Shown: positions 1-64,000 of the stretch, piece after piece
Layout of the letters: every line of letters begins with the position of its first letter
How positions within the stretch are numbered: the first letter of the stretch is position 1
Assembly: GCF_001411805.1 (NCBI RefSeq)
Contig: NZ_CP007213.1
Location: 1,922,001-1,986,000, forward strand
Direction: 5' to 3'
Source: Burkholderia plantarii
GTDB lineage: Bacteria; Pseudomonadota; Gammaproteobacteria; Burkholderiales; Burkholderiaceae
Length of the DNA: 64,000 bases
The notes under the pieces: generated by a model
The model's input: only the letters and a program-made list of their open reading frames with translations
Told to the model about the DNA's origin: nothing
Databases searched by the model: none
Translations under genes and position numbers: made by a program

Positions 1-1577
1 GCCTGCCCGGCTACGAGGGCTACCTGAACGACCGCTCGCTGTCGGTCGCGCAACTGCTCAAGGACGCCGGCTATCACACCTACATGGCGGGCAAGTGGCA
101 CCTCGGCTCGGGCATCGTCGGCAGCGCCTCGGGCAGCGGCCAGACGCCCGACCAATGGGGCTTCGAGCACAGCTACGCGCTGCTCGGCGGCGCCGCCACC
201 AACCACTTCGCGCACGAGCCGGCCGGCTCGCAGAACTACACCGAGGACGGCCGCTACGTGCAGCCGGGCCAGCCCGGACAGCCGGGCGGCGCCGGCGGCA
301 ACCCGGCAGTGTTCTATTCGACCAACTTCTACACGCAGCGGCTGATCTCGTACATCGACGCGAATCACGGCGACGGCAAGCCGTTCTTCGCCTATGCGGC
401 CTACACCTCGCCGCACTGGCCGCTGCAGGTGCCCGACCCGTGGCTGCACAACTACACGGGCGTCTACGATGCCGGCTACGACGCGATCCGCAACGCGCGG
501 ATCGCGCGCCAGAAGGCGCTCGGCCTGATTCCGGCCGACTTCACGCCGTTCGAGGGCCTGCCCGAGACGCTGACGCGCTCGCCCGCCACCGCCAACAACG
601 GCACGCCGGCGGCGCGGTACATCAGCGCCGTGCATCCGGCCTCGGCCGGCTACAGCGACTACGGGCAGGGCAAGGTCGACAAGGCCTGGGCCAGCCTGTC
701 GCCGGCCGAGCGCCGCGCCCAGGCGCGCTACATGGAGATCTACGCCGGCATGGTCGAGAACCTCGACTACAACGTCGGCCTGCTGATCCAGCACCTGAAG
801 GACATCGGCGAATACGACAACACCTTCATCATGTTCCAGTCCGACAACGGCGCGGAAGGCTGGCCGATCGACTCGGGCGCCGACCCCACCGCCACCGACA
901 CCGCCAACGCGCAGGATCCGGTGTACTCGGCGCTCGGCACCGACAACGGCCTGCAGAACGCGCAGCGGCTGCAATACGGGCTGCGCTGGGCCGAGGTCAG
1001 CGCCACGCCGCTGCGGCTCTCGAAGGGCTATTCGGCCGAGGGCGGCGTGTCGGTGCCGGCGATCGTCCATCTGCCGGGGCAGAGCGGCGCGCTGCCGACG
1101 CTGAGCGTGTTCACGCACGTCACCGACGACACGGCCACCTTCCTCGACGTCGCGCGGGTCACGCCGCCGTCCGAGCCGGCCCCGCCGCTCGTCAACACGC
1201 TGACCGGCGTGGACGCGAACCGCGGCAAGGTGGTCTACGGCAACCGCTACGTGTATCCGGTCACCGGCAAGTCGCTGCTGCCGGTGCTGGCCGGCACCGC
1301 GAACGGCGCGGTCCACACCGAGCCGTTCGGCGACGAGGCCTACGGGCGCGCCTACCTGCGCAGCGCGGACGGCCGCTGGAAGGCGCTCTGGACCGAGCCG
1401 CCGCTCGGGCCGGCCGACGGCCACTGGCAGCTCTACGACCTCGCCACCGATCGCGGCGAGACCACCGACGTGTCGGCGCAGAACCCGGACGTGGTCGGCA
1501 CGCTGTTCGACCAGTGGAACGCCTACATGGCGCGCGTGGGCGGCGTCGAGCCGCTGCGGCCGGTCGGTTACTACTGA
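1..1577 (+). CDS. Arylsulfatase-type sulfatase, 5' end outside window
   Basis: Type I sulfatase that hydrolyses sulfate esters. The frame is open from base 3, so the start and the CxPxR motif whose Cys becomes formylglycine lie upstream of the window. Visible are the second sulfatase signature GKWHLG (bases 90-107) and a metal-binding SDNGAEG stretch near base 841. The C-terminal part (QLYDLATDRGETTDV) is the usual domain that ends sulfatases. The next gene, 7 bases downstream, is a formylglycine-generating enzyme, which is the maturase this family needs, so the pair is functionally matched. The substrate cannot be read from the sequence. The ends of the missing N-terminus are unknown; the family call is secure. 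Confidence 0.93.
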   Translation, partial: LPGYEGYLNDRSLSVAQLLKDAGYHTYMAGKWHLGSGIVGSASGSGQTPDQWGFEHSYALLGGAATNHFAHEPAGSQNYTEDGRYVQPGQPGQPGGAGGNPAVFYSTNFYTQRLISYIDANHGDGKPFFAYAAYTSPHWPLQVPDPWLHNYTGVYDAGYDAIRNARIARQKALGLIPADFTPFEGLPETLTRSPATANNGTPAARYISAVHPASAGYSDYGQGKVDKAWASLSPAERRAQARYMEIYAGMVENLDYNVGLLIQHLKDIGEYDNTFIMFQSDNGAEGWPIDSGADPTATDTANAQDPVYSALGTDNGLQNAQRLQYGLRWAEVSATPLRLSKGYSAEGGVSVPAIVHLPGQSGALPTLSVFTHVTDDTATFLDVARVTPPSEPAPPLVNTLTGVDANRGKVVYGNRYVYPVTGKSLLPVLAGTANGAVHTEPFGDEAYGRAYLRSADGRWKALWTEPPLGPADGHWQLYDLATDRGETTDVSAQNPDVVGTLFDQWNAYMARVGGVEPLRPVGYY

Positions 1578-1584
1578 GGCCGCG

Positions 1585-2634
1585 ATGCATTTTTCGACCA
1601 GGCTCGCGGCGGCCGGCGCCGTGCTGTTCGCGGCCGCCTTCGCGCTGTCTTATGCCATCGCCGGGCGCGCCGACGCGCCGGGCGCCGGGTTCGACGCGGC
1701 CAACCGCGGCCGCGCGCTCGCGCCGCTCGGCAGCGAACGGCAGTGCGAACGCTACTCGGGCGTGCCGGCCGGCTGGCGCGACGATCCGTTGGCCGGCATG
1801 GTGCATCTGCATGGCGGCGGCTTCGTGTTCGGCGGCACGCGCGGCTATCCCGACGAACGGCCGGCCGGCGACGGCCGCACGCGCGTGGCCGGCTTCTGGA
1901 TCGACCAGACCGACGTGACGATCGCCCAGTTCGCCGCGTTCGTGCGCGCCACCGGCTACGTGACCGAGGCCGAGCGGCAGGGCGGCGCGGCCGTGTTCCA
2001 TGTGCCGGATCGCGAGGAACTGAACGCGCGCGACCTGGCCTGGTGGAGCTGGGTGGACGGCGCGTCGTGGCGGCATCCGCGCGGTCCCGGCAGCGACGTC
2101 GACGGCCACGGCAACCTGCCGGTCACGCTCGTCACGCAGCACGACGCGCTGGCCTACGCGCGCTGGCTCGGCCGCGACCTGCCGACCGAGGCCGAATGGG
2201 AATACGCGGGCAAGGCCGGCCACGACGGCGCCGAACTCGACGCGGCGCCGGTGGACGCCGACGGCAAGCCGTCCGCGAACTACTGGCAGGGCGTGTTCCC
2301 GATCATCGACACGGCCGAGGACGGCCACGCCGGGCTGGCCCCGGTGGGCTGCTACGCGGCCAACGATTTCCGGCTCTACGACATGATCGGCAACGCCTGG
2401 GAATGGACGCGCGACGCCTACAGCGGCCCGCATCAATCGCATACCAACGGCGACACGGCGGCCGTCGCGCCGGCCGCGCTGCGCCACGACACGCCGATGG
2501 TGATCAAGGGCGGCTCGTTCCTCTGCGCGCGCGATTACTGCGTCCGCTATCGCGCTTCGTCGCGCGAGCAGCAGGAGGCGGATCTCGGGGCTTCGCATAT
2601 CGGCTTTCGGACCATCCTGAGGGATGCGTCGTGA
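1585..2634 (+). CDS. Formylglycine-generating enzyme (FGE/SUMF1 family)
   Basis: Copper- and oxygen-dependent FGE that converts the sulfatase CxPxR cysteine to formylglycine. 349 residues. An N-terminal hydrophobic segment (about residues 5-27) suggests export or membrane anchoring. The FGE-sulfatase fold motifs follow in order: DQTDVTIAQFAAF, LPTEAEWEYAGKAG, GNAWEWTRDAY and the C-terminal GGSFLCARDYC-VRYR. The last holds Cys314 and Cys319 in the C-x4-C pair that marks true aerobic FGEs and is missing from non-enzymatic relatives such as EgtB or carotenoid-type homologues. It sits 7 bases behind the sulfatase and its stop overlaps the next gene's GTG start, so co-translation is likely. Upstream of the fold there is an unusual HLHGGGFVFGGTRGYPDERP stretch, normal for the family's N-terminal loop. 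Confidence 0.92.
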   Translation: MHFSTRLAAAGAVLFAAAFALSYAIAGRADAPGAGFDAANRGRALAPLGSERQCERYSGVPAGWRDDPLAGMVHLHGGGFVFGGTRGYPDERPAGDGRTRVAGFWIDQTDVTIAQFAAFVRATGYVTEAERQGGAAVFHVPDREELNARDLAWWSWVDGASWRHPRGPGSDVDGHGNLPVTLVTQHDALAYARWLGRDLPTEAEWEYAGKAGHDGAELDAAPVDADGKPSANYWQGVFPIIDTAEDGHAGLAPVGCYAANDFRLYDMIGNAWEWTRDAYSGPHQSHTNGDTAAVAPAALRHDTPMVIKGGSFLCARDYCVRYRASSREQQEADLGASHIGFRTILRDAS

Positions 2635-3578
2635 GGGAGGCGGCGGGTATCGCGCGTCGATGGTGTTCGGCGGGGCGCCCGGGCGGCGGGGGGGATGGGC
2701 GCGTGGCGCTTCGCGTCGGGCTCGTCGGCGTGCTGCTTGCCGTGGCCGGGCAGGCGGCGGCCGCGTCAGGCCCGCTGGTGGAACCGCTCGGGCTGGTTCC
2801 GGCAGTGTCGTCGGCGTCGTCCGTCTCGCTTCCGGCGCCCGCGCTGGCAGCGGTGCCGACGGCACCATTGCGGCTCGGCGTGACGCCCGGCCCGCGAGCC
2901 GAGATCTTCGCGGAGGTGAAGCGCGTGGCCGCCGCGCGCGGGCTGCCGCTCGACATCGTCGTGTTCGACGACGCGACCCGCATCGACGCCGCGCTCGCGG
3001 CGGGCCGCCTCGACGCGGCGAGCTTCGAGGACGCGCGCCAGCTGGCCGCCGCGCGGCGCGCCCACGGCTATGCGCTCGGCAACGTCGCCACCACCGTCAC
3101 GCTGCCGCTGGCGCTCTATTCGCGCCGGCTCACCGGCCTGAACCAGCTGCAGCCGGGCGCGCGCGTGGTGATTCCCGCCGAGCCGCGGGCCGCGGCGCGC
3201 GCGCTGGTGCTGCTGCAGAACGAGACGCTGCTGACGCTGCGCGACGGCGCCGGGCTCGACGCGACACCGCATGACATCACCGGCAACCGGCTCGGGCTGC
3301 GCATCGTCACGCGTCCGGCCAGGCAACTGTTCGCGGCGCTCGACGCCGCCGCGCTGGTGGCGATGGATCGCGAGACGGCGGCACGCGCGGGCCTGCAGCC
3401 GGGGCGCGACAGCATCGGCATCGAGGACGCGCGCTCGCCGTTCGCCGACGTGCTGGCCGTGCGCGACGCCGACCGCGCGCGGCCCTGGGTGCGCGAGCTG
3501 ATCGCCGCCTGTCATTCCGACGAGATCGCGCATTTCATCCTGGTCCGCTATCAGGACTCGGTGCGGCGCCCATGGTGA
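2631..3578 (+). CDS. MetQ/NlpA-like ABC substrate-binding protein
   Basis: Periplasmic binding protein of the NlpA/MetQ type. The mature part begins near LRLGVTPGPRAEIFAEV, very like the MetQ opening (VGVTPGPHAEI), followed by an alternation typical of a two-lobed binding protein (DAASFEDARQLAAA, ITGNRLGLRIV, DRETAARAGLQPG). The GTG at 2631 overlaps the preceding stop (GTGA) and has GAGGGA upstream. An alternative GTG at 2703 would put the hydrophobic signal peptide (VGLVGVLLAVAGQAAAA) right at the N-terminus and is also reasonable. No lipobox Cys is seen, unlike most NlpA lipoproteins. No ABC ATPase or permease is adjacent. In a sulfatase/FGE operon the ligand may be a sulfur compound rather than methionine; that is inference. 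Confidence 0.75.
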   Translation: MREAAGIARRWCSAGRPGGGGDGRVALRVGLVGVLLAVAGQAAAASGPLVEPLGLVPAVSSASSVSLPAPALAAVPTAPLRLGVTPGPRAEIFAEVKRVAAARGLPLDIVVFDDATRIDAALAAGRLDAASFEDARQLAAARRAHGYALGNVATTVTLPLALYSRRLTGLNQLQPGARVVIPAEPRAAARALVLLQNETLLTLRDGAGLDATPHDITGNRLGLRIVTRPARQLFAALDAAALVAMDRETAARAGLQPGRDSIGIEDARSPFADVLAVRDADRARPWVRELIAACHSDEIAHFILVRYQDSVRRPW

Positions 3579-4540
3579 CGGCCGCGGCAGCCGGGCCGCC
3601 CGCTTCGTTCTCGCTGGCCTGCCATGCCTGCGGGCGCTGCTGCAACAGCGCGCCGGCGCTGTCGATGCGCGAGCTGTTCCGGCATCGCGAACGCTTCGCC
3701 GCCTGTCTCGCGATCGGCCGCGTGGCGCGCCGCCGGCCCGGCGAGCGCGTGCGGACCGGCGGCCACGAGCAAGTGCTCGATGCCAACGATGCCGACTCCT
3801 GCAACGCGCTGGCCGACACATTGTTCGTGCGAACCGCGCCGGGGCGGGACTGGCTCGCGCTGACGGCGCAGGGTTTCGACTATCCGTCGCTCGATCGCTG
3901 TCCGGCGCTGGCCGGCGACGGGCGCTGCTCGCTGCACGAGGCGGGCAAGCCGGCGATCTGCGAGGCGGTGCCGCTCGATCCGCTCGCGCCGGACCGGCTG
4001 CAGCCGCTGGTGCTGGCCGCGCGGCGCGACACGGCCGTCTGGTTCGGCGCGGGCTGCCTGCACGATGCGCCGGCGGCGGGCGCGATGCCGCTCGTCGAAG
4101 CGGGGCGCGTGGCGGCGCCGGCGGCGCTCGACGCTTACCGCGAGGCGCTGCGCGTCGAGCGCGCCATCTGGCGCGACGCGGTGGCCGCGCGACTGCTCGC
4201 GAGCGGGGCCGGCTGGGCGCGCAGCTGGGCGCAACTGGCGCCGGGCGCGCGCCTGACGATCCCGGTGGTGCCGGCGCTGCTCGAGATCGCGCGCGTCTCG
4301 GCGCGCTGCCGCGACGCCTGCATCGAGGTCGCCGACTGTCAGCAGCGCCTGATCGCCACGATGATCGAGACGGCGCTCGCGCGCCGGCGCGCCGACGATC
4401 GCGAGGCCACGCGCGAGCTGCGAGGGTTCGCCGAGGCCCTCGTTCGGCTGCGGCGCGAACTCGGCTCGGCCGCGTTCACGGCCTCGGCTCACGCGGCGGT
4501 CGACGCGAACGCCGTCGAGGCGTGGCTCGGCGTGGCCTGA
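3572..4540 (+). CDS. YkgJ-family cysteine-cluster protein
   Basis: 322 residues with the hallmark CxxCxxCC cluster (C17, C20, C23, C24 in CHACGRCCN) plus downstream cysteines (DRCPALAGDGRCSLH, PAICEAVPL, GAGCLHD) that complete a predicted Zn/Fe-S binding domain shared with YkgJ and FliB. YkgJ proteins have no settled biochemical role; FliB-type members methylate flagellin lysines but nothing here points to flagella. The ATG overlaps the previous gene by 7 bases (ATGGTGA), so it belongs to the sulfatase-FGE-NlpA operon. The last ~170 residues are helical and Arg-rich without a recognised domain. The operon ends here and no terminator is obvious downstream. Confidence 0.82.
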   Translation: MVTAAAAGPPASFSLACHACGRCCNSAPALSMRELFRHRERFAACLAIGRVARRRPGERVRTGGHEQVLDANDADSCNALADTLFVRTAPGRDWLALTAQGFDYPSLDRCPALAGDGRCSLHEAGKPAICEAVPLDPLAPDRLQPLVLAARRDTAVWFGAGCLHDAPAAGAMPLVEAGRVAAPAALDAYREALRVERAIWRDAVAARLLASGAGWARSWAQLAPGARLTIPVVPALLEIARVSARCRDACIEVADCQQRLIATMIETALARRRADDREATRELRGFAEALVRLRRELGSAAFTASAHAAVDANAVEAWLGVA

Positions 4541-4943
4541 GGCGGCGACGCGCAGGGCAAGCGCCGTTGCGCGACGAGATGGCGGCGCGACCGGGGGCTG
4601 GCGAGGGTGCCGGGCTCCGGCGCTGTCAGTGCTTTCCGTGTCCGCTCGTGTATGTCCAGTCCGATGACGAACGCCACGTTCGCGTCGGCCTCGGGCGTGC
4701 TGGCCGGGGTGGGCGCGCATGGCTCGCCGATCCTTCCGGCGGGGCAGCGACGCCGCGCCGACGGCATGTGGAAAGCGCGGGGCGCGAGATCCGTCGCCCG
4801 CGTCCCGCGTCGACGCAAAAACGAGGTCGGATCCCGTTCGATGCGATCACGTCGGTTTCCATGCGCAAACCGCCCGGGTTCGCGGCTGACGCGGCCTTGC
4901 GTCCGTTATGACCGCCGATGATATCCGTATCGCTTTTGCTTCG
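4541..4943. other. Intergenic region, no gene seen
   Basis: About 400 bases between the YkgJ gene and the TauD-type promoter. Short open frames exist on both strands but none has a convincing ribosome site, codon bias or recognisable product. The 3' half becomes less G+C rich as it approaches the promoter at 4944-4972. I see no terminator hairpin with a T run. Confidence 0.5.
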
Positions 4944-4972
4944 TTGTCATGGCGCGGCCGCGGCCGTAGATT
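4944..4972 (+). promoter_or_regulatory. Sigma-70-type promoter of the TauD-type gene
   Basis: TTGTCA (4944-4949), a 17-base spacer, then TAGATT (4967-4972). A start of transcription near 4979 would leave a leader of about 25 bases before the GTG at 5003. The same architecture, with the same bases TTGA-y-GTTTT after the -10, recurs at 7224-7252 before the ATPase gene, which strengthens both calls. A regulator such as CysB or SsuR would be expected for a sulfur-scavenging operon but I cannot identify its site. Confidence 0.5.
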
Positions 4973-5002
4973 GACGTTTTCGTTTCGCTGGGATCGTAGA
5001 AC

Positions 5003-5932
5003 GTGAGCGCGTCCGCCGTTTTTGCCTCTTCCCCCTCCGTCCCGGCCGCGGCCGGCCGGTTTTCCGACAATGCGTCCGGGGGCGGGTTCGACATCGTGCC
5101 GTTCGACGGCCCGCTCGGCGCCGAGGTCATCGGCCTCGATCTCTCGCAGCCGCTCGGCGACGCCGCGTTCGCGCGCATCCATCGCGCCCATCTCGATCAT
5201 CACGTGCTGGTGTTCCGCGAGCAGCGCATCACGCCCGACCAGCAGGTGGCGTTCAGCCGCCGCTTCGGCCCGCTGCAGATCCACGTGCTGCACCAGTTCG
5301 CGCTGCCCGGGCATCCCGAGGTGCTGATCGTGTCGAACATCGTCGAAGACGGCAAGCCGATCGGCCTGGGCGACGCCGGCCATTTCTGGCATTCGGACCT
5401 CTCGTACAAGGAGAAGCCGAGCCTGGGCTCGCTGCTGCATGCGCAGGAGCTGCCGGCCGAGGGCGGCGACACGCTGTTCGCGAACATGCACCTGGCCTGG
5501 GACACGCTGCCCGACGCGCTGAAGCGGGCCGTGCAGGGGCGCCGCGCCGAGCACACCTATCTCGCGCGCTATGCCGAGCTGCAGGCGCGCAGCCCGTGGC
5601 GGCCGAACCTGAGCGCCGAGCAGATCGCGCAGGTCAAGGCGGTCGAGCAGCCGATCGTGCGCACGCATCCGGAAACGGGCCGCCGCGCGCTGTTCGTCAG
5701 CGAGCATTTCACGACGCGCATCGTCGGCCTGCCCGAGGACGAGAGCCGCGCGCTGCTCGACGAGCTGTTCGCCCACAGCGTGCGCGACGCGTTCGTCTAC
5801 CGCCACCAGTGGCGCGATCACGATCTGGTGTTCTGGGACAACCGCTCGCTGATGCATCTGGCGGCCGGCACGCCCGACCACCTGCGCCGCAAGCTGTATC
5901 GCACCACGATCGAAGGCGACGTGCCGGTCTGA
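5003..5932 (+). CDS. TauD/TfdA-family Fe(II)/2-oxoglutarate dioxygenase
   Basis: 309 residues. Iron-binding facial triad visible as H130-x-D132 (in FWHSD) and the distal H285 (in NRSLMHLA), with the 2-oxoglutarate-binding Arg expected in the following RRKLYRTT segment. Family members hydroxylate taurine, alkylsulfonates, sulfate esters or phenoxyacetates next to a heteroatom, releasing sulfite or an aldehyde. The neighbouring aliphatic-sulfonate-type ABC importer suggests organosulfur use (tauD, atsK or ssuD-like role), which is inference. The start is a GTG with only a weak purine tract (TAGAA) before it; no ATG is available before the conserved domain. Confidence 0.88.
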   Translation: MSASAVFASSPSVPAAAGRFSDNASGGGFDIVPFDGPLGAEVIGLDLSQPLGDAAFARIHRAHLDHHVLVFREQRITPDQQVAFSRRFGPLQIHVLHQFALPGHPEVLIVSNIVEDGKPIGLGDAGHFWHSDLSYKEKPSLGSLLHAQELPAEGGDTLFANMHLAWDTLPDALKRAVQGRRAEHTYLARYAELQARSPWRPNLSAEQIAQVKAVEQPIVRTHPETGRRALFVSEHFTTRIVGLPEDESRALLDELFAHSVRDAFVYRHQWRDHDLVFWDNRSLMHLAAGTPDHLRRKLYRTTIEGDVPV

Positions 5933-6120
5933 TTCGCCTGATTCGTTCGATGGCGGCGGCGCACGCCGCCGAGCGTCCGCGCGCCGGCAACCGGTTCACC
6001 GCCGGCCGCGTCGCCGTGGTCGGCGCGGTCGCGGCTTCGCATGCCGCGCCGCCGGCCCGCGCGTGCCGCCGTCTCCGTCCCGCCATTTCCCCGTTTTCTT
6101 CAGCCGCCGAGAGGTTCCCG

Positions 6121-7176
6121 ATGTCGTTTCCGTTCCGCGCCACGCTCGCGCGCACCACGCTTCACGCGCGCCGCACGGCCGCCGCGTTCGTCGCCGCCAC
6201 GGTGGCCGCGGCCGGCCTCGGCGCCGCCGCGCCCGCTCATGCCGAGGGCACGATCCGGATCGCCGAGCAGTTCGGCGTCGTGTACCTGATGCTGAACGTC
6301 GCGCGCGACCAGCACCTGATCGAGCAGGAGGGCAAGAAGGAAGGCATCGACATCCAGGTGGACTGGGTCAAGCTGTCGGGCGGCGCGGCCGTGAACGACG
6401 CGCTGCTGTCCGGCGCCGTCGACATCGCCGGCGCGGGCACCGGCCCGCTGATGACGGTATGGGACCGCACGCGCGGGCACCAGGACGTGAAGGGCGTGGC
6501 CTCGCTCGGCAACCTGCCGTACTACCTCGTCAGCAACGATCCGGCCGTGAAGACGATCGCCGATTTCACCGCCAAGGACCGCATCGCGGTGCCGGCGGTG
6601 GGCGTGTCGGTGCAGTCGCGCGTGCTGCAGTACGCGGCCGCGAAGCAGTGGGGCGACAAGTCGTTCGACCGGCTCGACAAGCTCACGCAGGCGATCCCGC
6701 ATCCCGACGCGGCCGCCGCGATCATCGCCAACAGCAGCGTGATCACCGGCCACTTCGGCAATCCGCCGTTCCAGCAGCAGGAGCTGGCCGGCAACCCGAA
6801 GGCGCACGTCGTGCTGAATTCCTACGACGTGCTCGGCGGCCCGAGTTCGGCCACGGTGCTGTACGCGACCTCGAAGTTCCGCGACGCGAACCCGAAGACC
6901 TACCGCGCGTTCGTGGCGGCGCTGGCCGACGCGGCGAAACTGATCGCGGCCGATCCCGAGCGCGCGGCCGACATCTACATCCGCGTGAACCAGTCGAAGA
7001 TCGATCGCGCGCTGCTGCTGAAGATCCTGCGCGACCCGCAGGTGCAGTTCAAGACGGCGCCGCAGAACACGCTCGGCCTCGCGCAGTTCATGTATCGCGT
7101 GGGCGCGATCCGTCACGAGCCGAAATCGGTCCACGACTATTTCTTCGACGATCCGGCCACGCAGGGCGGCAGCTGA
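6121..7176 (+). CDS. ABC transporter periplasmic binding protein, SsuA/TauA (NMT1) type
   Basis: 351 residues. A signal peptide runs to about residue 40 (AAGLGAAAPAHA, then EGTIRIAEQFG). The mature protein has NMT1/SsuA features: DIQVDWVKLSGGAAVNDALL, GAVDIAGAGTGPL, and KTIADFTAKDRIAVPAVGVS. It would capture a sulfonate, sulfate ester or similar small ligand and deliver it to the permease encoded downstream. The chosen ATG has GAGAGG 6-11 bases upstream and sits directly before the signal sequence. It lies 188 bases behind the dioxygenase and 109 bases before the ATPase gene, which has its own promoter-like element. Confidence 0.9.
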   Translation: MSFPFRATLARTTLHARRTAAAFVAATVAAAGLGAAAPAHAEGTIRIAEQFGVVYLMLNVARDQHLIEQEGKKEGIDIQVDWVKLSGGAAVNDALLSGAVDIAGAGTGPLMTVWDRTRGHQDVKGVASLGNLPYYLVSNDPAVKTIADFTAKDRIAVPAVGVSVQSRVLQYAAAKQWGDKSFDRLDKLTQAIPHPDAAAAIIANSSVITGHFGNPPFQQQELAGNPKAHVVLNSYDVLGGPSSATVLYATSKFRDANPKTYRAFVAALADAAKLIAADPERAADIYIRVNQSKIDRALLLKILRDPQVQFKTAPQNTLGLAQFMYRVGAIRHEPKSVHDYFFDDPATQGGS

Positions 7177-7223
7177 GCGCCGCGCTTATCGGCGCGCGGC
7201 ATTTGGATAGCGGCAATGATTGG

Positions 7224-7252
7224 TTGGGATCGCCCGCGCGCGCCGGTATGTT
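7224..7252 (+). promoter_or_regulatory. Second copy of the TauD-type promoter, before the ATPase gene
   Basis: TTGGGA (7224-7229), 17-base spacer, TATGTT (7247-7252), followed by TTGATGTTTT. Spacing and downstream bases match the element at 4944-4972. It would start a transcript near 7259 carrying only the ATPase and permease genes, separating their expression from the binding protein upstream. Confidence 0.45.
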
Positions 7253-7285
7253 GATGTTTTGTCTGTCGCATTGTCGAGGTGGAGC

Positions 7286-8227
7286 ATGAATCTGTCGAAC
7301 GCCTGGCCGGCGCCGCGCGCCGCGCGTACCGCCAATGGCGCCGAACCGGCGGCACGCGCCGGCGCGCGCCTCGATGCGGGCGCACCGCCGGCGGCAGTCT
7401 CCAGGCCGGACGCGGCGGCGGGCGAGCCGATCCTGGCCGTCGATCGCGTCACGCTCGAATACCGCACCGGCGAGCGCGTCGTTCGCGCCACCCAGCGCGT
7501 GAGTTTCGAGGTCGATCACGGCGACCGCTTCGTGCTGCTCGGGCCGTCCGGCTGCGGGAAATCCACCTTGCTGAAGGCGGTGGCCGGCTTCGTCGAACCG
7601 GCGGCGGGCGGGATCGCGCTGGACGGCCGGCGCATTGCCGGGCCGGGCGTGGACCGCGTGGCCGTGTTCCAGGAGTTCGACCAGCTGCCGCCGTGGAAGA
7701 CGGTGCTCGAGAACATCGCGTTTCCGCTGCGCGTGGCGCGCCGGCTCTCGCGCGCCGAGGCGAACGAGCGCGCGCGGCATTATCTCGACAAGGTCGGGCT
7801 CGCGGCGTTCGCGAACGCCTATCCGCACACGCTGTCGGGCGGCATGAAGCAGCGCGTCGCGATCGCGCGCGCGCTCGCCATGCAGCCGCGCGTGCTGCTG
7901 ATGGACGAGCCGTTCGCCGCGCTCGACGCCCTCACGCGCCGCAAGATGCAGGAGGAACTGCTGCGACTGTGGGACGACGCGCGCTTCACGCTGCTGTTCG
8001 TCACGCACTCGATCGAGGAGGCGCTGGTGGTCGGCAACCGCATCCTGCTGCTGTCGCCGCATCCGGGCCGCGTGCGGGCCGAGCTGAACAGCGAACGGTT
8101 CGCGCTCGACAGCATCGGCAGCGACGATTTCCAGCGCAGCGTCGCGCGTATCCATCACCTGCTGTTCGACACGCCCGGGTCGGCCGGACCGGTCGATACC
8201 GAAACCGCTCCGGAGGCCCGCGCATGA
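7286..8227 (+). CDS. ABC transporter ATPase, SsuB/TauB type
   Basis: 313 residues. Walker A GPSGCGKST, Q-loop FQEFDQLPPW, signature LSGGMKQR, Walker B LLMDEPFAALD and the switch His in VTHSIEEA are all intact, in the spacing of nitrate/sulfonate/taurine importers. An N-terminal extension of about 45 residues before the ATPase core is Ala/Arg-rich and unusual in length. The ATG at 7286 is chosen because AGGTGGAG lies just upstream. Its stop overlaps the permease start (ATGA). Confidence 0.93.
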   Translation: MNLSNAWPAPRAARTANGAEPAARAGARLDAGAPPAAVSRPDAAAGEPILAVDRVTLEYRTGERVVRATQRVSFEVDHGDRFVLLGPSGCGKSTLLKAVAGFVEPAAGGIALDGRRIAGPGVDRVAVFQEFDQLPPWKTVLENIAFPLRVARRLSRAEANERARHYLDKVGLAAFANAYPHTLSGGMKQRVAIARALAMQPRVLLMDEPFAALDALTRRKMQEELLRLWDDARFTLLFVTHSIEEALVVGNRILLLSPHPGRVRAELNSERFALDSIGSDDFQRSVARIHHLLFDTPGSAGPVDTETAPEARA

Positions 8228-9111
8228 GCACGCCTTACCCGCCTCATCCGTCGATTCCCGTCGCGCCGGCCCGCGCCGAGTACGAACTCGCGCTCGAACC
8301 GGCCGATGCCGGCAGCCAGGCCGCGCGCGCCTCGCTGGCCGCGCGCGTGACCGGTTCGAGCGCGTTTCGCCGCGTGCTGATCGCCGTGGTATTGATCGCG
8401 ACCTGGGAGATCGTCGCGCGCGTGGTCGACAACGACCTGCTGGTGCCGACCTTCGTCGCCACGCTGCGCGCGTTCGTGGGCGGCATCGCCAGCGGCGAGC
8501 TGCTGGTCAAGACCGGCATCTCGCTGTCGGTGCTGCTGCGCGGCTACGCGATCGGCGCCGTGCTCGCGTTCGCGCTGACCTCGGTGGCGGTCTCGACGCG
8601 CATCGGCCGCGACCTGCTGTCGATGCTGACCGCGATGTTCAACCCGCTGCCATCGATCGCGCTGCTGCCGATCGCGCTGCTCTGGTTCGGGCTCGGCACC
8701 GGCAGCCTGCTGTTCGTGCTGGTCCACTCGGTGCTGTGGCCGCTCGCGCTGAACATGTACACCGGCTTCCTTGGCGTGCCGGCCACGCTGCGCATGGCGG
8801 GCCGCAACTACGGCCTGCGCGGGCTGCGTTTCGTCTGGCTGATCCTGGTGCCGGCCGCGCTGCCGTCGATCCTGTCGGGGCTGCGGGTGGGCTGGGCCTT
8901 CGCCTGGCGCACGCTGATCGCGGCCGAGCTCGTGTTCGGGGCGAGTGCCGGGCAGGGCGGCCTCGGCTGGTACATCTTCCAGAACCGCAACGAGCTGTAT
9001 ACCGACCGCGTATTCGCGGGCCTCGCCGCCGTGATCGTGATCGGGCTGCTGGTCGAGCACCTCGTGTTCGATACGCTCGAACGCCTGACCGTGCGCCGCT
9101 GGCACGCCTGA
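8224..9111 (+). CDS. ABC transporter permease, SsuC/TauC type
   Basis: 295 residues with about six hydrophobic segments starting near residue 50 (VLIAVVLIATWEIVARV). The EAA-like cytoplasmic loop that docks the ATPase is visible around GRNYGLRGLRFVWLILVPAALP, and the GLRVGWAFAWRTLIAAEL stretch is characteristic of the sulfonate/nitrate/taurine permease family. Starts inside the ATPase stop codon. Together the binding protein, ATPase and this permease make a complete importer; the dioxygenase upstream would process the imported compound in the cytoplasm. Confidence 0.92.
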   Translation: MSTPYPPHPSIPVAPARAEYELALEPADAGSQAARASLAARVTGSSAFRRVLIAVVLIATWEIVARVVDNDLLVPTFVATLRAFVGGIASGELLVKTGISLSVLLRGYAIGAVLAFALTSVAVSTRIGRDLLSMLTAMFNPLPSIALLPIALLWFGLGTGSLLFVLVHSVLWPLALNMYTGFLGVPATLRMAGRNYGLRGLRFVWLILVPAALPSILSGLRVGWAFAWRTLIAAELVFGASAGQGGLGWYIFQNRNELYTDRVFAGLAAVIVIGLLVEHLVFDTLERLTVRRWHA

Positions 9112-9206
9112 GCCACGCGGCGCCGACCCCGCGCCGAGTGTGGACATACGCGCTCGTGCCAGTTGTGATAAATTTTCGCCGCGACGTGCCTCGGTGCGTC
9201 GCGAAC

Positions 9207-9358
9207 GTTCTCAGGGCGGGGCGAAATTCCCCACCGGCGGTAATCGTGCCTCGTGCATGTAGCCCGCGAACAGCTCGCGTCAGGTACACCTGCGCGATGC
9301 CTGCCGACCCGGTGGGATTCCGGGGCCGACGGTCATAGTCCGGATGAGAGAGAGCGGG
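9207..9358 (+). ncRNA. FMN riboswitch (RFN element)
   Basis: Conserved RFN blocks are seen in order: CAGGGCGGGGCGAAATTCCC with CACCGGCGGTAAT (about 9212-9244), CCCGCGA near 9263, then GGTGGGATTCCGG, CCGACGGTCATAGTC and CGGATGAGAGAGAG (about 9311-9355). FMN binding should lower expression of the lumazine synthase gene 70 bases downstream. The expression platform probably includes the perfect 9-bp hairpin at 9365-9385 with a CAA loop; because no T run follows it, control of translation is more likely than termination. Confidence 0.93.
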
Positions 9359-9364
9359 GTTTTT

Positions 9365-9385
9365 CCGCACGCGCAACGCGTGCGG
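9365..9385 (+). promoter_or_regulatory. Hairpin in the riboswitch expression platform
   Basis: CCGCACGCG, loop CAA, CGCGTGCGG: a perfect nine-pair stem between the FMN aptamer and the ribH ribosome site (AGGA near 9418). The T run precedes rather than follows it, so it is not a standard intrinsic terminator. Confidence 0.45.
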
Positions 9386-9429
9386 TGTGGCCCTGTGCGC
9401 CCATTCAACTTGACCACAGGACCTTGTCG

Positions 9430-9954
9430 ATGACTCAGATTTTCCCTTCCTCCCAGGCATTCCCGCGCCGTATCGCGTTCGTCCAGTCGTGCTGGCACAA
9501 GGACATCGTGGACCAGTGCAAGACCGCGTTCGTGGCCGCGCTCGCCAAGGCCGGCATCGCCGATACCGAGATCGATGTCTTCGAGGTGGCGGGCGCGTTC
9601 GAGATTCCGCTGCACGCGAAGCTGCTCGCGAAGACCGGCAAGTACGCCGCGGTGGCCTGCGCGGGCCTGGTGGTGGACGGCGGCATCTACCGGCACGAAT
9701 TCGTCGCGCAGGCGGTGATCTCGGGGCTGATGCAGGTGCAGCTCGAAACCGACACCGTGGTGCTGAGCGCCGTGCTCACGCCGCATCATTTCCATCACGG
9801 CTCGCACGAACACACCACGTTCTTCCACGAGCATTTCGTCGTGAAAGGCACCGAACTCGCGCACGCCTGCGCCGACACGATCGCGAAGGTGGCGAAGCTG
9901 CATGCGCTGGCCGGCGAAGGCGTGGCGGACGCCGCCGTGCGGCAGGCCGCCTGA
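9430..9954 (+). CDS. ribH: 6,7-dimethyl-8-ribityllumazine synthase, type II (RibH2-like)
   Basis: Condenses 5-amino-6-ribitylaminouracil with 3,4-dihydroxybutanone phosphate in riboflavin synthesis. 174 residues. The opening RRIAFVQSCWHKDIVDQ with a Trp at the substrate pocket resembles the RibH2 lumazine synthases known from Brucella and Mesorhizobium rather than the housekeeping icosahedral RibH. The FEVAGAFEIPL and AQAVISGLMQVQLETD segments fit. The C-terminal His-rich loop (TPHHFHHGSHEHTTFFHEHF) is noteworthy and may bind metal. The gene stands alone, directly under an FMN riboswitch, without ribBA or ribE, so it is probably a second, flavin-regulated copy. Confidence 0.92.
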   Translation: MTQIFPSSQAFPRRIAFVQSCWHKDIVDQCKTAFVAALAKAGIADTEIDVFEVAGAFEIPLHAKLLAKTGKYAAVACAGLVVDGGIYRHEFVAQAVISGLMQVQLETDTVVLSAVLTPHHFHHGSHEHTTFFHEHFVVKGTELAHACADTIAKVAKLHALAGEGVADAAVRQAA

Positions 9955-10017
9955 GGGCGGGCCGGGCGCGCCGCGTGTGATCGCGATCGGCTCGCGACGA
10001 AACGGCGAGGATGGGAT

Positions 10018-10076
10018 CGTCGTGAACCGACGTGAACCGACGTGAGACGGCTCGGGCCGGCTCGAATCGGCTCGCG
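10018..10076. repeat. Short imperfect tandem repeats
   Basis: Tandem copies of CGTGAACCGA (two and a half units from about 10021) run into copies of GGCTCG (three, with variants). They lie between ribH and the convergent permease gene and are probably simple-sequence slippage. No hairpin with a T run. Confidence 0.4.
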
Positions 10077-10126
10077 CCCGGCGTGGCGGATGTGGCGCGC
10101 CGGGCCACCACGCCAAGCCGCCCGGT

Positions 10127-11503
10127 TCAGTGCTCGGGATTACGCCGCAGCGGCGCGGTGCGCTGACGCAGCAGGTAGGCCACGCCGAGTGCGGCGAGCC
10201 AGCCGAGCCCCACGTACAGCGCGACGCGCGTATCGTCGAACCAGCCGATCATCACCACCACGAACACCATGAACGCGATCGCGAGCGCCGGTCCCACCGG
10301 CCAGAGCGGCACGCGGAACTTCAGCGCGTCGACCTCGGCGCGGGTGAGGCGCCGGCGCATGGCCACCTGCGAGAGCAGGATCATCAGCCAGACCCAGACG
10401 GTCGCGAAGGTCGCGATCGCGGCCACCGTCTCGAACACGTCCCTCGGCATCAGGTAGTTCAGCACCACGCCCACCAGCAGCGCGGCCGTCATCACCAGCA
10501 CCGTCACGTAGGGCACGCCGTGCCGCGAGGTGGCCGCGAACAGCGGCGAGGCCTGGCCCTGCCGCGCCATCCCGTACATCATGCGGCCCGCGCCGTAGAT
10601 GTCGCTGTTGATCGCCGAGATCGCGGCGCTGATCACCACCAGATTCAGGATCGTCGCGGCCGAGCGCACGCCGAGCGCGGAGAAGATCATCACGAACGGG
10701 CTGCCGCCGGTGCCGATGCCGGTCCACGGGAAGATCGACATCAGCACCACCATCGTCAGCACGTAGAACAGCAGGATGCGCATCGGCACCGTGTTGATCG
10801 CGCGTGGCAGCACGCGTTCGGGATGCTTGGCTTCGCCCGCGCTCATGCCGATCACCTCGATGCCGCCGTAGGCGAAGATCACCACCGCCAGCGACTCGAT
10901 CAGCCCGCCCACGCCGCGGGGCAGGAAGCCGCCGTGCGACCAGAGATTCGACAGCGCCGGCGCCGCGTCATGCTGCGCGCCCAGATGCATGCCGACGATC
11001 AGGATCACGATGCCGCCCGTCACCATCGCACCGATCGCGGCCACCTTGACGATCGAGAGCCAGAACTCGAGCTCGCCGAACACCTTCACGTGGCACAGGT
11101 TCAGCCCGCAGAGGATGATGACGATCGCCAGCACCCAGATCCATTGCGGCACGCCGGGAAACCAGAAGCGCATGTAGATGCCGAACGCCGTCACGTCGGC
11201 GATCGCGACGATCACCATTTCGAGCGTGTAGGTCCAGCCGGTGACGAAGCCCGCGAACGGGCCGAGATTGTCCGTGGCGTACTGGCCGAACGAGCCCGAC
11301 ACGGGCTCGCGCACGGCCATTTCGCCGAGCGAGCGCATCACCATGTAGACGGCCGCGCCGCCGATCAGATAAGCGAGGATCACGGCGGGGCCGGCGAGCC
11401 GGATCGCCGAGGCGGAGCCGTAGAAGAGGCCGGTACCGATTGCCGAGCCGAGAGCGAGAAAACGGATGTGACGCGCGCCGAGGTGGCGCTGCAAGTGCTT
11501 CAT
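10127..11503 (-). CDS. proY: Amino acid permease, ProY-like (APC/AAT family)
   Basis: 458-residue, 12-helix inner-membrane proton/amino acid symporter. Its start, [20 protein letters not shown], and segments such as [36 protein letters not shown] and [20 protein letters not shown] track the E. coli ProY sequence closely; the AIGTGLF motif of helix 1 binds the substrate backbone. The first in-frame ATG would add 28 non-conserved residues; the ATG at 11503 starts right before the conserved cytoplasmic tail. ProY is called proline-specific from homology; histidine or another amino acid is possible. An inverted repeat (CTTCAGG...CCTGAAG, 11534-11558) and the palindrome TGTCTAGACA (11560-11569) lie just upstream. 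Confidence 0.88.
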
Positions 11504-11533
11504 CAAGGCTCCGGGATGGGTGTCGTGGGGAGG

Positions 11534-11569
11534 CTTCAGGGGATCGGGGTGCCTGAAGTTGTCTAGACA
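11534..11569 (-). promoter_or_regulatory. Inverted repeats in the leader/promoter of the permease gene
   Basis: CTTCAGG (11534-11540) pairs with CCTGAAG (11552-11558) across 11 bases, and TGTCTAGACA (11560-11569) is a perfect ten-base palindrome. Both lie 31-66 bases upstream of the permease start, where an operator would be expected. No regulator gene is adjacent. Confidence 0.3.
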
Positions 11570-11587
11570 GGCTCGGGCGACGAACAT

Positions 11588-12210
11588 CTTACCAACGGAC
11601 GGGCGCAGGAAAAAGCGTTTTGCGCGCTCAAAATGACGCGCGGCGGCGAACGAAACCCTTGCGCAGGAAGGCTCCGGGGGCAGTACGGCGAAACTGGCCC
11701 ATATCCGGTATCCGGCCGTTGATATGCGGCTCGGAAAGCGTGATTCGGATCAACAAAGCGCGTCCGGATTTGCGCGAATCGGCGCGCGCGGGCGCTCCGG
11801 CGCGGCTGCGTTTCGAATCGATGGTACGTTCCAGCGCGAGAGAGAACACCATCAAACAACGCATCATGAACGTATCGCATCGGGGCCTGGGTGACGTCGT
11901 ATTCGCAGCCGTATCGCCATCTTCTGCGGCGTGGCCGGCAGGTTCCGCGCCCACGCCTGTTCCACCCTCGACACGCCGAATCCGCACGGTAGTCCGCACC
12001 GCTGCGAGGCGCGCGCGCCGTTTGCCCGGCCGTGCCGACGTCGCTTCCGACTGACGCCGGCCCGACGCGAGCCGCGCGGCACCGGCCCGACATTCGCTCC
12101 CGACCGATTTCCGTACCCGGCCATGTCCTGCCGCGGCCAGTGCCGCGCGGGCCGCGAGCCGGGATGCACGCCGGCCCTCCCAGACTCATTCATCCGATAA
12201 GGAATCCTCC
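11588..12210. other. Intergenic region, no gene seen
   Basis: About 620 bases between the permease and the lipoprotein cassette. Open frames on both strands (for example 11628-11999 and 11864-12220 on the minus strand) are Arg/Pro/Ala-rich, lack ribosome sites and look like shadows of G+C-rich DNA. Promoters for the divergent genes must lie here but I cannot point to one. Confidence 0.45.
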
Positions 12211-12897
12211 ATGAATTCATCGTTTCGATGCCGCGCCGTGCCGGCGCTGATCGCGGCCGTGCTGGCGCTCGGCCTGGGCGGCTGCGCGACGCAAGCCTCG
12301 CGCACGCAGCCGGTCGAGCTGGTGCCGAGTGCCCAGGTGCCGTTCAATGGCACGCCGGTGCCGATCGCGGTCGGCAAGTTCGACAATCGCTCCAGCTATC
12401 TACGCGGCGTGTTCTCGGACGGCATCGATCGCCTGGGCGGCCAGGCCAAGACGATTCTGATCACGCGCCTGCAGCAGAGCCGCCGCTTCGACGTGCTCGA
12501 GCGCGACAACCTCGCCGAGATCCGCCAGGAGGCCGGTTTCCTGAAGCGGCCGCTGACCGTGCAGGGCGCGCATTTCCTGCTGACCGGCGACGTCACCGAG
12601 TTCGGCCGCAAGGAGGTGGGCGACCACGAGCTGTTCGGCATCCTCGGCCGCGGCAAGCAGCAGGTCGCCTATGCCAAGGTGAACCTGAACGTGATCGATA
12701 CGGCCACCTCGAAGGTGGTGCTGTCGAGCCAGGGCGCCGGCGAATTCAGCCTGTCGAACCGCGAGGTGATCGGCTTTGGCGGCACCGCGAGCTACGACTC
12801 GACGCTCAACGGCAAGGTGCTCGATCTGGCGATCCAGCAGGCCGTCGATCACCTCGTCGCGCAGGTCGACGCCGGTGCGCTGCACGCCGCGAAATAA
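12211..12897 (+). CDS. CsgG/HfaB-family lipoprotein
   Basis: 228 residues. A type II signal peptide ends in the lipobox LGGC (Cys at about residue 22). The body has the CsgG-type fold markers: PIAVGKFDNRSSYLRGVF, ITRLQQSRRFDVLERDNL and an FLLTGDVTEFGRKEV strand. In E. coli CsgG is the nonameric curli secretion pore of the outer membrane, but no curli subunits are here. It is followed by DUF4810 and DUF799 lipoproteins, a widespread three-gene cassette (as in Neisseria GNA1162 loci) whose job is unknown; a periplasmic complex is plausible. Confidence 0.85.
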   Translation: MNSSFRCRAVPALIAAVLALGLGGCATQASRTQPVELVPSAQVPFNGTPVPIAVGKFDNRSSYLRGVFSDGIDRLGGQAKTILITRLQQSRRFDVLERDNLAEIRQEAGFLKRPLTVQGAHFLLTGDVTEFGRKEVGDHELFGILGRGKQQVAYAKVNLNVIDTATSKVVLSSQGAGEFSLSNREVIGFGGTASYDSTLNGKVLDLAIQQAVDHLVAQVDAGALHAAK

Positions 12898-13042
12898 GGC
12901 GCATCGCCCCGACGAGCGGCGATGCGGGTCGTCGGTTCAATCACGACCCGCATCCCAACCCGAATCCCAACCCGAATCGCGCGGCGGCCGGCGTCATCCA
13001 TCACCGGCCGGGCACCGCGCGATTCCAACCCACACCACCGAC

Positions 13043-13537
13043 ATGACACTCACCATCGCCTTGCGGCGTGCCGCGCTGCCGCTCGTCGGCGCGAGCGTGC
13101 TGCTGGCCGGTTGCGCCGCTCCGCAGCCGCCGTCGCTCTACGAATGGAACGGCTATCAGCACGAGGTCTACGACTATCTGAAGGGCGAGAAGGCGCCGCA
13201 GGAGCAGATCGACGCGCTCGAGAAGGCGCTGCAGAAGATCCGCGCGGACGGCAAGCGTCCGCCGCCCGGCTTCCAGGCGCAGCTCGGCGTGCTCTATGCG
13301 GGCGCCGGCAACGACGAGCAGGCGATGCAGGCCTTCGAGGCCGAGAAGGAATCGTTTCCCGAGTCCGCGCCGTACATGGATTTCCTCATGAAGAAACCTG
13401 GCAGGACCACGCCGCTCGCCCTCCCGCCTGCCGGCGGCGACGACACCGCGACCGCGGCTCCGGCCGCTCCCGCGAGCGCCGCCCCGCCCGCCGCCGCGAC
13501 CACGGCTGCGCCCACCGCCGCGATCACCCAACCCTGA
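13043..13537 (+). CDS. DUF4810 lipoprotein
   Basis: 164 residues with a lipobox (LLAGC, Cys at about residue 23) and the conserved PPSLYEWNGYQHEVYDYLKG opening of DUF4810. The middle resembles a small helical-repeat (GVLYAGAGNDEQAMQAFEAEKESFPES). The last 45 residues are a low-complexity Ala/Pro/Thr tail, likely a flexible linker. It sits 145 bases behind the CsgG-type gene and 13 bases before the DUF799 gene. An outer-membrane lipoprotein partner of the other two products is likely; the function is not known. Confidence 0.85.
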   Translation: MTLTIALRRAALPLVGASVLLAGCAAPQPPSLYEWNGYQHEVYDYLKGEKAPQEQIDALEKALQKIRADGKRPPPGFQAQLGVLYAGAGNDEQAMQAFEAEKESFPESAPYMDFLMKKPGRTTPLALPPAGGDDTATAAPAAPASAAPPAAATTAAPTAAITQP

Positions 13538-13550
13538 CGGGAGACCTGCC

Positions 13551-14234
13551 ATGCTGAAACGCGTATCGACCCGGCTGCTGGCCGGCGCCGCCGTGCTGAC
13601 CCTGCTTGCCGCCTGCGCCGGCCCGCGGCAGCACCTCGACTACACGGCATTCCGGCACAGCCGGCCGCGCTCGATCGTGGTGCTGCCGCCCATCAACGAC
13701 ACCAGCGACGTAAAGGCGACCTACGGGGTGCTGTCGCGCGTGACGCTGCCGCTCGCCGAATCCGGCTACTACGTGGTGCCGGTCGGCCCGATGGAGCGGA
13801 CCTTCAAGTACAACGGCCTGTACACGCCCAACGACATCGCCGAAGTCTCGCCCGCGAAGCTGCGCCGGATCTTCGGCGCCGACGCGGCGCTCTACATGAA
13901 GGTGTCCGAGTACGGCACCTCGTACCGCGTGATCGACAGCGTGACCAAGGTGGCCATCACCGCCAGGCTGGTCGACCTGAAAACGGGCGACGTGCTCTGG
14001 CAGGGCAAGGCCGACGCGAGCGATGCCGACCTGGGCGGCCACGGCGGGGTGAGCGGCAGCGGCACGATCGGCCTGTTCGTGATGCTGGCGCAGGCCGCCG
14101 TCAAGCAGATCGCGAAGACCGTGACCGACGAGAGCGTGGACGTGGCCGGCGTGGCCGATGGCCGGCTGCTGCGGGCCGGTCAACCGGACGGCTTGCTGTA
14201 TGGGCCGTATTCGAAGCTGTTCGGCACCGATTGA
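13551..14234 (+). CDS. DUF799 (GNA1162-type) lipoprotein
   Basis: 227 residues, lipobox LLAAC at about residue 21. Contains the DUF799 hallmarks RPRSIVVLPPINDTSDVKAT, SGYYVVPVGPMERTFKYNG, NDIAEVSPAKLRRIFGADA and YGTSYRVIDS. The NMB1124/1162-like Neisseria homologue adopts a TolB/CsgG-like alpha-beta fold and was studied as a surface antigen. It forms a cassette with the CsgG-type and DUF4810 genes upstream. The C-terminal end (LLYGPYSKLFGTD) is also conserved in the family. No specific substrate or partner outside the cassette can be read. Confidence 0.87.
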   Translation: MLKRVSTRLLAGAAVLTLLAACAGPRQHLDYTAFRHSRPRSIVVLPPINDTSDVKATYGVLSRVTLPLAESGYYVVPVGPMERTFKYNGLYTPNDIAEVSPAKLRRIFGADAALYMKVSEYGTSYRVIDSVTKVAITARLVDLKTGDVLWQGKADASDADLGGHGGVSGSGTIGLFVMLAQAAVKQIAKTVTDESVDVAGVADGRLLRAGQPDGLLYGPYSKLFGTD

Positions 14235-14415
14235 GCCGAACGGCGAGCGGCGGCGAGCCCGACGCGGCGCGGGCGGCCACGCGGCGGCCGCCGCCGGGTC
14301 TCGCCGTTTTTCCGCCAGGTCCCGAGCCTCCGGCTCGCATCCGCTTGGAGTGGGCCGCCGCGGCGGCCTGCTTCCCGTTTACCGATCCGCCTTTTTTCCG
14401 TGATCTCCATCGTCG

Positions 14416-14449
14416 TTGCGGTTGAGAATCGTTCGCAATGACGTATCAT
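14416..14449 (+). promoter_or_regulatory. Promoter overlapped by a Fur-box-like sequence
   Basis: TTGAGA (14422-14427), a 16-base spacer and TATCAT (14444-14449) form a promoter. The same DNA reads as a degenerate Fur site around 14422-14440: on the complementary strand it is CATTGCGAACGATTCTCAA, close to proteobacterial GCGAATGATTCTC-type sites (about 10 of 19 bases match the classical GATAAT-based consensus). Fur bound there would cover the promoter and repress the DUF3649-PepSY-DUF3325 operon in iron-replete cells. Confidence 0.5.
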
Positions 14450-14628
14450 CGCGACTTCGCGTGAGCGATAGGGGAACGACAACGCGGCGATTCCGCCGAG
14501 GATTGCGCCCGGGGCGCGCCGGCATCGGCCGGCGCCGTCCGATCCTCCCGACCCGCATTCGATTTCGATGGAGAAAGTGCAGTGACCGCCCGTTTCACCC
14601 TACACGCCGCGCGCGCGGCGCTTGCGGC

Positions 14629-14928
14629 ATGAGCGCCGTGTCGGACCGCTGGCGGCGCCTCGGGCCGCTGCTGTCGCGGATCGTCTGCGCGATCGCCGGC
14701 GGCTATGCGCTCGGCGCGCTCGCCAGCGTGGGCGCGATCGCGCTGCCGATCGACCGCTCGCAGGCCGTGCTCACTGGCATGCTGGTCAGCTTCCTGTTCT
14801 ACACGGGCGCGGTGATCTGGGTGTTCCTCGCGCGCACCGCGTGGCGTGCCTGGGCCGGCCTGATCGCGGCCGCCGTGCCGCTGCTGGCCGCCGCCGGGCT
14901 GGTCTGGAGCGGGGTGATCGCACGATGA
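14629..14928 (+). CDS. DUF3649 small membrane protein (iron-uptake cassette)
   Basis: 99 residues with three hydrophobic segments (IVCAIAGGYALGALASVGAIAL, LTGMLVSFLFYTGAVIWVFLA, AGLIAAAVPLLAAAGLVW). Matches the DUF3649 type that sits next to ferric-siderophore receptors and PepSY proteins in proteobacteria. The ATG at 14629 begins just before the conserved part; no strong ribosome site is visible. Its stop overlaps the next start (ATGA). Probably part of an inner-membrane unit for iron release or reduction; the precise reaction is not established. Confidence 0.8.
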   Translation: MSAVSDRWRRLGPLLSRIVCAIAGGYALGALASVGAIALPIDRSQAVLTGMLVSFLFYTGAVIWVFLARTAWRAWAGLIAAAVPLLAAAGLVWSGVIAR

Positions 14929-16550
14929 GCACCGTCACCGCTCCGAAGCCGCGCGGCGTGCGCCAGAGCATGGCCGACCTGCATACCTGGGCCGGTCTGC
15001 TGTGCGGCTGGCTGCTCTACGCGATGTTCCTGACCGGCACCGTCAGCTACTTCAAGGACGAAATCTCGCAGTGGATGCGGCCCGAGCTGGCGCATCGGCA
15101 GCAGGCGCCGGACCCCGCGCGCGTCGCGCAGCGCGTGACCGACCGGCTCGGCACGCTGGCCGCCGACAGTTCGCAATGGGGCATCACGCTGCCCACCGCG
15201 CGCAGCAACGTGGCGAGCGCGTTCTGGCGCCTGCCGCCGGGCTCGCCGCCCGGACGCTTCTTCGGCGAGGCCACGTTCGATCCCGCCAGCGGCAACGTCA
15301 CCAGGGCGCGCGACACGCTCGGCGGCGAATTCTTCTACCGCTTCCATTTCCAGTTCTATTACCTGTCGCCGCTCTGGGGCCGCTGGATCGCCGGCTTCTG
15401 CGCCATGTTCATGCTGGTGGCGATCGTGAGCGGCGTGATCACGCACAAGAAGATCTTCGTCGACTTCTTCACGTTCCGCTGGGGCAAGGGCCAGCGCTCG
15501 TGGCTGGACGCGCACAACGCGCTGTCGGTGTTCGGGCTGCCGTTCCACCTGATGATCACCTACACCGGCCTCGTCACGCTGATGACGATGTACATGCCGT
15601 GGGGCCAGCACGCGGCCGTGAAGACGCCGGAGCAGCAGGCCGCGCTGACCTCGCAGATCAGCGCCTACATCCAGCCCGGCAAGGCGGACGGCAAGCCGGC
15701 CGTGCTCGCGCCGGTCGATGCGATGGTGCGCGCGGCGCAGGCGCGCTGGGGCGAGCAGGGCGTCGGGATGGTGACGATCACGAACCCCGGCGACAGCGCG
15801 GCGCGCGTGGCGGTGGCGCGCGGCGAAGGCGGGCGCGTGTCGCAGAGCCCGCAGTACCTGCTGTTCGACGGCGTGAGCGGCAAGCTGCTCGAGACGCACG
15901 ACGCGGTGGGCGCCGCGGCCGAGACGCGCGGCGTGCTCTACGCGCTGCACCTCGGGCGCTTCAGCGACCTGCAACTGCGCTGGCTCTATTTCATCGTCAG
16001 CCTGGGCGGTACCGCGATGGTCGGCACCGGGCTCGTGATGTGGACCGTCAAGCGCCGCCAGCAGCTGGCCGATCCGCAGCGCCCGCACTTCGGCTTCCGG
16101 CTGGTGGAGCGGCTCAACATCGCCAGCATCGCCGGGCTGTCGATCGCGATGACGAGCTATCTGTGGGCCAACCGGCTGCTGCCGGACGCGCTCGCGCAGC
16201 GTTCGAACGCCGAGATCAACGTGTTCTTCGCGGTGTGGGGCGCGACGCTGCTGTTCGCGATCGCGCGCCCGCCGCGGCGTGCCTGGATCGAGCTGCTGTG
16301 GATCGCGGCGGGCTTGCTGGCGCTGCTGCCGGTGCTCAACGCGCTGACCACCGACCGGCCGCTATGGCGCAGCGTGGCCGACGGCGACTGGGTGTATGCG
16401 GGCTTCGATCTGATGATGTGGGCGTTCGCGGCGCTGCACGCGCTGCTGGCGGTCCGCACCAGCCGCCACCGGGCGCGGCCGCGCCCGGCGGGCAAGGCCA
16501 CCGGCGCGGCACGCGCGTCGGTGGCGATGCATAGCGAGGAGCGGTTCTGA
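14925..16550 (+). CDS. PepSY-associated TM protein (PiuB-like, siderophore reductase family)
   Basis: 541 residues. Begins with the typical RQSMADLHTWAGLLCGWLL helix containing a His, and continues with further histidine-bearing helices (AHNALSVFGLPFHLMITYTG; VLYALHLGRFSDLQLRWLYF), which in this family are proposed haem ligands. PepSY domains occupy the periplasmic parts. Family members such as FoxB, FsrB and PiuB reduce Fe(III)-siderophores or move electrons across the inner membrane. Four to five additional TM segments follow near the C-terminus. It overlaps both neighbours by one to four bases, so the three genes are translationally coupled. No TonB receptor gene accompanies them, which is unusual. 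Confidence 0.88.
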   Translation: MSTVTAPKPRGVRQSMADLHTWAGLLCGWLLYAMFLTGTVSYFKDEISQWMRPELAHRQQAPDPARVAQRVTDRLGTLAADSSQWGITLPTARSNVASAFWRLPPGSPPGRFFGEATFDPASGNVTRARDTLGGEFFYRFHFQFYYLSPLWGRWIAGFCAMFMLVAIVSGVITHKKIFVDFFTFRWGKGQRSWLDAHNALSVFGLPFHLMITYTGLVTLMTMYMPWGQHAAVKTPEQQAALTSQISAYIQPGKADGKPAVLAPVDAMVRAAQARWGEQGVGMVTITNPGDSAARVAVARGEGGRVSQSPQYLLFDGVSGKLLETHDAVGAAAETRGVLYALHLGRFSDLQLRWLYFIVSLGGTAMVGTGLVMWTVKRRQQLADPQRPHFGFRLVERLNIASIAGLSIAMTSYLWANRLLPDALAQRSNAEINVFFAVWGATLLFAIARPPRRAWIELLWIAAGLLALLPVLNALTTDRPLWRSVADGDWVYAGFDLMMWAFAALHALLAVRTSRHRARPRPAGKATGAARASVAMHSEERF

Positions 16551-16831
16551 TGGGGGTCGTGATGCTGATGGTGTGCGTGGCCGCGTTCGCGTGCCTCGCG
16601 CTGTCGATGGAGCGGCATCAGCAGACCGTGTTCCGGCGGGCGCTGGCCGCCGCGCCCGCGCGGGTGCTGCGCGTGGCGGGCTGGGGCGGCTTGCTGGCGG
16701 CATTGTGGCTGGTCGTGGCCGCGCGCGGCTGGGCGCTCGGGCTCGTCACCTACGGCGGCATGACGAGCCTCGCGGCCGGGATCGTGATCGGTGCGCTGAT
16801 CGTGCGCGAGCGGCGTGCTTCGATGCGCTGA
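16550..16831 (+). CDS. DUF3325 small membrane protein
   Basis: 93 residues, three hydrophobic segments (MLMVCVAAFACLALSM, VAGWGGLLAALWLVVAARG, LVTYGGMTSLAAGIVIGAL) with the ALSMERHQQTVF loop that marks DUF3325. Starts at the last base of the PepSY gene stop codon. Third member of the iron-uptake membrane cassette; always found with DUF3649 and PepSY proteins but without an assigned biochemical role. Confidence 0.83.
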   Translation: MGVVMLMVCVAAFACLALSMERHQQTVFRRALAAAPARVLRVAGWGGLLAALWLVVAARGWALGLVTYGGMTSLAAGIVIGALIVRERRASMR

Positions 16832-16906
16832 ATGCCGGCGATGGCGCGATGACCTCACGGCGAGGCGCGGCTCGACAGCCCGTCCGCCGCGCCTTTCGCG
16901 GTTCGG

Positions 16907-17488
16907 CTAGGACTTTTTCTCGTACCTGGGTGCCGGTTTCGCCGGAACGGGCCGCGGCGCCGCGTGGGCGGTCGGCAACGCCGGCGCCGGGCGGCCGGCG
17001 CGCGGCATCGCGCCCGGATGCTCCGGCCCGCCGTGCGGAGCCGGCCCGGCATGCTCGGGCGCGCGCTCCGGCCCGTGTGCGTAGTCGCCATGCCCGGGAC
17101 CGTGCGCCGCGATGGCGTGGGCCGGCAGGTGGCCGCCGTGGTTCGTCATGACGTGGCGCAGTTCCTCGCGGCGGCGGAACACGTCGCGACGATGATCGCC
17201 ATGCGCGTAGAACTGGCGATGCCGCACGCCGTTCGGTCCCGCCACCCAGATATAGGTATCGCCGCGATAGATCACGACGTCGGTGTCCACGGCGGTCGCG
17301 ACGTAGATATCGGTCGGTATCGGCTCGTAGGCCACTTCGGCGCCCGGCGCGGCATCGACCGACAGCGACACGTCGCTGCCCCTGCCTGGTCCGACCGCGA
17401 CGCGGCCCTGGCCGCTGGTTACGCATCCCGCGATGCCGGCCGCGCTCGCGAGCAGCACGAGCGAGAGTTTGAGCGTTGGCTTCATCAT
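16907..17488 (-). CDS. Hypothetical lipoprotein with His/Pro-rich tail
   Basis: 193 residues. Signal peptide with lipobox (ASAAGIAGC, Cys at residue 22). The middle (residues ~30-90) looks folded: DVSLSVDAAPGAEVAYEP, DTDVVIYRGDTYIWVAGPNG. The C-terminal half is low-complexity, rich in His, Pro, Gly and Ala (HGPGHGDYAHGPERAPEHAG), which could bind metal ions but may only be a flexible linker. Two adjacent ATGs (17488 and 17485) follow a GGGGAA site. Single gene facing the DUF3325 gene. Function not recognised. Confidence 0.7.
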   Translation of the reverse strand: MMKPTLKLSLVLLASAAGIAGCVTSGQGRVAVGPGRGSDVSLSVDAAPGAEVAYEPIPTDIYVATAVDTDVVIYRGDTYIWVAGPNGVRHRQFYAHGDHRRDVFRRREELRHVMTNHGGHLPAHAIAAHGPGHGDYAHGPERAPEHAGPAPHGGPEHPGAMPRAGRPAPALPTAHAAPRPVPAKPAPRYEKKS

Positions 17489-17616
17489 GGTTCCCCGGTG
17501 TGTTTTTTTTCGATGAATCACCGGATATCGGCGCGGTGCGGCCCAGCTTGATGACTTTTCCCGGCCGGCGGGCGACGCGAATATTTCAAGCCGTTACGGC
17601 GGGCGGCGGCCCGTGC

Positions 17617-18006
17617 TCATGCCGCGTCGACGATCAGGTGCGGACGCACCGCGCGAACCCGCCGGTCCACGAAATATCCGCCGCCTTCCACGTAGCGCAG
17701 CATCAGCCGGCCGCAGGTCCTGCAGGCCCAGACGTCACACTGGTTGTACGGAAAATGGCGCGGCGAGATCGGCGCCTCGGGCGACCAGTACTGGAGGCCG
17801 CTCGGCAGGTATTCGTCATAGGACGGTTCGCGGCCGTCGTCGGCACGCAGCGTGCCGACCGGCGCCAGCATCGCCTCGTCGAGCGAGAGCGGCTGCGAGA
17901 CCCAGCCGTCGAGCGAGGTTTTCCGGCAGTCGCAGGCGGGCGGGTGCCGCGCTTCCGAAGCTTGGGCGAGGGCGAGCAGGGCGGCGGCGTCGAGAAACGG
18001 GATCAT
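17617..18006 (-). CDS. Conserved hypothetical protein with Cys pairs
   Basis: 129 residues, cytoplasmic, no signal peptide. Contains CDC near residue 25 (PACDCRKTSLDGW) and QCDVWACRTCGRLMLRYVEGGGYF in the last third; the C-x5-C-x2-C arrangement with the CxxCG turn suggests a zinc ribbon-like site. The C-terminal FVDRRVRAV is charged. Not a known family to me, though the composition and codon bias look like a real gene. It is transcribed on its own, opposite to the acidic protein gene at 18215. Confidence 0.6.
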   Translation of the reverse strand: MIPFLDAAALLALAQASEARHPPACDCRKTSLDGWVSQPLSLDEAMLAPVGTLRADDGREPSYDEYLPSGLQYWSPEAPISPRHFPYNQCDVWACRTCGRLMLRYVEGGGYFVDRRVRAVRPHLIVDAA

Positions 18007-18214
18007 CGGTCGGGAATGGCTGGGTGAAGGGGCGGGCGACGGGCGGGCGAGGGCTCATCGCCGCGAACCCGCAAGTGTAGCCCCGCGCTCGCCGGCGCGT
18101 CGATTCGGTCGCGCTCGTTCACGGCGGAGTTCGCGATTCGCGAACGCGGCGAGGTCCGGCACCCACCCCGCGCCAACCATGCGATGATATCCGGCGATTA
18201 CCCAGAGACACGCA

Positions 18215-18598
18215 ATGACGACTGAATTTGACGAGACGACGACGGCGGCGATCGCCGCGTTCGCCCGGCTGGATTTCGACACCGCCGCGCAGGCGATGCG
18301 CGCCGAGGCCGACTACGACAGCGAACGGGACCGCTGGATCTCGCGCTACATCGACGAGCATGGCGGCGGCGAGGACGACGCCGAGTACGACGCCTTGCAC
18401 GCGGAGGCCCAGACCACGCCGGAATACGCGCAATTCCTCGATACCGTGCGCCGCGACATCCTCGACTACTTCGGCGTGACCGACGATCAATTGGACTGGA
18501 CGATGGTGCTGCGCGAAGACGACAGCGACGCGCTCTGGGCCGAGGTCAACCGGCAGCGGACCGCGCTCGGCACCGGCGAGGTGCGCGGCGACCTCTGA
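18215..18598 (+). CDS. Small acidic hypothetical protein
   Basis: 127 residues, very acidic (DEHGGGEDDAEYDALHAEA), mostly helical with several Trp and Tyr residues; no signal peptide, membrane segment or recognised motif. The ATG follows a CAGAGA purine tract by five bases. The composition differs from shadow frames in G+C-rich DNA, which are Arg-rich, so I take it as real. Divergent from the Cys-pair protein and convergent with the TetR gene. Function unknown. Confidence 0.6.
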   Translation: MTTEFDETTTAAIAAFARLDFDTAAQAMRAEADYDSERDRWISRYIDEHGGGEDDAEYDALHAEAQTTPEYAQFLDTVRRDILDYFGVTDDQLDWTMVLREDDSDALWAEVNRQRTALGTGEVRGDL

Positions 18599-18628
18599 GC
18601 GCCGCCGGGCGGCGGGAAGCAACGACGG

Positions 18629-19345
18629 TCAGGGCGCGCCGCCAACCCGCCCCAACGCCTCCCTGACATCGCGCTCGAACTGCGCCAGCGCCGCCACGTC
18701 CGGCGCCGGCGGCTGCAACGCCACCCACAGCACGCCGATCAACTGCTCGGCCGTGCGCTCCGCGTCCAGCTCGCGCCGGCCCAGGATCGCGTCCCACAGC
18801 ACATGCTCGATCGGCCCGAACACGAGCGAGCGCAGCAGGCTCAAGGGCAGATCGGCCCGCACCTGCCCGGCCGCCTGCCCGCGCGCGAGCACGTCCATCA
18901 GCGGGGCGGTGTAGCGCCGCTGCAGCGCGCTTAGCTCGTCGCCGAGCATTTCCTGCCTGGCGCGCCCCTCCGACAGCACCAGCGCGCACAGCCCCGTCCC
19001 GTTCACCAGCATCAGCCGCAAATGCGTGCGCACGATGAACGCGAACTGCTCCCGCACCGGCGCGCCCACCGGCAAGCCGGCCTCGAACGCGGCGATGTTC
19101 TCGTCGTACCAGTCCGCGATCACGCGCGCGCACAGCTCGCGCTTGCCGCGAAAGTAGCTGAACACGGTGGCCTCGGACACCCCCACGCGCTGCGCGATCT
19201 CGGCCGCCGTGGCGTGTTCGTAACCTTTCTCCGCGAATACCTCGCGCCCGGCGCGCAGGATGTCCTGCACGCGCTGCTGCGACTTGCGTCCGGCGGGCGC
19301 GCGGCTGCCGTCGGCGCGCTCGGACTTGACGGGGCTGCTCGTCAT
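18629..19345 (-). CDS. TetR-family regulator of the liu operon (LiuQ-like)
   Basis: 238 residues. N-terminal helix-turn-helix domain around residues 25-70 (ILRAGREVFAEKGYEHATAA, EIAQRVGVSEATVFSYFRGK), then a ligand-binding helical core. It is divergent from liuA with 229 bases between start codons. In betaproteobacteria, branched-chain degradation genes are known to be governed by a TetR protein called LiuQ, whereas gammaproteobacteria use the MerR-type LiuR; the position fits LiuQ. The two TGAG-N5-CTCA palindromes in the intergenic region are its likely operators. The effector would be a pathway acyl-CoA; that is inference. Confidence 0.85.
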   Translation of the reverse strand: MTSSPVKSERADGSRAPAGRKSQQRVQDILRAGREVFAEKGYEHATAAEIAQRVGVSEATVFSYFRGKRELCARVIADWYDENIAAFEAGLPVGAPVREQFAFIVRTHLRLMLVNGTGLCALVLSEGRARQEMLGDELSALQRRYTAPLMDVLARGQAAGQVRADLPLSLLRSLVFGPIEHVLWDAILGRRELDAERTAEQLIGVLWVALQPPAPDVAALAQFERDVREALGRVGGAP

Positions 19346-19404
19346 GATGGATTCACGTTCCGCTCGATCGATCCGGCCGATGATAGCCGAGTCCGGCTAA
19401 AAAA

Positions 19405-19419
19405 TTGAGTAACACTCAA
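19405..19419. promoter_or_regulatory. Palindromic operator 1 (liu regulator)
   Basis: TTGAGT-AAC-ACTCAA, a perfect 6-3-6 palindrome centred 67 bases upstream of the TetR start. Its core TGAG-N5-CTCA recurs at 19503-19519. Likely a binding site of the adjacent TetR regulator. Confidence 0.55.
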
Positions 19420-19502
19420 AAAACAATTGACGCGCCATCGGGCCAAGCGCGACACTAGCCGCCATCAAACGGCATCGTTCAATCGATCGGCGCCCGGACA
19501 AT

Positions 19503-19519
19503 TCTGAGCAAAACTCAGA
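19503..19519. promoter_or_regulatory. Palindromic operator 2 (liu regulator)
   Basis: TCTGAG-N5-CTCAGA, with the same TGAG-N5-CTCA core as the site at 19405-19419. It lies 56-72 bases upstream of liuA, where a TetR repressor would block that promoter. Confidence 0.55.
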
Positions 19520-19574
19520 TCGACAGGCAGCACCGGATCGGCCGAACGCACTTTCTGGAATCGGAGGAGGAGAC

Positions 19575-20756
19575 ATGAGCAACCTGCCCGGCGTGCAATT
19601 CATGCTCGGTGAGGACATCGAGATGCTGCGCGACGCGATCGCGACGTTCGCCGCGAAGGAGATCGCGCCGCGCGCGGCCGAGATCGATCGCACCGACCAG
19701 TTCCCGATGGACCTGTGGCGCAAGTTCGGCGAGCTCGGCGTGCTCGGCATGACGGTGGGCGAGGAATACGGCGGCGCGAACCTCGGCTACACGGCGCACA
19801 TGGTGGCGATGGAGGAGATCTCGCGCGCCTCGGCGTCGGTCGGCCTGTCCTACGGCGCGCATTCGAACCTCTGCGTGAACCAGATCCACCGCAACGGCAG
19901 CGAGGCGCAGAAGCGCCGCTACCTGCCGAAGCTGATCTCGGGCGAGCACGTGGGCGCGCTGGCGATGAGCGAGCCGAACGCGGGCTCGGACGTGGTCAGC
20001 ATGAAGCTGCGCGCCGACAGGCGCGGCAGCCACTACGTGCTGAACGGCACCAAGATGTGGATCACGAACGGCCCCGATTGCGACACGCTCGTGGTCTACG
20101 CGAAGACCGAGCCGGAAGCGGGCGCGCGCGGCATGACGGCGTTCATCGTCGAGAAGGGCATGAAGGGCTTCTCGGTGGCGCAGAAGCTCGACAAGCTCGG
20201 CATGCGCGGCTCGCACACGGGCGAGCTGGTGTTCCAGGACGTGGAAGTGCCGGAAGAGAACGTGCTGGGCGAGGTGGGCAGCGGCGTGAAGGTGCTGATG
20301 AGCGGGCTCGACTACGAACGCGCGGTGCTGGCGGGCGGCCCGACCGGCATCATGGCGGCCTGCCTCGACGCGGTGGTGCCGTACATCCACGACCGCAAGC
20401 AGTTCGGCCAGTCGATCGGCGAATTCCAGCTGATCCAGGGCAAGGTGGCCGACATGTACACGAACTTCCAGGCCTGCCGCGCCTACCTGTACGCGGTGGG
20501 CCGGCACCTGGACGCGGCCGGCAGCCAGCACGTGCGCCAGGCGCGCAAGGACTGCGCGGGCGTGATCCTCTACACGGCCGAGCGCGCCACCTGGATGGCG
20601 GGCGAGGCGATCCAGATCCTCGGCGGCAACGGCTACATCAACGAATACCCGGTGGGCCGGCTCTGGCGCGACGCGAAGCTCTACGAGATCGGCGCGGGCA
20701 CGAGCGAGATCCGCCGCATGCTGATCGGCCGCGAACTGTTCGCCGAGACGGCCTGA
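19575..20756 (+). CDS. liuA: Isovaleryl-CoA dehydrogenase
   Basis: FAD-dependent acyl-CoA dehydrogenase, 393 residues, that oxidises isovaleryl-CoA to 3-methylcrotonyl-CoA in leucine breakdown. Family motifs: [18 protein letters not shown] (FAD/substrate site), [20 protein letters not shown], and [20 protein letters not shown]. The [20 protein letters not shown] stretch is characteristic of isovaleryl-CoA dehydrogenases as opposed to short-chain acyl-CoA dehydrogenases. A strong GGAGGAGG site precedes the ATG. First gene of the liuABCD operon; electrons would pass to ETF. Confidence 0.95.
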
Positions 20757-20777
20757 GCGCCGCGCGGAGCCGACACG

Positions 20778-22385
20778 ATGCCGATCCTCGAATCGAAACT
20801 GAACCCCCGCTCCGACGAATTCCGCGCCAACGCGGCCGCGCTCGACGCGCTGGTGGCGGACCTGCGCGAGAAGGTCGCGCGGCTCGCGCTGGGCGGCGGG
20901 CAGGCCGCGCGCGACAAGCACGTGGCGCGCGGCAAGCTGCTGCCGCGCGAGCGCATCGCGCTGCTGCTGGACCCGGGCTCGCCGTTCCTCGAACTCTCGC
21001 AGCTCGCCGCGTTCGGCATGTACAACGACGACGCGCCGGGCGCCGGCATCATCACCGGCATCGGCCGGATCGCCGGGCGCGAGTGCGTGATCGTCTGCAA
21101 CGACGCCACCGTGAAGGGCGGCACCTATTACCCGGTCACGGTCAAGAAGCACGTGCGCGCGCAGGAGATCGCGGCCGAGAACCGGCTGCCCTGCGTCTAT
21201 CTCGTCGATTCGGGCGGCGCGAACCTGCCGAACCAGGACGAGGTGTTTCCCGATCGCGACCACTTCGGCCGGATCTTCTACAACCAGGCGAACCTGTCGG
21301 CGGCCGGCATCGCGCAGATCGCCGTGGTGATGGGCTCCTGCACGGCGGGCGGCGCCTACGTGCCGGCGATGAGCGACGAATCGATCATCGTCAGGGAGCA
21401 GGGCACGATCTTCCTGGGCGGCCCGCCGCTCGTGAAGGCGGCCACCGGCGAGGAAGTCAGCGCCGAGGATCTGGGCGGCGGCGACGTCCATACGCGGCTG
21501 TCGGGCGTGGTCGACCATCTGGCGCAGAACGACGCGCACGCGCTCGCGATCGCGCGGTCGATCGTCGGCAACCTCGGCGCGAAGGCCGCGCCGCCGCTCG
21601 CGCCCACCGAACCGCTGCCGCCGCGCTACGACCCGGCCGAGCTGGCCGGCGTGATCCCGGCCGATACGCGCAAGCCGTTCGACGTGCGCGAGGTGATCGC
21701 GCGCATCGTCGACGATTCGGCCTTCGACGAATTCAAGGCCCGCTTCGGCACCACGCTCGTCACGGGCTTCGCGCGGATCTGGGGCCATCCGGTCGGGATC
21801 GTCGCGAACAACGGCATCCTGTTCTCGGAATCGGCCGTGAAGGGCGCGCACTTCATCGAGCTGTGCTGCCAGCGCAAGATCCCGCTGGTGTTCCTGCAGA
21901 ACATCACGGGCTTCATGGTGGGCCGCAAGTACGAGAACGAGGGCATCGCGCGGCACGGCGCGAAGATGGTCACGGCGGTGGCCACGGCCAAGGTGCCGAA
22001 GTTCACGGTGATCATCGGCGGCTCGTTCGGCGCGGGCAACTACGGCATGTGCGGCCGTGCCTACTCGCCGCGCTTCCTCTGGATGTGGCCGAACGCGCGC
22101 ATCTCGGTGATGGGCGGCGACCAGGCCGCCTCGGTGCTGGCCACGGTGCGCCGCGACGGCATCGAGGCGAAGGGCGGCAGCTGGTCGGCCGACGAGGAGG
22201 CCGCGTTCAAGGCGCCGATCCGCGAGCAGTACGAGCGGCAGGGCCACCCGTACTACGCGAGCGCGCGGCTGTGGGACGACGGCGTGATCGAGCCGGCCCG
22301 CACGCGCGACGTGCTCGGGCTCGGGCTGGCCGCCGCGATGAACGCGCCGATCGAGGACACGCGTTTCGGCGTGTTCCGGATGTAA
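20778..22385 (+). CDS. liuB: Methylcrotonyl-CoA carboxylase, carboxyltransferase (beta) subunit
   Basis: 535 residues of the carboxyltransferase type, which moves the carboxyl group from biotin to 3-methylcrotonyl-CoA. Visible features: [59 protein letters not shown] and [20 protein letters not shown], the last two forming the second oxyanion region. The N-terminal [14 protein letters not shown] opening is typical of MCC beta. 21 bases after liuA, 10 before liuC. Partner of LiuD. Confidence 0.95.
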
Positions 22386-22395
22386 GGAGGCAGGC

Positions 22396-23181
22396 ATGCG
22401 ATACGAGACGATTCGCGTCACCGACCAGCAGCGCATCGCCACGGTCACGCTGGCGCGGCCCGAGGTGCGCAACGCGTTCAACGAGACGACGATCGCGGAG
22501 CTGACCGCCGTGTTCGGCGAACTCGACGCCCGCGACGACATCCGCGCGGTGGTGCTGGCCGCCGACGGGCCGGCGTTTTGCGCCGGCGCGGACCTGAACT
22601 GGATGCGCCGCATGGCCGGCTACACCGACGACGAGAACCGCGCCGACGCGCGCCGGCTCGCGCGCATGCTGGAGGCCGTCTACCGCTGCGGCAAGCCGGT
22701 GATCGCGCGCGTCCACGGCGACGCCTACGCGGGCGGCGTCGGCCTGGTCGCGGCCTGCGACGTCGCGATCGCCGCCGCGCCGGCGCGCTTCTGCCTGTCG
22801 GAAGCGCGGCTCGGGCTGATCCCGGCCACCATCGCGCCCTACGTGGTGCGCGCGCTCGGCGAGCGCGCCTCGCGCCGCTACTTCACCACTGCCGAGGTAT
22901 TCGACAGCGCGCGCGCCGCGCAGCTCGGGCTGATCCACGAGGCGGTGCCGGCCGAGGCGCTCGACGCCGCGATCGCGCAGCTGGGCGAGACGCTGCGCGC
23001 CAACGGGCCGGCCGCGGTGCGCACCGCCAAGCGGCTGGTGGCCGAGGTGGCCGGCCGCGCGCTCGACGACGCGCTGATCGAGCAGACCGCCGACTGGATC
23101 GCGGCCACGCGCGCCGGTGCCGAGGCGCGCGAGGGCATCGCGGCGTTCCTCGACAAGCGCACGCCGTCATGGCGCGAATGA
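22396..23181 (+). CDS. liuC: Methylglutaconyl-CoA hydratase (enoyl-CoA hydratase family)
   Basis: 261-residue crotonase-fold enzyme that hydrates 3-methylglutaconyl-CoA to HMG-CoA. Oxyanion-hole segments: FCAGADLNWMRRMAGYTDDE and HGDAYAGGVGLVAACDVAIA; SEARLGLIPATIAPYVVRAL is the region usually found in the methylglutaconyl-CoA hydratases of liu operons. A GGAGG site lies 5 bases before the ATG. Position between the two carboxylase subunit genes is the standard liu order. Confidence 0.93.
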   Translation: MRYETIRVTDQQRIATVTLARPEVRNAFNETTIAELTAVFGELDARDDIRAVVLAADGPAFCAGADLNWMRRMAGYTDDENRADARRLARMLEAVYRCGKPVIARVHGDAYAGGVGLVAACDVAIAAAPARFCLSEARLGLIPATIAPYVVRALGERASRRYFTTAEVFDSARAAQLGLIHEAVPAEALDAAIAQLGETLRANGPAAVRTAKRLVAEVAGRALDDALIEQTADWIAATRAGAEAREGIAAFLDKRTPSWRE

Positions 23182-23286
23182 GGCCGGCGCGGCGGCATCC
23201 CGGCGGCGCGGATTGCCCGCGCCCGAACCGCCGCTGATCCGCCGTCACGGCCTTTCCGAACCCCGATTACCGAATCCCGACCGACC

Positions 23287-25314
<2,028 letters not shown>

Positions 25315-25323
25315 AGGCGCCGC

Positions 25324-25380
25324 TTGAACTGGCTACCTGAGCTGGCTACCTGAACGGGCTGCCTGAGCTGGCGGCTTGAA
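25324..25380. repeat. Short direct repeats downstream of liuD
   Basis: Three imperfect copies of CTGGCTACCTGA (CTGGCTACCTGAG, CTGGCTACCTGAA, GGGCTGCCTGAG) followed by a diverged fourth (CTGGCGGCTTGAA). They fill the gap between liuD and the convergent thioesterase gene. Each unit carries the TGA triplet. Likely slippage product; no hairpin seen. Confidence 0.4.
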
Positions 25381-25430
25381 GGCGCCGTTTCGGGCGGCGA
25401 GCCGCTCGGCGGCGGCCTGCCGCCCGCGAT

Positions 25431-25862
25431 CTACTCGCCGGGCGCCGAACGCTGCAGCGACGCCAGCCTGGTGCGCGCGCGATCGGACAACGGCTTCGAA
25501 CGGCGCGTTCCGCTATCGATCTGGACGATGACGGTCTGGGCGAACGCGGCGCATGTGTCGTCCTGGAACAGGCACTGTTCGAGCTGGATCGAGGCGCGGC
25601 CGATCGAGGCGATGCGCGTCGCGATTTCCACCGTGCCGGGCCAGCGCAGCTCGGCGCGGAATTCGAGCGACAGGTTGGCGATCACGAACTCGCCATCCGG
25701 GTCGGCGAGCGGTTCATGCGTGCCGTAGAGAATCGCCACGCGACCGGTTTCGAGGAACGTCGCGAACACGGCGTTGTTCACGTGCCCTTGCCGGTCGGTA
25801 TCGGCGTAGCGGATCGTGTCGAAGCCCCGGATCGGGAAGTCGTCCGGCGTCGGGCTAGTCAC
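25431..25862 (-). CDS. Acyl-CoA thioesterase, 4HBT hot-dog fold
   Basis: 143 residues. The opening IRGFDTIRYADTDRQGHVNNAVF carries the Y-x-D-T-D-x-x-G-H-x-N-N motif of 4-hydroxybenzoyl-CoA thioesterase/YbgC proteins, with the catalytic Asp and His. The GTG at 25862 overlaps the GST stop codon, giving tight coupling; an upstream ATG at 25916 would extend the protein into the GST frame and is less likely. Probably hydrolyses an acyl-CoA or aryl-CoA. Forms a two-gene minus-strand operon with the GST and faces the liu operon. Confidence 0.83.
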   Translation of the reverse strand: MTSPTPDDFPIRGFDTIRYADTDRQGHVNNAVFATFLETGRVAILYGTHEPLADPDGEFVIANLSLEFRAELRWPGTVEIATRIASIGRASIQLEQCLFQDDTCAAFAQTVIVQIDSGTRRSKPLSDRARTRLASLQRSAPGE

Positions 25863-26583
25863 GTGGGCTCCGTGCCCGCAGGCCGTGATGGGTGGGCGCG
25901 TGTCTCGCGATGCCACCGAACAGGTCGAACATGCGTTCGCGCCACGCGTAGGCGGGATCGTCCGGGGCGAGCAGATCGAGGTCGGTCACGCAATGGCCCC
26001 ACATGAACATGCCGAATACGCAGTAGTCGGCGTAGTTCGGCGAGCTGCCGGCCAGGAACGGTTGACGCCTCAGCGTCGCGCGCAGCGGCGTGAGCACGCG
26101 CTTGAGATCGCCGAGGAATTCCGGGCGGCGCGCCCTCAACGTCTCGAACGTCATCCCGAGCCGCGCCTCGCGCGACGAACGGAAATACGACTGATCCTTG
26201 GCGGGCAGCACCGCGGGGATGTCCGGGGCGAGCAGGCGGGCGAGCACCGGCAGCAGCGCCGTGTCGGCCCATTGATTGACGAACGCGCAGGCGGCCAGGT
26301 CGCCGTTGCGGCCCGCGAGGGAGGGCCGGTCCGGAAAGCGTGCCTCCAGGTGCTGCGCGATGCGCCACGAGTCGCTGACGGGCGCGCCGTCGTCGATCAG
26401 GACGGGCACGCATTCCTGCCCCGAGAACGCGATGCTCGATTTCTCGGTGAAATGCCACGGCACGGCTTCCGCGCTCAGATCCTTGTGGGCCAGCGCCATC
26501 CGGATCTTCCAGCAATGCGGACTGAAGCGCAGTGCCTGATCGGCGCCGGCCAGTTCGAACAGGATCAATCCCGAACCGCTCAT
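25855..26583 (-). CDS. Glutathione S-transferase, etherase-like
   Basis: 242 residues. N-terminal thioredoxin-like domain with FSPHCWKIRMALAHKDLSAE and ECVPVLIDDGAPVSDSWRIA (the VPVL cis-Pro and DS glutathione-binding motif), then an all-helical C-terminal domain. The SPHCWK-RMALAHKGL style opening resembles LigE/LigF-type beta-etherases and related GSTs of betaproteobacteria. The substrate is unknown. The coupled thioesterase suggests work on an aromatic or other CoA-linked compound, which is only an inference. Confidence 0.82.
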   Translation of the reverse strand: MSGSGLILFELAGADQALRFSPHCWKIRMALAHKDLSAEAVPWHFTEKSSIAFSGQECVPVLIDDGAPVSDSWRIAQHLEARFPDRPSLAGRNGDLAACAFVNQWADTALLPVLARLLAPDIPAVLPAKDQSYFRSSREARLGMTFETLRARRPEFLGDLKRVLTPLRATLRRQPFLAGSSPNYADYCVFGMFMWGHCVTDLDLLAPDDPAYAWRERMFDLFGGIARHAPTHHGLRARSPRD

Positions 26584-27256
26584 GTCTTCCTCCCGGTCCG
26601 GCGCGGCGAATCCGAACGCCGCCCGGACGAATGTCGATGCGACCGTGCCGTTACGGCGGTCGCCGTTGGTGATGCCGCCGGTGACGCGACCGGCGTGGAC
26701 AGCGGCCCGAACCGGCGCCGCGGGTGCGGAAAATCATCCGGAATCCGTCGCCCCGGCCGTTCACGCGTCGAGCATGTCCCGGACGCCATGGTCGCGATCC
26801 GCCGGCGCAATGTCCAGTATGCGATAAAGCGGGCCGACGGCGGCGTCCGAACGATGTGTCAGGGGGCGGGTGCGCGGCAATGATGATTCTGCCGCGCCGC
26901 CGGTGTGGCGCCGCCGTGGATCGGCAGGTCCGGCGAGACGGCCGGCGGCGCCCGGGCGAGGCCCGCGATGCCGTGCGGACAGCAATTGCAGGCTGCTGCT
27001 CGGCCCGCGGATCGCGGAGCCGAAGCCGCCGTGGATCCGGCTATCCTGACACGACACGGCGCCGGCCGATGCAGGGTCTCGCCGCGTTCGCGAATCCCGC
27101 GTCGATTCGTTCCGCAGGCGGCACCGGTTCGCGCAAATCGGGCCGATTCGAACCGGAATTGGCGAAAAAACGCGCGCCATGCCGTGGAAATCGTGCTCGC
27201 GGTGCCGGAAACGCGCGAGAATCCGCCTGTCGTGGCAAGCAGGTGCGGAGGAATCC
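26584..27256. other. Intergenic region, no gene seen
   Basis: About 670 bases between the divergent GST and MASE1 genes. I see no RNA gene, strong hairpin or persuasive open frame; translated frames here (for example 26761-27258 on the minus strand) are Arg/Pro-rich without a ribosome site. It presumably carries the promoters of both neighbours. Confidence 0.45.
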
Positions 27257-28576
27257 ATGGAAATGTCTCGCTCGAGGTCGGGTGCCGTCGCGGTCGTGCT
27301 CTGGGCGGTGCTGTATCTCGCGAGCGCTCAGCTGTCCCATCAACTGAACGGACCGGTCGACCTACCCGGCTACATCTGGCTGCCGGCCGGCGTCACGGTG
27401 GGCGCGTTCATGCTGCGCCCGCCGCGCGAGTGGCTCACGCTGGCGCTCACCTTCCTCGCGGCGCAGCTCGTGGTGGCCGCGATCGAGCACGACAGCTACC
27501 TCGACTCGCTGGTGTTCGCGCTGATCGCGATCGGCTCGGCCGCGCTCGCGGTCTGGCTGGTACGGCGCGTGCGGCTCTCGCTCGAGGGCCTGTACTTCCT
27601 GCGCTCGATGATCTCGGCCGCGCTGCTGACGAGCCTGTTCGGCGCGCTCGCGAGCGGGGCGTGGTGCGCGTTCGTGAAGGGCTCCGCGTTCCGCGACGTC
27701 GCGCTCGTCTGGGCCGCCTCGGACTTCGTCGGGATCCTGCTGGTCGCGCCCGTGCTGGCGTCGTGGTCGCGCTTTCGCGCGCATCGCTCGGGCGACCACG
27801 AGCGCTTCGACGTCGGGCTCGGCATCGTGTCGTTCGCGCTGCTGGTGGCGGGCGCCTGGGCGATCTTCGACAGCGGCGGTGCCGGCGGCGCGCCCGTCGG
27901 CGCGATCGGCTTCGCCGTCACCTACATCCCGCTGTTCCTGACGGTCGCCGTGACGGTGCTGCTGGGCGGCCGCGCGGGCTCGCTGTCGGTGCTCGTGCTG
28001 GCCGTGATCGTGATCCTGCAGACCGCGGCCGGCGACGGGCCGTTCTCGCTGCTGGAAGCCTCGCGCGGACGCTCGCTGCTGGAAGCGCAGCTCTATCTGG
28101 CGGTGGCTTCGCTGCTGGTGCTGACGGTCAGCACGCTGAAGACCGGCAACGAACGCGTGAACGCGCGCGCCGACACGCTCGCCAGCAACATCGAGCTGGC
28201 GCTCGCGAGCGCCGACCAGGTCGCCTACGTGCTCGATCCGGTCACGCAGACGCTCGAATGGAGCGGCGACCTGCAGCGCGCGTTCGGACCGGGCGCCGAG
28301 GCCGCGCAACTCGCAAGCGTGGCGCGCGTGCTCGACCGGCTGGCGCCGCGCGATCGCGACGCGCTGCGCCGCCACTGGCGCGCCGGCGCGGCCGACGAGT
28401 CGGGCGAGTCGGGCGAGTCGGGCGAGGCGATCAGCTTCGGCATCGTGCAGCCGGACGGCGCGATCCTGCGCGTGACCGACCGCGGCGCGCCGCTGAGCTA
28501 CGCGAACCTGGACGTGACGGTGGTGGCGGGCGTCTGGCAGATCGTGCGCGAGCCCGCCGGTGCGGCCGGCGCCTGA
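27257..28576 (+). CDS. MASE1-domain membrane sensor without an output domain
   Basis: 439 residues. Residues ~10-290 form about eight hydrophobic helices of the MASE1 type (LPGYIWLPAGVTVGAFMLRP, WAASDFVGILLVAPVLASW), usually attached to histidine kinase or GGDEF/EAL outputs. After a coiled segment (residues ~300-325) comes a divergent PAS-like region (ASADQVAYVLDPVTQTLEWS). The protein then ends without kinase or diguanylate cyclase motifs. A GESGES repeat at bases 28395-28424 comes from a 9-base tandem unit (three copies of GAGTCGGGC). The ATG at 27257 has GGAGG 10 bases upstream. Signalling through a partner is possible. Followed 16 bases later by the hydrolase gene. Confidence 0.78.
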   Translation: MEMSRSRSGAVAVVLWAVLYLASAQLSHQLNGPVDLPGYIWLPAGVTVGAFMLRPPREWLTLALTFLAAQLVVAAIEHDSYLDSLVFALIAIGSAALAVWLVRRVRLSLEGLYFLRSMISAALLTSLFGALASGAWCAFVKGSAFRDVALVWAASDFVGILLVAPVLASWSRFRAHRSGDHERFDVGLGIVSFALLVAGAWAIFDSGGAGGAPVGAIGFAVTYIPLFLTVAVTVLLGGRAGSLSVLVLAVIVILQTAAGDGPFSLLEASRGRSLLEAQLYLAVASLLVLTVSTLKTGNERVNARADTLASNIELALASADQVAYVLDPVTQTLEWSGDLQRAFGPGAEAAQLASVARVLDRLAPRDRDALRRHWRAGAADESGESGESGEAISFGIVQPDGAILRVTDRGAPLSYANLDVTVVAGVWQIVREPAGAAGA

Positions 28577-28592
28577 GCGGACGGCCCGCATC

Positions 28593-29447
28593 ATGACCGG
28601 CCGCACCGGCGTCCTGCTGATCCACGGGCTCGGCGGCACCGAATACGATCTCGGCTCGCTGCACAAGGCGATCCGCCGGGCCGGCGGCGACGCGCACATC
28701 ATCACGCTGCCCGGCCACGGCACGCGGCCCGAGGATCTGGCCAAGGTGCATGCCGAGACGTGGCTCGACGCCGTCACGGCCCAGTACCGCGCGCTCGAGG
28801 CCGAGTACGACACGCTGCACGTGGCCGGCATGTGCATGGGCGCGCTGGTCGCGCTGCTGCTGTGCCACCGCGTGCAGCACGCGAAGGGGCGCCTCGCGCT
28901 GCTGGCCGCGCCGGTCTACATCGACGGCTGGTCCACGCCGTGGTATCGCGCGCTGCGCTACCTGCTGTACCAGGTGCCCGGCGTGACCGAGCGCATGCGC
29001 GTGGAGGAGGGCGAGCCGTTCGGCATCAAGAACCCGGTGATCCGGGCGCTCGTGAAGAAGAAGTTCGCGCGCCAGGACAGTTTCCACTACCCGTGGGTGC
29101 CGCTCGTGACGATCCGCCAGGTCGACCGGATGCGCGGCTGGGCGCGCGCGGCGGCGCCCGATACGCGCTGCACGACGCTGATCCTGCACGCGCGCGAGGA
29201 CGAACTGACGAGCCTGCGCTCGGCGCGCTTCCTCGAGGCCGCGATGCCCGACGCGCGCTGCATCGTGCTCGATAACAGTTATCACATGATCTGTGCCGAT
29301 AATGACCGCGACGCCGTCGCGCGGCACGTGCTCGAGTTCTTCGGCTTCGATCCGGCCCACGCGGTGAGCCCGGCGATGGCGCGCCGGCTGGCGCGCGGGG
29401 GCGGCTCGGGCGAGGCGGCGCCGGACGTGCCCGACGGTACGCCGTAA
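28593..29447 (+). CDS. Alpha/beta hydrolase with Cys nucleophile
   Basis: 284 residues, carboxylesterase/monoglyceride-lipase-like. The oxyanion loop LLIHGLGGTEYDLGSL and the elbow GMCMGA are clear. The expected serine is Cys81 (codon TGC), Asp203 (AREDE) and His231 (NSYHMI) complete a Cys-Asp-His triad, as in dienelactone hydrolases rather than serine esterases. The cap region (residues ~120-180) is basic. The C-terminal tail is low complexity. It follows the MASE1 gene closely, so they may be co-transcribed. An acyl-transfer or lactone substrate is possible; none can be named from sequence. Confidence 0.8.
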   Translation: MTGRTGVLLIHGLGGTEYDLGSLHKAIRRAGGDAHIITLPGHGTRPEDLAKVHAETWLDAVTAQYRALEAEYDTLHVAGMCMGALVALLLCHRVQHAKGRLALLAAPVYIDGWSTPWYRALRYLLYQVPGVTERMRVEEGEPFGIKNPVIRALVKKKFARQDSFHYPWVPLVTIRQVDRMRGWARAAAPDTRCTTLILHAREDELTSLRSARFLEAAMPDARCIVLDNSYHMICADNDRDAVARHVLEFFGFDPAHAVSPAMARRLARGGGSGEAAPDVPDGTP

Positions 29448-29658
29448 GCTCGGGCGCCGCGCCGGTCCATCCTCTTCCCGGCGGCGTCGCGGCGTGAGCG
29501 CCCGCCCGCATGCCCGTGTTCGTGGCCGCCCGCCCCCGCAAGCGTTGTCCGCGCGCATCGCCGCGTGCCGCGAGCGGTCGGCGGCACCGTGCCGCTGCGC
29601 TATGATCACGCCTTTTGATCGCGCCGCCCCCCGGCGCGAGCGCCTTTCCGACTCTCCG

Positions 29659-31944
29659 ATGACACGACGATTGCCCGCGGCCGCGCTGCGACAACTCCCG
29701 CGCACGACCGCGCTGCACCGCCGGCTCCGCCTCGGCCTGACCATGATGGCCGCGCACGCGGCAGCGGCCGCGGCCGCGCCGGCCGAGGTTCCCGCCACGG
29801 CGGCCACGGCGGCCGCCGCCACGCGCGCCTCGGCCACGACGCCGGCAACGGCTCCCGCCGCCCAGGCACTGCCCGTCGTCGACGTTTCCGCCGCCGCCGA
29901 TTCCGCATGGCACGCACGTACCGCGTCGGTCACCGGCCGCGACGACGCATCGATCCGCGACACGCCCGCCTCGATCACGGTGGTGAGCGCGCAGCGCATC
30001 GCCGACCAGCAGGCCAGGACGCTCGCCGACGTGCTGCGCAACGACGCCTCGATCAACGCCGACTACACGCCGGTCGGCTACTACGGCAACTTCACGATCC
30101 GCGGCTTCCCGCTCGATCCGGCCAGCGCGATCCGCCAGGACGGCCTGACGCTGTCGGGCGAACAGAACGTGCCGCTCGAGAACAAAGCGCGCGTGGAGAT
30201 CCTGAAGGGGCTTGCCGCGATCGACAGCGGCGTGCTCTCGCCGGGCGGCGTGGTGAACTTCGTCAGCAAGCGGCCCGAGAACGTGTCGAGCGTGACGGCC
30301 GGCGTGGACAGCCGCGGCTCGACCTCGGCCGCGGTCGATCTCGGCCGCCGCTTCGGCCCCGACAACCAGTTCGGGTTCCGTATCAACGCGGCGCGCGAGA
30401 ACCTCCATTCCTACGTGGACGACGCGAACGGCCACCGCACGTTGGGCTCGATCGCGGCCGACTGGAACATCACGCCGCGCGCGAGCCTGCAGGTGAACGC
30501 CGAGTTCCAGAACTGGATCCAGCGCTCGGTGTCGGGCTACCAGCTGCTCGGCGGCACGGTGGTGCCGCCGGCCGCCTCGACCTCGAAGCTGCTCGGCGTG
30601 CAGCCGTGGGCGAAACCCGTCACCACCGACGCGCTGAACCTGAACGCGCGCTTCGACTACGCGTTCAACGACGCCTGGCGCCTGTACGTCACGGGCGGGC
30701 GCAGCCGCACCATGATCGACGACGACGTGGCGTTCGCCTACGGCTGCGCCAACGTGCCGAGCTGCGGCGCGGGCGGAACGTCGCCGTACTTCTTCTCGCA
30801 GAACGGCGATTTCGACGTGTTCGACTATCGCAGCCCCGCCGAATACCGTCGCAACGACGAGCTGCGCGCGGCCGTGGACGGCAAGTTCAGCACCGGCGTG
30901 CTGCGCCACGACGTGCTGTTCGGAGTGGGCGCGCTGCACCGCGTGGTCCGGCTCTCGAACGCCGTGTACGACTACGTGGGCAGCGAGAACATCGACGGGC
31001 CCGACCTCGCGTTCGATCCGTCGCCGAGCCAGACCAGCGCCTCGTTCCCGCAGCTCGACGCGTGGCAGGTGTCGCTGTTCGGCACCGACCGGATCAGCTT
31101 CGGCGAGCACTGGCAGCTGCTGGCCGGCGGCCGCCAGGTGCTGCTGCGCCAGCGCGCCTGGACCAGCCAGGACGGCCCGGCCGATCACACCGACCGCACC
31201 AAGTTCCTGCCGCAGCTCGCGCTGGTCTACAAGCCGGTCGTGCCGCTGACGTTCTACGGCTCGTACAGCAAGGATCTCTCGCTCGGCGACCAGGCGCCGG
31301 TGCGCGCGAGCAACGCCTACGCGTTCCTGCCGCCGCTCGAATCGACCGCCTACGAGGTCGGCGCGAAATACGACTGGGCCAACCGCGTGACGCTGACGGC
31401 CGCCGCGTTCTCGATCAGCCGGCCGTTCCAGTTCGCGCAGCCCGACGACTCCGACGCCGGCTACACCTTCGTGCAGCGCGGCCGCGAGCGCCACGACGGC
31501 ATCGAACTCGGCGCCTCGGGCCGCCTCACCGAGCGGCTGGCGCTGAACCTGAGCGTCGCCGCGATCCGCGCGCGCGCCTACGATTCGGGCTCGCCCGCCT
31601 ACGAAGGCCATCAGGTGATCAACGTGCCGGCCCTGCGCGCGACGCTGAACGCCGACTACGCGGTGCCGGGGCTGCCCGGCTTCGACCTGCTCGGCGGCAT
31701 CGAATACAGCGCGAGCCGCAACGCGAACGAGGAGGGCACCGCGCGCGTGCCGGGCTGGATCGTGTTCAACGCCGGCGCGCGCTACACGACGAAGCTCGGC
31801 GGCCACCGCGTCACGGCGCGGCTGTGGGTCGACAACCTCTTCAACCGCTATTACTGGCGCGATGCCGGCGAGCAGCAGGGCGACGCCTACCTGTTCCTCG
31901 GCGCGCCGCGCACGGCCCGGATCTCGGTCACCTACGACTTCTGA
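29659..31944 (+). CDS. TonB-dependent outer-membrane receptor
   Basis: 761 residues. N-terminal signal-like segment followed by an unusually long Ala/Thr-rich stretch, then the plug domain (IRDTPASITVVSAQRIADQQ; GFPLDPASAIRQDGLTLSGE; VEILKGLAAIDSGVLSPGGV) and a 22-strand barrel ending in TARISVTYDF, the expected terminal aromatic. The classical siderophore-receptor annotation fits the sequence, but the next two genes encode a PnuC transporter and an APH-type kinase, which points to a vitamin or nucleoside ligand. No Fur box or TPP/cobalamin riboswitch was found upstream. The ATG at 29659 is chosen as the closest start before the signal sequence; an earlier ATG at 29602 exists. Confidence 0.9.
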   Translation: MTRRLPAAALRQLPRTTALHRRLRLGLTMMAAHAAAAAAAPAEVPATAATAAAATRASATTPATAPAAQALPVVDVSAAADSAWHARTASVTGRDDASIRDTPASITVVSAQRIADQQARTLADVLRNDASINADYTPVGYYGNFTIRGFPLDPASAIRQDGLTLSGEQNVPLENKARVEILKGLAAIDSGVLSPGGVVNFVSKRPENVSSVTAGVDSRGSTSAAVDLGRRFGPDNQFGFRINAARENLHSYVDDANGHRTLGSIAADWNITPRASLQVNAEFQNWIQRSVSGYQLLGGTVVPPAASTSKLLGVQPWAKPVTTDALNLNARFDYAFNDAWRLYVTGGRSRTMIDDDVAFAYGCANVPSCGAGGTSPYFFSQNGDFDVFDYRSPAEYRRNDELRAAVDGKFSTGVLRHDVLFGVGALHRVVRLSNAVYDYVGSENIDGPDLAFDPSPSQTSASFPQLDAWQVSLFGTDRISFGEHWQLLAGGRQVLLRQRAWTSQDGPADHTDRTKFLPQLALVYKPVVPLTFYGSYSKDLSLGDQAPVRASNAYAFLPPLESTAYEVGAKYDWANRVTLTAAAFSISRPFQFAQPDDSDAGYTFVQRGRERHDGIELGASGRLTERLALNLSVAAIRARAYDSGSPAYEGHQVINVPALRATLNADYAVPGLPGFDLLGGIEYSASRNANEEGTARVPGWIVFNAGARYTTKLGGHRVTARLWVDNLFNRYYWRDAGEQQGDAYLFLGAPRTARISVTYDF

Positions 31945-31978
31945 CCCGGCCCGCCACGTTCCCGGAGACTTCGCTCCC

Positions 31979-32599
31979 ATGTCCCCCCTCGAAATCACCG
32001 GCGTGATCGTGAGCGCGCTGGCGATCTGGCTGGCCGCGCGGCGCAGCATGCTGTGCTGGCCGGTCGGGCTCGCCTCGGTCGCGCTCTACGCGTGGATCTT
32101 CTTCGATGCGCGGCTGTACTCGGACATGCTGCTGCAGGGCGCGTTCGCGCTGCTGCAACTGTACGGCTGGTATGGCTGGCTCACGCAGCGGCGCGACCGT
32201 GCCGGCGAGCCGGTGGTGCCGGAGGGCGGGGTGGGGCCGCGCCGGCTCGCGCCGGGGCTGGCCGCGGCCGTGGTGCTGAGCGCGCTGCTGGGCAGCGCGA
32301 TGGCGCGCTGGACCGACGCATCGCTGCCCTACGTCGACGCCACGCTGACCGCGTTCAGCCTCGTCGCGCAATACTGGACCGCGCGGCGCTATATTGCGTC
32401 ATGGCAGCTCTGGTGCGTGGTCGATACCGTCTATGTCGGCATGTTCGTGTTCAAGGCGCTGTACCTGACGGCCGGGCTCTACGCGCTGTTCGTCGCGCTC
32501 GCCGCGATCGGCTGGCGTGACTGGGCACGCGCGCTGGCCCGTGCGAACGCCTCGGCCGCCGCGGCTGGCCCCGCGCCGCGGCTCGACGGCGGGCCATGA
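31979..32599 (+). CDS. pnuC: PnuC-family vitamin/nucleoside transporter
   Basis: 206 residues, about seven hydrophobic helices, SWEET-like 3-1-3 topology. The segments LCWPVGLASVALYAWIFFDA, LQLYGWYGWLTQRR and ASWQLWCVVDTVYVGMFVFK hold the Trp-rich signature (WxxW) that binds the ligand in PnuC. Family members import nicotinamide riboside, thiamine (PnuT) or riboflavin (PnuX) by facilitated diffusion and depend on a kinase to trap the substrate. Here the kinase is the next gene, which starts inside this stop codon (ATGA), and the outer-membrane entry protein is 34 bases upstream. Confidence 0.9.
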   Translation: MSPLEITGVIVSALAIWLAARRSMLCWPVGLASVALYAWIFFDARLYSDMLLQGAFALLQLYGWYGWLTQRRDRAGEPVVPEGGVGPRRLAPGLAAAVVLSALLGSAMARWTDASLPYVDATLTAFSLVAQYWTARRYIASWQLWCVVDTVYVGMFVFKALYLTAGLYALFVALAAIGWRDWARALARANASAAAAGPAPRLDGGP

Positions 32600-33831
32600 G
32601 CGAACCATTTTCCGGAGATCCGCTGGTGACGTCAGAGTCTGATTCCGATCCCGCTTCCGCTTTGCGTGGCGCGCCCGACCATGACGACGCGGCGCTCGCG
32701 CCGCCGCAGTTCACCGTGGACGGCGAGGCGAGCGAGCGCGACTGGCCGCTGATCACGCGCGCCGAGCTGGATCGCGTGCTGGCCGGCTACCCTCGCGTGG
32801 GTGCGCTCGCCTCGCTGTCGTGGCACAGCCCGCGGCCGTTCTCGGCCGCCGTGCTGGCCACCACCGAGGCCGGCGCGGGCGTGTTCGTGAAGCGCCACCA
32901 CCGCAGCCTGCGCGACGTGGCCGGGCTCGAGGAGGAGCACCGCTTCATCGCGCATCTGCGCGGCCACGGCGTGCCGGTGGCCGAGGTGCTGACCGACACG
33001 CACGGGCGCACCGCCAGCACGCACGGCGACTGGACCTACGAGCTGCATGCCGCCTCGCCCGGTGTGGACACCTATCGCGGCGTGATGTCGTGGAAGCCGT
33101 TCTTCCACGCCTCGCACGCGGCTGCGGCCGGGCGCATGCTCGCCACGCTGCATCGCGCGGCGGCCGGCTTCGACGCGCCGGCACGTGAATTGAAGCCGCT
33201 GCTGACGAGCTTCCGGGTGCTGTCCTCGCCTGACCTGCGCGGCGCGCTCGACGCCTGGGTGGCCGCCCAGCCGCGCCTGGCGCGCGCGCTCGAGGGGCGA
33301 GCCTGGCGCGACGACGTGGAGCGCGTGATCGGGCCGTTCCATCGCGCGCTGGTGCCGTGGCTCGACACGCTCGCGCCGCTCTGGACGCATGGCGACTGGC
33401 ATGCCTCGAACCTGCTGTGGACCGACGACGCGGCCGGCGCGCGGGTGGCGACGGTGCTCGACTTCGGGCTGGCCGACCGCAGCTGCGCGGTACTCGACAT
33501 CGCCACCGCGATCGAGCGCAACATGGTGGACTGGCTCGCGCCGGCCGGCGCGCGGCGCATCGAATTCGAGCATCTGAACGCGCTGCTGGACGGTTATGAA
33601 TCGGTGCTGCCGCTGTCCGGCGACGCGTATCGGGCGCTCGCCGCGCTGCTGCCGGTCGCGCATGCCGAATTCGCGCTGTCCGAGGTCGAGTATTTCAACG
33701 GCATCCTGTCGTCGCCGGTCGGTACCGAGGCGGCCTACGACGGTTATCTGATCGGCCACGCGCAGTGGTTCGCCGGGGCCGACGGACAGCGGCTGCTGGA
33801 TGCGATCCGGGCGCGTCGGCCGCGCGGCTGA
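32596..33831 (+). CDS. APH-fold phosphotransferase (candidate vitamin kinase)
   Basis: 411 residues with a disordered acidic start (~45 residues), then an aminoglycoside-phosphotransferase-like kinase: nucleotide-binding Lys in GVFVKRHHRS, Brenner motif HGDWHASN (H265, D267, N272) and metal-binding DFGLAD near residue 290. Thiamine kinase ThiK, choline kinase and homoserine kinase belong to this fold. Coupled by overlap to the PnuC gene, it most simply acts as the trapping kinase for whatever PnuC imports; thiamine or a nicotinamide/nucleoside compound are candidates. Antibiotic resistance is an alternative but is not supported by context. Confidence 0.82.
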   Translation: MSEPFSGDPLVTSESDSDPASALRGAPDHDDAALAPPQFTVDGEASERDWPLITRAELDRVLAGYPRVGALASLSWHSPRPFSAAVLATTEAGAGVFVKRHHRSLRDVAGLEEEHRFIAHLRGHGVPVAEVLTDTHGRTASTHGDWTYELHAASPGVDTYRGVMSWKPFFHASHAAAAGRMLATLHRAAAGFDAPARELKPLLTSFRVLSSPDLRGALDAWVAAQPRLARALEGRAWRDDVERVIGPFHRALVPWLDTLAPLWTHGDWHASNLLWTDDAAGARVATVLDFGLADRSCAVLDIATAIERNMVDWLAPAGARRIEFEHLNALLDGYESVLPLSGDAYRALAALLPVAHAEFALSEVEYFNGILSSPVGTEAAYDGYLIGHAQWFAGADGQRLLDAIRARRPRG

Positions 33832-33905
33832 GCGAGGACGGCGTGTTTGGTCGGCCGCGCAACCGATCGACATCCCCGACCCGAAACGGCGCCGACCGCG
33901 CGCCA

Positions 33906-34775
33906 TCACGGCCCGGCGTCCGCGAGCCGCGCCACCACCAGCTCGACGAACCGGCTGAGCCGCGGCTGGCGCCGCATGTCGCGGTGATAGCCGAGCCACG
34001 TGTCGCGCGTGGGCGGCGCCTCGCCGAGATCGAGCCGCGCGATGCCGGGCGTCGCGTCGCCGAGCGGCGTCGGCAGCACGGCCAGCCCGACACCGAGCGC
34101 GCAGAGCCGCGCCTGCGTCTCGCGGCTGTTGCTGCGCGCGGCGACGCCGGCCTCGGGCAGCCGCCGCGTGATCCAGCTCACGTCGGGCATCGCGCCGAAC
34201 GCCGTGTCCATCAGCACCAGCCGCGCGCCGCGCCCGCCGTGGTCGAGCGCCGGCGCCTGCCCGACCGCGCCGTAGACCGCGTAGCGCGTGGTCAGCAGCC
34301 GCCGGCTGACCACGTCGGGATCGTCGAACGGCAGCATCCGCAGCACGCAGTCGGCCTCGCGATGCGGCAGGCTGTAGAGCCGCGGGTCGGTCAGCAGCTC
34401 GATCGCGACGCCAGGATGCCGCCGCGTGAATTCGGCGATCACGGGGGCGAGCCGCAGCGCGCCGAACCAGTCCGAGCACGACACGCGCAGCAGGCCCGAC
34501 AGCAGCGCCTCGGCGCCCGACAGCTCGCGCAGCGCGGCCAGCGCCTCGCTCTCCATGCGCTCGGCATGCGGCAGCAGCGCCTGCCCCTCGTCGGTCGGCA
34601 CGAAGCCGTGCGGCGTGCGCTGGAACAGCACGTGGCCGAGTTGCCGTTCGAGCGCCTTCAGGCGCCGGCCCATGGTCGGCTGGGTCTGCCCGAGTACACG
34701 GCCGGCCGCGCCAAGGCTGCCCTCGCGCGCGATCGCGAGGAAGATCCGCAGGTCGCTCCAGTCCATCTCCGCCAT
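33906..34775 (-). CDS. LysR-family transcriptional regulator
   Basis: 289 residues. N-terminal winged helix-turn-helix (LRIFLAIAREGSLGAAGRVL, GQTQPTMGRRLKALERQLGH) then a periplasmic-binding-like effector domain. It is divergent from the medium-chain dehydrogenase gene, with an A+T-rich gap (34776-34892) that should hold the LysR operator and both promoters. The GSLGAAGRVLGQTQPTMGRR subtype is common among regulators that control a single adjacent oxidoreductase gene. The inducing compound is not evident. Confidence 0.9.
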   Translation of the reverse strand: MAEMDWSDLRIFLAIAREGSLGAAGRVLGQTQPTMGRRLKALERQLGHVLFQRTPHGFVPTDEGQALLPHAERMESEALAALRELSGAEALLSGLLRVSCSDWFGALRLAPVIAEFTRRHPGVAIELLTDPRLYSLPHREADCVLRMLPFDDPDVVSRRLLTTRYAVYGAVGQAPALDHGGRGARLVLMDTAFGAMPDVSWITRRLPEAGVAARSNSRETQARLCALGVGLAVLPTPLGDATPGIARLDLGEAPPTRDTWLGYHRDMRRQPRLSRFVELVVARLADAGP

Positions 34776-34892
34776 CGCGTTACCTCATTTATTTTTGCAT
34801 GAGCATCATGCGATTTTAGCGAATTCCCATGCAGGTTTGTTGTCGCTACAGTGATGGCCGACACCCGACAACCTGACAGCCGGAGAACGACG

Positions 34893-35879
34893 ATGTCCCA
34901 CCCGCTCATGCGCGCCTGGCCCGCGACCGCCCCCGACGCGCCGTTTCGCCCGATCGACCTGCCGGTCCCGATGCCGGGCGCGGGCGAGGTGCTGGTGCGC
35001 GTCCATGCCAGCGGCGTCAATCCGCTCGACACGAAGATCCGCGCCGGCGCGGCGCCGCATGCGCGCCAGCCGCTGCCGGCCGTGCTCGGCATCGATCTGG
35101 CCGGCATCGTCGAGCGCGTGGGCGAGGGCGTGAGCGGTTTCGCGCCCGGCGACGCCGTCTGGGGCGCGGTGGGCGGTGTCGGCGGGCTCGCCGGCACGAT
35201 GGCCGAGTTCGTCACGGCCGACATGCGGCTGCTGGCGCGCAAGCCGGCCGACCTGACGATGCGCGAGGCCGCCGCGCTGCCGCTCGCCGCGATCACCGCC
35301 TGGGAAGGGCTCGTCGATCTCGCGGGCGTGCGGGCCGGCGAGCGCGTGCTCGTGATCGGCGCGGCCGGCGGGGTCGGCCACGTCACGGCGCAACTGGCGC
35401 GTGCGCGCGGCGCGCGCGTGTTCGGCGTGGCCTCGGTGCGTGATGCCGGGTACCTCGAATCGATCGGCGTGCGCTACGTGGCGCGTGCCGACGCGGCCGA
35501 TGCGTGGGTGCGCGAACATACGGACGGGCAGGGCTTCGAGGTGGTCTACGACAGTGTCGGCGCGCTCGCGGCCGCGTTCGACGCGGTGCGGCCGTTCGGG
35601 CGCGTGACGAGCGCGCTCGGCTGGGGGAGCGTGTCGCTCGCGCCGCTGTCGCTGCGCTCGGCGCGCTATGCGGGCGTATTCACGTTGCGGCCGCTGCTGA
35701 GCGGCGCGGGCCGCGACGCGCACGGCCGGATCCTGGCCGAGGCGGCGAGGCTCGTGGAGACCGGCGCGCTGGTGCCGCGGCTCGATGCGCGACGCTTCAC
35801 GATCGGGCAGGCCGACGCGGCGCATGCCCTGGTGAAAAACGGACAGGCGAACGGCAAGGTGGTGCTGGAAATGACGTAA
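34893..35879 (+). CDS. Zinc-type alcohol dehydrogenase / quinone oxidoreductase (MDR family)
   Basis: 328 residues. GroES-like N-domain (VLVRVHASGVNPLDTKIRAG, LPAVLGIDLAGIVERVGEGV) and a Rossmann domain with the NAD(P)H motif VLVIGAAGGVGHVTAQLA (A-x-x-G-V-G). No structural or catalytic zinc cysteines are present, so it is of the quinone-oxidoreductase type that reduces double bonds of quinones or enones using NADPH. The ATG at 34893 is preceded by GGAG at 7 bases. The divergent LysR gene probably controls it. Confidence 0.87.
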   Translation: MSHPLMRAWPATAPDAPFRPIDLPVPMPGAGEVLVRVHASGVNPLDTKIRAGAAPHARQPLPAVLGIDLAGIVERVGEGVSGFAPGDAVWGAVGGVGGLAGTMAEFVTADMRLLARKPADLTMREAAALPLAAITAWEGLVDLAGVRAGERVLVIGAAGGVGHVTAQLARARGARVFGVASVRDAGYLESIGVRYVARADAADAWVREHTDGQGFEVVYDSVGALAAAFDAVRPFGRVTSALGWGSVSLAPLSLRSARYAGVFTLRPLLSGAGRDAHGRILAEAARLVETGALVPRLDARRFTIGQADAAHALVKNGQANGKVVLEMT

Positions 35880-36220
35880 AGACGGCGCGATGGTGCGACC
35901 CCGAGGATTGCGCGACCTGCATCAGATCAGGATCCGGCCGGGATGGCATCGGCCGCTCCCGGTCAATCGTTCGCATCGCCAAAGCCAGGTGGAAACGAGC
36001 GATGCCGGAATGATCGGCATGGCGTATCGCGACATCGGCAAGCCCCGGTTTTCCTTGATGGAATCGCGAGCGCACGGTGCGTAATTGAGATAATCGAGGG
36101 CGCGTTACTGACCCGCAACGGGGTCAACTCTCCAGGCGAGAATGTCGCAGCTGATCCGGAATCCTGTATGATGTGTATCTCAAAAAAATAGCCCGACAAT
36201 TAGCTTAATTCGCCCAGTTT
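35880..36220 (+). other. Leader and promoter region of the polysaccharide cluster
   Basis: 340 bases without a gene. TATGAT (36167-36172) is a good -10; a weak -35 is TCGCAG (36145-36150). The AATTA-GCT-TAATT palindrome (36198-36210) lies 11 bases before the wecB start, and GACCC-GCAACG-GGGTC (36110-36125) is a small inverted repeat. The leader is more A+T rich than its surroundings. No transcription regulator is nearby. Confidence 0.4.
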
Positions 36221-37375
36221 ATGAAGAGAAAAATCGCCGTGCTTTTCGGCACTCGTCCGGAAGCAATCAAAATGGCGCCTATCGTCCGGGCACTTCGCGA
36301 ATCCCAGTATCTTGAGCCCCTGATTATCGCGACTGCGCAACATCGCGAAATGCTCGATCAGGTGCTAGCGGTGTTCGGTATCGAGCCCGATCATGATCTG
36401 AACCTGATGCGTCCCAACCAGACGCTCGCGGGCCTGACGTCGCGCCTGATCGCGTCGATCGACGACGTGGTGCGCGAGGCCGCGCCGGTGGCGATGCTGG
36501 TGCAGGGCGATACCACCAGCGTGCTGGCCGGCTCGCTGGTCGCGTTCTACAACGACATTCCGGTGGGCCACGTGGAAGCGGGCCTGCGCACGCACGACAT
36601 GCGCAATCCGTTCCCGGAGGAAATGAACCGCGTCGTCACGGGCCGGCTGACCCGCTGGCACTTCGCGCCCACCGCCTCGTCCGCGCGGAACCTGCGCGAC
36701 GAGCGTTATCCGGACGAGACCGTGTTCACCACCGGCAACACCGTGATCGACGCGCTGTTCGAGGCACGCAAGCATCCGGCCAAGGTCGCGGTGCAGCCTA
36801 CCGAGGGGCGCCGCATGATGCTCGTGACGACGCATCGGCGCGAGAACTTCGGCGAGCCGCTGCGCCGCATCTGCGCCGCGGTGCTCGAATTGCTGGAGCG
36901 CGACCCCAGCCTCGAGGTGCTGTTCCCGGTCCATCCGAATCCGAACGTGTCGTCGGTGGTCCACGACCTGCTCGGCACGCATCCGCGCGTCAAGCTGTGC
37001 GCGCCGCTCGACTACCTGTCGTTCATCGCCGCGATGGAAGCCGCGCACCTGATCCTCAGCGATTCCGGCGGCGTGCAGGAAGAGGCGCCCGCGCTCGGCA
37101 AGCCGGTGCTCGTGCTGCGCGACGAGACCGAGCGCCCCGAGGCGATCGAGGTGGGCGTGGCGGCACTGGTCGGCACCGACACCGCGCGCATCGTCGAGAA
37201 GGTCTGGCAACTGCTGACCGATCCGGCCGCATATCGCGAGATGGCACAGGGCGCGTCGCCGTACGGCGACGGCTTCGCCGCGCGTCGCATCGTCGATATC
37301 CTCGAACGGGAACTGGGTTGCCGCGAACAATCGGCCCGGGACGATGGCACGGTGGCGCAGGTCAAGCCTGCATGA
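36221..37375 (+). CDS. wecB: UDP-N-acetylglucosamine 2-epimerase (non-hydrolysing)
   Basis: 384 residues. Converts UDP-GlcNAc to UDP-ManNAc for surface polysaccharide synthesis. Family features: IAVLFGTRPEAIKMAPIVRA, QHREMLDQVLAVFGI, VQGDTTSVLAGSL, VGHVEAGLRTHD, NPFPEEMNRVVTGRL and the nucleotide site SDSGGVQEEAPALGKPVLVL. First gene of a co-directional five-gene cluster (wecB, glycosyltransferase, wzm, wzt, fusion enzyme); its stop overlaps the next start (ATGA). Confidence 0.94.
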   Translation: MKRKIAVLFGTRPEAIKMAPIVRALRESQYLEPLIIATAQHREMLDQVLAVFGIEPDHDLNLMRPNQTLAGLTSRLIASIDDVVREAAPVAMLVQGDTTSVLAGSLVAFYNDIPVGHVEAGLRTHDMRNPFPEEMNRVVTGRLTRWHFAPTASSARNLRDERYPDETVFTTGNTVIDALFEARKHPAKVAVQPTEGRRMMLVTTHRRENFGEPLRRICAAVLELLERDPSLEVLFPVHPNPNVSSVVHDLLGTHPRVKLCAPLDYLSFIAAMEAAHLILSDSGGVQEEAPALGKPVLVLRDETERPEAIEVGVAALVGTDTARIVEKVWQLLTDPAAYREMAQGASPYGDGFAARRIVDILERELGCREQSARDDGTVAQVKPA

Positions 37376-38610
37376 CCGCGCGCGCAGCGACCCGTGCCGC
37401 GACGGCCGGCCGTTGCCGGCTTATTTATTTTTCATCCGTTCCCTACGCGAGCTACGCCCAGCGTCCGCACTTCATGGTGCAGGCGTTCGCGGACCAGGGC
37501 TTCGACGCGGTCCTCTGGATCGACCCGTATCCCACGCGCCTGCCGAGCCTGGGCGACCTGCGGCGAGTGCGCAAGGCGGCCGCGGACGTCGTGCATCCAG
37601 TGGATCCTCGTGTCGAGGTGGTGCGCCCGCGGGCGCTGCCGATCGAGCCGCTGCCGCTGAGCGGCGCGCTCAATCGCCTCACCGCGTGGCGCGCGCTGGG
37701 CAGGCGCATGGAAGCTTTCGCGCGCGGCGCCGGCTGCTGCGTGCTGGGAATCGGGCGGCCGAGCAAGCTGGCCGACTGGGCGCTGCGGCACGTGCCGCAT
37801 GATCGCTCGTTCGCCGACGTGCTCGACAACTTCCCCGCGTTCTATCGCGGCTGGTCACGCCGGTCGATGCAAAGGCGCATGAGTGCGATGCTCGCGAGCG
37901 TCGACGACGTCTATTGCTCGTCGTCGGCGCTGGCCGACGAGGTACGCCGCGAGCGCGCCGACGCGCTGACCGTCCTCAACGGCTATTCGACGGCCGGCCT
38001 GCCCGAACCGTCGGCCGCCGCGCAGCGCAACTGCATCGGCTACGTCGGCAGCATCGCCGACTGGTTCGACTGGCCGCTCGTGCAGGCGCTCGCCGAGGCG
38101 TTGCCCGACGTGTCGATCCGCCTGGTCGGCCCGGAGTTCGTCGCGCGCCCGGCCAACCTGTCGGCCAACGTCGAACTGCTCGGCGAGGTGGCGCAGAAGG
38201 ACGTGGCCGCGCTGGTGCGCGAGTTCACGGTAGGGCTGATCCCGTTTCGCGTCAACGCGCTCACCGACGGCGTCGATCCGATCAAGTTCTACGAGTACCG
38301 CAGCCTGGGCGTGCCGGTCTGGTCGACCGCGTTCGGCGAGATGGTGCATCGCGGGCACGCGGACGGCGTCACGCAGGTCACGTCCGGCAGCGACTGGCGT
38401 GCGCTCTGGAACGACGCGCGCACGGCCGTGATCAGCGCCGAGGAGGTCGCATCGTTCCGCCGCGAGGTGGACTGGAGCCGGCGCTTCGACCCCATGATCG
38501 AGCGCTCCCATCCGGCCCTTGTGAAGTCGAAAGCGGAAGCCGGAGTTGATAGACTTCAAATGTCGCAGCCGCCCTCCAGGCCGCAGCCCCCTGTCATTCG
38601 AGAACGATGA
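37372..38610 (+). CDS. Glycosyltransferase (GT4-like)
   Basis: 412 residues. No signal peptide. The C-terminal half reads as a GT-B nucleotide-sugar domain: NCIGYVGSIADWFDWPLVQA, VELLGEVAQKDVAALVREFT, IPFRVNALTDGVDPIKFYEY. The middle domain of the 1057-residue fusion enzyme at 40833 (GYYGAIAEWFDAELVERIAQ) is clearly related, so the two are paralogous. The N-terminal half (LIYFSSVPYASYAQRPHFMV) is the less conserved acceptor-binding lobe. Overlaps wecB and wzm by four bases each, hence coupled. Sugar and linkage unknown. Confidence 0.85.
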   Translation: MTARAATRAATAGRCRLIYFSSVPYASYAQRPHFMVQAFADQGFDAVLWIDPYPTRLPSLGDLRRVRKAAADVVHPVDPRVEVVRPRALPIEPLPLSGALNRLTAWRALGRRMEAFARGAGCCVLGIGRPSKLADWALRHVPHDRSFADVLDNFPAFYRGWSRRSMQRRMSAMLASVDDVYCSSSALADEVRRERADALTVLNGYSTAGLPEPSAAAQRNCIGYVGSIADWFDWPLVQALAEALPDVSIRLVGPEFVARPANLSANVELLGEVAQKDVAALVREFTVGLIPFRVNALTDGVDPIKFYEYRSLGVPVWSTAFGEMVHRGHADGVTQVTSGSDWRALWNDARTAVISAEEVASFRREVDWSRRFDPMIERSHPALVKSKAEAGVDRLQMSQPPSRPQPPVIRER

Positions 38611-39455
38611 GTCAATCCACTTTTATCAAGGAAGGCACTGAACTGAAGCATCGTGCGGCTTTCTGGAAAGTCCTGCACGACCTGATGATCCATCGCCAAC
38701 TGCTTTCCCAGCTCCTGCGGCGCGACATCGCGAGCCGCTACCGCGGATCGCTATTCGGCACGATCTGGGCGTTCCTGAACCCGCTGCTGATGCTGTCGCT
38801 GTACACCGTCGTGTTCGGCGTGTTCCTGCATGCGCGCTGGGCCGGCGCGTCGAACAGCCTGCAGTTCTCCGTGACGCTGTTCGCCGGCCTGATCGTCTTC
38901 AACTTCTTCTCCGAGTGCCTGAACCGTTCGCCGATGCTGATCGGCAGCCACGTCAACTACGTCAAGAAGGTCGTGTTTCCGCTCGAGCTGCTGTCGTGGA
39001 TGACGGTGGGCACGGCGCTGTTCCATGCCTGCGTGAGCCTGATCGTCTGGATCATCTTTTCGGCGTTCGTCTACGGCACCGTGCATTGGACGCTCGTGTT
39101 TCTGCCGCTGATCTTCATCCCGCTGATCTTCATGACGGTGGGCATCAGCTGGATCGTCAGTTCGCTCGGCGTGTACGTGCGCGACATCGGCCAGGTGATC
39201 GGCGTGGCGACCTCGTTCATCATGTTCCTGTGCCCGATCTTCTATGCGATCGAGTCGCTGCCGAAGGCGTTCCAGGCGCTGCTGCGCGTGAATCCGCTGA
39301 CCTTCATCATCGAGCAGGCGCGCACCGTGATGATCGCCGGCCAGTTGCCGAACTTCCCGATGCTGGCGATCTACGTCGTGTCGAGCTTCATCTTCGCGTG
39401 GCTGTCGCTCGCCTGGTTCCAACGCGCACGAGACGGGTTTGCCGATGTACTCTGA
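38607..39455 (+). CDS. wzm: O-polysaccharide ABC export permease
   Basis: 282 residues with six hydrophobic helices. Typical of the ABC-2 polysaccharide exporters: LLRRDIASRYRGSLFGTIWA, FLNPLLMLSLYTVVFGVFLH, FPLELLSWMTVGTALFHACV, YVRDIGQVIGVATSFIMFLC and the C-terminal SPIFYAIESLPKAF-type sequence (here PIFYAIESLPKAF). Pairs with the ATPase encoded next, whose start lies 10 bases upstream of this stop. Together they move undecaprenyl-linked polysaccharide across the inner membrane. Confidence 0.93.
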   Translation: MSQSTFIKEGTELKHRAAFWKVLHDLMIHRQLLSQLLRRDIASRYRGSLFGTIWAFLNPLLMLSLYTVVFGVFLHARWAGASNSLQFSVTLFAGLIVFNFFSECLNRSPMLIGSHVNYVKKVVFPLELLSWMTVGTALFHACVSLIVWIIFSAFVYGTVHWTLVFLPLIFIPLIFMTVGISWIVSSLGVYVRDIGQVIGVATSFIMFLCPIFYAIESLPKAFQALLRVNPLTFIIEQARTVMIAGQLPNFPMLAIYVVSSFIFAWLSLAWFQRARDGFADVL

Positions 39456-40836
39456 TTCCACCACCCTGGCTGCCGACCGGGCGAAGCAAGAGGCGCCGGT
39501 CATCCGCATCGAAGGGCTTTCGAAGCACTTCGCCGTCTATCACTCGCCGCTCGAGCGGCTCAAGCACGTGATTTCGCCGAACCGCCAGAAGGGCTGGAGC
39601 GAATTCCGCGCGCTCGACAACATCGACCTGACCATCGCGCGCGGCGAGACCTGCGCGATCGTCGGCCGCAACGGCTCGGGCAAGTCGACCCTGCTGCAGA
39701 TCCTCTGCGGCACCCTGCGCGGCACCTCGGGCCGCGTCGAGGTGAACGGCCGCGTCGCGGCGCTGCTGGAGCTGGGCGCCGGCTTCAACAACGATTTCAC
39801 GGGGCGCGAGAACGTCTACATGAACGGCGCGGTGCTCGGCCTGTCGCGTGCCGAGATCGACACGCGCTTCGCCGACATCGAGGCGTTCGCCGAGATCGGC
39901 AGCTTCATCGACCAGCCGGTCAAGACCTATTCGAGCGGCATGTACGTGCGCCTCGCGTTCGCGGTGGCGATCCACGTCGATCCGCAGATCCTGATCGTGG
40001 ACGAGGCGCTCGCGGTGGGCGACTCGCGTTTCCAGGCCAAGTGCCTGAACCGGATCAAGGCGATGCAGGCCAACGGCGTCACGATCCTGTTCGTGTCGCA
40101 CGACGTGGGCGCCGTGCGCACGCTGTGCGAGCGCGCTCTCTGGCTCGACCAGGGCAAGGTGCGGATGCTCGGCGACGCGTTCTCGGTGACGGCGCAGTAC
40201 AACCAGTTCCTGTTCGAGGCCGACGCCGAGAACGAAGCGAAGGGCAAGCGCGATGCCGCCCCCGGGGCCGCCGACGCTGACGCCGCCGTTGCCACGGATG
40301 ACGACGCCAGGCCGGACGACACCGGCGACGGCAGCGCCCTCGAGCAGATGGCGCGCCATCGGCCGATCAATCACTGGGGCAGCCACGTCGGCTCGATCCT
40401 CGATGCCGGCATCTTCAGCCCGGCCGGCGAGCGCCTGACCACCGTGATGGCGCTCGACGACATCGAGGTCCGCGTCAGGATCCGGCCGCCCGCGCATGCC
40501 GATCGCTCGACGCTGAGCGTCGCGTTCTCGCTGAAGGACCTGCGCGGCACCGACCTGTTCGTGTCGACCACCTGGGACCAGCGCGCGCTCGACTTCACGC
40601 AGGCCGGCGAGACCATCGAGGTCCGCTTCAAGCTGAAGAACCAGCTCAATGCCGGCAACTATCTGCTGGCCGTGGCGCTCGAGGACCGCGCCAGCGTCAT
40701 GCCCCAATACTACGAGTACATCGAAGGGGCGCATTACTTCTCTTCGCTCACCGCGCACAAGTTGTACGGCACGTTTGTCGCCGAGGTCGAGCAAACCATG
40801 GACGCGGGGAACGCCGCACTGCGAGTATCCGCATGA
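39445..40836 (+). CDS. wzt: O-polysaccharide ABC export ATPase with carbohydrate-binding C-domain
   Basis: 463 residues. ATPase domain (~20-250): Walker A GRNGSGKST, an LLELGAGFNNDFTGRENVYM loop typical of O-antigen exporters, signature TYSSGMYVRL, Walker B ILIVDEALAVGD. A low-complexity linker (~260-300) joins a C-terminal beta-sandwich domain (~310-463) of the Wzt carbohydrate-binding kind, which in E. coli O8/O9a recognises the modified, terminated chain end. A TTG at 39439 would add two residues; the ATG is preferred. The domain predicts that the polymer carries a specific terminal modification, such as methylation by the next gene product. Confidence 0.92.
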   Translation: MYSDSTTLAADRAKQEAPVIRIEGLSKHFAVYHSPLERLKHVISPNRQKGWSEFRALDNIDLTIARGETCAIVGRNGSGKSTLLQILCGTLRGTSGRVEVNGRVAALLELGAGFNNDFTGRENVYMNGAVLGLSRAEIDTRFADIEAFAEIGSFIDQPVKTYSSGMYVRLAFAVAIHVDPQILIVDEALAVGDSRFQAKCLNRIKAMQANGVTILFVSHDVGAVRTLCERALWLDQGKVRMLGDAFSVTAQYNQFLFEADAENEAKGKRDAAPGAADADAAVATDDDARPDDTGDGSALEQMARHRPINHWGSHVGSILDAGIFSPAGERLTTVMALDDIEVRVRIRPPAHADRSTLSVAFSLKDLRGTDLFVSTTWDQRALDFTQAGETIEVRFKLKNQLNAGNYLLAVALEDRASVMPQYYEYIEGAHYFSSLTAHKLYGTFVAEVEQTMDAGNAALRVSA

Positions 40837-43800
40837 CCGATCAAAATCAGAACGAGATCAACAGCAACCAGTATTGGGACAGCCGCTTCGAAACCGACTG
40901 GGAGTCGAACAGCGGCCGCGAGCAGAGCCGCTTCTTCGCGCGCGTCGCGATCGAGGCGCTGCCGCAATGGTTGCAGCACAAGGTGCGCTGGGACAATCTC
41001 AGCGTCTGTGACTGGGGCTGCGCGCAAGGCGACGGCACCGAGGCGCTCGCGCAATTGCTGTCGTGGGACGTCACCGGCATCGATTTTTCGCAATCGGCGA
41101 TCGAGCGCGCGACGCATACCTATCCGGCCGTCAAGTTCTCTCACGAGAACCTGCTGGAGCAGCCCGACCGGCCGCCGTTCGACGTGCTGTTCTCGTCGAA
41201 CACGCTGGAGCACTTCGCGAAGCCCTGGGAAGTGTTCGGGCAGGTCGCGCGCTACGCGTCGAAGTTCATCGTGCTGCTGCTGCCGTATCGCGAGTACGAA
41301 CGGCATGCCGAACACGAGGTGACCTTCGACTCGACCAATATCCCGCTCGTGCCGCATCCGGACTGGGTGCTCGTCTACGACGCCGCGGTCGACACGCGTT
41401 TCCGCCAGCCGAGCTACTGGGGCGGCCAGCAGATCCTGCTGGTGTACGCGCGCATCGCGCACCTCGGCGACTATCAACTGTCGCTCGAGGACGCCAAGTT
41501 CGCGGGCGAAGGCGAGCCGGCCGACGTCGTGCTCGCCAAGGCCGAGAAGGCCCGGCTCGAGCGGGCGCAGACCGCGCTCGTGTCGGCGCTCAGCAAGTTC
41601 GCCGGCGAGGGCGGGCAGGGCGGCGCCGCGCCCGCCGAATCCGAAGCGGAGAAGGCCCGCGCCGAACAGGCGCAGGCGGCGCTCGAGCTGGAACGGGCGC
41701 AGGCCGCGATGCGCGTGTCGGCTCTCGAGCGGGAAAGCGAGGCGCTGCGCACGCAGTTGCAACAGCTCGGCGAGGAGCACGCGAAGCTGGCCGCGGAATC
41801 GCATCAGCGCGACGAGCGCATCCACTTCCTGCAGTACCGCGAGCAGGCGCTCGTCAACGAGGTGAACACGCTGCTCGCCACCCGGAGCTGGCGGATGACG
41901 GCGCCGCTGCGTGCCGTGCGCGGCGCCCCCGGCTGGATGCGCAAGCGTGCGAAGGACGTCAGCTATGCCTACCAGCATGGCGGCGTGCGCAACGTGGTGC
42001 AGCGTTCGCTGATGTACATCCCGAGGCATGCGAAAGCGCGCGGCACGGGTGAGCATGCGCCGTCCGCGGTGCAGGTCGTGCGGCCCGCCGGCCCGGCCAT
42101 TCCGAGGGCGCCGCGGCCGCGCCGCGAATTGCCCGACGTGTTCGTGTTCAGCATCATCGACTGGCACTTCCGGATCCAGCGGCCGCAGCATCTCGCGCGT
42201 GAATTCGCGCGGGCCGGCCATCGCGTGTATTTCTTCACGAACCATTTCGAGGACGCGCGCGAGCCCGGCTTCTCGATCGAGCAACTGGACAGCGCGCTGC
42301 CGCTCTACCAGGTCAAGCTGAAGGTGCAGAAGGCGCCGGCCATCTATTTCGCCGCGCCCACTGCCGAGGCCGTCGAGCAGATCCGCGCCGGCATGCGGCT
42401 GTTCTTCAACTGGAGCGGCACCGAACGCTCCTGGTCGATCGTGCAGCACGGCTACTGGTATCCGGTCGCGACCGGCCTGCAGTCCGAATGCGTGGCGTAT
42501 GACTGCATGGACCACCACGAGGGCTTCGGCAACGTCCCGCAGGAACTGCTGGCGATCGAGGATCAGATGATGGAGCAGGCCGACCTGCTGGTCGCCACTT
42601 CGTCTTGGCTCGAGGACATCGCGCGCAAGCGCAACCCGCACGTGTCGGTGATCCGCAACGCCGGGCAGTACCGCGACTTCTGCGATGCGCCGGCCGAGCG
42701 CTTCGTGGACCCGCAGGGCCGGCAGATCATCGGCTACTACGGCGCGATCGCGGAATGGTTCGACGCGGAACTCGTCGAGCGGATCGCGCAGTCGTTCCCG
42801 GAGGCGCTCGTGCTGCTGGTGGGCGCCGATTCGGCCGGCGTGGGCGAGCGCCTCACGAAGCATCGCAACGTGCAGATGATCGGCGAGGTGCCTTACGCGA
42901 AGCTGCCGTACTACCTGTATGCGTTCGACGTCTGCCTGATGCCGTTCCGCGTCATCCCGCTCACGCTCGCGACCAATCCGGTCAAGATCTACGAATACCT
43001 CGGCGCCGGACGCTCGGTGGTCGGCGTCGACCTGCCCGAGATGGCGCAGTTCGGCGATCTGGTGCGGATCGCGGATTCGCACGAGGGCTTCATCGACCAG
43101 GTGCGGGCCGCGCTGGCCGCGCTGCCCGATGCGCCGGACGTCGTCGCGCGCCGCAAGGAATTCGCGGCGGGGCAGACCTGGGCGCATCGCGTGTCCGATT
43201 TCGGCGACGCCATCCGCGCGCTGCCGCAGCCGACCGTCAGCGCGATCGTGCTGACCTACAACAACCTCGACCTGACGAAGAACTGCCTCGAGAGCCTCGA
43301 GCGCTACAGCGACGGCGTCGCCCTCGAGATCGTGATCGTCGACAACGCCTCGAGCGACGGCTCGCCGGCGTTCCTGTCGACCTGGGCGAGCTCGCGCAAG
43401 CACGTCAAGCTGATCCTCAACGACGACAACCGCGGCTTTGCCGGCGGCAACAACCAGGGGCTCGCCGCCGCGACCGGCGACTACCTCGTGATCCTGAACA
43501 ACGACACGGTGGTCACGCGCGGCTGGGCACGACGCCTGGTGAACCATCTGCGCCAGAATCCGGGGCTCGGCATCATCGGCCCGGTGACCAACAACATCGG
43601 CAACGAGGCGCGCGTGGAAACGTCCTACCAGGACCTCGCCGCGATGCAGGTTGAGGCGCAGGCGCTGACCGACCAGTACCTTGGCGAGTGGTTCGAGCTG
43701 AACACCGTGGCGTTCTTCTGCGCGATGCTGCCGCGGGACACCTACGAACGCTGCGGCCCGATCAGCGAGGACTACGGCGTCGGCTTCTTCGAGGACGACG

Positions 43801-44006
43801 ATTACTGCCGCCGCGTCCAGGCCGCCGGCCTGCGCATCGGCTGCGCCGAGGACGTGTTCGTGCATCACCACCTGTCGGCTTCGTTCAACAAGCTGGGCGC
43901 GGAGCGCAAGCGCGCGCTGTTCGAGGCGAACCGCCTCGTCTACGAGGCGAAGTGGGGGCCCTGGACGCCCCACCAGTATCGCCGCCGCAAGAGGCTCGGG
44001 AACTGA
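40833..44006 (+). CDS. Methyltransferase / coiled-coil / double glycosyltransferase fusion
   Basis: 1057 residues. Domain order: class I SAM methyltransferase (~50-210; motif I VCDWGCAQGDG at ~57-67, LFSSNTLEHFAKPWEVF); an alanine/glutamate-rich coiled coil (~215-350) ending in the RSWRMTAPLR motif seen after coiled coils in polysaccharide enzymes; a GT-B type glycosyltransferase (~435-790, DVFVFSIIDWHFRIQRPQHL); and a GT-A (GT2) domain (~797-1050, VSAIVLTYNNLDLTKNCLES, VDNASSDGSPAF, ILNNDTV). It closes the wzm/wzt cluster, overlapping wzt by four bases. The methyltransferase plus coiled coil recall the chain-terminating WbdD system. Linkages are unknown. Confidence 0.85.
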   Translation: MTDQNQNEINSNQYWDSRFETDWESNSGREQSRFFARVAIEALPQWLQHKVRWDNLSVCDWGCAQGDGTEALAQLLSWDVTGIDFSQSAIERATHTYPAVKFSHENLLEQPDRPPFDVLFSSNTLEHFAKPWEVFGQVARYASKFIVLLLPYREYERHAEHEVTFDSTNIPLVPHPDWVLVYDAAVDTRFRQPSYWGGQQILLVYARIAHLGDYQLSLEDAKFAGEGEPADVVLAKAEKARLERAQTALVSALSKFAGEGGQGGAAPAESEAEKARAEQAQAALELERAQAAMRVSALERESEALRTQLQQLGEEHAKLAAESHQRDERIHFLQYREQALVNEVNTLLATRSWRMTAPLRAVRGAPGWMRKRAKDVSYAYQHGGVRNVVQRSLMYIPRHAKARGTGEHAPSAVQVVRPAGPAIPRAPRPRRELPDVFVFSIIDWHFRIQRPQHLAREFARAGHRVYFFTNHFEDAREPGFSIEQLDSALPLYQVKLKVQKAPAIYFAAPTAEAVEQIRAGMRLFFNWSGTERSWSIVQHGYWYPVATGLQSECVAYDCMDHHEGFGNVPQELLAIEDQMMEQADLLVATSSWLEDIARKRNPHVSVIRNAGQYRDFCDAPAERFVDPQGRQIIGYYGAIAEWFDAELVERIAQSFPEALVLLVGADSAGVGERLTKHRNVQMIGEVPYAKLPYYLYAFDVCLMPFRVIPLTLATNPVKIYEYLGAGRSVVGVDLPEMAQFGDLVRIADSHEGFIDQVRAALAALPDAPDVVARRKEFAAGQTWAHRVSDFGDAIRALPQPTVSAIVLTYNNLDLTKNCLESLERYSDGVALEIVIVDNASSDGSPAFLSTWASSRKHVKLILNDDNRGFAGGNNQGLAAATGDYLVILNNDTVVTRGWARRLVNHLRQNPGLGIIGPVTNNIGNEARVETSYQDLAAMQVEAQALTDQYLGEWFELNTVAFFCAMLPRDTYERCGPISEDYGVGFFEDDDYCRRVQAAGLRIGCAEDVFVHHHLSASFNKLGAERKRALFEANRLVYEAKWGPWTPHQYRRRKRLGN

Positions 44007-44028
44007 GGCCCGACCGCCGCCGATGCCA

Positions 44029-44060
44029 CGACGCCCCACTCCGGTGGGGCGTCGCGTTTT
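44029..44060 (+). terminator. Intrinsic terminator of the polysaccharide operon
   Basis: Perfect 11-bp stem CGACGCCCCAC / GTGGGGCGTCG around a TCCG loop (44029-44054), followed by CGTTTT. It is 23 bases behind the fusion gene's stop and ends the wecB-to-fusion operon. Confidence 0.85.
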
Positions 44061-44109
44061 GCGGCCGCCGTTCCGCTCGCGGGCCGGTGCTCGCCGCCGC
44101 GCCCCGTAA

Positions 44110-44343
44110 TCACCCGTAATAAAAATCATTCTCAGCAAGAGCTACAGCGACATCACCAACGTCAACGCGATCCCGTCCTACGTGATCGCGAACGCGGCGT
44201 TCGGGTATGACACGCGCCGCTGGGGCGTGGACCTCAACGTCCACAACCTCACGGATCACCGCTACGACATCGCCGCCAACGCGGCCGGTGCCTACGCCGG
44301 CGAATCGCTGAGCGCGTTCGTCAATCTCCACGCCGGCTTCTGA
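44110..44343 (+). pseudogene. C-terminal remnant of a TonB-dependent siderophore receptor
   Basis: The reading frame ending at TGA 44341-44343 encodes about 70 residues that look like the last three to four barrel strands of a TonB receptor: SYSDITNVNAIPSYVIANAA, FGYDTRRWGVDLNVHNLTDH and RYDIAANAAGAY... ending in a terminal Phe (NLHAGF). No plug domain or start codon is present; the frame is closed 5' by TAA at 44107-44109. A Fur box (44115-44133) overlaps the start of the conserved part. A 10-bp hairpin at 44376-44403 may be the original terminator. Decayed gene, presumably the lost partner of an iron system. Confidence 0.75.
44115..44133 (+). promoter_or_regulatory. Fur box abutting a receptor remnant
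   Basis: Bases 44115-44133 match the 19-base consensus GATAATGATAATCATTATC at 14 positions (ending AATCATTCTC). It runs straight into the coding tail of a TonB receptor, which suggests a deletion that fused the regulatory region of the receptor gene to its 3' end. Confidence 0.6.
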
Positions 44344-44375
44344 ACGAAACGCGTCGAGGAAAACACTGACGAAAG

Positions 44376-44403
44376 CGGCCGCCGGCGGAAGCCCCGGCGG
44401 CCG
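44376..44403 (+). terminator. GC-rich hairpin behind the receptor remnant
   Basis: CGGCCGCCGG (44376-44385) pairs with CCGGCGGCCG (44394-44403), loop of eight bases. No T run follows, so it is a weak terminator at best. Confidence 0.35.
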
Positions 44404-44571
44404 TGCCAAGGCAAGGATTGCTCAGATCATTGCACCACGCCGGCGCGGCGAAGTTCGCGTCCGGCGCGGCAAGTCAGGGATAACCCCGCTGCGGAGCGGG
44501 GCGTGCGCTGCCGTCATCACAGGTGCCGGCTCAACCCCAGCCTCGTAAGCCAACGATAGGCGATTGCTCCC

Positions 44572-46131
44572 ATGCGCACCATGACCCTGAACCGGAAATT
44601 GACCTCGATGATCGCGATCCTCTGGATCGGCCTGCTGCTGATCGCGGGGTTCGGCGCGTGGCACGCGCGCCAGTCGATGATCAGCGAGCGGCACGAGGCG
44701 CTCGCGGCGCTCGTCAGCGAAGCCTACGGCGTGGCCGATCACTATTACCAGCTCGCCCAGCAGCACGCGCTGCCCGAGGACGACGCGAAGAAGCGCGCGC
44801 TCGAGGCGATCTCGGCGATGCGCTACGGCAGCGACGGCTATCTGTCCGTCAACGATTCGCAGCCCGTGATGATCATGCATCCGATCAAGACGCAGCTGAA
44901 CGGCACCAATCTCGCGGGCATCGCCGATCCGAACGGCACGCACGTGTTCCTCGAGATCGTCAAGGCCGGCAACCAGGCGGCGCCGGGCGAGGTCGGCTAC
45001 ATCGGCTACCTGTGGCCGAAGCCGGGCGCCGACGCGCCGGTGGAGAAGTCGAGCGTGGTGCGCCGCTTCGCGCCGTGGGACTGGTACATCGTCACCGGCA
45101 TGTACATGGACGACGTGCGCGCCGCGCTCTACGCGGGCATCCTGACCTGGCTCGGCGTGTCGGGCGCGCTCGGCGTGGTCTCGACGATCCTGATGATGCT
45201 GGTGCTGCGCAGCGTGCGGCGCAGCCTCGGCGGCAACCTGGAGGAAGCCGTCGAGACCGCCAGCCGCATCGCGCGCGGCGACCTGACCGTGCACGTCGCG
45301 CTGCGCGGCGAGGACCACGGCAGCCTGCTGCACGCGCTGCACACGATGCAGACCGGCCTCATCGAGATGGTCTCGCGCGTGCGCCACGGCACCGAGAACA
45401 TCAACGTCGGCGCCACCGAGATCGCGGCCGGCAACACCGACCTGTCGCAACGCACCGAGCAGCAGGCCGCGGCGCTGGTGCAGACCGCCTCGAGCATGGA
45501 CGAGATGACCTCGCACGTGCGGCAGAGCGCGGAGAGTGCCTCGCAGGCCGCGCAACTGGCCGGGCAGGCCGCCAGCGTCGCCACGCGCGGCAGCGACGTG
45601 GTGGACGACGTGGTGCGCACCATGGACGCGATCACCGACAGCTCGCGCAAGATCGCCGACATCATCGGCGTGATCGACGGCATCGCGTTCCAGACCAATA
45701 TCCTGGCGCTGAACGCGGCGGTGGAGGCGGCGCGCGCCGGCGAGCAGGGCCGCGGCTTCGCGGTGGTGGCCAGCGAGGTGCGCTCGCTCGCGCAGCGCTC
45801 GGCCAGCGCGGCGAAGGAAATCAAGTCGCTGATCGAGACCTCGACCACCACCGTCGAGCAGGGCGCCTCGCTCGTCACGAACGCCGGATCGACGATGCAG
45901 GAGATCGTGCAGTCGGTGAAGCGCGTCAACGAGATCCTCGGCGAGATCAGCCAGGCGGCCGGGGAGCAGAGCACCGGCATCGAGCAGGTCAACCGCGCGG
46001 TGGGCGAGATGGATCAGGTGACCCAGCAGAACGCCGCGCTGGTCGAGCAGGCCGCCGCCGCCGCGCATTCGCTGAAGGATCAGGCCGAGAACCTGCGTGA
46101 AGCGGTGACGCGTTTCGCGCTGCCGGCGTGA
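44572..46131 (+). CDS. Methyl-accepting chemotaxis protein
   Basis: 519 residues. TM1 (~10-32), a periplasmic single-Cache-type sensor (~33-185; [35 protein letters not shown]), TM2 (~190-212), HAMP (~215-265; [20 protein letters not shown]) and a cytoplasmic signalling tip ([40 protein letters not shown]) that binds CheW/CheA. The Cache subtype with YGSDGYL and WDWYI is the short-chain carboxylate-binding kind, so organic acids are possible ligands. No CheR-binding pentapeptide at the C-terminus. No other che genes nearby, so it works with a remote chemotaxis array. Confidence 0.93.
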
Positions 46132-46234
46132 CGAACACACGAGGTCGACATGAGGACGATAAAAACCGTGACGACGGTGGGGCGCGCGCCGCGCGCGACG
46201 GCCGGGCCGCGCGAGCCGCGCCCGCGCGGCGCGC

Positions 46235-47122
46235 TCAGTTCGGCGTCAGCACGACGAGGCCGGCGAGCTGCGCCGTGGGCAGCCAGAGCGCCAGCTCGGC
46301 CCGGATCTCGCCCTCCGGGCGCCGCGTGCGGCGCGCCGCGGCACGCGCGCAGTCGCTGAGCGTGGCCGCGCGCCGGGCGGCGTGGCGCAGCGCGAAGAAC
46401 TGCCAGTCGGCGAGCCGCTCCATCGACACGCGAAACTGCTGGCGGCGGATCGCGACGTAATCGCGCCGGTCTTCGGCCGGCTCGTGAGATTCCTGGCCGC
46501 GCAGCCAGGGCCGGAAGCCGTCGGCCGCGTGGCGCAGCGCGAGCAGCCGCGTGGTGTCGGGCAGGCTCAGCGCATGGGCGTCGCCGGCCAGCAGCACCAG
46601 GTCCCACAGATCGTCGGCCGGCACGGCGGCCGGTGCCTGCCCCTCGCGGCCGCCGGCGCGGCCCGATTCGGCGATCGCGCGCTCCAGCCGCGCCAGATCG
46701 AGCGCGAAGGTCTGCGTCGGCGGCCGGCGTGCGCCGTTCGCCGCGCGCCGCTGCGAATGCAGCAGGAACGCCGGGAACCGCGCGCCGAGCGTGTGCAGCG
46801 ACGGCGAGCGCGACGGATGCCGGTTCAGGTACGAACGCGCGAAGAAGCCGAACAGCTGCGGGCCGAGCATGCGCCGCAGCGCCGGAAACTCGGTTTCGAG
46901 GCACGAGATCAGGCGGATCCAGTAGCCGTCCGCGTAGATCGCGAGGCGCCGGCGCGCGTCGACGCCGGCCGGCGTGTCGACCACGGCCGCGAGGTCGAGG
47001 CCGTGACGCGCGTCGGCCAGCGCGAGCCCGGGGCCGAGCCCGGCCGGGTGCGTGGTGGCGGCCTGCATCCAGCGCTGCACGGCGGCCAGCGAAAGCTCGC
47101 CGCGGCGGGCGGCGTCATCCAT
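46235..47122 (-). CDS. DUF2063 protein (HvfC/BufC-type partner of the MNIO enzyme)
   Basis: 295 residues, cytoplasmic. The N-terminal DUF2063 domain is visible (LSLAAVQRWMQAATTHPAGL, RLAIYADGYWIRLISCLETE, FPALRRMLGPQLFGFFARSY), and the C-terminal half has a mixed helical fold (ADWQFFALRHAARRAATLSD). In bufferin and related clusters this protein helps the DUF692 oxygenase bind or deliver its peptide substrate. Its ATG overlaps the stop of the DUF692 gene by eight bases (ATGGATGA), so both are translated together. Last gene of the minus-strand operon led by the ferritin-like gene. Confidence 0.87.
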   Translation of the reverse strand: MDDAARRGELSLAAVQRWMQAATTHPAGLGPGLALADARHGLDLAAVVDTPAGVDARRRLAIYADGYWIRLISCLETEFPALRRMLGPQLFGFFARSYLNRHPSRSPSLHTLGARFPAFLLHSQRRAANGARRPPTQTFALDLARLERAIAESGRAGGREGQAPAAVPADDLWDLVLLAGDAHALSLPDTTRLLALRHAADGFRPWLRGQESHEPAEDRRDYVAIRRQQFRVSMERLADWQFFALRHAARRAATLSDCARAAARRTRRPEGEIRAELALWLPTAQLAGLVVLTPN

Positions 47123-48146
47123 CGATGGTCTCCGGCGTGGGCAGGTGCAGCGGGGTGGAGGTGGCCATTTCCCCCTCCCTCTCCCGTTCCATGGCGGCGC
47201 CGGCCGCGCTGTCGCCTCCGGCCATCGGCAGCGCCTCACCGCGCGTCACGCGGCGCGCCTTGTCGAGTTCGGCGAGCAGCCCGTCGTAGTCGGGCAGGTT
47301 CGCGTCCCATTCGAGCAGCGTGGCCACGCCGCCCGTGAGCTGCTGCGCGAGCGCGTAGAGCGCCCACACGCCTTGCGGCACCGGCTGGTCGTGCGTGTCG
47401 ATCAGCGTGTCGCCCCAGGCCGTGTGGCCGGCCAGGTGGATCTGCACCACGTGGTCGGGCGGCAGCGCGCGCAGGTAGGCCTGCGCGTCGAAGCGGTGGT
47501 TGAACGCGCTGACGTAGACGTTGTTGACGTCGAGCAGCAGGCCGCAGCCGGTGCGCTCGGCGAGCCGCGAGAGGAATTCGCATTCGCTCATCGTCGAGCT
47601 GCGGAACTGGATGTAGCTCGACGGATTCTCGAGCACCAGCGGCCGGCCGAGGAACTGCTGGACCGCGTCCACGCGCGCGGCGACGTGCTCGAGCGAGGCC
47701 GCGTTGAACGGCAGCGGCAGCAGGTCGTGCGAGTTGTGCGAACCGAGCCCGGTCCAGCACAGATGATCGGATACCCAGACGGCGCGCACGTCCTGCATCA
47801 GGTCGCGCAGCTTCGTCAGGTAGGCCAGGTCGAGCGGCGCGTCCGAGCCGATCGACAGCGACACGCCGTGCATCACGATCGGCACGTCGGCGGCCAGCCG
47901 GTCGAGCATCGCTCGCTGATACCCGGCGTCCTCGAAATAGTTTTCGGAAATGATCTCGAACCAGTCGACGCGCGCGCCGCCGGCAAGGATGGCCGGCAGG
48001 TGCTGCGGGCGCAGCCCCACGCCGAAGCCGAGATTCGGCAGGCCCAGGCGCGGCGCGCGCGCCGGCCCCGGCGCGGCACGGGCCGGGCCGGGGCCGGCGG
48101 GCGATGCCGCCGGGCCGATCTCGTCGGGATTGACGGTAACGGACAT
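47115..48146 (-). CDS. DUF692 multinuclear non-haem iron oxygenase (MNIO, BufB/MbnB family)
   Basis: 343 residues, TIM-barrel-like. Putative iron ligands in the expected order: VMHGVSLSIGS, WVSDHLCW, LVLENPSSYI, LLLDVNNVYVS, VVQIHLAGHTAWGDTLIDTH and LLEWDANLPDYD. DUF692 enzymes use a di- or tri-iron centre and oxygen to remodel cysteines (methanobactin MbnB, bufferin BufB) or cleave peptide backbone (TglH) in ribosomal peptides. The start is 12 bases downstream of the ferritin-like gene's stop, and the gene overlaps the DUF2063 partner. An Ala/Pro-rich extension (~35 residues) precedes the conserved core. No short precursor gene is seen. Confidence 0.92.
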   Translation of the reverse strand: MSVTVNPDEIGPAASPAGPGPARAAPGPARAPRLGLPNLGFGVGLRPQHLPAILAGGARVDWFEIISENYFEDAGYQRAMLDRLAADVPIVMHGVSLSIGSDAPLDLAYLTKLRDLMQDVRAVWVSDHLCWTGLGSHNSHDLLPLPFNAASLEHVAARVDAVQQFLGRPLVLENPSSYIQFRSSTMSECEFLSRLAERTGCGLLLDVNNVYVSAFNHRFDAQAYLRALPPDHVVQIHLAGHTAWGDTLIDTHDQPVPQGVWALYALAQQLTGGVATLLEWDANLPDYDGLLAELDKARRVTRGEALPMAGGDSAAGAAMEREREGEMATSTPLHLPTPETIDG

Positions 48147-48158
48147 GTGAACGCTGGA

Positions 48159-50282
48159 TCAGGTCGACGGCGGCAGGGCGATGCGCAGGTCGGTGGCCGG
48201 CGGCGGCGTGTCCTGCGGCTTGTAGTTCGGGTCCTGGTGAGCCCGCACCGTCTCGACGGCCTTCCACGCGGTGTCGTAGACGGAGTCGCCGTACCGGATT
48301 TGCTGGAGTACCCGATTGCCGTCGGCATCCGTGAGCTCGACCGGATGGCCGTCCGGGTCGAACTTGTAGAGCTGCATCGTCAGCGTTTCGCGCTTCGGAT
48401 ACAGCTGCGAGGCCGAAATCGGCACCGCGCAGCCGCCGTAGCCGCCGCACTTGTTGTCGGCCGGTGCGCTGTACAACGTCGGTGCGCCGCAACCGCCGCC
48501 GACCTCGGCACCGGTGAGCTGCACGTTCGACGACGAGCAGTTGCCGCCGCCCTGGGTCGACTGGACGAAGCCGCAGCCACCTTGCGTCGCGCAGAGATTG
48601 GAGCCCTTGCAGCTGTGGTAGGTCGCCTGCGCCGCGCAGTCGGCGCCGCCCGAGCCGTCCAGCGACAGCGACTGGCAGGCGTGATTCAGGGCGCGTGCCG
48701 CGCCGGCCTGCACCCCCACGGGGGCATCGGTCGCCGCGCGCAGGGTCGGCGTTTCGCCGTAGACCGCCCAGAACAGCGCGATGCGATCGCCCGAGCCCAC
48801 CATCGACGGGAACGGGAATTCAACCGACGGATCGGACCAGGACTTCGACAGCACCGTCGTGATGCCGGCGAGTGCGCCCTGGGCGACGTTGTCCAGAACC
48901 GCGGCCGGCGTGTTCAGCTTCAGCGCGTTCAGCGCGTCGGCCACCTGCTGCGGCTTCGGAATGTTGGCGGGCGCCTTGGACTCGTCGTAGTCGGCGGTCG
49001 TCAGCATCTCGGCCGTCCATTTCTTGCCCGCGGCATGCCATTGCCGCCACGTCGTCACGTTGCCGATCCATTGCTCGGCGATCAGGGCGAAGCGGTCGTA
49101 GTGCGGAATCTTGCCGTTGTCCACGCGGGCGATCGCGTCGTCGCTGTCGGGCAGTTGCTTGCCGACATCGTCATAGGACGGATAGTCCGTCGCGAGCGCA
49201 TGCGCATCGGGCTGGAACTGATCGAGCACCACGTTGGCCTCGAGCAGCGCAACGGGGCGGGCGAGCATCACGCCGCGCTGGCGCGCGGTCTCGTGGACCA
49301 TGGCGAGATACGCCTTGATCGTGGTCTCGCTGATGCCGCCTTCGCCCTGGTCGCAGATCGCCAGGATCATCTCGATGGCCTGGAGTTGCGCCTGCAGCGC
49401 GGACGCCGAGCCGATCTGCGACGGCATCTTCGGGTACTCGGCCATCGGGTGCGTGCCCGCCTTGCTGTTGAAGAGGTCGCGCTGGCCGGCGAACATCTTT
49501 TCCCAGAGCGTCACGCCGTCCGTGTACTGGATGGTCGTGTACTGGAGCAGGCAGTAGTACATCCAGCTGATCGTGCCGAACATCGGCAGATCGGTTTCGC
49601 TGTCGTGCGCCTTCCAGCCGTCGAACGGAACCTCGGGGAAGTACGCGTACTTGCGCTCGCCCTCCGGCTTGAGCTGCCCTTGTGCGAGTTCGTCGTTCTG
49701 CTCGATGATCATGAACAGCGCGAGCTGGCTCGGCGTCAGCTCCTTCAGCGTGATGCTCGTCTCCGGCAGCGGCGTGTTCAGGTCCGTCAGGTCGATGATG
49801 TGCGGAATGGTGGTCTGGTCCGCGCCGTAGCAGGTCCAGTTGTAGCGCTGGTCCTGCAGCGCCGGACTGTTGAAGTCCGGTGCCAGGCCGAGCGTCGCGC
49901 ACAGGTTCGACGCCATCTGCAGGTGCAGCATTTCGTCGATGAACACCGAGAAGATCGTGTTGTAGGCCGACTGGTTGGCGATCGCGACGGCATTGTCCCC
50001 GGCACTCTTCTGCGGGTCGTTGGCCGGGATGCGGCCAATCGAGCGGCCCGGCCAGACGCGCCCCTTGTAGTAGTCGACATCCTGCGCGTTGATCGCGTGC
50101 GTGCCCTGGATCGACTTCATCGCGCTCATGTAGAGCGGGATGGTGAACAGCTCGACGTTCACGGCCGCCTGCAACAGGGCGCGTACCGCGGAAACATCGG
50201 ACAGGAAGTACTTGAGCTCGCGATTGACGATCTGGGAGGGATTCTCGGGGATTTTCCCGAGCATCGTTGAAGACGTGGTCAT
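48159..50282 (-). CDS. Ferritin-like protein with cysteine-rich C-terminal insert (candidate MNIO substrate)
   Basis: 707 residues, no signal peptide. N-terminal ferritin-like bundle of the VioB type (~20-330), with E44 in VNVELFTIPLY, E117-x2-H120 in FIDEMLHLQMAS and E194 as likely iron ligands. A helical middle section follows. Residues 535-617 hold nine cysteines in a Gly/Ser-rich insert (YHSCKGSNLCATQGGCGFVQ; DNKCGGYGGCAVPI), three spaced C-x5-C-x5-C and two more C-x5-C. A C-terminal beta-rich segment (TMQLYKFDPDGHPVELTDAD) ends the protein. It leads an operon with DUF692 and DUF2063 genes, and no small precursor is nearby, so the insert may be the modified substrate. Whether it binds metal or is processed is unknown. 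Confidence 0.8.
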   Translation of the reverse strand: MTTSSTMLGKIPENPSQIVNRELKYFLSDVSAVRALLQAAVNVELFTIPLYMSAMKSIQGTHAINAQDVDYYKGRVWPGRSIGRIPANDPQKSAGDNAVAIANQSAYNTIFSVFIDEMLHLQMASNLCATLGLAPDFNSPALQDQRYNWTCYGADQTTIPHIIDLTDLNTPLPETSITLKELTPSQLALFMIIEQNDELAQGQLKPEGERKYAYFPEVPFDGWKAHDSETDLPMFGTISWMYYCLLQYTTIQYTDGVTLWEKMFAGQRDLFNSKAGTHPMAEYPKMPSQIGSASALQAQLQAIEMILAICDQGEGGISETTIKAYLAMVHETARQRGVMLARPVALLEANVVLDQFQPDAHALATDYPSYDDVGKQLPDSDDAIARVDNGKIPHYDRFALIAEQWIGNVTTWRQWHAAGKKWTAEMLTTADYDESKAPANIPKPQQVADALNALKLNTPAAVLDNVAQGALAGITTVLSKSWSDPSVEFPFPSMVGSGDRIALFWAVYGETPTLRAATDAPVGVQAGAARALNHACQSLSLDGSGGADCAAQATYHSCKGSNLCATQGGCGFVQSTQGGGNCSSSNVQLTGAEVGGGCGAPTLYSAPADNKCGGYGGCAVPISASQLYPKRETLTMQLYKFDPDGHPVELTDADGNRVLQQIRYGDSVYDTAWKAVETVRAHQDPNYKPQDTPPPATDLRIALPPST

Positions 50283-50382
50283 ATGTGCCTCTGTAGGGAT
50301 TTTCCACCTCGACCCGAACGGGCATGGCGGCTTGATTTTTTGCATTCCCACGGCGCGGGAGCGATAGCGCCATGGCGGATGC

Positions 50383-50412
50383 TTTCAATTCGTGTGGCCC
50401 CGCGAATTGAAA
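50383..50412. promoter_or_regulatory. 10-bp inverted repeat upstream of the ferritin-like operon
   Basis: TTTCAATTCG (50383-50392) and CGAATTGAAA (50403-50412) pair perfectly across ten bases, centred 115 bases before the ferritin-like gene start. Could be a repressor operator or a hairpin in the transcript leader. No regulator gene is adjacent. Confidence 0.45.
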
Positions 50413-50520
50413 CACCCGGGCGTTACTTCCGTGTTACACCCCATGGCATCGCCTGATTGCGGTTATGCCAATGGCGCGCATCAGACTACCGCAGAAAATA
50501 AGCTTCGTGGATAAATTTCT

Positions 50521-50534
50521 CGCAAGCGTTTGCG
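50521..50534. promoter_or_regulatory. Near-perfect palindrome, LacI-family-like
   Basis: CGCAAGCGTTTGCG: CGCAA and TTGCG flank a central GCGT region, so only the middle is imperfect. This half-site type is common for LacI/GalR regulators, but no such gene is here. Lies between the two divergent transcription units. Confidence 0.3.
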
Positions 50535-50733
50535 AAAGACGTGGGTAATTATTTACCCTGCCGACTATTCATTTGATGCGCCGCCGCATGCTTTCCGGAT
50601 GTGTCCCGGCGGGCCCGCCGCCCAGGCGGGGAGCGGCCGGAAAGCCGGGACCGTCGGCCCTCGCCGGCGCAGTCCTGCGCTACCGGTCGGCCTCGCCACG
50701 CGCCGGCATGCCGCGATTATCCGATACGCCGCA

Positions 50734-50789
50734 GCCGGAATTGAAGAAATCGTCGCGCCGATTTCTTCAATTCCGGCAGGAAGCCTGCC
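50734..50789. repeat. Perfect 19-bp hairpin with an overlapping alternative hairpin
   Basis: GCCGGAATTGAAGAAATCG (50734-50752) and its reverse complement (50759-50777) flank a six-base loop. A second stem, GGCAGG-AAG-CCTGCC (50775-50789), uses the last three bases of the first, so the two cannot form together. It lies in the gap between the ferritin-like gene and the DUF2252 gene; no gene covers it. Confidence 0.6.
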
Positions 50790-50891
50790 GATTGCCCCGA
50801 CATGCGATCCGCATTCGCGCGTGCCAATCATTTTGGCATGTCAACCGGTTGAAAAAATCACGGTTCGATTGCATCCTGATTCACCCGATTT

Positions 50892-50919
50892 TTGATTTTG
50901 CCTTGCACAAAAATTCAAT
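50892..50919 (+). promoter_or_regulatory. Possible promoter of a short leader RNA
   Basis: TTGATT (50892-50897), 16-base spacer, TTCAAT (50914-50919), inside an A+T-rich patch. A transcript from about 50926 would run to the terminator at 51049-51076, roughly 150 bases. Confidence 0.3.
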
Positions 50920-51048
50920 TCGATCGCGCACGGGCATGTGACCTGTGCCATCGCTCGACCGGCAAGGCGCCCCAACCGGACCACCGGGCCAGGCGGCGCG
51001 GGTCACGAGCTTGTCATCGCGCGCTGCTGGAATGAGCACGCACCGACG

Positions 51049-51076
51049 AGGAGCGACCGAAGTCGCTCCTTTTTTC
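51049..51076 (+). terminator. Intrinsic terminator just before the DUF2252 gene
   Basis: Perfect 9-bp stem AGGAGCGAC / GTCGCTCCT with loop CGAA (51049-51070), followed by TTTTTTC. It ends only about 20 bases before the ATG at 51096, so it either terminates an upstream small RNA or acts as an attenuator for the gene. Confidence 0.75.
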
Positions 51077-51095
51077 TTTATCCCTGGGAACGACA

Positions 51096-52460
51096 ATGAA
51101 AAAGACGTGGATTGCCGTGGCCGCCGCCTGCCTGATCGCCGTCGCCCCCGTGCATGCGCAGAGCTCTCGCACCAACTGGGTGGTGAACCAGATCTACAAC
51201 GCCAACCATCCGTTCGCGGCCACCGACAGCACCGATCTCGCGACCAAGATGTCGACCATGGCCGCCGATTCGTTCGCGTTTTTCCGCGGCACCGATCACA
51301 TCTTCTATCAGGATATGCTGACGCTGCCGGCCTCGAACTACACCACCTCGCAGACCGGCTACACCTGGATCGGCGGCGACGCCCACATCGGCAACTTCGG
51401 CGCGTGGCAGGACAGCGGCGGCAACACGGTATTCGGCGTCGACGATTTCGACGAAGGCTATCTCGGCCAGTACGTCTGGGACCTGCGGCGCCTGGCGACC
51501 AGCATGGTGCTGGTCGGCCGCGCCAACGGCATCGCCGACGGCGACATCACCACCGCCATCAAGACCATGGTCGGCGCCTATGTCGGCGAGATGAGCGACT
51601 TCAAGGGCAGCAGCGACGAACTGAGCTTCCAGCTCAAGAACGGCAATACCTCGGGCGTGGTGCAGTCGACGATCGGCGACGCCAAGGACGACAGCCGCTC
51701 GGACCTGCTCGCCAAATACACGCGGGTGAGCGGCGGCGCGCGCAGCTTCCAGACCATCGCCGGCAGCCTGGTGCCGGTGGACGGTACGACCTATGCCAAT
51801 CTCTCGGCGGGGATGAGCAGCTACATCAGCAGCATCGGCTCGTCGAAGCAGTACGCGGCCAGCTACTACAAGGTGAAGGACATTCACCAGAAGATCGGCT
51901 CGGGCGTGGGCAGCCTCGGCAAGCTGCGCTACTACATCCTGATCGAGGGGCCGTCGTCGTCCACCTCCGACGACGTGATCCTCGAGGTGAAGCAGGAGAC
52001 GGCGAGCGCGGTGGCCGTGGCGAGCGGCAACGGGCAGGCGCTCGCCTCGGCCGACGGCAGCAACGACGCCGCGCGCGTGGCGATGACCAACAAGGCGCAG
52101 ACGCTGAACGCCGACGTGCTGGTGGGCTATGCCACGGTCAACGGCGTGAACTACACCTTCCACGAGAAGTCGCCGTATCAGGAGGACTTCGACTACACGA
52201 AGCTGACCAGCGCGGGCAAGCTCGCCACGGCGGCCACCTATCTCGGGCAGGCGCTGGCCTCGGCGCACGCGATCTCCGACCAGGACTACGACAGCGCGAT
52301 CGTGACCTACAGCATCGACAAGCAGGTGACCGACGCGATCACGAGCACGAGCGGGCTGCAGACCGAGATCTCGAACTTCGCGTTCAGCTACGCGAGGCAG
52401 GTGAATCTGGACTGGCAATCGTTCGTCGGCGCGTATCAGGCCGGCACGCCGCTGTATTGA
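51096..52460 (+). CDS. Secreted DUF2252 protein
   Basis: 454 residues. Cleavable signal peptide (residues 1-22, VAPVHA-QSS). The DUF2252 domain is visible in DSFAFFRGTDHIFYQDML, TWIGGDAHIGNFGAWQDSGG, VFGVDDFDEGYLGQYVWDLR and FHEKSPYQEDFDYTKL. DUF2252 proteins share a kinase-like fold (G-D-x-H-x-x-N-F and D-F-D-E resemble the kinase HxD and DFG sites), but those usually stay in the cytoplasm; export is unusual because ATP is absent outside. Preceded by an intrinsic terminator 20 bases upstream. Function unknown. Confidence 0.78.
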   Translation: MKKTWIAVAAACLIAVAPVHAQSSRTNWVVNQIYNANHPFAATDSTDLATKMSTMAADSFAFFRGTDHIFYQDMLTLPASNYTTSQTGYTWIGGDAHIGNFGAWQDSGGNTVFGVDDFDEGYLGQYVWDLRRLATSMVLVGRANGIADGDITTAIKTMVGAYVGEMSDFKGSSDELSFQLKNGNTSGVVQSTIGDAKDDSRSDLLAKYTRVSGGARSFQTIAGSLVPVDGTTYANLSAGMSSYISSIGSSKQYAASYYKVKDIHQKIGSGVGSLGKLRYYILIEGPSSSTSDDVILEVKQETASAVAVASGNGQALASADGSNDAARVAMTNKAQTLNADVLVGYATVNGVNYTFHEKSPYQEDFDYTKLTSAGKLATAATYLGQALASAHAISDQDYDSAIVTYSIDKQVTDAITSTSGLQTEISNFAFSYARQVNLDWQSFVGAYQAGTPLY

Positions 52461-52468
52461 TGGCGGCG

Positions 52469-52493
52469 CGGCGGGGGCAGGGCGCCCCCGCCG
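52469..52493. terminator. GC hairpin between convergent genes
   Basis: CGGCGGGGGC (52469-52478) pairs with GCCCCCGCCG (52484-52493), loop of five bases, nine bases behind the DUF2252 stop. No T run, so only a weak or bidirectional terminator. Confidence 0.4.
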
Positions 52494-52623
52494 GGCGGGG
52501 CAGGCCGCGCTGCGCGGGAGGGGGATTCGACGCGATCGTGCCGGCGGCGGCCGGACAACGATCGCGTGCGCGGCGGGCCTGGGCGGCCTGAAGGCCTGGG
52601 TGGCCCGGGCCGCGATCGGGAGG

Positions 52624-53649
52624 TCAGTAGTACAGGTAGACGTTGCCGGGGCTCACGGCCACGCTGTAGTTGCATTGCGGCGAAATCGACGAACTGGCCT
52701 TGCCGGCCTGCCAGGGCGGCGACAGCACGTTGCCGTTGGTATCCCATACCGTCACGCCGTAGAACTGCGTCATCGCCTGTGGAGGCAACTGGTTGCAGTT
52801 GCTGATGCCGTACACCTCCAGCACGCCGCCGAACACCCACTGCAACTGGCCCTGCGGCGCCGTGTTCAGCGTCACGCTGCGGCCGTTGGTGGTGTCCTGC
52901 GTGACGATCGACCACGAACCGCAATCGTAGACGCCCGTGCCGCAGAGCGAATACGTGTCGCCCACGATCTCGTCGCCCGGCGAGACGCTGGCCGGATCGG
53001 TGTGGGTGGTCGTGCCGGCCGTGCAGCAGTTCCAGCTCGCGATGGTCCAGGCGTGATCGCCGAAGCCGTTCCAGCCCAGCACCGGCTGCAGGATCGACTG
53101 CACGGTGGGCAGCTGCTCGAGCCCGGGGAAGAAGAACACCGTCTGGTTCTCGGCGTCGCCCGGCGTGGACGGCACCTTCCAGCTGGCGCGCAGCCGGCCG
53201 ACGTTGCTGCCGTTGTTGTAGTTCGCGCTCTCGATCCACCCGGTGTAGGCGGGATTCACCGTGTCGGCGGCTGCGGCCGGCTGCTGGCTCGGCGCGTTCG
53301 GCGCGATGCCGTGGCCTTGCCGGTCAAAGTGCGCGCGGCCGCATCTGGCCGCCGCGCGCACGCTGCCGTCGTGCTTGAGGATGCTGCCGTCGGCCCGCAG
53401 GCGTTCGTCCGCATGGATGGTCTGCACGCATTCGGGCGCGAAATAGCCGTTGGGCGTGACGACGTAGTCGAGCGGCACGTTCGCGGGGCGCGCGGCCGCG
53501 CTCAGTGAAGCGACGCTCGTGAGTTGCGCGGACGGCACCGCGGCATCGACGGCGTGTGCCGGCGCAGCGGCCACCGGAAGCAGACACGCCAGGGCGAGCA
53601 GCCAGGCCCGGGCAGGCCGGGCGAGAAACCGACGTTGATTGGAATTCAT
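52624..53649 (-). CDS. Secreted glutamic-peptidase-like protein
   Basis: 341 residues. Signal peptide (residues 1-33, AAAPAHA). After a propeptide-like stretch (~34-135) comes a beta-rich domain: YTGWIESANYNNGSNVGRLR, ASWKVPSTPGDAENQTVFFF, SILQPVLGWNGFGDHAWTIA, VSPGDEIVGDTYS and WVFGGVLEVYG. The order W...Q...E (Q188 and E278) is like G1/neprosin-type glutamic peptidases, so a secreted acid-active protease is my guess, not proof. Six or more cysteines in the domain could form disulfides. Convergent with the DUF2252 gene; the start is well separated from the AT-rich region beyond 53650. Confidence 0.55.
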   Translation of the reverse strand: MNSNQRRFLARPARAWLLALACLLPVAAAPAHAVDAAVPSAQLTSVASLSAAARPANVPLDYVVTPNGYFAPECVQTIHADERLRADGSILKHDGSVRAAARCGRAHFDRQGHGIAPNAPSQQPAAAADTVNPAYTGWIESANYNNGSNVGRLRASWKVPSTPGDAENQTVFFFPGLEQLPTVQSILQPVLGWNGFGDHAWTIASWNCCTAGTTTHTDPASVSPGDEIVGDTYSLCGTGVYDCGSWSIVTQDTTNGRSVTLNTAPQGQLQWVFGGVLEVYGISNCNQLPPQAMTQFYGVTVWDTNGNVLSPPWQAGKASSSISPQCNYSVAVSPGNVYLYY

Positions 53650-54320
53650 TGGGCATCCTTTGGGAATGAAGGTTTTTTGAATTGCCGCAACAAGCGAATG
53701 AGTCCAGAAATGCGCGAAACGCTTCGGGACTGGACGTCCTGCGCCCCCCTCCGGAGCCCAGGATGGCTCACACATGTACCATGCAATCAGCGCGGCGCGG
53801 AATATTATTCCGGAGTGCCCAGTAATTGAGTGAGTGGAATGAATTCGCATCACGATTGCTCAACGGTTCGTGATTATTCGAATCATAATTAATTAAAAAA
53901 TGTCGGCCGCATCTCATCACCGAGGCAACCCCATGTGTCGCGGCGGCGCGCAATCGGGATCGGACGGGCTCTGGCGGCTGGCACCCGGCAAACCGGCCAT
54001 GGGCGGCGCATTTGGCATGATTGCGAGCGATCCATGATTTCCTTTCCGGACGCGGCCCGGCCGTGACGCCCGACCGATGAGGCCGGAATGCGTCGACGCG
54101 TGACGCGGCCGGCGGTTTGCTGCGCCGCAGAACGAAACCGATCCTCGATTTCGCCAACCCCGAATGCGCCGGGCGGCGCAAACGATTATTTCGGCACGAC
54201 ACATCGTAAAAACCGGCGATATTGTGATTCTTTTTGATGGAAATTTCATGCGGCACCTCATGAAAGCCAGAATGCAATGCACAAATCGACGTAGTTTCGC
54301 GTTCCGTTGAAATATCAGGC
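53650..54320. other. A+T-richer intergenic region
   Basis: About 780 bases (53650-54432) lie between divergent genes. The stretch 53815-53900 is clearly A+T rich (AATCATAATTAATTAAAAAA near 53881) and probably carries a promoter of the minus-strand gene. Open frames here on the minus strand are not supported by ribosome sites. The composition shift suggests acquired DNA. Confidence 0.4.
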
Positions 54321-54349
54321 TTGACGATGTAAATCACGCGTGAAAATAT
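54321..54349 (+). promoter_or_regulatory. Promoter candidate for the 193-residue protein gene
   Basis: TTGACG (54321-54326), 17-base spacer, AAATAT (54344-54349). The start codon is at 54433, giving a leader of about 75 bases with GAGGAG at 54420-54425. Confidence 0.4.
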
Positions 54350-54432
54350 CGCCTCGCATTCCGAGTGCCGAACGGCCGGTGATCTGCCCGGCCGCCAATC
54401 GAACCTGACAATCCGAGAAGAGGAGTACCAAC

Positions 54433-55014
54433 ATGCCGAACTGGGTCATTACCGAACACAGCAATCCGCAGGACAAGGTGGTCGGCTATCAGAACGTGCT
54501 GCAGGCAATGCGGACCTTCGTGCGCACCGGCGGCGCGCTGGCGTGGGACATGATCAACGTCTATCGCGCCCCCATCGTGCCGAACGCGCCGGTCACCACG
54601 CTGCACTTCGCCAACAACAATTTCCAGGTCGACCAGATCAACGGCAACGTCATCAACTACAACTATCCGGCCAACATGCCGACGTTCTATGCCAGTACGT
54701 TTCCGGACGCGTTTCCCGTCGCCCCGACGGCGGTCGACCAGTCGCAGAAAACCCAGCTGCTGTTCCTGTTCGTCGAGGCCGCGCGCAGCCAGGTGATTCA
54801 GGACAAGTTCGAAGCCGCGTTCAAGTCGAGCGGCCAGGTGCCCCTGACCGATCTGGCGGTACTGGCCAAGTGCTACGACCACACCTGCCAGACCGTGGGT
54901 ATCAACACGGCCCATCCGCAGCGCCCGCTGACCTGCGCCGACTACCGGCGCTACGCGGCCACGCTGCCGGAGCGCACGCCGGACCGCGTCACGATCGAAC
55001 GCATCTGCCCGTAA
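54433..55014 (+). CDS. Unclassified 193-residue protein, faint RIP-like motif
   Basis: No signal peptide or membrane segment. A GAGGAG ribosome site is well placed. I do not recognise the family with confidence. The segment QLLFLFVEAARSQVIQDKF (E115, R118) has the E-A-A-R-x-x-x-I pattern of ribosome-inactivating protein active sites, preceded by VLQAMRTFVR, which recalls their N-terminus. However the protein is short, and the tryptophan that follows the motif in known RIPs is missing. Four cysteines lie in the last 50 residues (KCYDHTC, LTCADY, RICP). Transcribed alone; neighbours give no strong clue. Confidence 0.5.
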   Translation: MPNWVITEHSNPQDKVVGYQNVLQAMRTFVRTGGALAWDMINVYRAPIVPNAPVTTLHFANNNFQVDQINGNVINYNYPANMPTFYASTFPDAFPVAPTAVDQSQKTQLLFLFVEAARSQVIQDKFEAAFKSSGQVPLTDLAVLAKCYDHTCQTVGINTAHPQRPLTCADYRRYAATLPERTPDRVTIERICP

Positions 55015-55042
55015 GCCGCGACGGGATGGACGAGGGCGGCCG

Positions 55043-57265
55043 CTACCACTGGTAGGTCAGGCTGCCCGTCACGCTGCGGCGCTGCCCGTAGAAACATCCG
55101 CCCGCCGAGAAGCACGACGACACGTAGGTCCGGTCGAACAGGTTGTTGACGTGCGCGGCGGCGCGCCAGCCCTTCAGCGCCGGCCGCCAGGCGCGCAGGT
55201 CGTAGCCGAGCGCGAGATCGACGAGCGTCACGGCCGGCACGTCGAACGTGTTCGCCGTATCGCCGGCGCTGCGGCCCACGTAGCGCAGGCCGCCGCCGAG
55301 CGTCAGCCCGACCGGCGTCGCGTAGTTCAGCCAGACCGACGCCATCTGGCGCGGCACCGCCGGCAGGCGCTTGCCGACGCTGGCGGCGTTCGAATCCTCG
55401 GTGTCGATCGTGTCGAGCCAGGTGTAGGCGACGATCGCGTCGAGCCGGTCCATCAACTTCGCATGGGCCTCGACCTCGATGCCGCGCGAGCGCACCTGGC
55501 CCTGCTGGATGTTGCTGAACGGATGGTCGGGGTCCATCACGATCACGTTGCGTTCGTCGATGTCGAAGCCGGCCAGCGTGATCGCGGCGTTCCAGCCCGG
55601 CGGCTCGTAGCGCACGCCGATCTCGCTCTGCTTCGCGCGGGTCGGCACGAACGGCTGGCCGCCGAAATCGGTGCCGAGCGTGGGCTGGAACGAGGTGGAG
55701 TAGCTCGCGTAGGGCGACAGCCCGTTGTCGAATTCGTAGACGCCGCCGACGCGGCCCGTGAAGGCGCGATTGCTCTGCCGGTTCGCGCTGCCGCCGAGTT
55801 CGTCGTCGGTGGTGGTGCGGGTCCAGTCCTGCCGCCCGCCGAGCGTGAACGCCCAGCGCCCCACGCGGATCTGGTCCTGCACGTAGACGCCGAGCCGGTC
55901 CTCGCGCTGGCGCGAACGCTGCGCCACGGCGGGCAGCGCGAGCGGCAGGCCGTAGGACGGATTCAGATAGTCGATCGACGGTGCAAGGCCGTAGCCCGAC
56001 GCGGTGATGTCGGCGTTCTCGTGATCCCAGGCGAGCCCGGCCAGCACCGTATGCCTGAGCGGCCCCGTGCGCAGGCGCGCCTCCACCTGCTGGTCCACCG
56101 TCACGCTGTTGACCTGCTCCCGTGACCACGACGCGTCGCGGTTCAGCACGCCGGGCGTCGCGCCGAACGGCGACGAGAAGTCGATGGCCACGCCGCGGAA
56201 ATCCACGCCGAGATGCGTGTAGCGCACGTTCTGCCGAATCGTCCAGGTGTCGTCGAAACGATGCTCGAACGCGTAGCCGAGCAGGTACTGGCGGCGGTCG
56301 TAGCCGTCGAAATCGGGCTCGCCCGGGAAAAAGCGGGTGGGAATCCGGCCCGCCGGCCCCGCCGTCAGGGTGCCCGCGGCCGGCAGCCAGCCCGGGAACG
56401 TATTGGCAGGATCGTTCTGGTAGAGGCCGAACGCGGTCAGCTTCGTGCTCGCGTCCGGTTTCCATTGCAGCGTCGGCGCCACCACGATGCGCTGTTCCTT
56501 GCCGTGATCGGTCTGCTCGTCGTCGCGGCGCGCCATCGCATTGAGGCGGTACGCCCAGACGCCGTCGTCGGTGAGCGGGCCGCCGAAATCGAGCGAGCCC
56601 TGCGCCCGCCCGCGGCTGCCGGTTTCCACGGCGAGCTCGTGATACGGCTTCGCGGTGGGGAGCTTGCTCGTCAGGTTGACGATGCCGCCCGGGCTGGCCT
56701 GCCCGTACAGCACCGAGGCCGGGCCATGCAGCACCTCGATGCGCTGCAGCACCGACGGATCGATCACCGGCGCCGCCCAACTGATGCCCATCGGCAGCGG
56801 CAGGCCGTCGAGGAACTGCGGGCTCGTGGCCGCCGCCGCAAATCCGCCGAAGCCGCGCAGGAATACGCTCTCCAGCACGCCGCCAATGCGGCTGTCCGCG
56901 TAGACGCCGGACGTGTAGCGCAGGCCGTCGCCGACGCTGTGCACGTTCTGCTGATCCATCTGGTCGCGCGTGACCACCGACACCGCCTGCGGAATCTCGC
57001 TGATCGGCGTATCCGTTTTGGTGGCCGTGCGCGTGACGTGCGCCACCACGCCGGCCACCGGCGTCACGCCCGTCTCGCGCGCGGCGTTGACGGCGACGGG
57101 CGCGAGCACCGTGACGCCGCCGGCATCCGCGCCGGCGGACTGCGCCAGGCAGATCCGGCTGACGCCGACCAGTGCCAGCAGCAGCGGCAATTGTTTCGGC
57201 CGGCAACGCAATGCCGGAAGGGCGGCGCCGGCGGAAGCGGGCGACGGATGCAGATGGATGGACAT
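55043..57265 (-). CDS. TonB-dependent siderophore receptor (ferrichrome/FhuA type)
   Basis: 740 residues. Signal peptide (~1-42), plug (~80-200: TDTPISEIPQAVSVVTRDQM, HSVGDGLRYTSGVYADSRIG, LQRIEVLHGPASVLYGQASP) and barrel ending GSLTYQW. The LRYTSGVY and ASVLYGQASPGGIVNLTSK features are typical of siderophore receptors of the TIGR01783 type. The Fur box 57381-57399 lies about 115 bases upstream. A loop with CFSAGGCF near the C-terminus is seen in several homologues. It is encoded alone, convergent with the 193-residue gene, so inner-membrane uptake components must be elsewhere. Confidence 0.92.
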   Translation of the reverse strand: MSIHLHPSPASAGAALPALRCRPKQLPLLLALVGVSRICLAQSAGADAGGVTVLAPVAVNAARETGVTPVAGVVAHVTRTATKTDTPISEIPQAVSVVTRDQMDQQNVHSVGDGLRYTSGVYADSRIGGVLESVFLRGFGGFAAAATSPQFLDGLPLPMGISWAAPVIDPSVLQRIEVLHGPASVLYGQASPGGIVNLTSKLPTAKPYHELAVETGSRGRAQGSLDFGGPLTDDGVWAYRLNAMARRDDEQTDHGKEQRIVVAPTLQWKPDASTKLTAFGLYQNDPANTFPGWLPAAGTLTAGPAGRIPTRFFPGEPDFDGYDRRQYLLGYAFEHRFDDTWTIRQNVRYTHLGVDFRGVAIDFSSPFGATPGVLNRDASWSREQVNSVTVDQQVEARLRTGPLRHTVLAGLAWDHENADITASGYGLAPSIDYLNPSYGLPLALPAVAQRSRQREDRLGVYVQDQIRVGRWAFTLGGRQDWTRTTTDDELGGSANRQSNRAFTGRVGGVYEFDNGLSPYASYSTSFQPTLGTDFGGQPFVPTRAKQSEIGVRYEPPGWNAAITLAGFDIDERNVIVMDPDHPFSNIQQGQVRSRGIEVEAHAKLMDRLDAIVAYTWLDTIDTEDSNAASVGKRLPAVPRQMASVWLNYATPVGLTLGGGLRYVGRSAGDTANTFDVPAVTLVDLALGYDLRAWRPALKGWRAAAHVNNLFDRTYVSSCFSAGGCFYGQRRSVTGSLTYQW

Positions 57266-57380
57266 GGACTCTCGCGCGGTAGGCCTGCCGGATCAGACGC
57301 GGGAACCGGCGGCCCGTTCTTGGGCCCGCGTCCCAGCCCGCTTCTCACGTATTCCTGTCCGGCATGGATTGTTTGGTAAC

Positions 57381-57399
57381 GAGATTCATTCTCGTTATC
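57381..57399. promoter_or_regulatory. Fur box of the siderophore receptor gene
   Basis: Bases 57381-57399 match GATAATGATAATCATTATC at 13 of 19 positions. It is part of a perfect 8-5-8 palindrome TAACGAGA-TTCAT-TCTCGTTA (57377-57397). Upstream of the minus-strand receptor gene, so repression by Fur under iron excess is expected. Confidence 0.75.
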
Positions 57400-57455
57400 G
57401 AGCCAGGTGACGTAAATGCCTTCGCGGTTACGGCAGCGGTGCGTGTGGCGCAACG

Positions 57456-57746
57456 ATGATCGGGTTCACGCAACTCGTGGCAGAGGGGGCAACAGCCAAG
57501 GGGCTGCCGCTAGAGCCGTTCACCGTCCTTGACCTGCGCCGCACCGGGTCGACGCCGTTGAACGAAATCGGCTTCAATCGCGACTGGATCGAGAAGTGCC
57601 TGGCGCACGAGGACGGACGTTCCTCGCGATCGGTCTACGACAAGGCCGAATGCGCGGAGCAATGGCGCCACATGCTGCGAGAGTGGGCCCGCCTGATCGA
57701 TGCCTGGCGCGACGGGCAGGCCTATCGGATCCAGGATGAGCCGTGA
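57456..57746 (+). pseudogene. C-terminal remnant of a P4-type tyrosine recombinase
   Basis: 96 residues equal to the end of a phage/island integrase: PFTVLDLRRTGSTPLNEIGF carries the catalytic R (in HxLRRT position, but H is replaced by V-L-D), NRDWIEKCLAHEDGRSSRSV the H/E motif, and VYDKAECAEQWRHMLREWAR the nucleophile Tyr. The N-terminal two thirds, including the first catalytic Arg, are missing, so it cannot be active. The DNA right of it is less G+C biased. It marks the edge or scar of a genomic island. No tRNA attachment site was seen next to it. Confidence 0.82.
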
Positions 57747-57852
57747 CTGACCTGCCTGACGCTCCAGGGCCGGAAAGGGCGCCGTGCATGTTTCATTCCA
57801 GACAATGATATGTTCCGGCCAGTTGGATCTCTTTCATCGCGTGGAATATTGA

Positions 57853-58764
57853 ATGGACAGACTGGAAGCAATGTCGATCGTGCTGCTCACGATCGAAAAA
57901 GGTAGTCTCACCGCGGCCGCGAAGGCCCTGAACATGCCGCTCCCGACAGTTAGCCGGAAGGTCACGGAACTCGAGGAGTACCTTGGCACGAAGTTGCTGC
58001 ATCGTTCGACGCGCAAGCTGACCTTGACCGATGCCGGCCGGGCTTACGTCGAGTCGGCCAAACGCGTCATGGAAGACATCGAGGAAATCGAACGAACTGC
58101 GGCCGGCGAGTACACCACTCCACGGGGAGAACTGGTTCTCACCGCGCCGGTGCTGTTTGGCCATATGTACATCTTGCCCATTGTCACGGACTTCCTGGCT
58201 GCCTATCCCGAGATCAACGTCCGGTTGGTTCTCTCCGATCGGAACCTTCATCTCTACGATGACCACGTTGACATGGCAGTCCGCATCGGCACCTTGCCGG
58301 ACAGCAACATGATCGCAACCCGTGTTGGCGCGATGGATACACTGGTGTGTGCTTCGCCGGACCTGCTTGCTGCGCACGGCAAGCCAAGACACCCGAGTGA
58401 CCTGGAAAAGCTTCCGTGCGTTGTCTTCGCTGGCCCTTCCACCGCGACATGGTGGTTTCGGGATCCGGCGACCAAACGTGATTTCAGCGTCAACATCATC
58501 CCGCGCCTGTCAGTGACCACCGCCGAGGCCGCGGTACAGGCTGCGCTCCGTCGCACCGGTTTGACGAGGGTGTACCGCTACCACTGCGATGCTGCGCTCC
58601 GCACTGGGGAGCTTGTTCACGTCCTTCCGAGGTTCGATGTCGAGTCGATACCCGTCAGTCTCGTGCATGGGGAGCGCGGGCTGTTGCCGCTCAAGATGAG
58701 AGTCTTCCTCGACTTCGCGGTCGACCGGTTGCGGTCGGCCATGTCGGAGCTGGGCAAGACCTGA
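57853..58764 (+). CDS. LysR-family regulator
   Basis: 303 residues. HTH (MSIVLLTIEKGSLTAAAKAL, NMPLPTVSRKVTELEEYLGT) and a LysR substrate-binding domain (GHMYILPIVTDFLAAYPEIN, DMAVRIGTLPDSNMIATRVG), of the CrgA/DNA-binding subtype common in Burkholderia. Co-directional with the CMD pair 160 bases downstream, so it may control them, but no divergent partner exists. Composition is less G+C rich than the left of the window. Confidence 0.9.
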   Translation: MDRLEAMSIVLLTIEKGSLTAAAKALNMPLPTVSRKVTELEEYLGTKLLHRSTRKLTLTDAGRAYVESAKRVMEDIEEIERTAAGEYTTPRGELVLTAPVLFGHMYILPIVTDFLAAYPEINVRLVLSDRNLHLYDDHVDMAVRIGTLPDSNMIATRVGAMDTLVCASPDLLAAHGKPRHPSDLEKLPCVVFAGPSTATWWFRDPATKRDFSVNIIPRLSVTTAEAAVQAALRRTGLTRVYRYHCDAALRTGELVHVLPRFDVESIPVSLVHGERGLLPLKMRVFLDFAVDRLRSAMSELGKT

Positions 58765-58923
58765 CGGGCGTTCGCTCTACCGAATACGCCGCTTTTCCGC
58801 CCCCTCGATCCTTTCATTCTACGGAAGGCTGGTTCTTGAAAATAGCCAATTATTATCTTTGACGGAAGTCCCTACTATCTCTCCTACCGAAGCCACGGTG
58901 GCTCGGATTCACGGAGAAATCTC

Positions 58924-59481
58924 ATGTCCCGCCTTCCCATCCCCTCGAAAGACGCAGCGCCCGCCAAAGCGCAACCGTTCCTCGCGAACTACGAAAAAGT
59001 GCTCGGCGTGATCCCGAACTTCTTCGCGCTGATCTCGCAATCCCCCGACGCACTGAAGGCGATCGCCGACATGCACGGCGCGCTCGGCAAGAGCCTGGGT
59101 CACAAGACCCGCGAACGCATCCACGTGATGACCGCCGAAGTGAACGGCTGCAACTACTGCCTGTCCGCGCACACGTATTTCGGCGCGAAGCTGCAAGGTC
59201 TGACGCCGGAAGACATGGAACTCAACCGTAGCGGCCATTCGACAGACCCGAAGGCAGACGCCGCGCTGCAGTTCGCCTACAAGATCGCGACGTCGCGCGG
59301 TCACATCGAAGACGCGGACGTCGAGGCCGTGCGTGCCGCCGGCTTCAGCGACGAGCAGATCGTCGACATCGTCGCCGAAACCGCGTTTAGCTTCATCACG
59401 AACCTGTTCAACAACACGTTCAAGACCGACATCGACGCGACGTTCCCGCCGCTGCAAACCCGGGCTCGCCAGGCCGCCTGA
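58924..59481 (+). CDS. Carboxymuconolactone decarboxylase (AhpD-like) family protein
   Basis: 185 residues, helical CMD/AhpD fold. The redox motif C76-x2-C79-x3-H83 (NGCNYCLSAH) is intact, as in alkylhydroperoxidase D and related peroxidase-associated proteins. No signal peptide. Followed by a second, diverged copy 146 bases downstream (59628-60194) whose first Cys is Ser. Possible roles: thiol-based peroxide detoxification or an aromatic-degradation step; the LysR gene upstream suggests inducible expression. Confidence 0.9.
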   Translation: MSRLPIPSKDAAPAKAQPFLANYEKVLGVIPNFFALISQSPDALKAIADMHGALGKSLGHKTRERIHVMTAEVNGCNYCLSAHTYFGAKLQGLTPEDMELNRSGHSTDPKADAALQFAYKIATSRGHIEDADVEAVRAAGFSDEQIVDIVAETAFSFITNLFNNTFKTDIDATFPPLQTRARQAA

Positions 59482-59627
59482 GGTCCGGCCGCATGGCCGA
59501 TGGATGGTCGCCCCGATCCGGCCACACGCGGCCTGTCGTGCGCGCGTGGTCAGTCGGAACACTTCTTCGATGCAACACGCCGGATTGTCGTGTCTACCGG
59601 ACGCTTCGATTCGTGAGGGAATCGCCG

Positions 59628-60194
59628 ATGTCTCGCTTGCACATCCCTACGCGCGATGAAGCGCCAGCCGATAGCAAACCGATACTGGACATCGTCTATC
59701 AAAAGCTGGGCGTCGTGCCGAATCTTTACCGCCTGATCGGCAGTAGCCCGGCTGCGCTGGCAGCGTTCGCCGCTTTCCAGGACGGTCTGTCGAAGACACT
59801 CGATCCCGGAAACCGCGAGCGAATCGCGCTGGTCGTTGCCCAAATCAATGGTTCGGATTACTGCCTGTCCGCCCATGGCTATCTGGCGATCAACTTTGCC
59901 AGGTTGTCTCCCGACGAAATTGCGCGCAATCGGGGTGGTGGCGCTAAGGACCCTAAGGCCGCGGCACTGGTGAAATTCGCCGCGCGAGTCGCCGAGCAGC
60001 GCGGCCATATTGTCGATGCCGATGTCTTGGCGGTGAGGCAGGCAGGTTTCAACGACGCGCAGATTGTCGAGATCGTTGCGCAGGTGGCCGTGAACGTTTT
60101 CACGAACTACCTGAACGAAGTGGCCAGAACCCGTATCGACTTTCCAGTCGCGCCGAGCCTGGCACCCCGAGCGCAAGCAACAGCGGCTGGATGA
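59628..60194 (+). CDS. CMD/AhpD-like protein lacking the first redox Cys
   Basis: 188 residues, same fold and numbering as the protein before it, but the motif reads S76-D-Y-C79-L-S-A-H83 (NGSDYCLSAH). The first Cys of CxxC is lost, so disulfide-based peroxidase chemistry is unlikely; it may only bind a ligand or pair with the intact paralogue. The ATG at 59628 follows a GAGGGA site. Three bases after its stop comes the next gene, so they share a transcript. Confidence 0.88.
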   Translation: MSRLHIPTRDEAPADSKPILDIVYQKLGVVPNLYRLIGSSPAALAAFAAFQDGLSKTLDPGNRERIALVVAQINGSDYCLSAHGYLAINFARLSPDEIARNRGGGAKDPKAAALVKFAARVAEQRGHIVDADVLAVRQAGFNDAQIVEIVAQVAVNVFTNYLNEVARTRIDFPVAPSLAPRAQATAAG

Positions 60195-60197
60195 GTG

Positions 60198-60992
60198 ATG
60201 GACCATCCACACTTTATCGATCCCCGCGTGGCGAAGGGGCGAGCACGAATTATCTCGGAGGCGACCTCGCAGTTCACGTTCCTCCGGGTATTCGACGGCA
60301 CGATCAAGCGCATCTCGAAGCAGTGGCAACCGGGAATGAGCGGCAGAAAAGCCTTCCGCTACATGGAGCGCGTTCTGAAGCCCGAACTCGACAGGCACCT
60401 CATCCCGTTTCCGCTGATACGTCTTGGCGAAATGACCCTGTACTGCGGGCTGTTCGAGCAGCGCGGTGCTACCGGCGGGCTGGATTTTTTCTTCTTCGTC
60501 TGTTCGTCGGCTGTTCGGCCGGAAGACGGTCTGATGTACCGGATCGAGGTGAGCCAGCATGCAATGCAACGGATCATCGAGCGGACGGGCCGCACCGGCG
60601 AGGACGAGATTCGCGCGCGCCTCTATACCGCCATGGCGAATATCTACTGGTTGCAGCCATGGATCTATCGGGACAAATGGCTGCAGTTGGGGCTGGTGTG
60701 TGAGGAGGGTGTGTTCGTCGGTGAAGTGCAAGATGACTGCTACAGCATCAGGACTTTCATCCCGGCGATCGACAACGGCAGACCGTCACGATGGCGCGAT
60801 TTGCATGCCGATCTGTGGCCCCGGATCCAGCGACGCCTTCCCCTCGACAAGACGTACGAAGCGGATCAAGGCGCGATTGGCGACTGGTACTTCTTTGCGG
60901 ATGGGCTGACCCGGCGTCACGCCTTTCTGCTGAGGCCCTATGTGCCCGGACACGATTATCTCGCCGCAGCATGGGCGAGTCGCCCGGTTTGA
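60198..60992 (+). CDS. Hypothetical protein
   Basis: 264 residues. Almost no gap behind the second CMD gene, so it belongs to the same operon. A GTG at 60195 immediately before the ATG is an alternative start. No signal peptide or membrane segment. Some conserved-looking stretches: YCGLFEQRGATGGLDFFFFV, RIEVSQHAMQRIIERTGRTG and DLHADLWPRIQRRLPLDKTY; the central QHAMQRIIERTG looks helical and basic. I do not recognise the family. Codon use fits the less G+C-biased right end. Confidence 0.65.
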   Translation: MDHPHFIDPRVAKGRARIISEATSQFTFLRVFDGTIKRISKQWQPGMSGRKAFRYMERVLKPELDRHLIPFPLIRLGEMTLYCGLFEQRGATGGLDFFFFVCSSAVRPEDGLMYRIEVSQHAMQRIIERTGRTGEDEIRARLYTAMANIYWLQPWIYRDKWLQLGLVCEEGVFVGEVQDDCYSIRTFIPAIDNGRPSRWRDLHADLWPRIQRRLPLDKTYEADQGAIGDWYFFADGLTRRHAFLLRPYVPGHDYLAAAWASRPV

Positions 60993-61066
60993 TCTGGAAA
61001 ATATTCAAGGGATCACTATCAACGACTACCGTAAGTGTGGGGCCGATACCGTCTTGACGGCGTGAG

Positions 61067-61288
61067 TTACCGGTTTCCCCAACGATTGGACGCCATGCGC
61101 AGCAGCGTGGCATTGGCCGCACGCAGATCGAACCGATCGGCATCGAAGCCGGGGCCAACCCGGTTTCGGTAATGTTCTGCCTCTTCGCTATTCGGATCGT
61201 TGGATAGCGTGTTCAGGAACGCGTCGTAGCCAGGCGGGCCGCCCACGTCTTCTGGCGGGCACGCGCGAGCACCATCGATGATGCCGCT
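61067..61288 (-). pseudogene. C-terminal remnant of a pRiA4b ORF-3 family protein
   Basis: The minus-strand frame ending at 61067 reads GIIDGARACPPEDVGGPPGY and continues YDAFLNTLSNDPNSEEAEHY and FDADRFDLRAANATLLRMAS, which is the conserved end of the pRiA4b ORF-3 family (typical CPPEDVGG motif). An in-frame TGA at 61289-61291 interrupts it directly upstream, and the N-terminal half is not found. These proteins are linked to plasmids and IS elements. Supports the view that this end of the window is a scar of acquired DNA. Confidence 0.65.
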
Positions 61289-61497
61289 TCAGGGCGAAGT
61301 GCCGGCCGGTGGCGCAGCGTGGTCCGCACCGCCGGTACCGTTGTGCTTGCCGCCGAACCCGCCCTACGCGGAAGTATGGCGCTGTAGTTGCCGTGGCGCC
61401 TTCCGATGGCCGGTCGCTCACGCTTGCCCGCCTGCGCCTCGCCTCGGATTCCCCATTCAGAGGCAGCGGGATATCGTCGTGCCGTGAATGGCGAGGC
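61289..61497. other. Intergenic, no gene seen
   Basis: Together with 60993-61066 this fills the gap between the hypothetical gene and the amidohydrolase. Besides the pRiA4b ORF-3 remnant I find no gene, repeat or terminator. Confidence 0.4.
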
Positions 61498-62430
61498 TCA
61501 CTCGAAACGATAGAGCTTTTCGGGGTTCGTCACGAACGCCATTTCCTGCCGATCGGCGCGCCCGAGCCACCCGGCGATGACATCGACCAGGTTCGCATCG
61601 TCGGGTTTTGTGCCTTTCTCGGTCGGATGCGGCCAGTCGGTGCCCCACAACATTCGTTCCGGCGCCATATCGATAAAAGCCTTCGCCACGGCCGCGACAT
61701 CGCCGAACAAGGGCGCGCCACTTTTCGTATCGACGTACGGCCCGGACAGCGTAATCCATGTATTGCCCTTGTCGACCAGCCTCCGCGCCACGCGAAAGCC
61801 CTCCGATGCCATGCCGTCCGGCTGCGGAACATGCGCGATGTGATCGAGTACGAGCGGGCACGGCAGGGCCGTCAAATGAGATTCGATTTCCGGAAGACGC
61901 TTGCCCTGGATCACCAGCTCGACATGCCAGCCCAGCGGTGTGATGCGCTTGGCGAGTGGCGCGAGCATGTCGAGCGTGGTCGCGCCCGGATAGCTCAGAT
62001 TGAAGCGGATCGCGCGAATGCCGCCCGCATCCAGCGTGTGCAACGCCCCGTCGGTGATCGATGTGTCGATGACGGCGACACCGCGTGCGTTCTTGCCGAA
62101 CTGCGCTATCGCGTCGAGCGTCACACGATTGTCGGTGCCGTAGGTCGATGGCGTGACGACGACGTTGCGCTGCACACCCAGGCGTTTCTGCACATGGCGA
62201 TATTGCTCGATGGACGCGTTCGGCGGACGCAGCGTCGTGCCGGGTACCGCCGGAAAGCGATCGTCGTAGATGTGCATATGGCAGTCGATCGCTCCCGCAG
62301 GCAGCGTGAATGCCGGTGGCGTGCTTCCACTGGTCCAGTCCTGCTGCGCTTGGGCGAGCGAGGGCAGGGCGGCTGCCGCCAGCAAGCTACTCGCGCCACA
62401 CATGAATTCACGTCGATTCATTCGCGACAT
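61498..62430 (-). CDS. Tat-exported amidohydrolase (galactarolactone isomerase-like)
   Basis: 310 residues. Twin-arginine signal (MNRREFMCGASSLLAAAALP, then SLAQAQ). TIM-barrel amidohydrolase 2 family: IDCHMHIYDDRFPAVPGTTL with the HxH metal motif, VVVTPSTYGTDNRVTLDAIA, PLVLDHIAHVPQPDG and MLWGTDWPHPTEKG. This pattern resembles D-galactarolactone isomerase and 2-pyrone-4,6-dicarboxylate lactonase, but those are cytoplasmic; a Tat signal is unusual for the group. Starts 2 bases behind the stop of the MFS gene, so they share an operon. Probably processes a sugar-acid or aromatic lactone in the periplasm. Confidence 0.87.
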   Translation of the reverse strand: MSRMNRREFMCGASSLLAAAALPSLAQAQQDWTSGSTPPAFTLPAGAIDCHMHIYDDRFPAVPGTTLRPPNASIEQYRHVQKRLGVQRNVVVTPSTYGTDNRVTLDAIAQFGKNARGVAVIDTSITDGALHTLDAGGIRAIRFNLSYPGATTLDMLAPLAKRITPLGWHVELVIQGKRLPEIESHLTALPCPLVLDHIAHVPQPDGMASEGFRVARRLVDKGNTWITLSGPYVDTKSGAPLFGDVAAVAKAFIDMAPERMLWGTDWPHPTEKGTKPDDANLVDVIAGWLGRADRQEMAFVTNPEKLYRFE

Positions 62431-62432
62431 GG

Positions 62433-63764
62433 TCAGATTGCCTCCACGTTGTTGTCGAGCACCGGCACTCGTCCGGTGGGGCCGTTGCGCGTGAGCAGCA
62501 GCAGCGTCGCCACGCTGACGAGCGTGAGGATCGCCAGCGGCATCAGCGCGAGCGAGTAGCTGCCGGTTGCCTGCTTCACCCAGCCATATACGTTCACCAT
62601 CAGGCCGCCGCCCAGCAGATTCGCGATGGCATTGACCGTGGCGAGGCCGGCGGCCACCGTGCTGTTCGACAGCATGTCGGTGGCGAGTGTCCAGAATGGT
62701 CCCTTGAATGCATAGGCGCCAACCAGCACGGCGCACAACATGAGAACGGTCGGCGCGAGCGAGCCGGTGAACGAGGTCGCGAAGAGGCCGAGGCCGATCA
62801 GCAGCATCGGCACGACGGTATGCCAGCGATGTTCGGCGAGTCGATCCGAGCGGCGTCCCCAGTAGATCATCAGTACGGAAGCGAGCGCGTAGGGAATCGC
62901 ATTGAGCAGACCAGTCTGCAACACGGTGAGTCCGTACGATTTCAGCAACTGCGGTTGCCATACCGACAAGGTACTGCCCGCCGCCGATGCGCAGGTATCG
63001 ACGAGCGCGAGACACAGCACATAGCGATTGCGGAACAGACGGGTCACGGGCATCGCCCCGACCTTTTTCGGCGCCTTGCGCTCCGAAGCGAGCGCGCCGA
63101 GCAGCCAGCCGCGCTCCTCCTTGCTCAGCCAGGTGGCCTCGGCCGGCCTGTCGGTCAGCATGAACAGGCAGGCAAGGCCCAGCACGACGGTCGGCAGCCC
63201 CTCGAGCACGAACAGCCAATGCCAGCCGCGCAAGCCGGCAATGCCGTCCATTTGCAGCAGCAGCGCGGAGATCGGGGAGCCGATGAAGCTTGCGGCGGGG
63301 ATCGACACCATGAACGTCGCGACGGCCCGGGCACGATATTTCTTCGGTACCCAGTACGACAGGTACAACAGCACGCCCGGCGCGAAACCCGCCTCCGCCG
63401 CGCCGAGCAAGAAGCGCAGGATGTAGAAGCCCGTGGCGTTCTGCACCAATGCCGTCGATGCCGACACGATGCCCCAGGTGATCATGATCCGCGCGAGCCA
63501 ACGGCGTGCGCCATACTTTTCGAGTGCGAGATTGCTCGGCACTTCGCAGAGGAAATACGAAACGAAAAAGAGGCTTGCGCCAAAGCCGAATGTTCTCGCC
63601 GACATGCTCAGGTCGTGATTCATCTGGAGCGATGCCATGCCGACGTTGCCGCGATCGATGAACGCCATCAGGTAGCAGATCATCAGGAACGGCAGCAATC
63701 GCCAGATCACCTTGCGCATCGTTTGACGCTCGAGCAACGCGTCGTCCGTCGATTCCATTTCCAT
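62433..63764 (-). CDS. MFS transporter, anion:cation symporter (ACS) family
   Basis: 443 residues, 12 membrane helices. ACS-type signatures: FLMICYLMAFIDRGNVGMAS, LFFVSYFLCEVPSNLALEKY, GAAEAGFAPGVLLYLSYWVP and GLRGWHWLFVLEGLPTVVLG. The family imports organic acids such as glucarate, galactonate, phthalate or 4-hydroxyphenylacetate. Location between another MFS gene and the amidohydrolase suggests uptake of the amidohydrolase substrate or its products. Confidence 0.93.
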   Translation of the reverse strand: MEMESTDDALLERQTMRKVIWRLLPFLMICYLMAFIDRGNVGMASLQMNHDLSMSARTFGFGASLFFVSYFLCEVPSNLALEKYGARRWLARIMITWGIVSASTALVQNATGFYILRFLLGAAEAGFAPGVLLYLSYWVPKKYRARAVATFMVSIPAASFIGSPISALLLQMDGIAGLRGWHWLFVLEGLPTVVLGLACLFMLTDRPAEATWLSKEERGWLLGALASERKAPKKVGAMPVTRLFRNRYVLCLALVDTCASAAGSTLSVWQPQLLKSYGLTVLQTGLLNAIPYALASVLMIYWGRRSDRLAEHRWHTVVPMLLIGLGLFATSFTGSLAPTVLMLCAVLVGAYAFKGPFWTLATDMLSNSTVAAGLATVNAIANLLGGGLMVNVYGWVKQATGSYSLALMPLAILTLVSVATLLLLTRNGPTGRVPVLDNNVEAI

Positions 63765-63782
63765 GTCCTGTCTCCTGTGTTC

Positions 63783-64000
63783 TCAAGCGCCGGAGCGCTG
63801 TTTTCTGAATGTTTGCAGCAGCGTGATCGACAGCACGCCGGTGGCCAGCATCGCGGCCATCGCGCAGAAGGTATTGCGCACGCCCAGCGCCTCCGACGCG
63901 GTGCCGACCAACAGATAGCCGAACGGCATCGTGCCGTTGTAGGCCATGCCGTACATGCCGACGAGCCCGCCTCGCACGTGCTCCGGGCAGCGGCGCTGGA
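63783..64000 (-). CDS. MFS transporter (EntS-like), 5' end outside window
   Basis: Only the last 72 residues are inside: QRRCPEHVRGGLVGMYGMAY and NGTMPFGYLLVGTASEALGV followed by a final helix (TFCAMAAMLATGVLSITLLQ). The P-E-x-x-R-G-x-x-x-G-M-Y pattern is the loop between helices 10 and 11 of MFS_3 (EntS-type) exporters. The frame is open to the window edge. It precedes the ACS transporter gene by 18 bases on the minus strand and probably begins the operon further right. Confidence 0.75.
   Translation of the reverse strand, partial: QRRCPEHVRGGLVGMYGMAYNGTMPFGYLLVGTASEALGVRNTFCAMAAMLATGVLSITLLQTFRKQRSGA

Follow-up and report, generated by a model that had tools for sequence, protein, structure and literature searches.

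The BufA2 bufferins, or 'Cys-Lys' captophorins, are small, Sec-exported, periplasmic metallophores whose operons combine an MNIO enzyme (DUF692) with a DUF2063 partner. According to the part of a 2025 survey drawn on here (PMC12452194), the first published search for precursors was made for peptides of <200 residues with a Sec signal peptide, longer and signal-less candidates being listed as well, and DUF2063 partners (PME-type 1) correlate with Sec signal peptides. The same part of the survey describes the adjamnio-I cluster I, with proteins of 122-293 residues and 8-21 Cys encoded before the MNIO gene and a partner of PME-type 2. It gives a few instances of large bufferin fusions (Buf1/cytochrome c/FGE-sulfatase and MerC/Buf), and it proposes the TIGR04222 membrane proteins as large MNIO substrates; these have Cys-containing low-complexity segments and no DUF2063 genes, and a sizeable part of them occur without an MNIO. 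MNIO modification of full-size proteins is raised there as a possibility.

The locus described here is a new variant of the MNIO-DUF2063 systems and lies in a window of 64,000 nucleotides from Burkholderia plantarii (Table 1). The gene order given in an earlier, sequence-only reading was exact: a ferritin-like gene, a 12-base gap (48147-48158), the MNIO gene, an 8-base overlap (47115-47122) and the DUF2063 gene, all on the minus strand. The ferritin-like ORF begins with the ATG at 50282 and ends at 48159 on that strand. Inner starts were chosen for the first and third genes, for which longer mechanical ORFs open at GTG 50351 and GTG 47239. The first protein scores 69.4 bits against PF12902 (cut-off 22.3) and belongs to this ferritin-like family, with the gathering cut-off exceeded and a ferritin-like fold. 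The MNIO scores 355.8 bits against PF05114 (cut-off 25) and is also above the curated NCBIfam MNIO_BufB cut-off (359 vs 310). The third protein scores 74.7 bits against PF09836 (cut-off 27.2). As to the RRE domain expected of partners in such operons, the HvfC profile covers residues 50-267 of this protein with 39.4 bits, under the cut-off of 142, and no PDB relative of it was found by sequence.

Table 1. Features of the ferritin-like/MNIO/DUF2063 operon, in positions of the window.
Feature	Positions	Strand	Evidence
Ferritin-like / Cys-module fusion, 707 aa, proposed MNIO substrate	48159..50282	-	ORF, PF12902, AF2 model
Ferritin-like core, residues about 16-515	48738..50237	-	Invariant candidate ligand residues
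Cys module, residues about 531-625, 9 Cys, proposed modified region	48408..48692	-	Conserved columns, disorder, homology to stand-alone Cys protein
Cys motif 1, HxCxGxNxCxxxGGCG, H556-G571	48570..48617	-	Homologue and locus counts
Cys motif 2, NxCxxxGGCA, N610-A619	48426..48455	-	Homologue and locus counts
C-terminal part, residues 626-707, ending LPPST	48162..48407	-	Conserved columns, AF2 model, alignment to stand-alone Cys protein
MNIO (PF05114), 343 aa, proposed modifying enzyme	47115..48146	-	ORF, Pfam and NCBIfam profiles, conserved residues
DUF2063 partner (PME-type 1), 295 aa	46235..47122	-	PF09836; partial HvfC match below cut-off

The core of the fusion protein has the invariant residues E44, E117, H120, E194, D311, E314 and H394, a set compatible, as judged from the residues and not from measured geometry, with a ferritin-type dimetal site. 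The protein contains 13 Cys in total, nine of them within residues 536-618. In the AF2 model pLDDT is <50 at 517-572, 578-601 and 606-621, and the Cys module is predicted to be mostly disordered. Among the 120 homologues listed (of 849), Cys motif 1 is kept in 117, Cys motif 2 in 118 and the PPST terminus in 116, and PF12902 is present in all; each motif is also kept in 80 of 81 loci. In locus L077 a His replaces C564 and GGCG replaces GGCA, so that the motif cysteines are not all fixed, and this locus is still matched by the type I module profile (E 2.5e-35). A second fused subfamily (type II) has the same architecture and a Cys segment that is likewise of low confidence in the model. No hydrophobic N-terminal stretch was seen by eye in the 707-aa protein, and a signal peptide is therefore not evident. 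The Gly/Cys-rich stretch described earlier as an insert does not stand alone: a precursor-like domain at the C-terminus (about 531-707) begins with it.

The module is a separate gene of ~200 aa between the ferritin-like gene and the MNIO gene in Bacteroidota (6/6 genomes with a long stand-alone module), and DUF2063 was detected in three of these six split loci. The stand-alone Cys proteins have 195-216 aa and no evident signal peptide, and the one in L205 has 14 Cys by manual count. The C-terminal part of the window protein is homologous to the stand-alone protein (E 5.2e-11), with an alignment that reaches residue 695 and a score of 77.8 vs at most 20.5 for 40 column shuffles, 15.9 for the reversed sequence and 13.5 for the ferritin core. 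A profile of the stand-alone proteins, with a motif like that of the BufA2 bufferins, recovers bufferin-type precursors without preselection. The small Bacteroidota gene is the same module unfused, beside a ferritin-like gene, which strengthens the view that the ferritin-like protein itself carries the substrate region.

The presence of the module follows that of the MNIO gene. Counted either in the PF12902 protein or in the gene beside it, the module was found with all 13 MNIO-linked PF12902 genes and with none of the 27 unlinked ones in three genome samples, as expected from the proposal that the stretch is conserved only together with DUF692. Six-frame module profiles matched 12/12 linked loci supplied (window excluded) and 0/27 unlinked. 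A weak ferritin-like relative in L212 (E 2e-4 when compared with the window protein) is without the module and has an MNIO about 5 kb off on the opposite strand; this enzyme shares 71% identity with the bufferin-type MNIO of its own genome, and L212 was therefore not scored as MNIO-adjacent. Neither EGKCG nor C[KR]GxNxC was found outside the ferritin gene in 81 loci (80 and the window). The top eight clusters from these loci contained no other conserved small Cys-rich precursor beside this MNIO clade; every one of the eight largest small-Cys-ORF clusters is restricted to Janthinobacterium flanks. On both counts, the linkage of the module to the MNIO and the search for another precursor, the outcome favours the earlier reading. 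Bacteroidota do have a separate small Cys-rich gene with the MNIO, of the kind that this reading named as evidence against its proposal, but it is the unfused module itself.

In 78 of the 80 related loci kept, an MNIO gene directly follows on the strand of the ferritin-like gene, and its match opens between -69 and +327 bases relative to the end of the ferritin match; for both MNIO-less loci an MNIO is found on a different contig of the same genome. DUF2063 is present in 77/80, and the loci without the complete gene set (L005, L051 and L060) break off at contig ends. The gene order was found in five phyla. No paper describing a fusion of a ferritin-like protein and an MNIO substrate was found in the literature searched, which agrees with the earlier statement that no described system of this kind was known. 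The arrangement is not limited to this strain. The MNIOs of these loci form a single clade (99/93 for type I, 99/98 for type I and II). Residues matching N175, D242 and H244 of HvfB by motif, which are named as catalytic in the part of PMC13419390 drawn on here, are retained in the window MNIO, and the DVNN and DxH motifs are found in 104/104 aligned MNIOs. Metal-responsive operators were at chance level (Fur 4/80 and CueR 2/80 loci at p<=0.05), and the neighbouring genes of the loci included no general neighbour indicating a metal.

The linkage of module and MNIO and the homology to the split form, taken as comparative genomics, make it very likely that the large ferritin-like protein carries the substrate region and is itself the MNIO substrate, as the sequence-only reading had supposed. 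The explanation as a whole, an MNIO-DUF2063 modification operon with its precursor fused to a ferritin-like protein, is probable. With the Cys module, a flexible segment, presented by the DUF2063 protein, the MNIO would oxidise some of the module cysteines; 5-thiooxazoles, as found in the related bufferins and captophorins, are the likeliest products. For thiooxazole a mass shift of 4 Da is reported in PMC13097082. The modified tail would remain on the ferritin-like core, giving a non-exported metalloprotein that may bind Cu(I) or another soft metal, while the core would supply a redox or dimetal site. A copper or cytoplasmic function of the modified protein is a tentative suggestion with slightly less than an even chance. 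It is rather unlikely that thiooxazole-type groups of the tail fold onto, or are loaded by, the dimetal core to form a non-exported mixed-metal (e.g. iron/copper) protein in at least five phyla. Such a mixed-metal protein, if real, would to our knowledge be the first large protein with a built-in cofactor or storage site that arises from a modification of the ribosomal-peptide type.

Of the alternatives, the one that survives best keeps the Cys module as substrate and treats the ferritin-like domain as another enzyme: a dimetal oxidase acting on the MNIO product to oxidise it further, in cis if fused and in trans if split. The core retains the ferritin-type ligand residues in 36/36 type I proteins and, at the counterpart positions, in 25/25 type II proteins, and the Bacteroidota ferritin-like protein is separate and upstream, as expected of a tailoring enzyme. 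The profile of the enzyme VioB (TIGR04492) partially matches 24 of the 25 type II cores at E<=1 (best E 1e-7), but its curated score of 1250 bits is reached by neither type and is far off (10.8 bits for P0121). Only one of 36 type I proteins is matched (E 0.24); the label 'VioB-like' first given to the core is a weak fit, and the solved relative is 3HL1. Substrate fusion in two large subfamilies would moreover give one enzyme per product molecule, and a second enzyme is unlikely, if still worth consideration. It is much less probable that the ferritin-like protein provides the MNIO with iron or with oxygen chemistry, with the Cys tail merely a docking or metal-relay segment. MNIO enzymes do require iron, as stated in the part of PMC13419390 drawn on, and the operon order is fixed, but the tail has a stand-alone, precursor-like homologue and resembles bufferin motifs, and the place before the MNIO is the precursor position in bufABC as far as described in PMC12452194. 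Just as improbable is an ordinary metal or disulphide cluster of unmodified cysteines, with the MNIO acting on another, unseen precursor. Unmodified Cys-rich motifs are able to bind Zn or Fe-S; against this stand the lack of the two motifs elsewhere in the 81 loci, the confinement of the eight largest small-Cys-ORF clusters to Janthinobacterium flanks and the co-dependence of module and MNIO. Chance adjacency of unrelated genes, in favour of which nothing was found, is refuted by the 78 of 80 loci and the five phyla, and has a negligible probability.

With the ferritin-like protein as substrate, the MNIO family may act on whole proteins, beyond small peptides, and the hundreds of database homologues in fused and split forms make the question of full-size proteins open to testing. 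The loci also give a first functional handle on the MNIO-linked PF12902 proteins, mostly named 'ferritin-like' or 'hypothetical' in the database names listed.

The locus resembles the Buf2/BufA2 systems in its MNIO and DUF2063 partners, in the Cys motif CxGxNxCxxxG and in the retrieval of the module by one profile. As in the operons of known precursors, a Cys-motif precursor is found just before the MNIO and DUF2063 directly after it. The Buf2/BufA2 MNIOs are the nearest tree rows outside the ferritin clade, weakly placed (87/52). Unlike the BufA2 bufferins, the window protein has 707 aa, is fused to a ferritin-like core and has no evident signal peptide, and thus lies outside the short-peptide definition (under 200 residues with a Sec signal peptide). 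The published correlation of DUF2063 with Sec, and with it the proposed rule pairing DUF2063 partners with exported precursors, is broken at these loci. The BufA2 profile (NF050166, cut-off 60 bits) matched 3/3 stand-alone modules with 19.8-22.9 bits and 21/25 type II proteins at E<=1, all below the cut-off; two of 36 type I proteins were matched (best E 0.13), and the window protein was not at E<=0.1. The stand-alone Bacteroidota Cys proteins fit adjamnio-I in the four features compared, length, Cys count, lack of an evident signal peptide and gene order. The adjamnio-I partner is of PME-type 2, whereas the window has DUF2063, and no ferritin-like neighbour or fusion is named in the part of PMC12452194 that describes adjamnio-I. 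The PF12902 ferritin-like protein CC_0557 (PDB 3HL1) has a chain of 317 aa and therefore no room for a Cys module. The TIGR04222 proteins and the fusion protein are alike as large proposed MNIO substrates with Cys-bearing segments. The large bufferin fusions are a precedent for a precursor domain joined to a metal-related protein; unlike these, the fused family described here is conserved over phyla and has a split counterpart.

Open reading frames and family profile matches above the cut-offs bear out the gene arrangement described in the sequence-only reading, with three minus-strand genes, 12 bases between the ferritin-like and MNIO (DUF692) genes, and an overlap of 8 bases between the MNIO and DUF2063 genes. 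The MNIO scores 359 against the NCBI MNIO_BufB profile, above the cut-off of 310. The genome (8.08 Mb, 3 contigs) contains two further MNIO loci; the ferritin-like protein has no other match in it. In L003 the MNIO gene is followed by a gene that by eye resembles a DUF2063-type partner; it gave no tblastn match with the window's DUF2063 protein, and no recognisable Cys-rich precursor lies directly upstream of the MNIO gene. L002 encodes a 103-aa bufferin-like precursor with a weak match to the BufA2 profile (25.7 bits, not reaching the cut-off of 60). Close to the operon, a DUF2252 gene divergent from the ferritin-like gene adjoins a 409-aa open reading frame that matches no family in Pfam or NCBIfam (E<=0.1).

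Positions of the features in the window, in its genome and in loci from other genomes
Feature	Sequence	Position	Strand	Family score
Ferritin-like gene (PF12902)	window	48159-50282	minus	well above cut-off
MNIO gene	window	47115-48146	minus	well above cut-off
DUF2063 gene	window	46235-47122	minus	well above cut-off
DUF2252 gene	window	51096-52460	plus	
409-aa open reading frame	window	52624-53853	minus	
MNIO gene and partner-like gene	L003, own genome (C1:464834)	1483-3139		
Bufferin-like precursor	L002, own genome (C1:1654777)	2393-2704		below cut-off
Type I gene, variant module	L077	7953-9926		
Decarboxylase family gene	L070	6550-7857		
Decarboxylase family gene	L058	3664-5115		
453-aa protein	L112	4519-5880		
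Bufferin-like precursor	L235, Bacteroidota	4852-4977		
PF12902 protein of different kind	L147	6151-6825		

The window protein has 849 homologues (E<=0.001) from several phyla, and the closest other protein among those listed is from Burkholderia plantarii (91%). Within the genus Burkholderia a match was found in 7 of 65 genomes, full-length in four of these including the window's own. All of the best 120 of the 849 homologues contain PF12902, and a script found HxCxGxNxCxxxGGCG in 117, NxCxxxGGCA in 118 and a PPST C-terminal end in 116 of the same 120. In a 36-member alignment the module cysteines 536, 558, 564, 570, 612 and 618 are invariant, as is Cys 151 in the core. Because motifs and cysteines are kept to this extent, the Cys region is a defining part of this fused family (type I). 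A search with the module only (residues 530-640), restricted to proteins of 0.55-1.75 times the query length, gave 445 matches; PF12902 is present in 117 of the best 120, and the three without it come from contigs no longer than 2.5 kb.

The genome-contig search found 168 relatives, of which 80 loci were kept. By tblastn, 78 of the 80 have a downstream MNIO on the same strand, whose match begins between 69 bases ahead of the point where the ferritin match ends and 327 bases beyond it; a DUF2063 protein is present in 77. The exceptions (L005, L051 and L060) all end at contig edges. Both genomes with an MNIO-less locus encode an MNIO on a different contig; one of these starts at base 92, and the other is 75% identical to that of the window and is followed by DUF2063. 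Five phyla are represented among the loci (Pseudomonadota, Bacteroidota, Acidobacteriota, Ignavibacteriota and Actinomycetota), and the ferritin-like/MNIO/DUF2063 system is real and widespread. Both exact motifs occur in 80 of the 81 ferritin-like genes, the window's being counted with those of the 80 loci. The sole exception, L077, keeps the module (E 2.5e-35 with the type I module profile), with His replacing C564 and GGCG replacing GGCA, and is a natural variant for asking which module cysteines matter. Phosphatidylserine-decarboxylase family genes (PF02666 and PF12588), as in L058 and L070, lie directly upstream of the ferritin-like gene in a cluster of five loci.

The module is found in two other forms. 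Type II, a different PF12902 protein whose Cys tail is longer, occurs in L111, L112 and L149 and has 487 homologues, of which 120 were listed; in L112 a 453-aa protein without a Pfam family is encoded directly upstream. In the Bacteroidota loci L204-L206 the ferritin-like gene stops short of the Cys stretch, which forms a gene of its own (195-216 aa) followed by MNIO. When 395 Bacteroidota genomes were searched with a profile built from these three proteins, the long form turned up in six, counting the three from which the profile was made. Each of the six has a ferritin-like gene just upstream and MNIO just downstream, and tblastn detected a DUF2063 protein in three of them. In a seventh genome a short bufferin-like precursor accompanies MNIO, and no ferritin-like gene was detected. 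In L235, a bufferin-like precursor with repeated CKGxGGC motifs adjoins MNIO and no ferritin-like gene was detected.

Compared profile to profile, the complete type I alignment and the stand-alone proteins match with a probability of 97.1 (E 5.2e-11) over 108 columns, corresponding to window protein residues 531-695. The type I tail alone scored 77.8, against 15.9 when reversed, 20.5 for the best of 40 column shuffles and 13.5 for the ferritin core alone. The two fused tails also match each other (E 1.1e-11, score 75.9; best shuffle 21.9). The fused and split forms reflect fusion, or fission, of the genes encoding a precursor and its ferritin-like partner, and this is the principal argument for substrate status.

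A natural control came from the surroundings of the PF12902 genes found in 150 family-mates, 398 genomes of the phylum and 198 Bacteroidota genomes. Among the 40 distinct places, which are not independent (several are closely related and three are doubtful ferritin matches), the Cys module was present in 13 of 13 adjoining MNIO (10 fused, 3 as a separate gene) versus 0 of 27 without adjoining MNIO; the G539 place is locus L052. Profiles built from both fused tails and from the stand-alone protein, run on six frames (E<=0.001), matched all 12 linked loci, the window being excluded, and none of the 27 unlinked ones. A wider MNIO query set found no further MNIO at the family and phylum loci. Among these 40 places the module is found only beside MNIO, the pattern that the sequence-only reading had set as a test. 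With the tail homology, this co-occurrence gives strong comparative support to its proposal that the large ferritin-like protein itself is the MNIO substrate. L212, which lies beyond these samples and is weakly related to the window protein, carries an MNIO of bufferin type roughly 5 kb off on the opposite strand, and no Cys module was found there. The PF12902 protein of L147 has two Cys motifs in its C-terminal half, which we take to be CDGSH-like, and no MNIO was found within the stretch fetched.

The link between the window protein and the bufferins runs through the stand-alone and type II forms, because the BufA2 profile (NCBIfam) matches just 2 of 36 type I proteins (best E 0.13). For type II it matches 21 of 25 proteins (E<=1, best 3.8e-5), and for the stand-alone form all three (E 7.5e-5 to 7e-4), below the cut-off wherever bits are shown. 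The stand-alone profile gave 10 matches (E<=0.001) in the 398 genomes of the phylum: a type II protein (4e-46), a type I protein (5e-4) and eight short proteins with E from 2e-5 to 9e-4. Of these eight, five coincide with places found independently by the pattern CKGxNxCKG, three with MNIO within the 3-kb stretch and two with none (G335, G391). Two others are bufferin-type precursors beside MNIO, and the last (G520) is unlike bufferin and has no MNIO. The pattern itself gave 14 matches, with MNIO in 11 stretches. Buf2-type precursors form tandem pairs ahead of MNIO in L176/L185, L180/L187 and L181/L188, and occur with no MNIO within the 3-kb stretch in L178, L186 and L189.

A maximum-likelihood tree of 106 MNIOs, for which the program warned of long branches, placed the type I enzymes (83 rows) in a single clade (99/93) and the type II enzymes (3 rows) in a separate one (100/97), the two forming a joint group (99/98). 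Buf2 MNIOs are closest outside it, weakly placed (87/52), and other MNIOs are apart. Replacement of N175, D242 or H244 abolishes the activity of HvfB (PMC13419390); counterparts of these residues, assigned by motif, are present in 104 of 104 aligned MNIOs. HLAGP is found in 75 of 81 type I MNIOs, the other rows having H, F or Y at the last place.

Going by what MNIO partners are known to do, the DUF2063 protein and the MNIO would bind the flexible Cys module. The MNIO would oxidise its cysteines, as relatedness to bufferins and captophorins suggests, for which thiooxazole is reported (PMC13097082). The product would remain attached to the ferritin-like core, or next to it, and bind metal, as proposed from the fusion.

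Among the matches listed in the literature searched for MNIO, DUF692 or DUF2063 with ferritin-like, ferritin or VioB, none describes this arrangement. PMC8224329 and PMC7907618 contain both words, but for unrelated proteins in the matching passages, and the words ferritin and VioB are absent from the main text of PMC12452194. PF12902 genes are reported near lodA/lodB in fungi (PMC4417212). DUF2063 partners have been linked to exported precursors (PMC12452194), whereas the window protein runs counter to this, with no signal peptide evident by eye. The stand-alone Cys protein may already be part of adjamnio-I, a published precursor cluster whose name was found in one paper among the literature searched.
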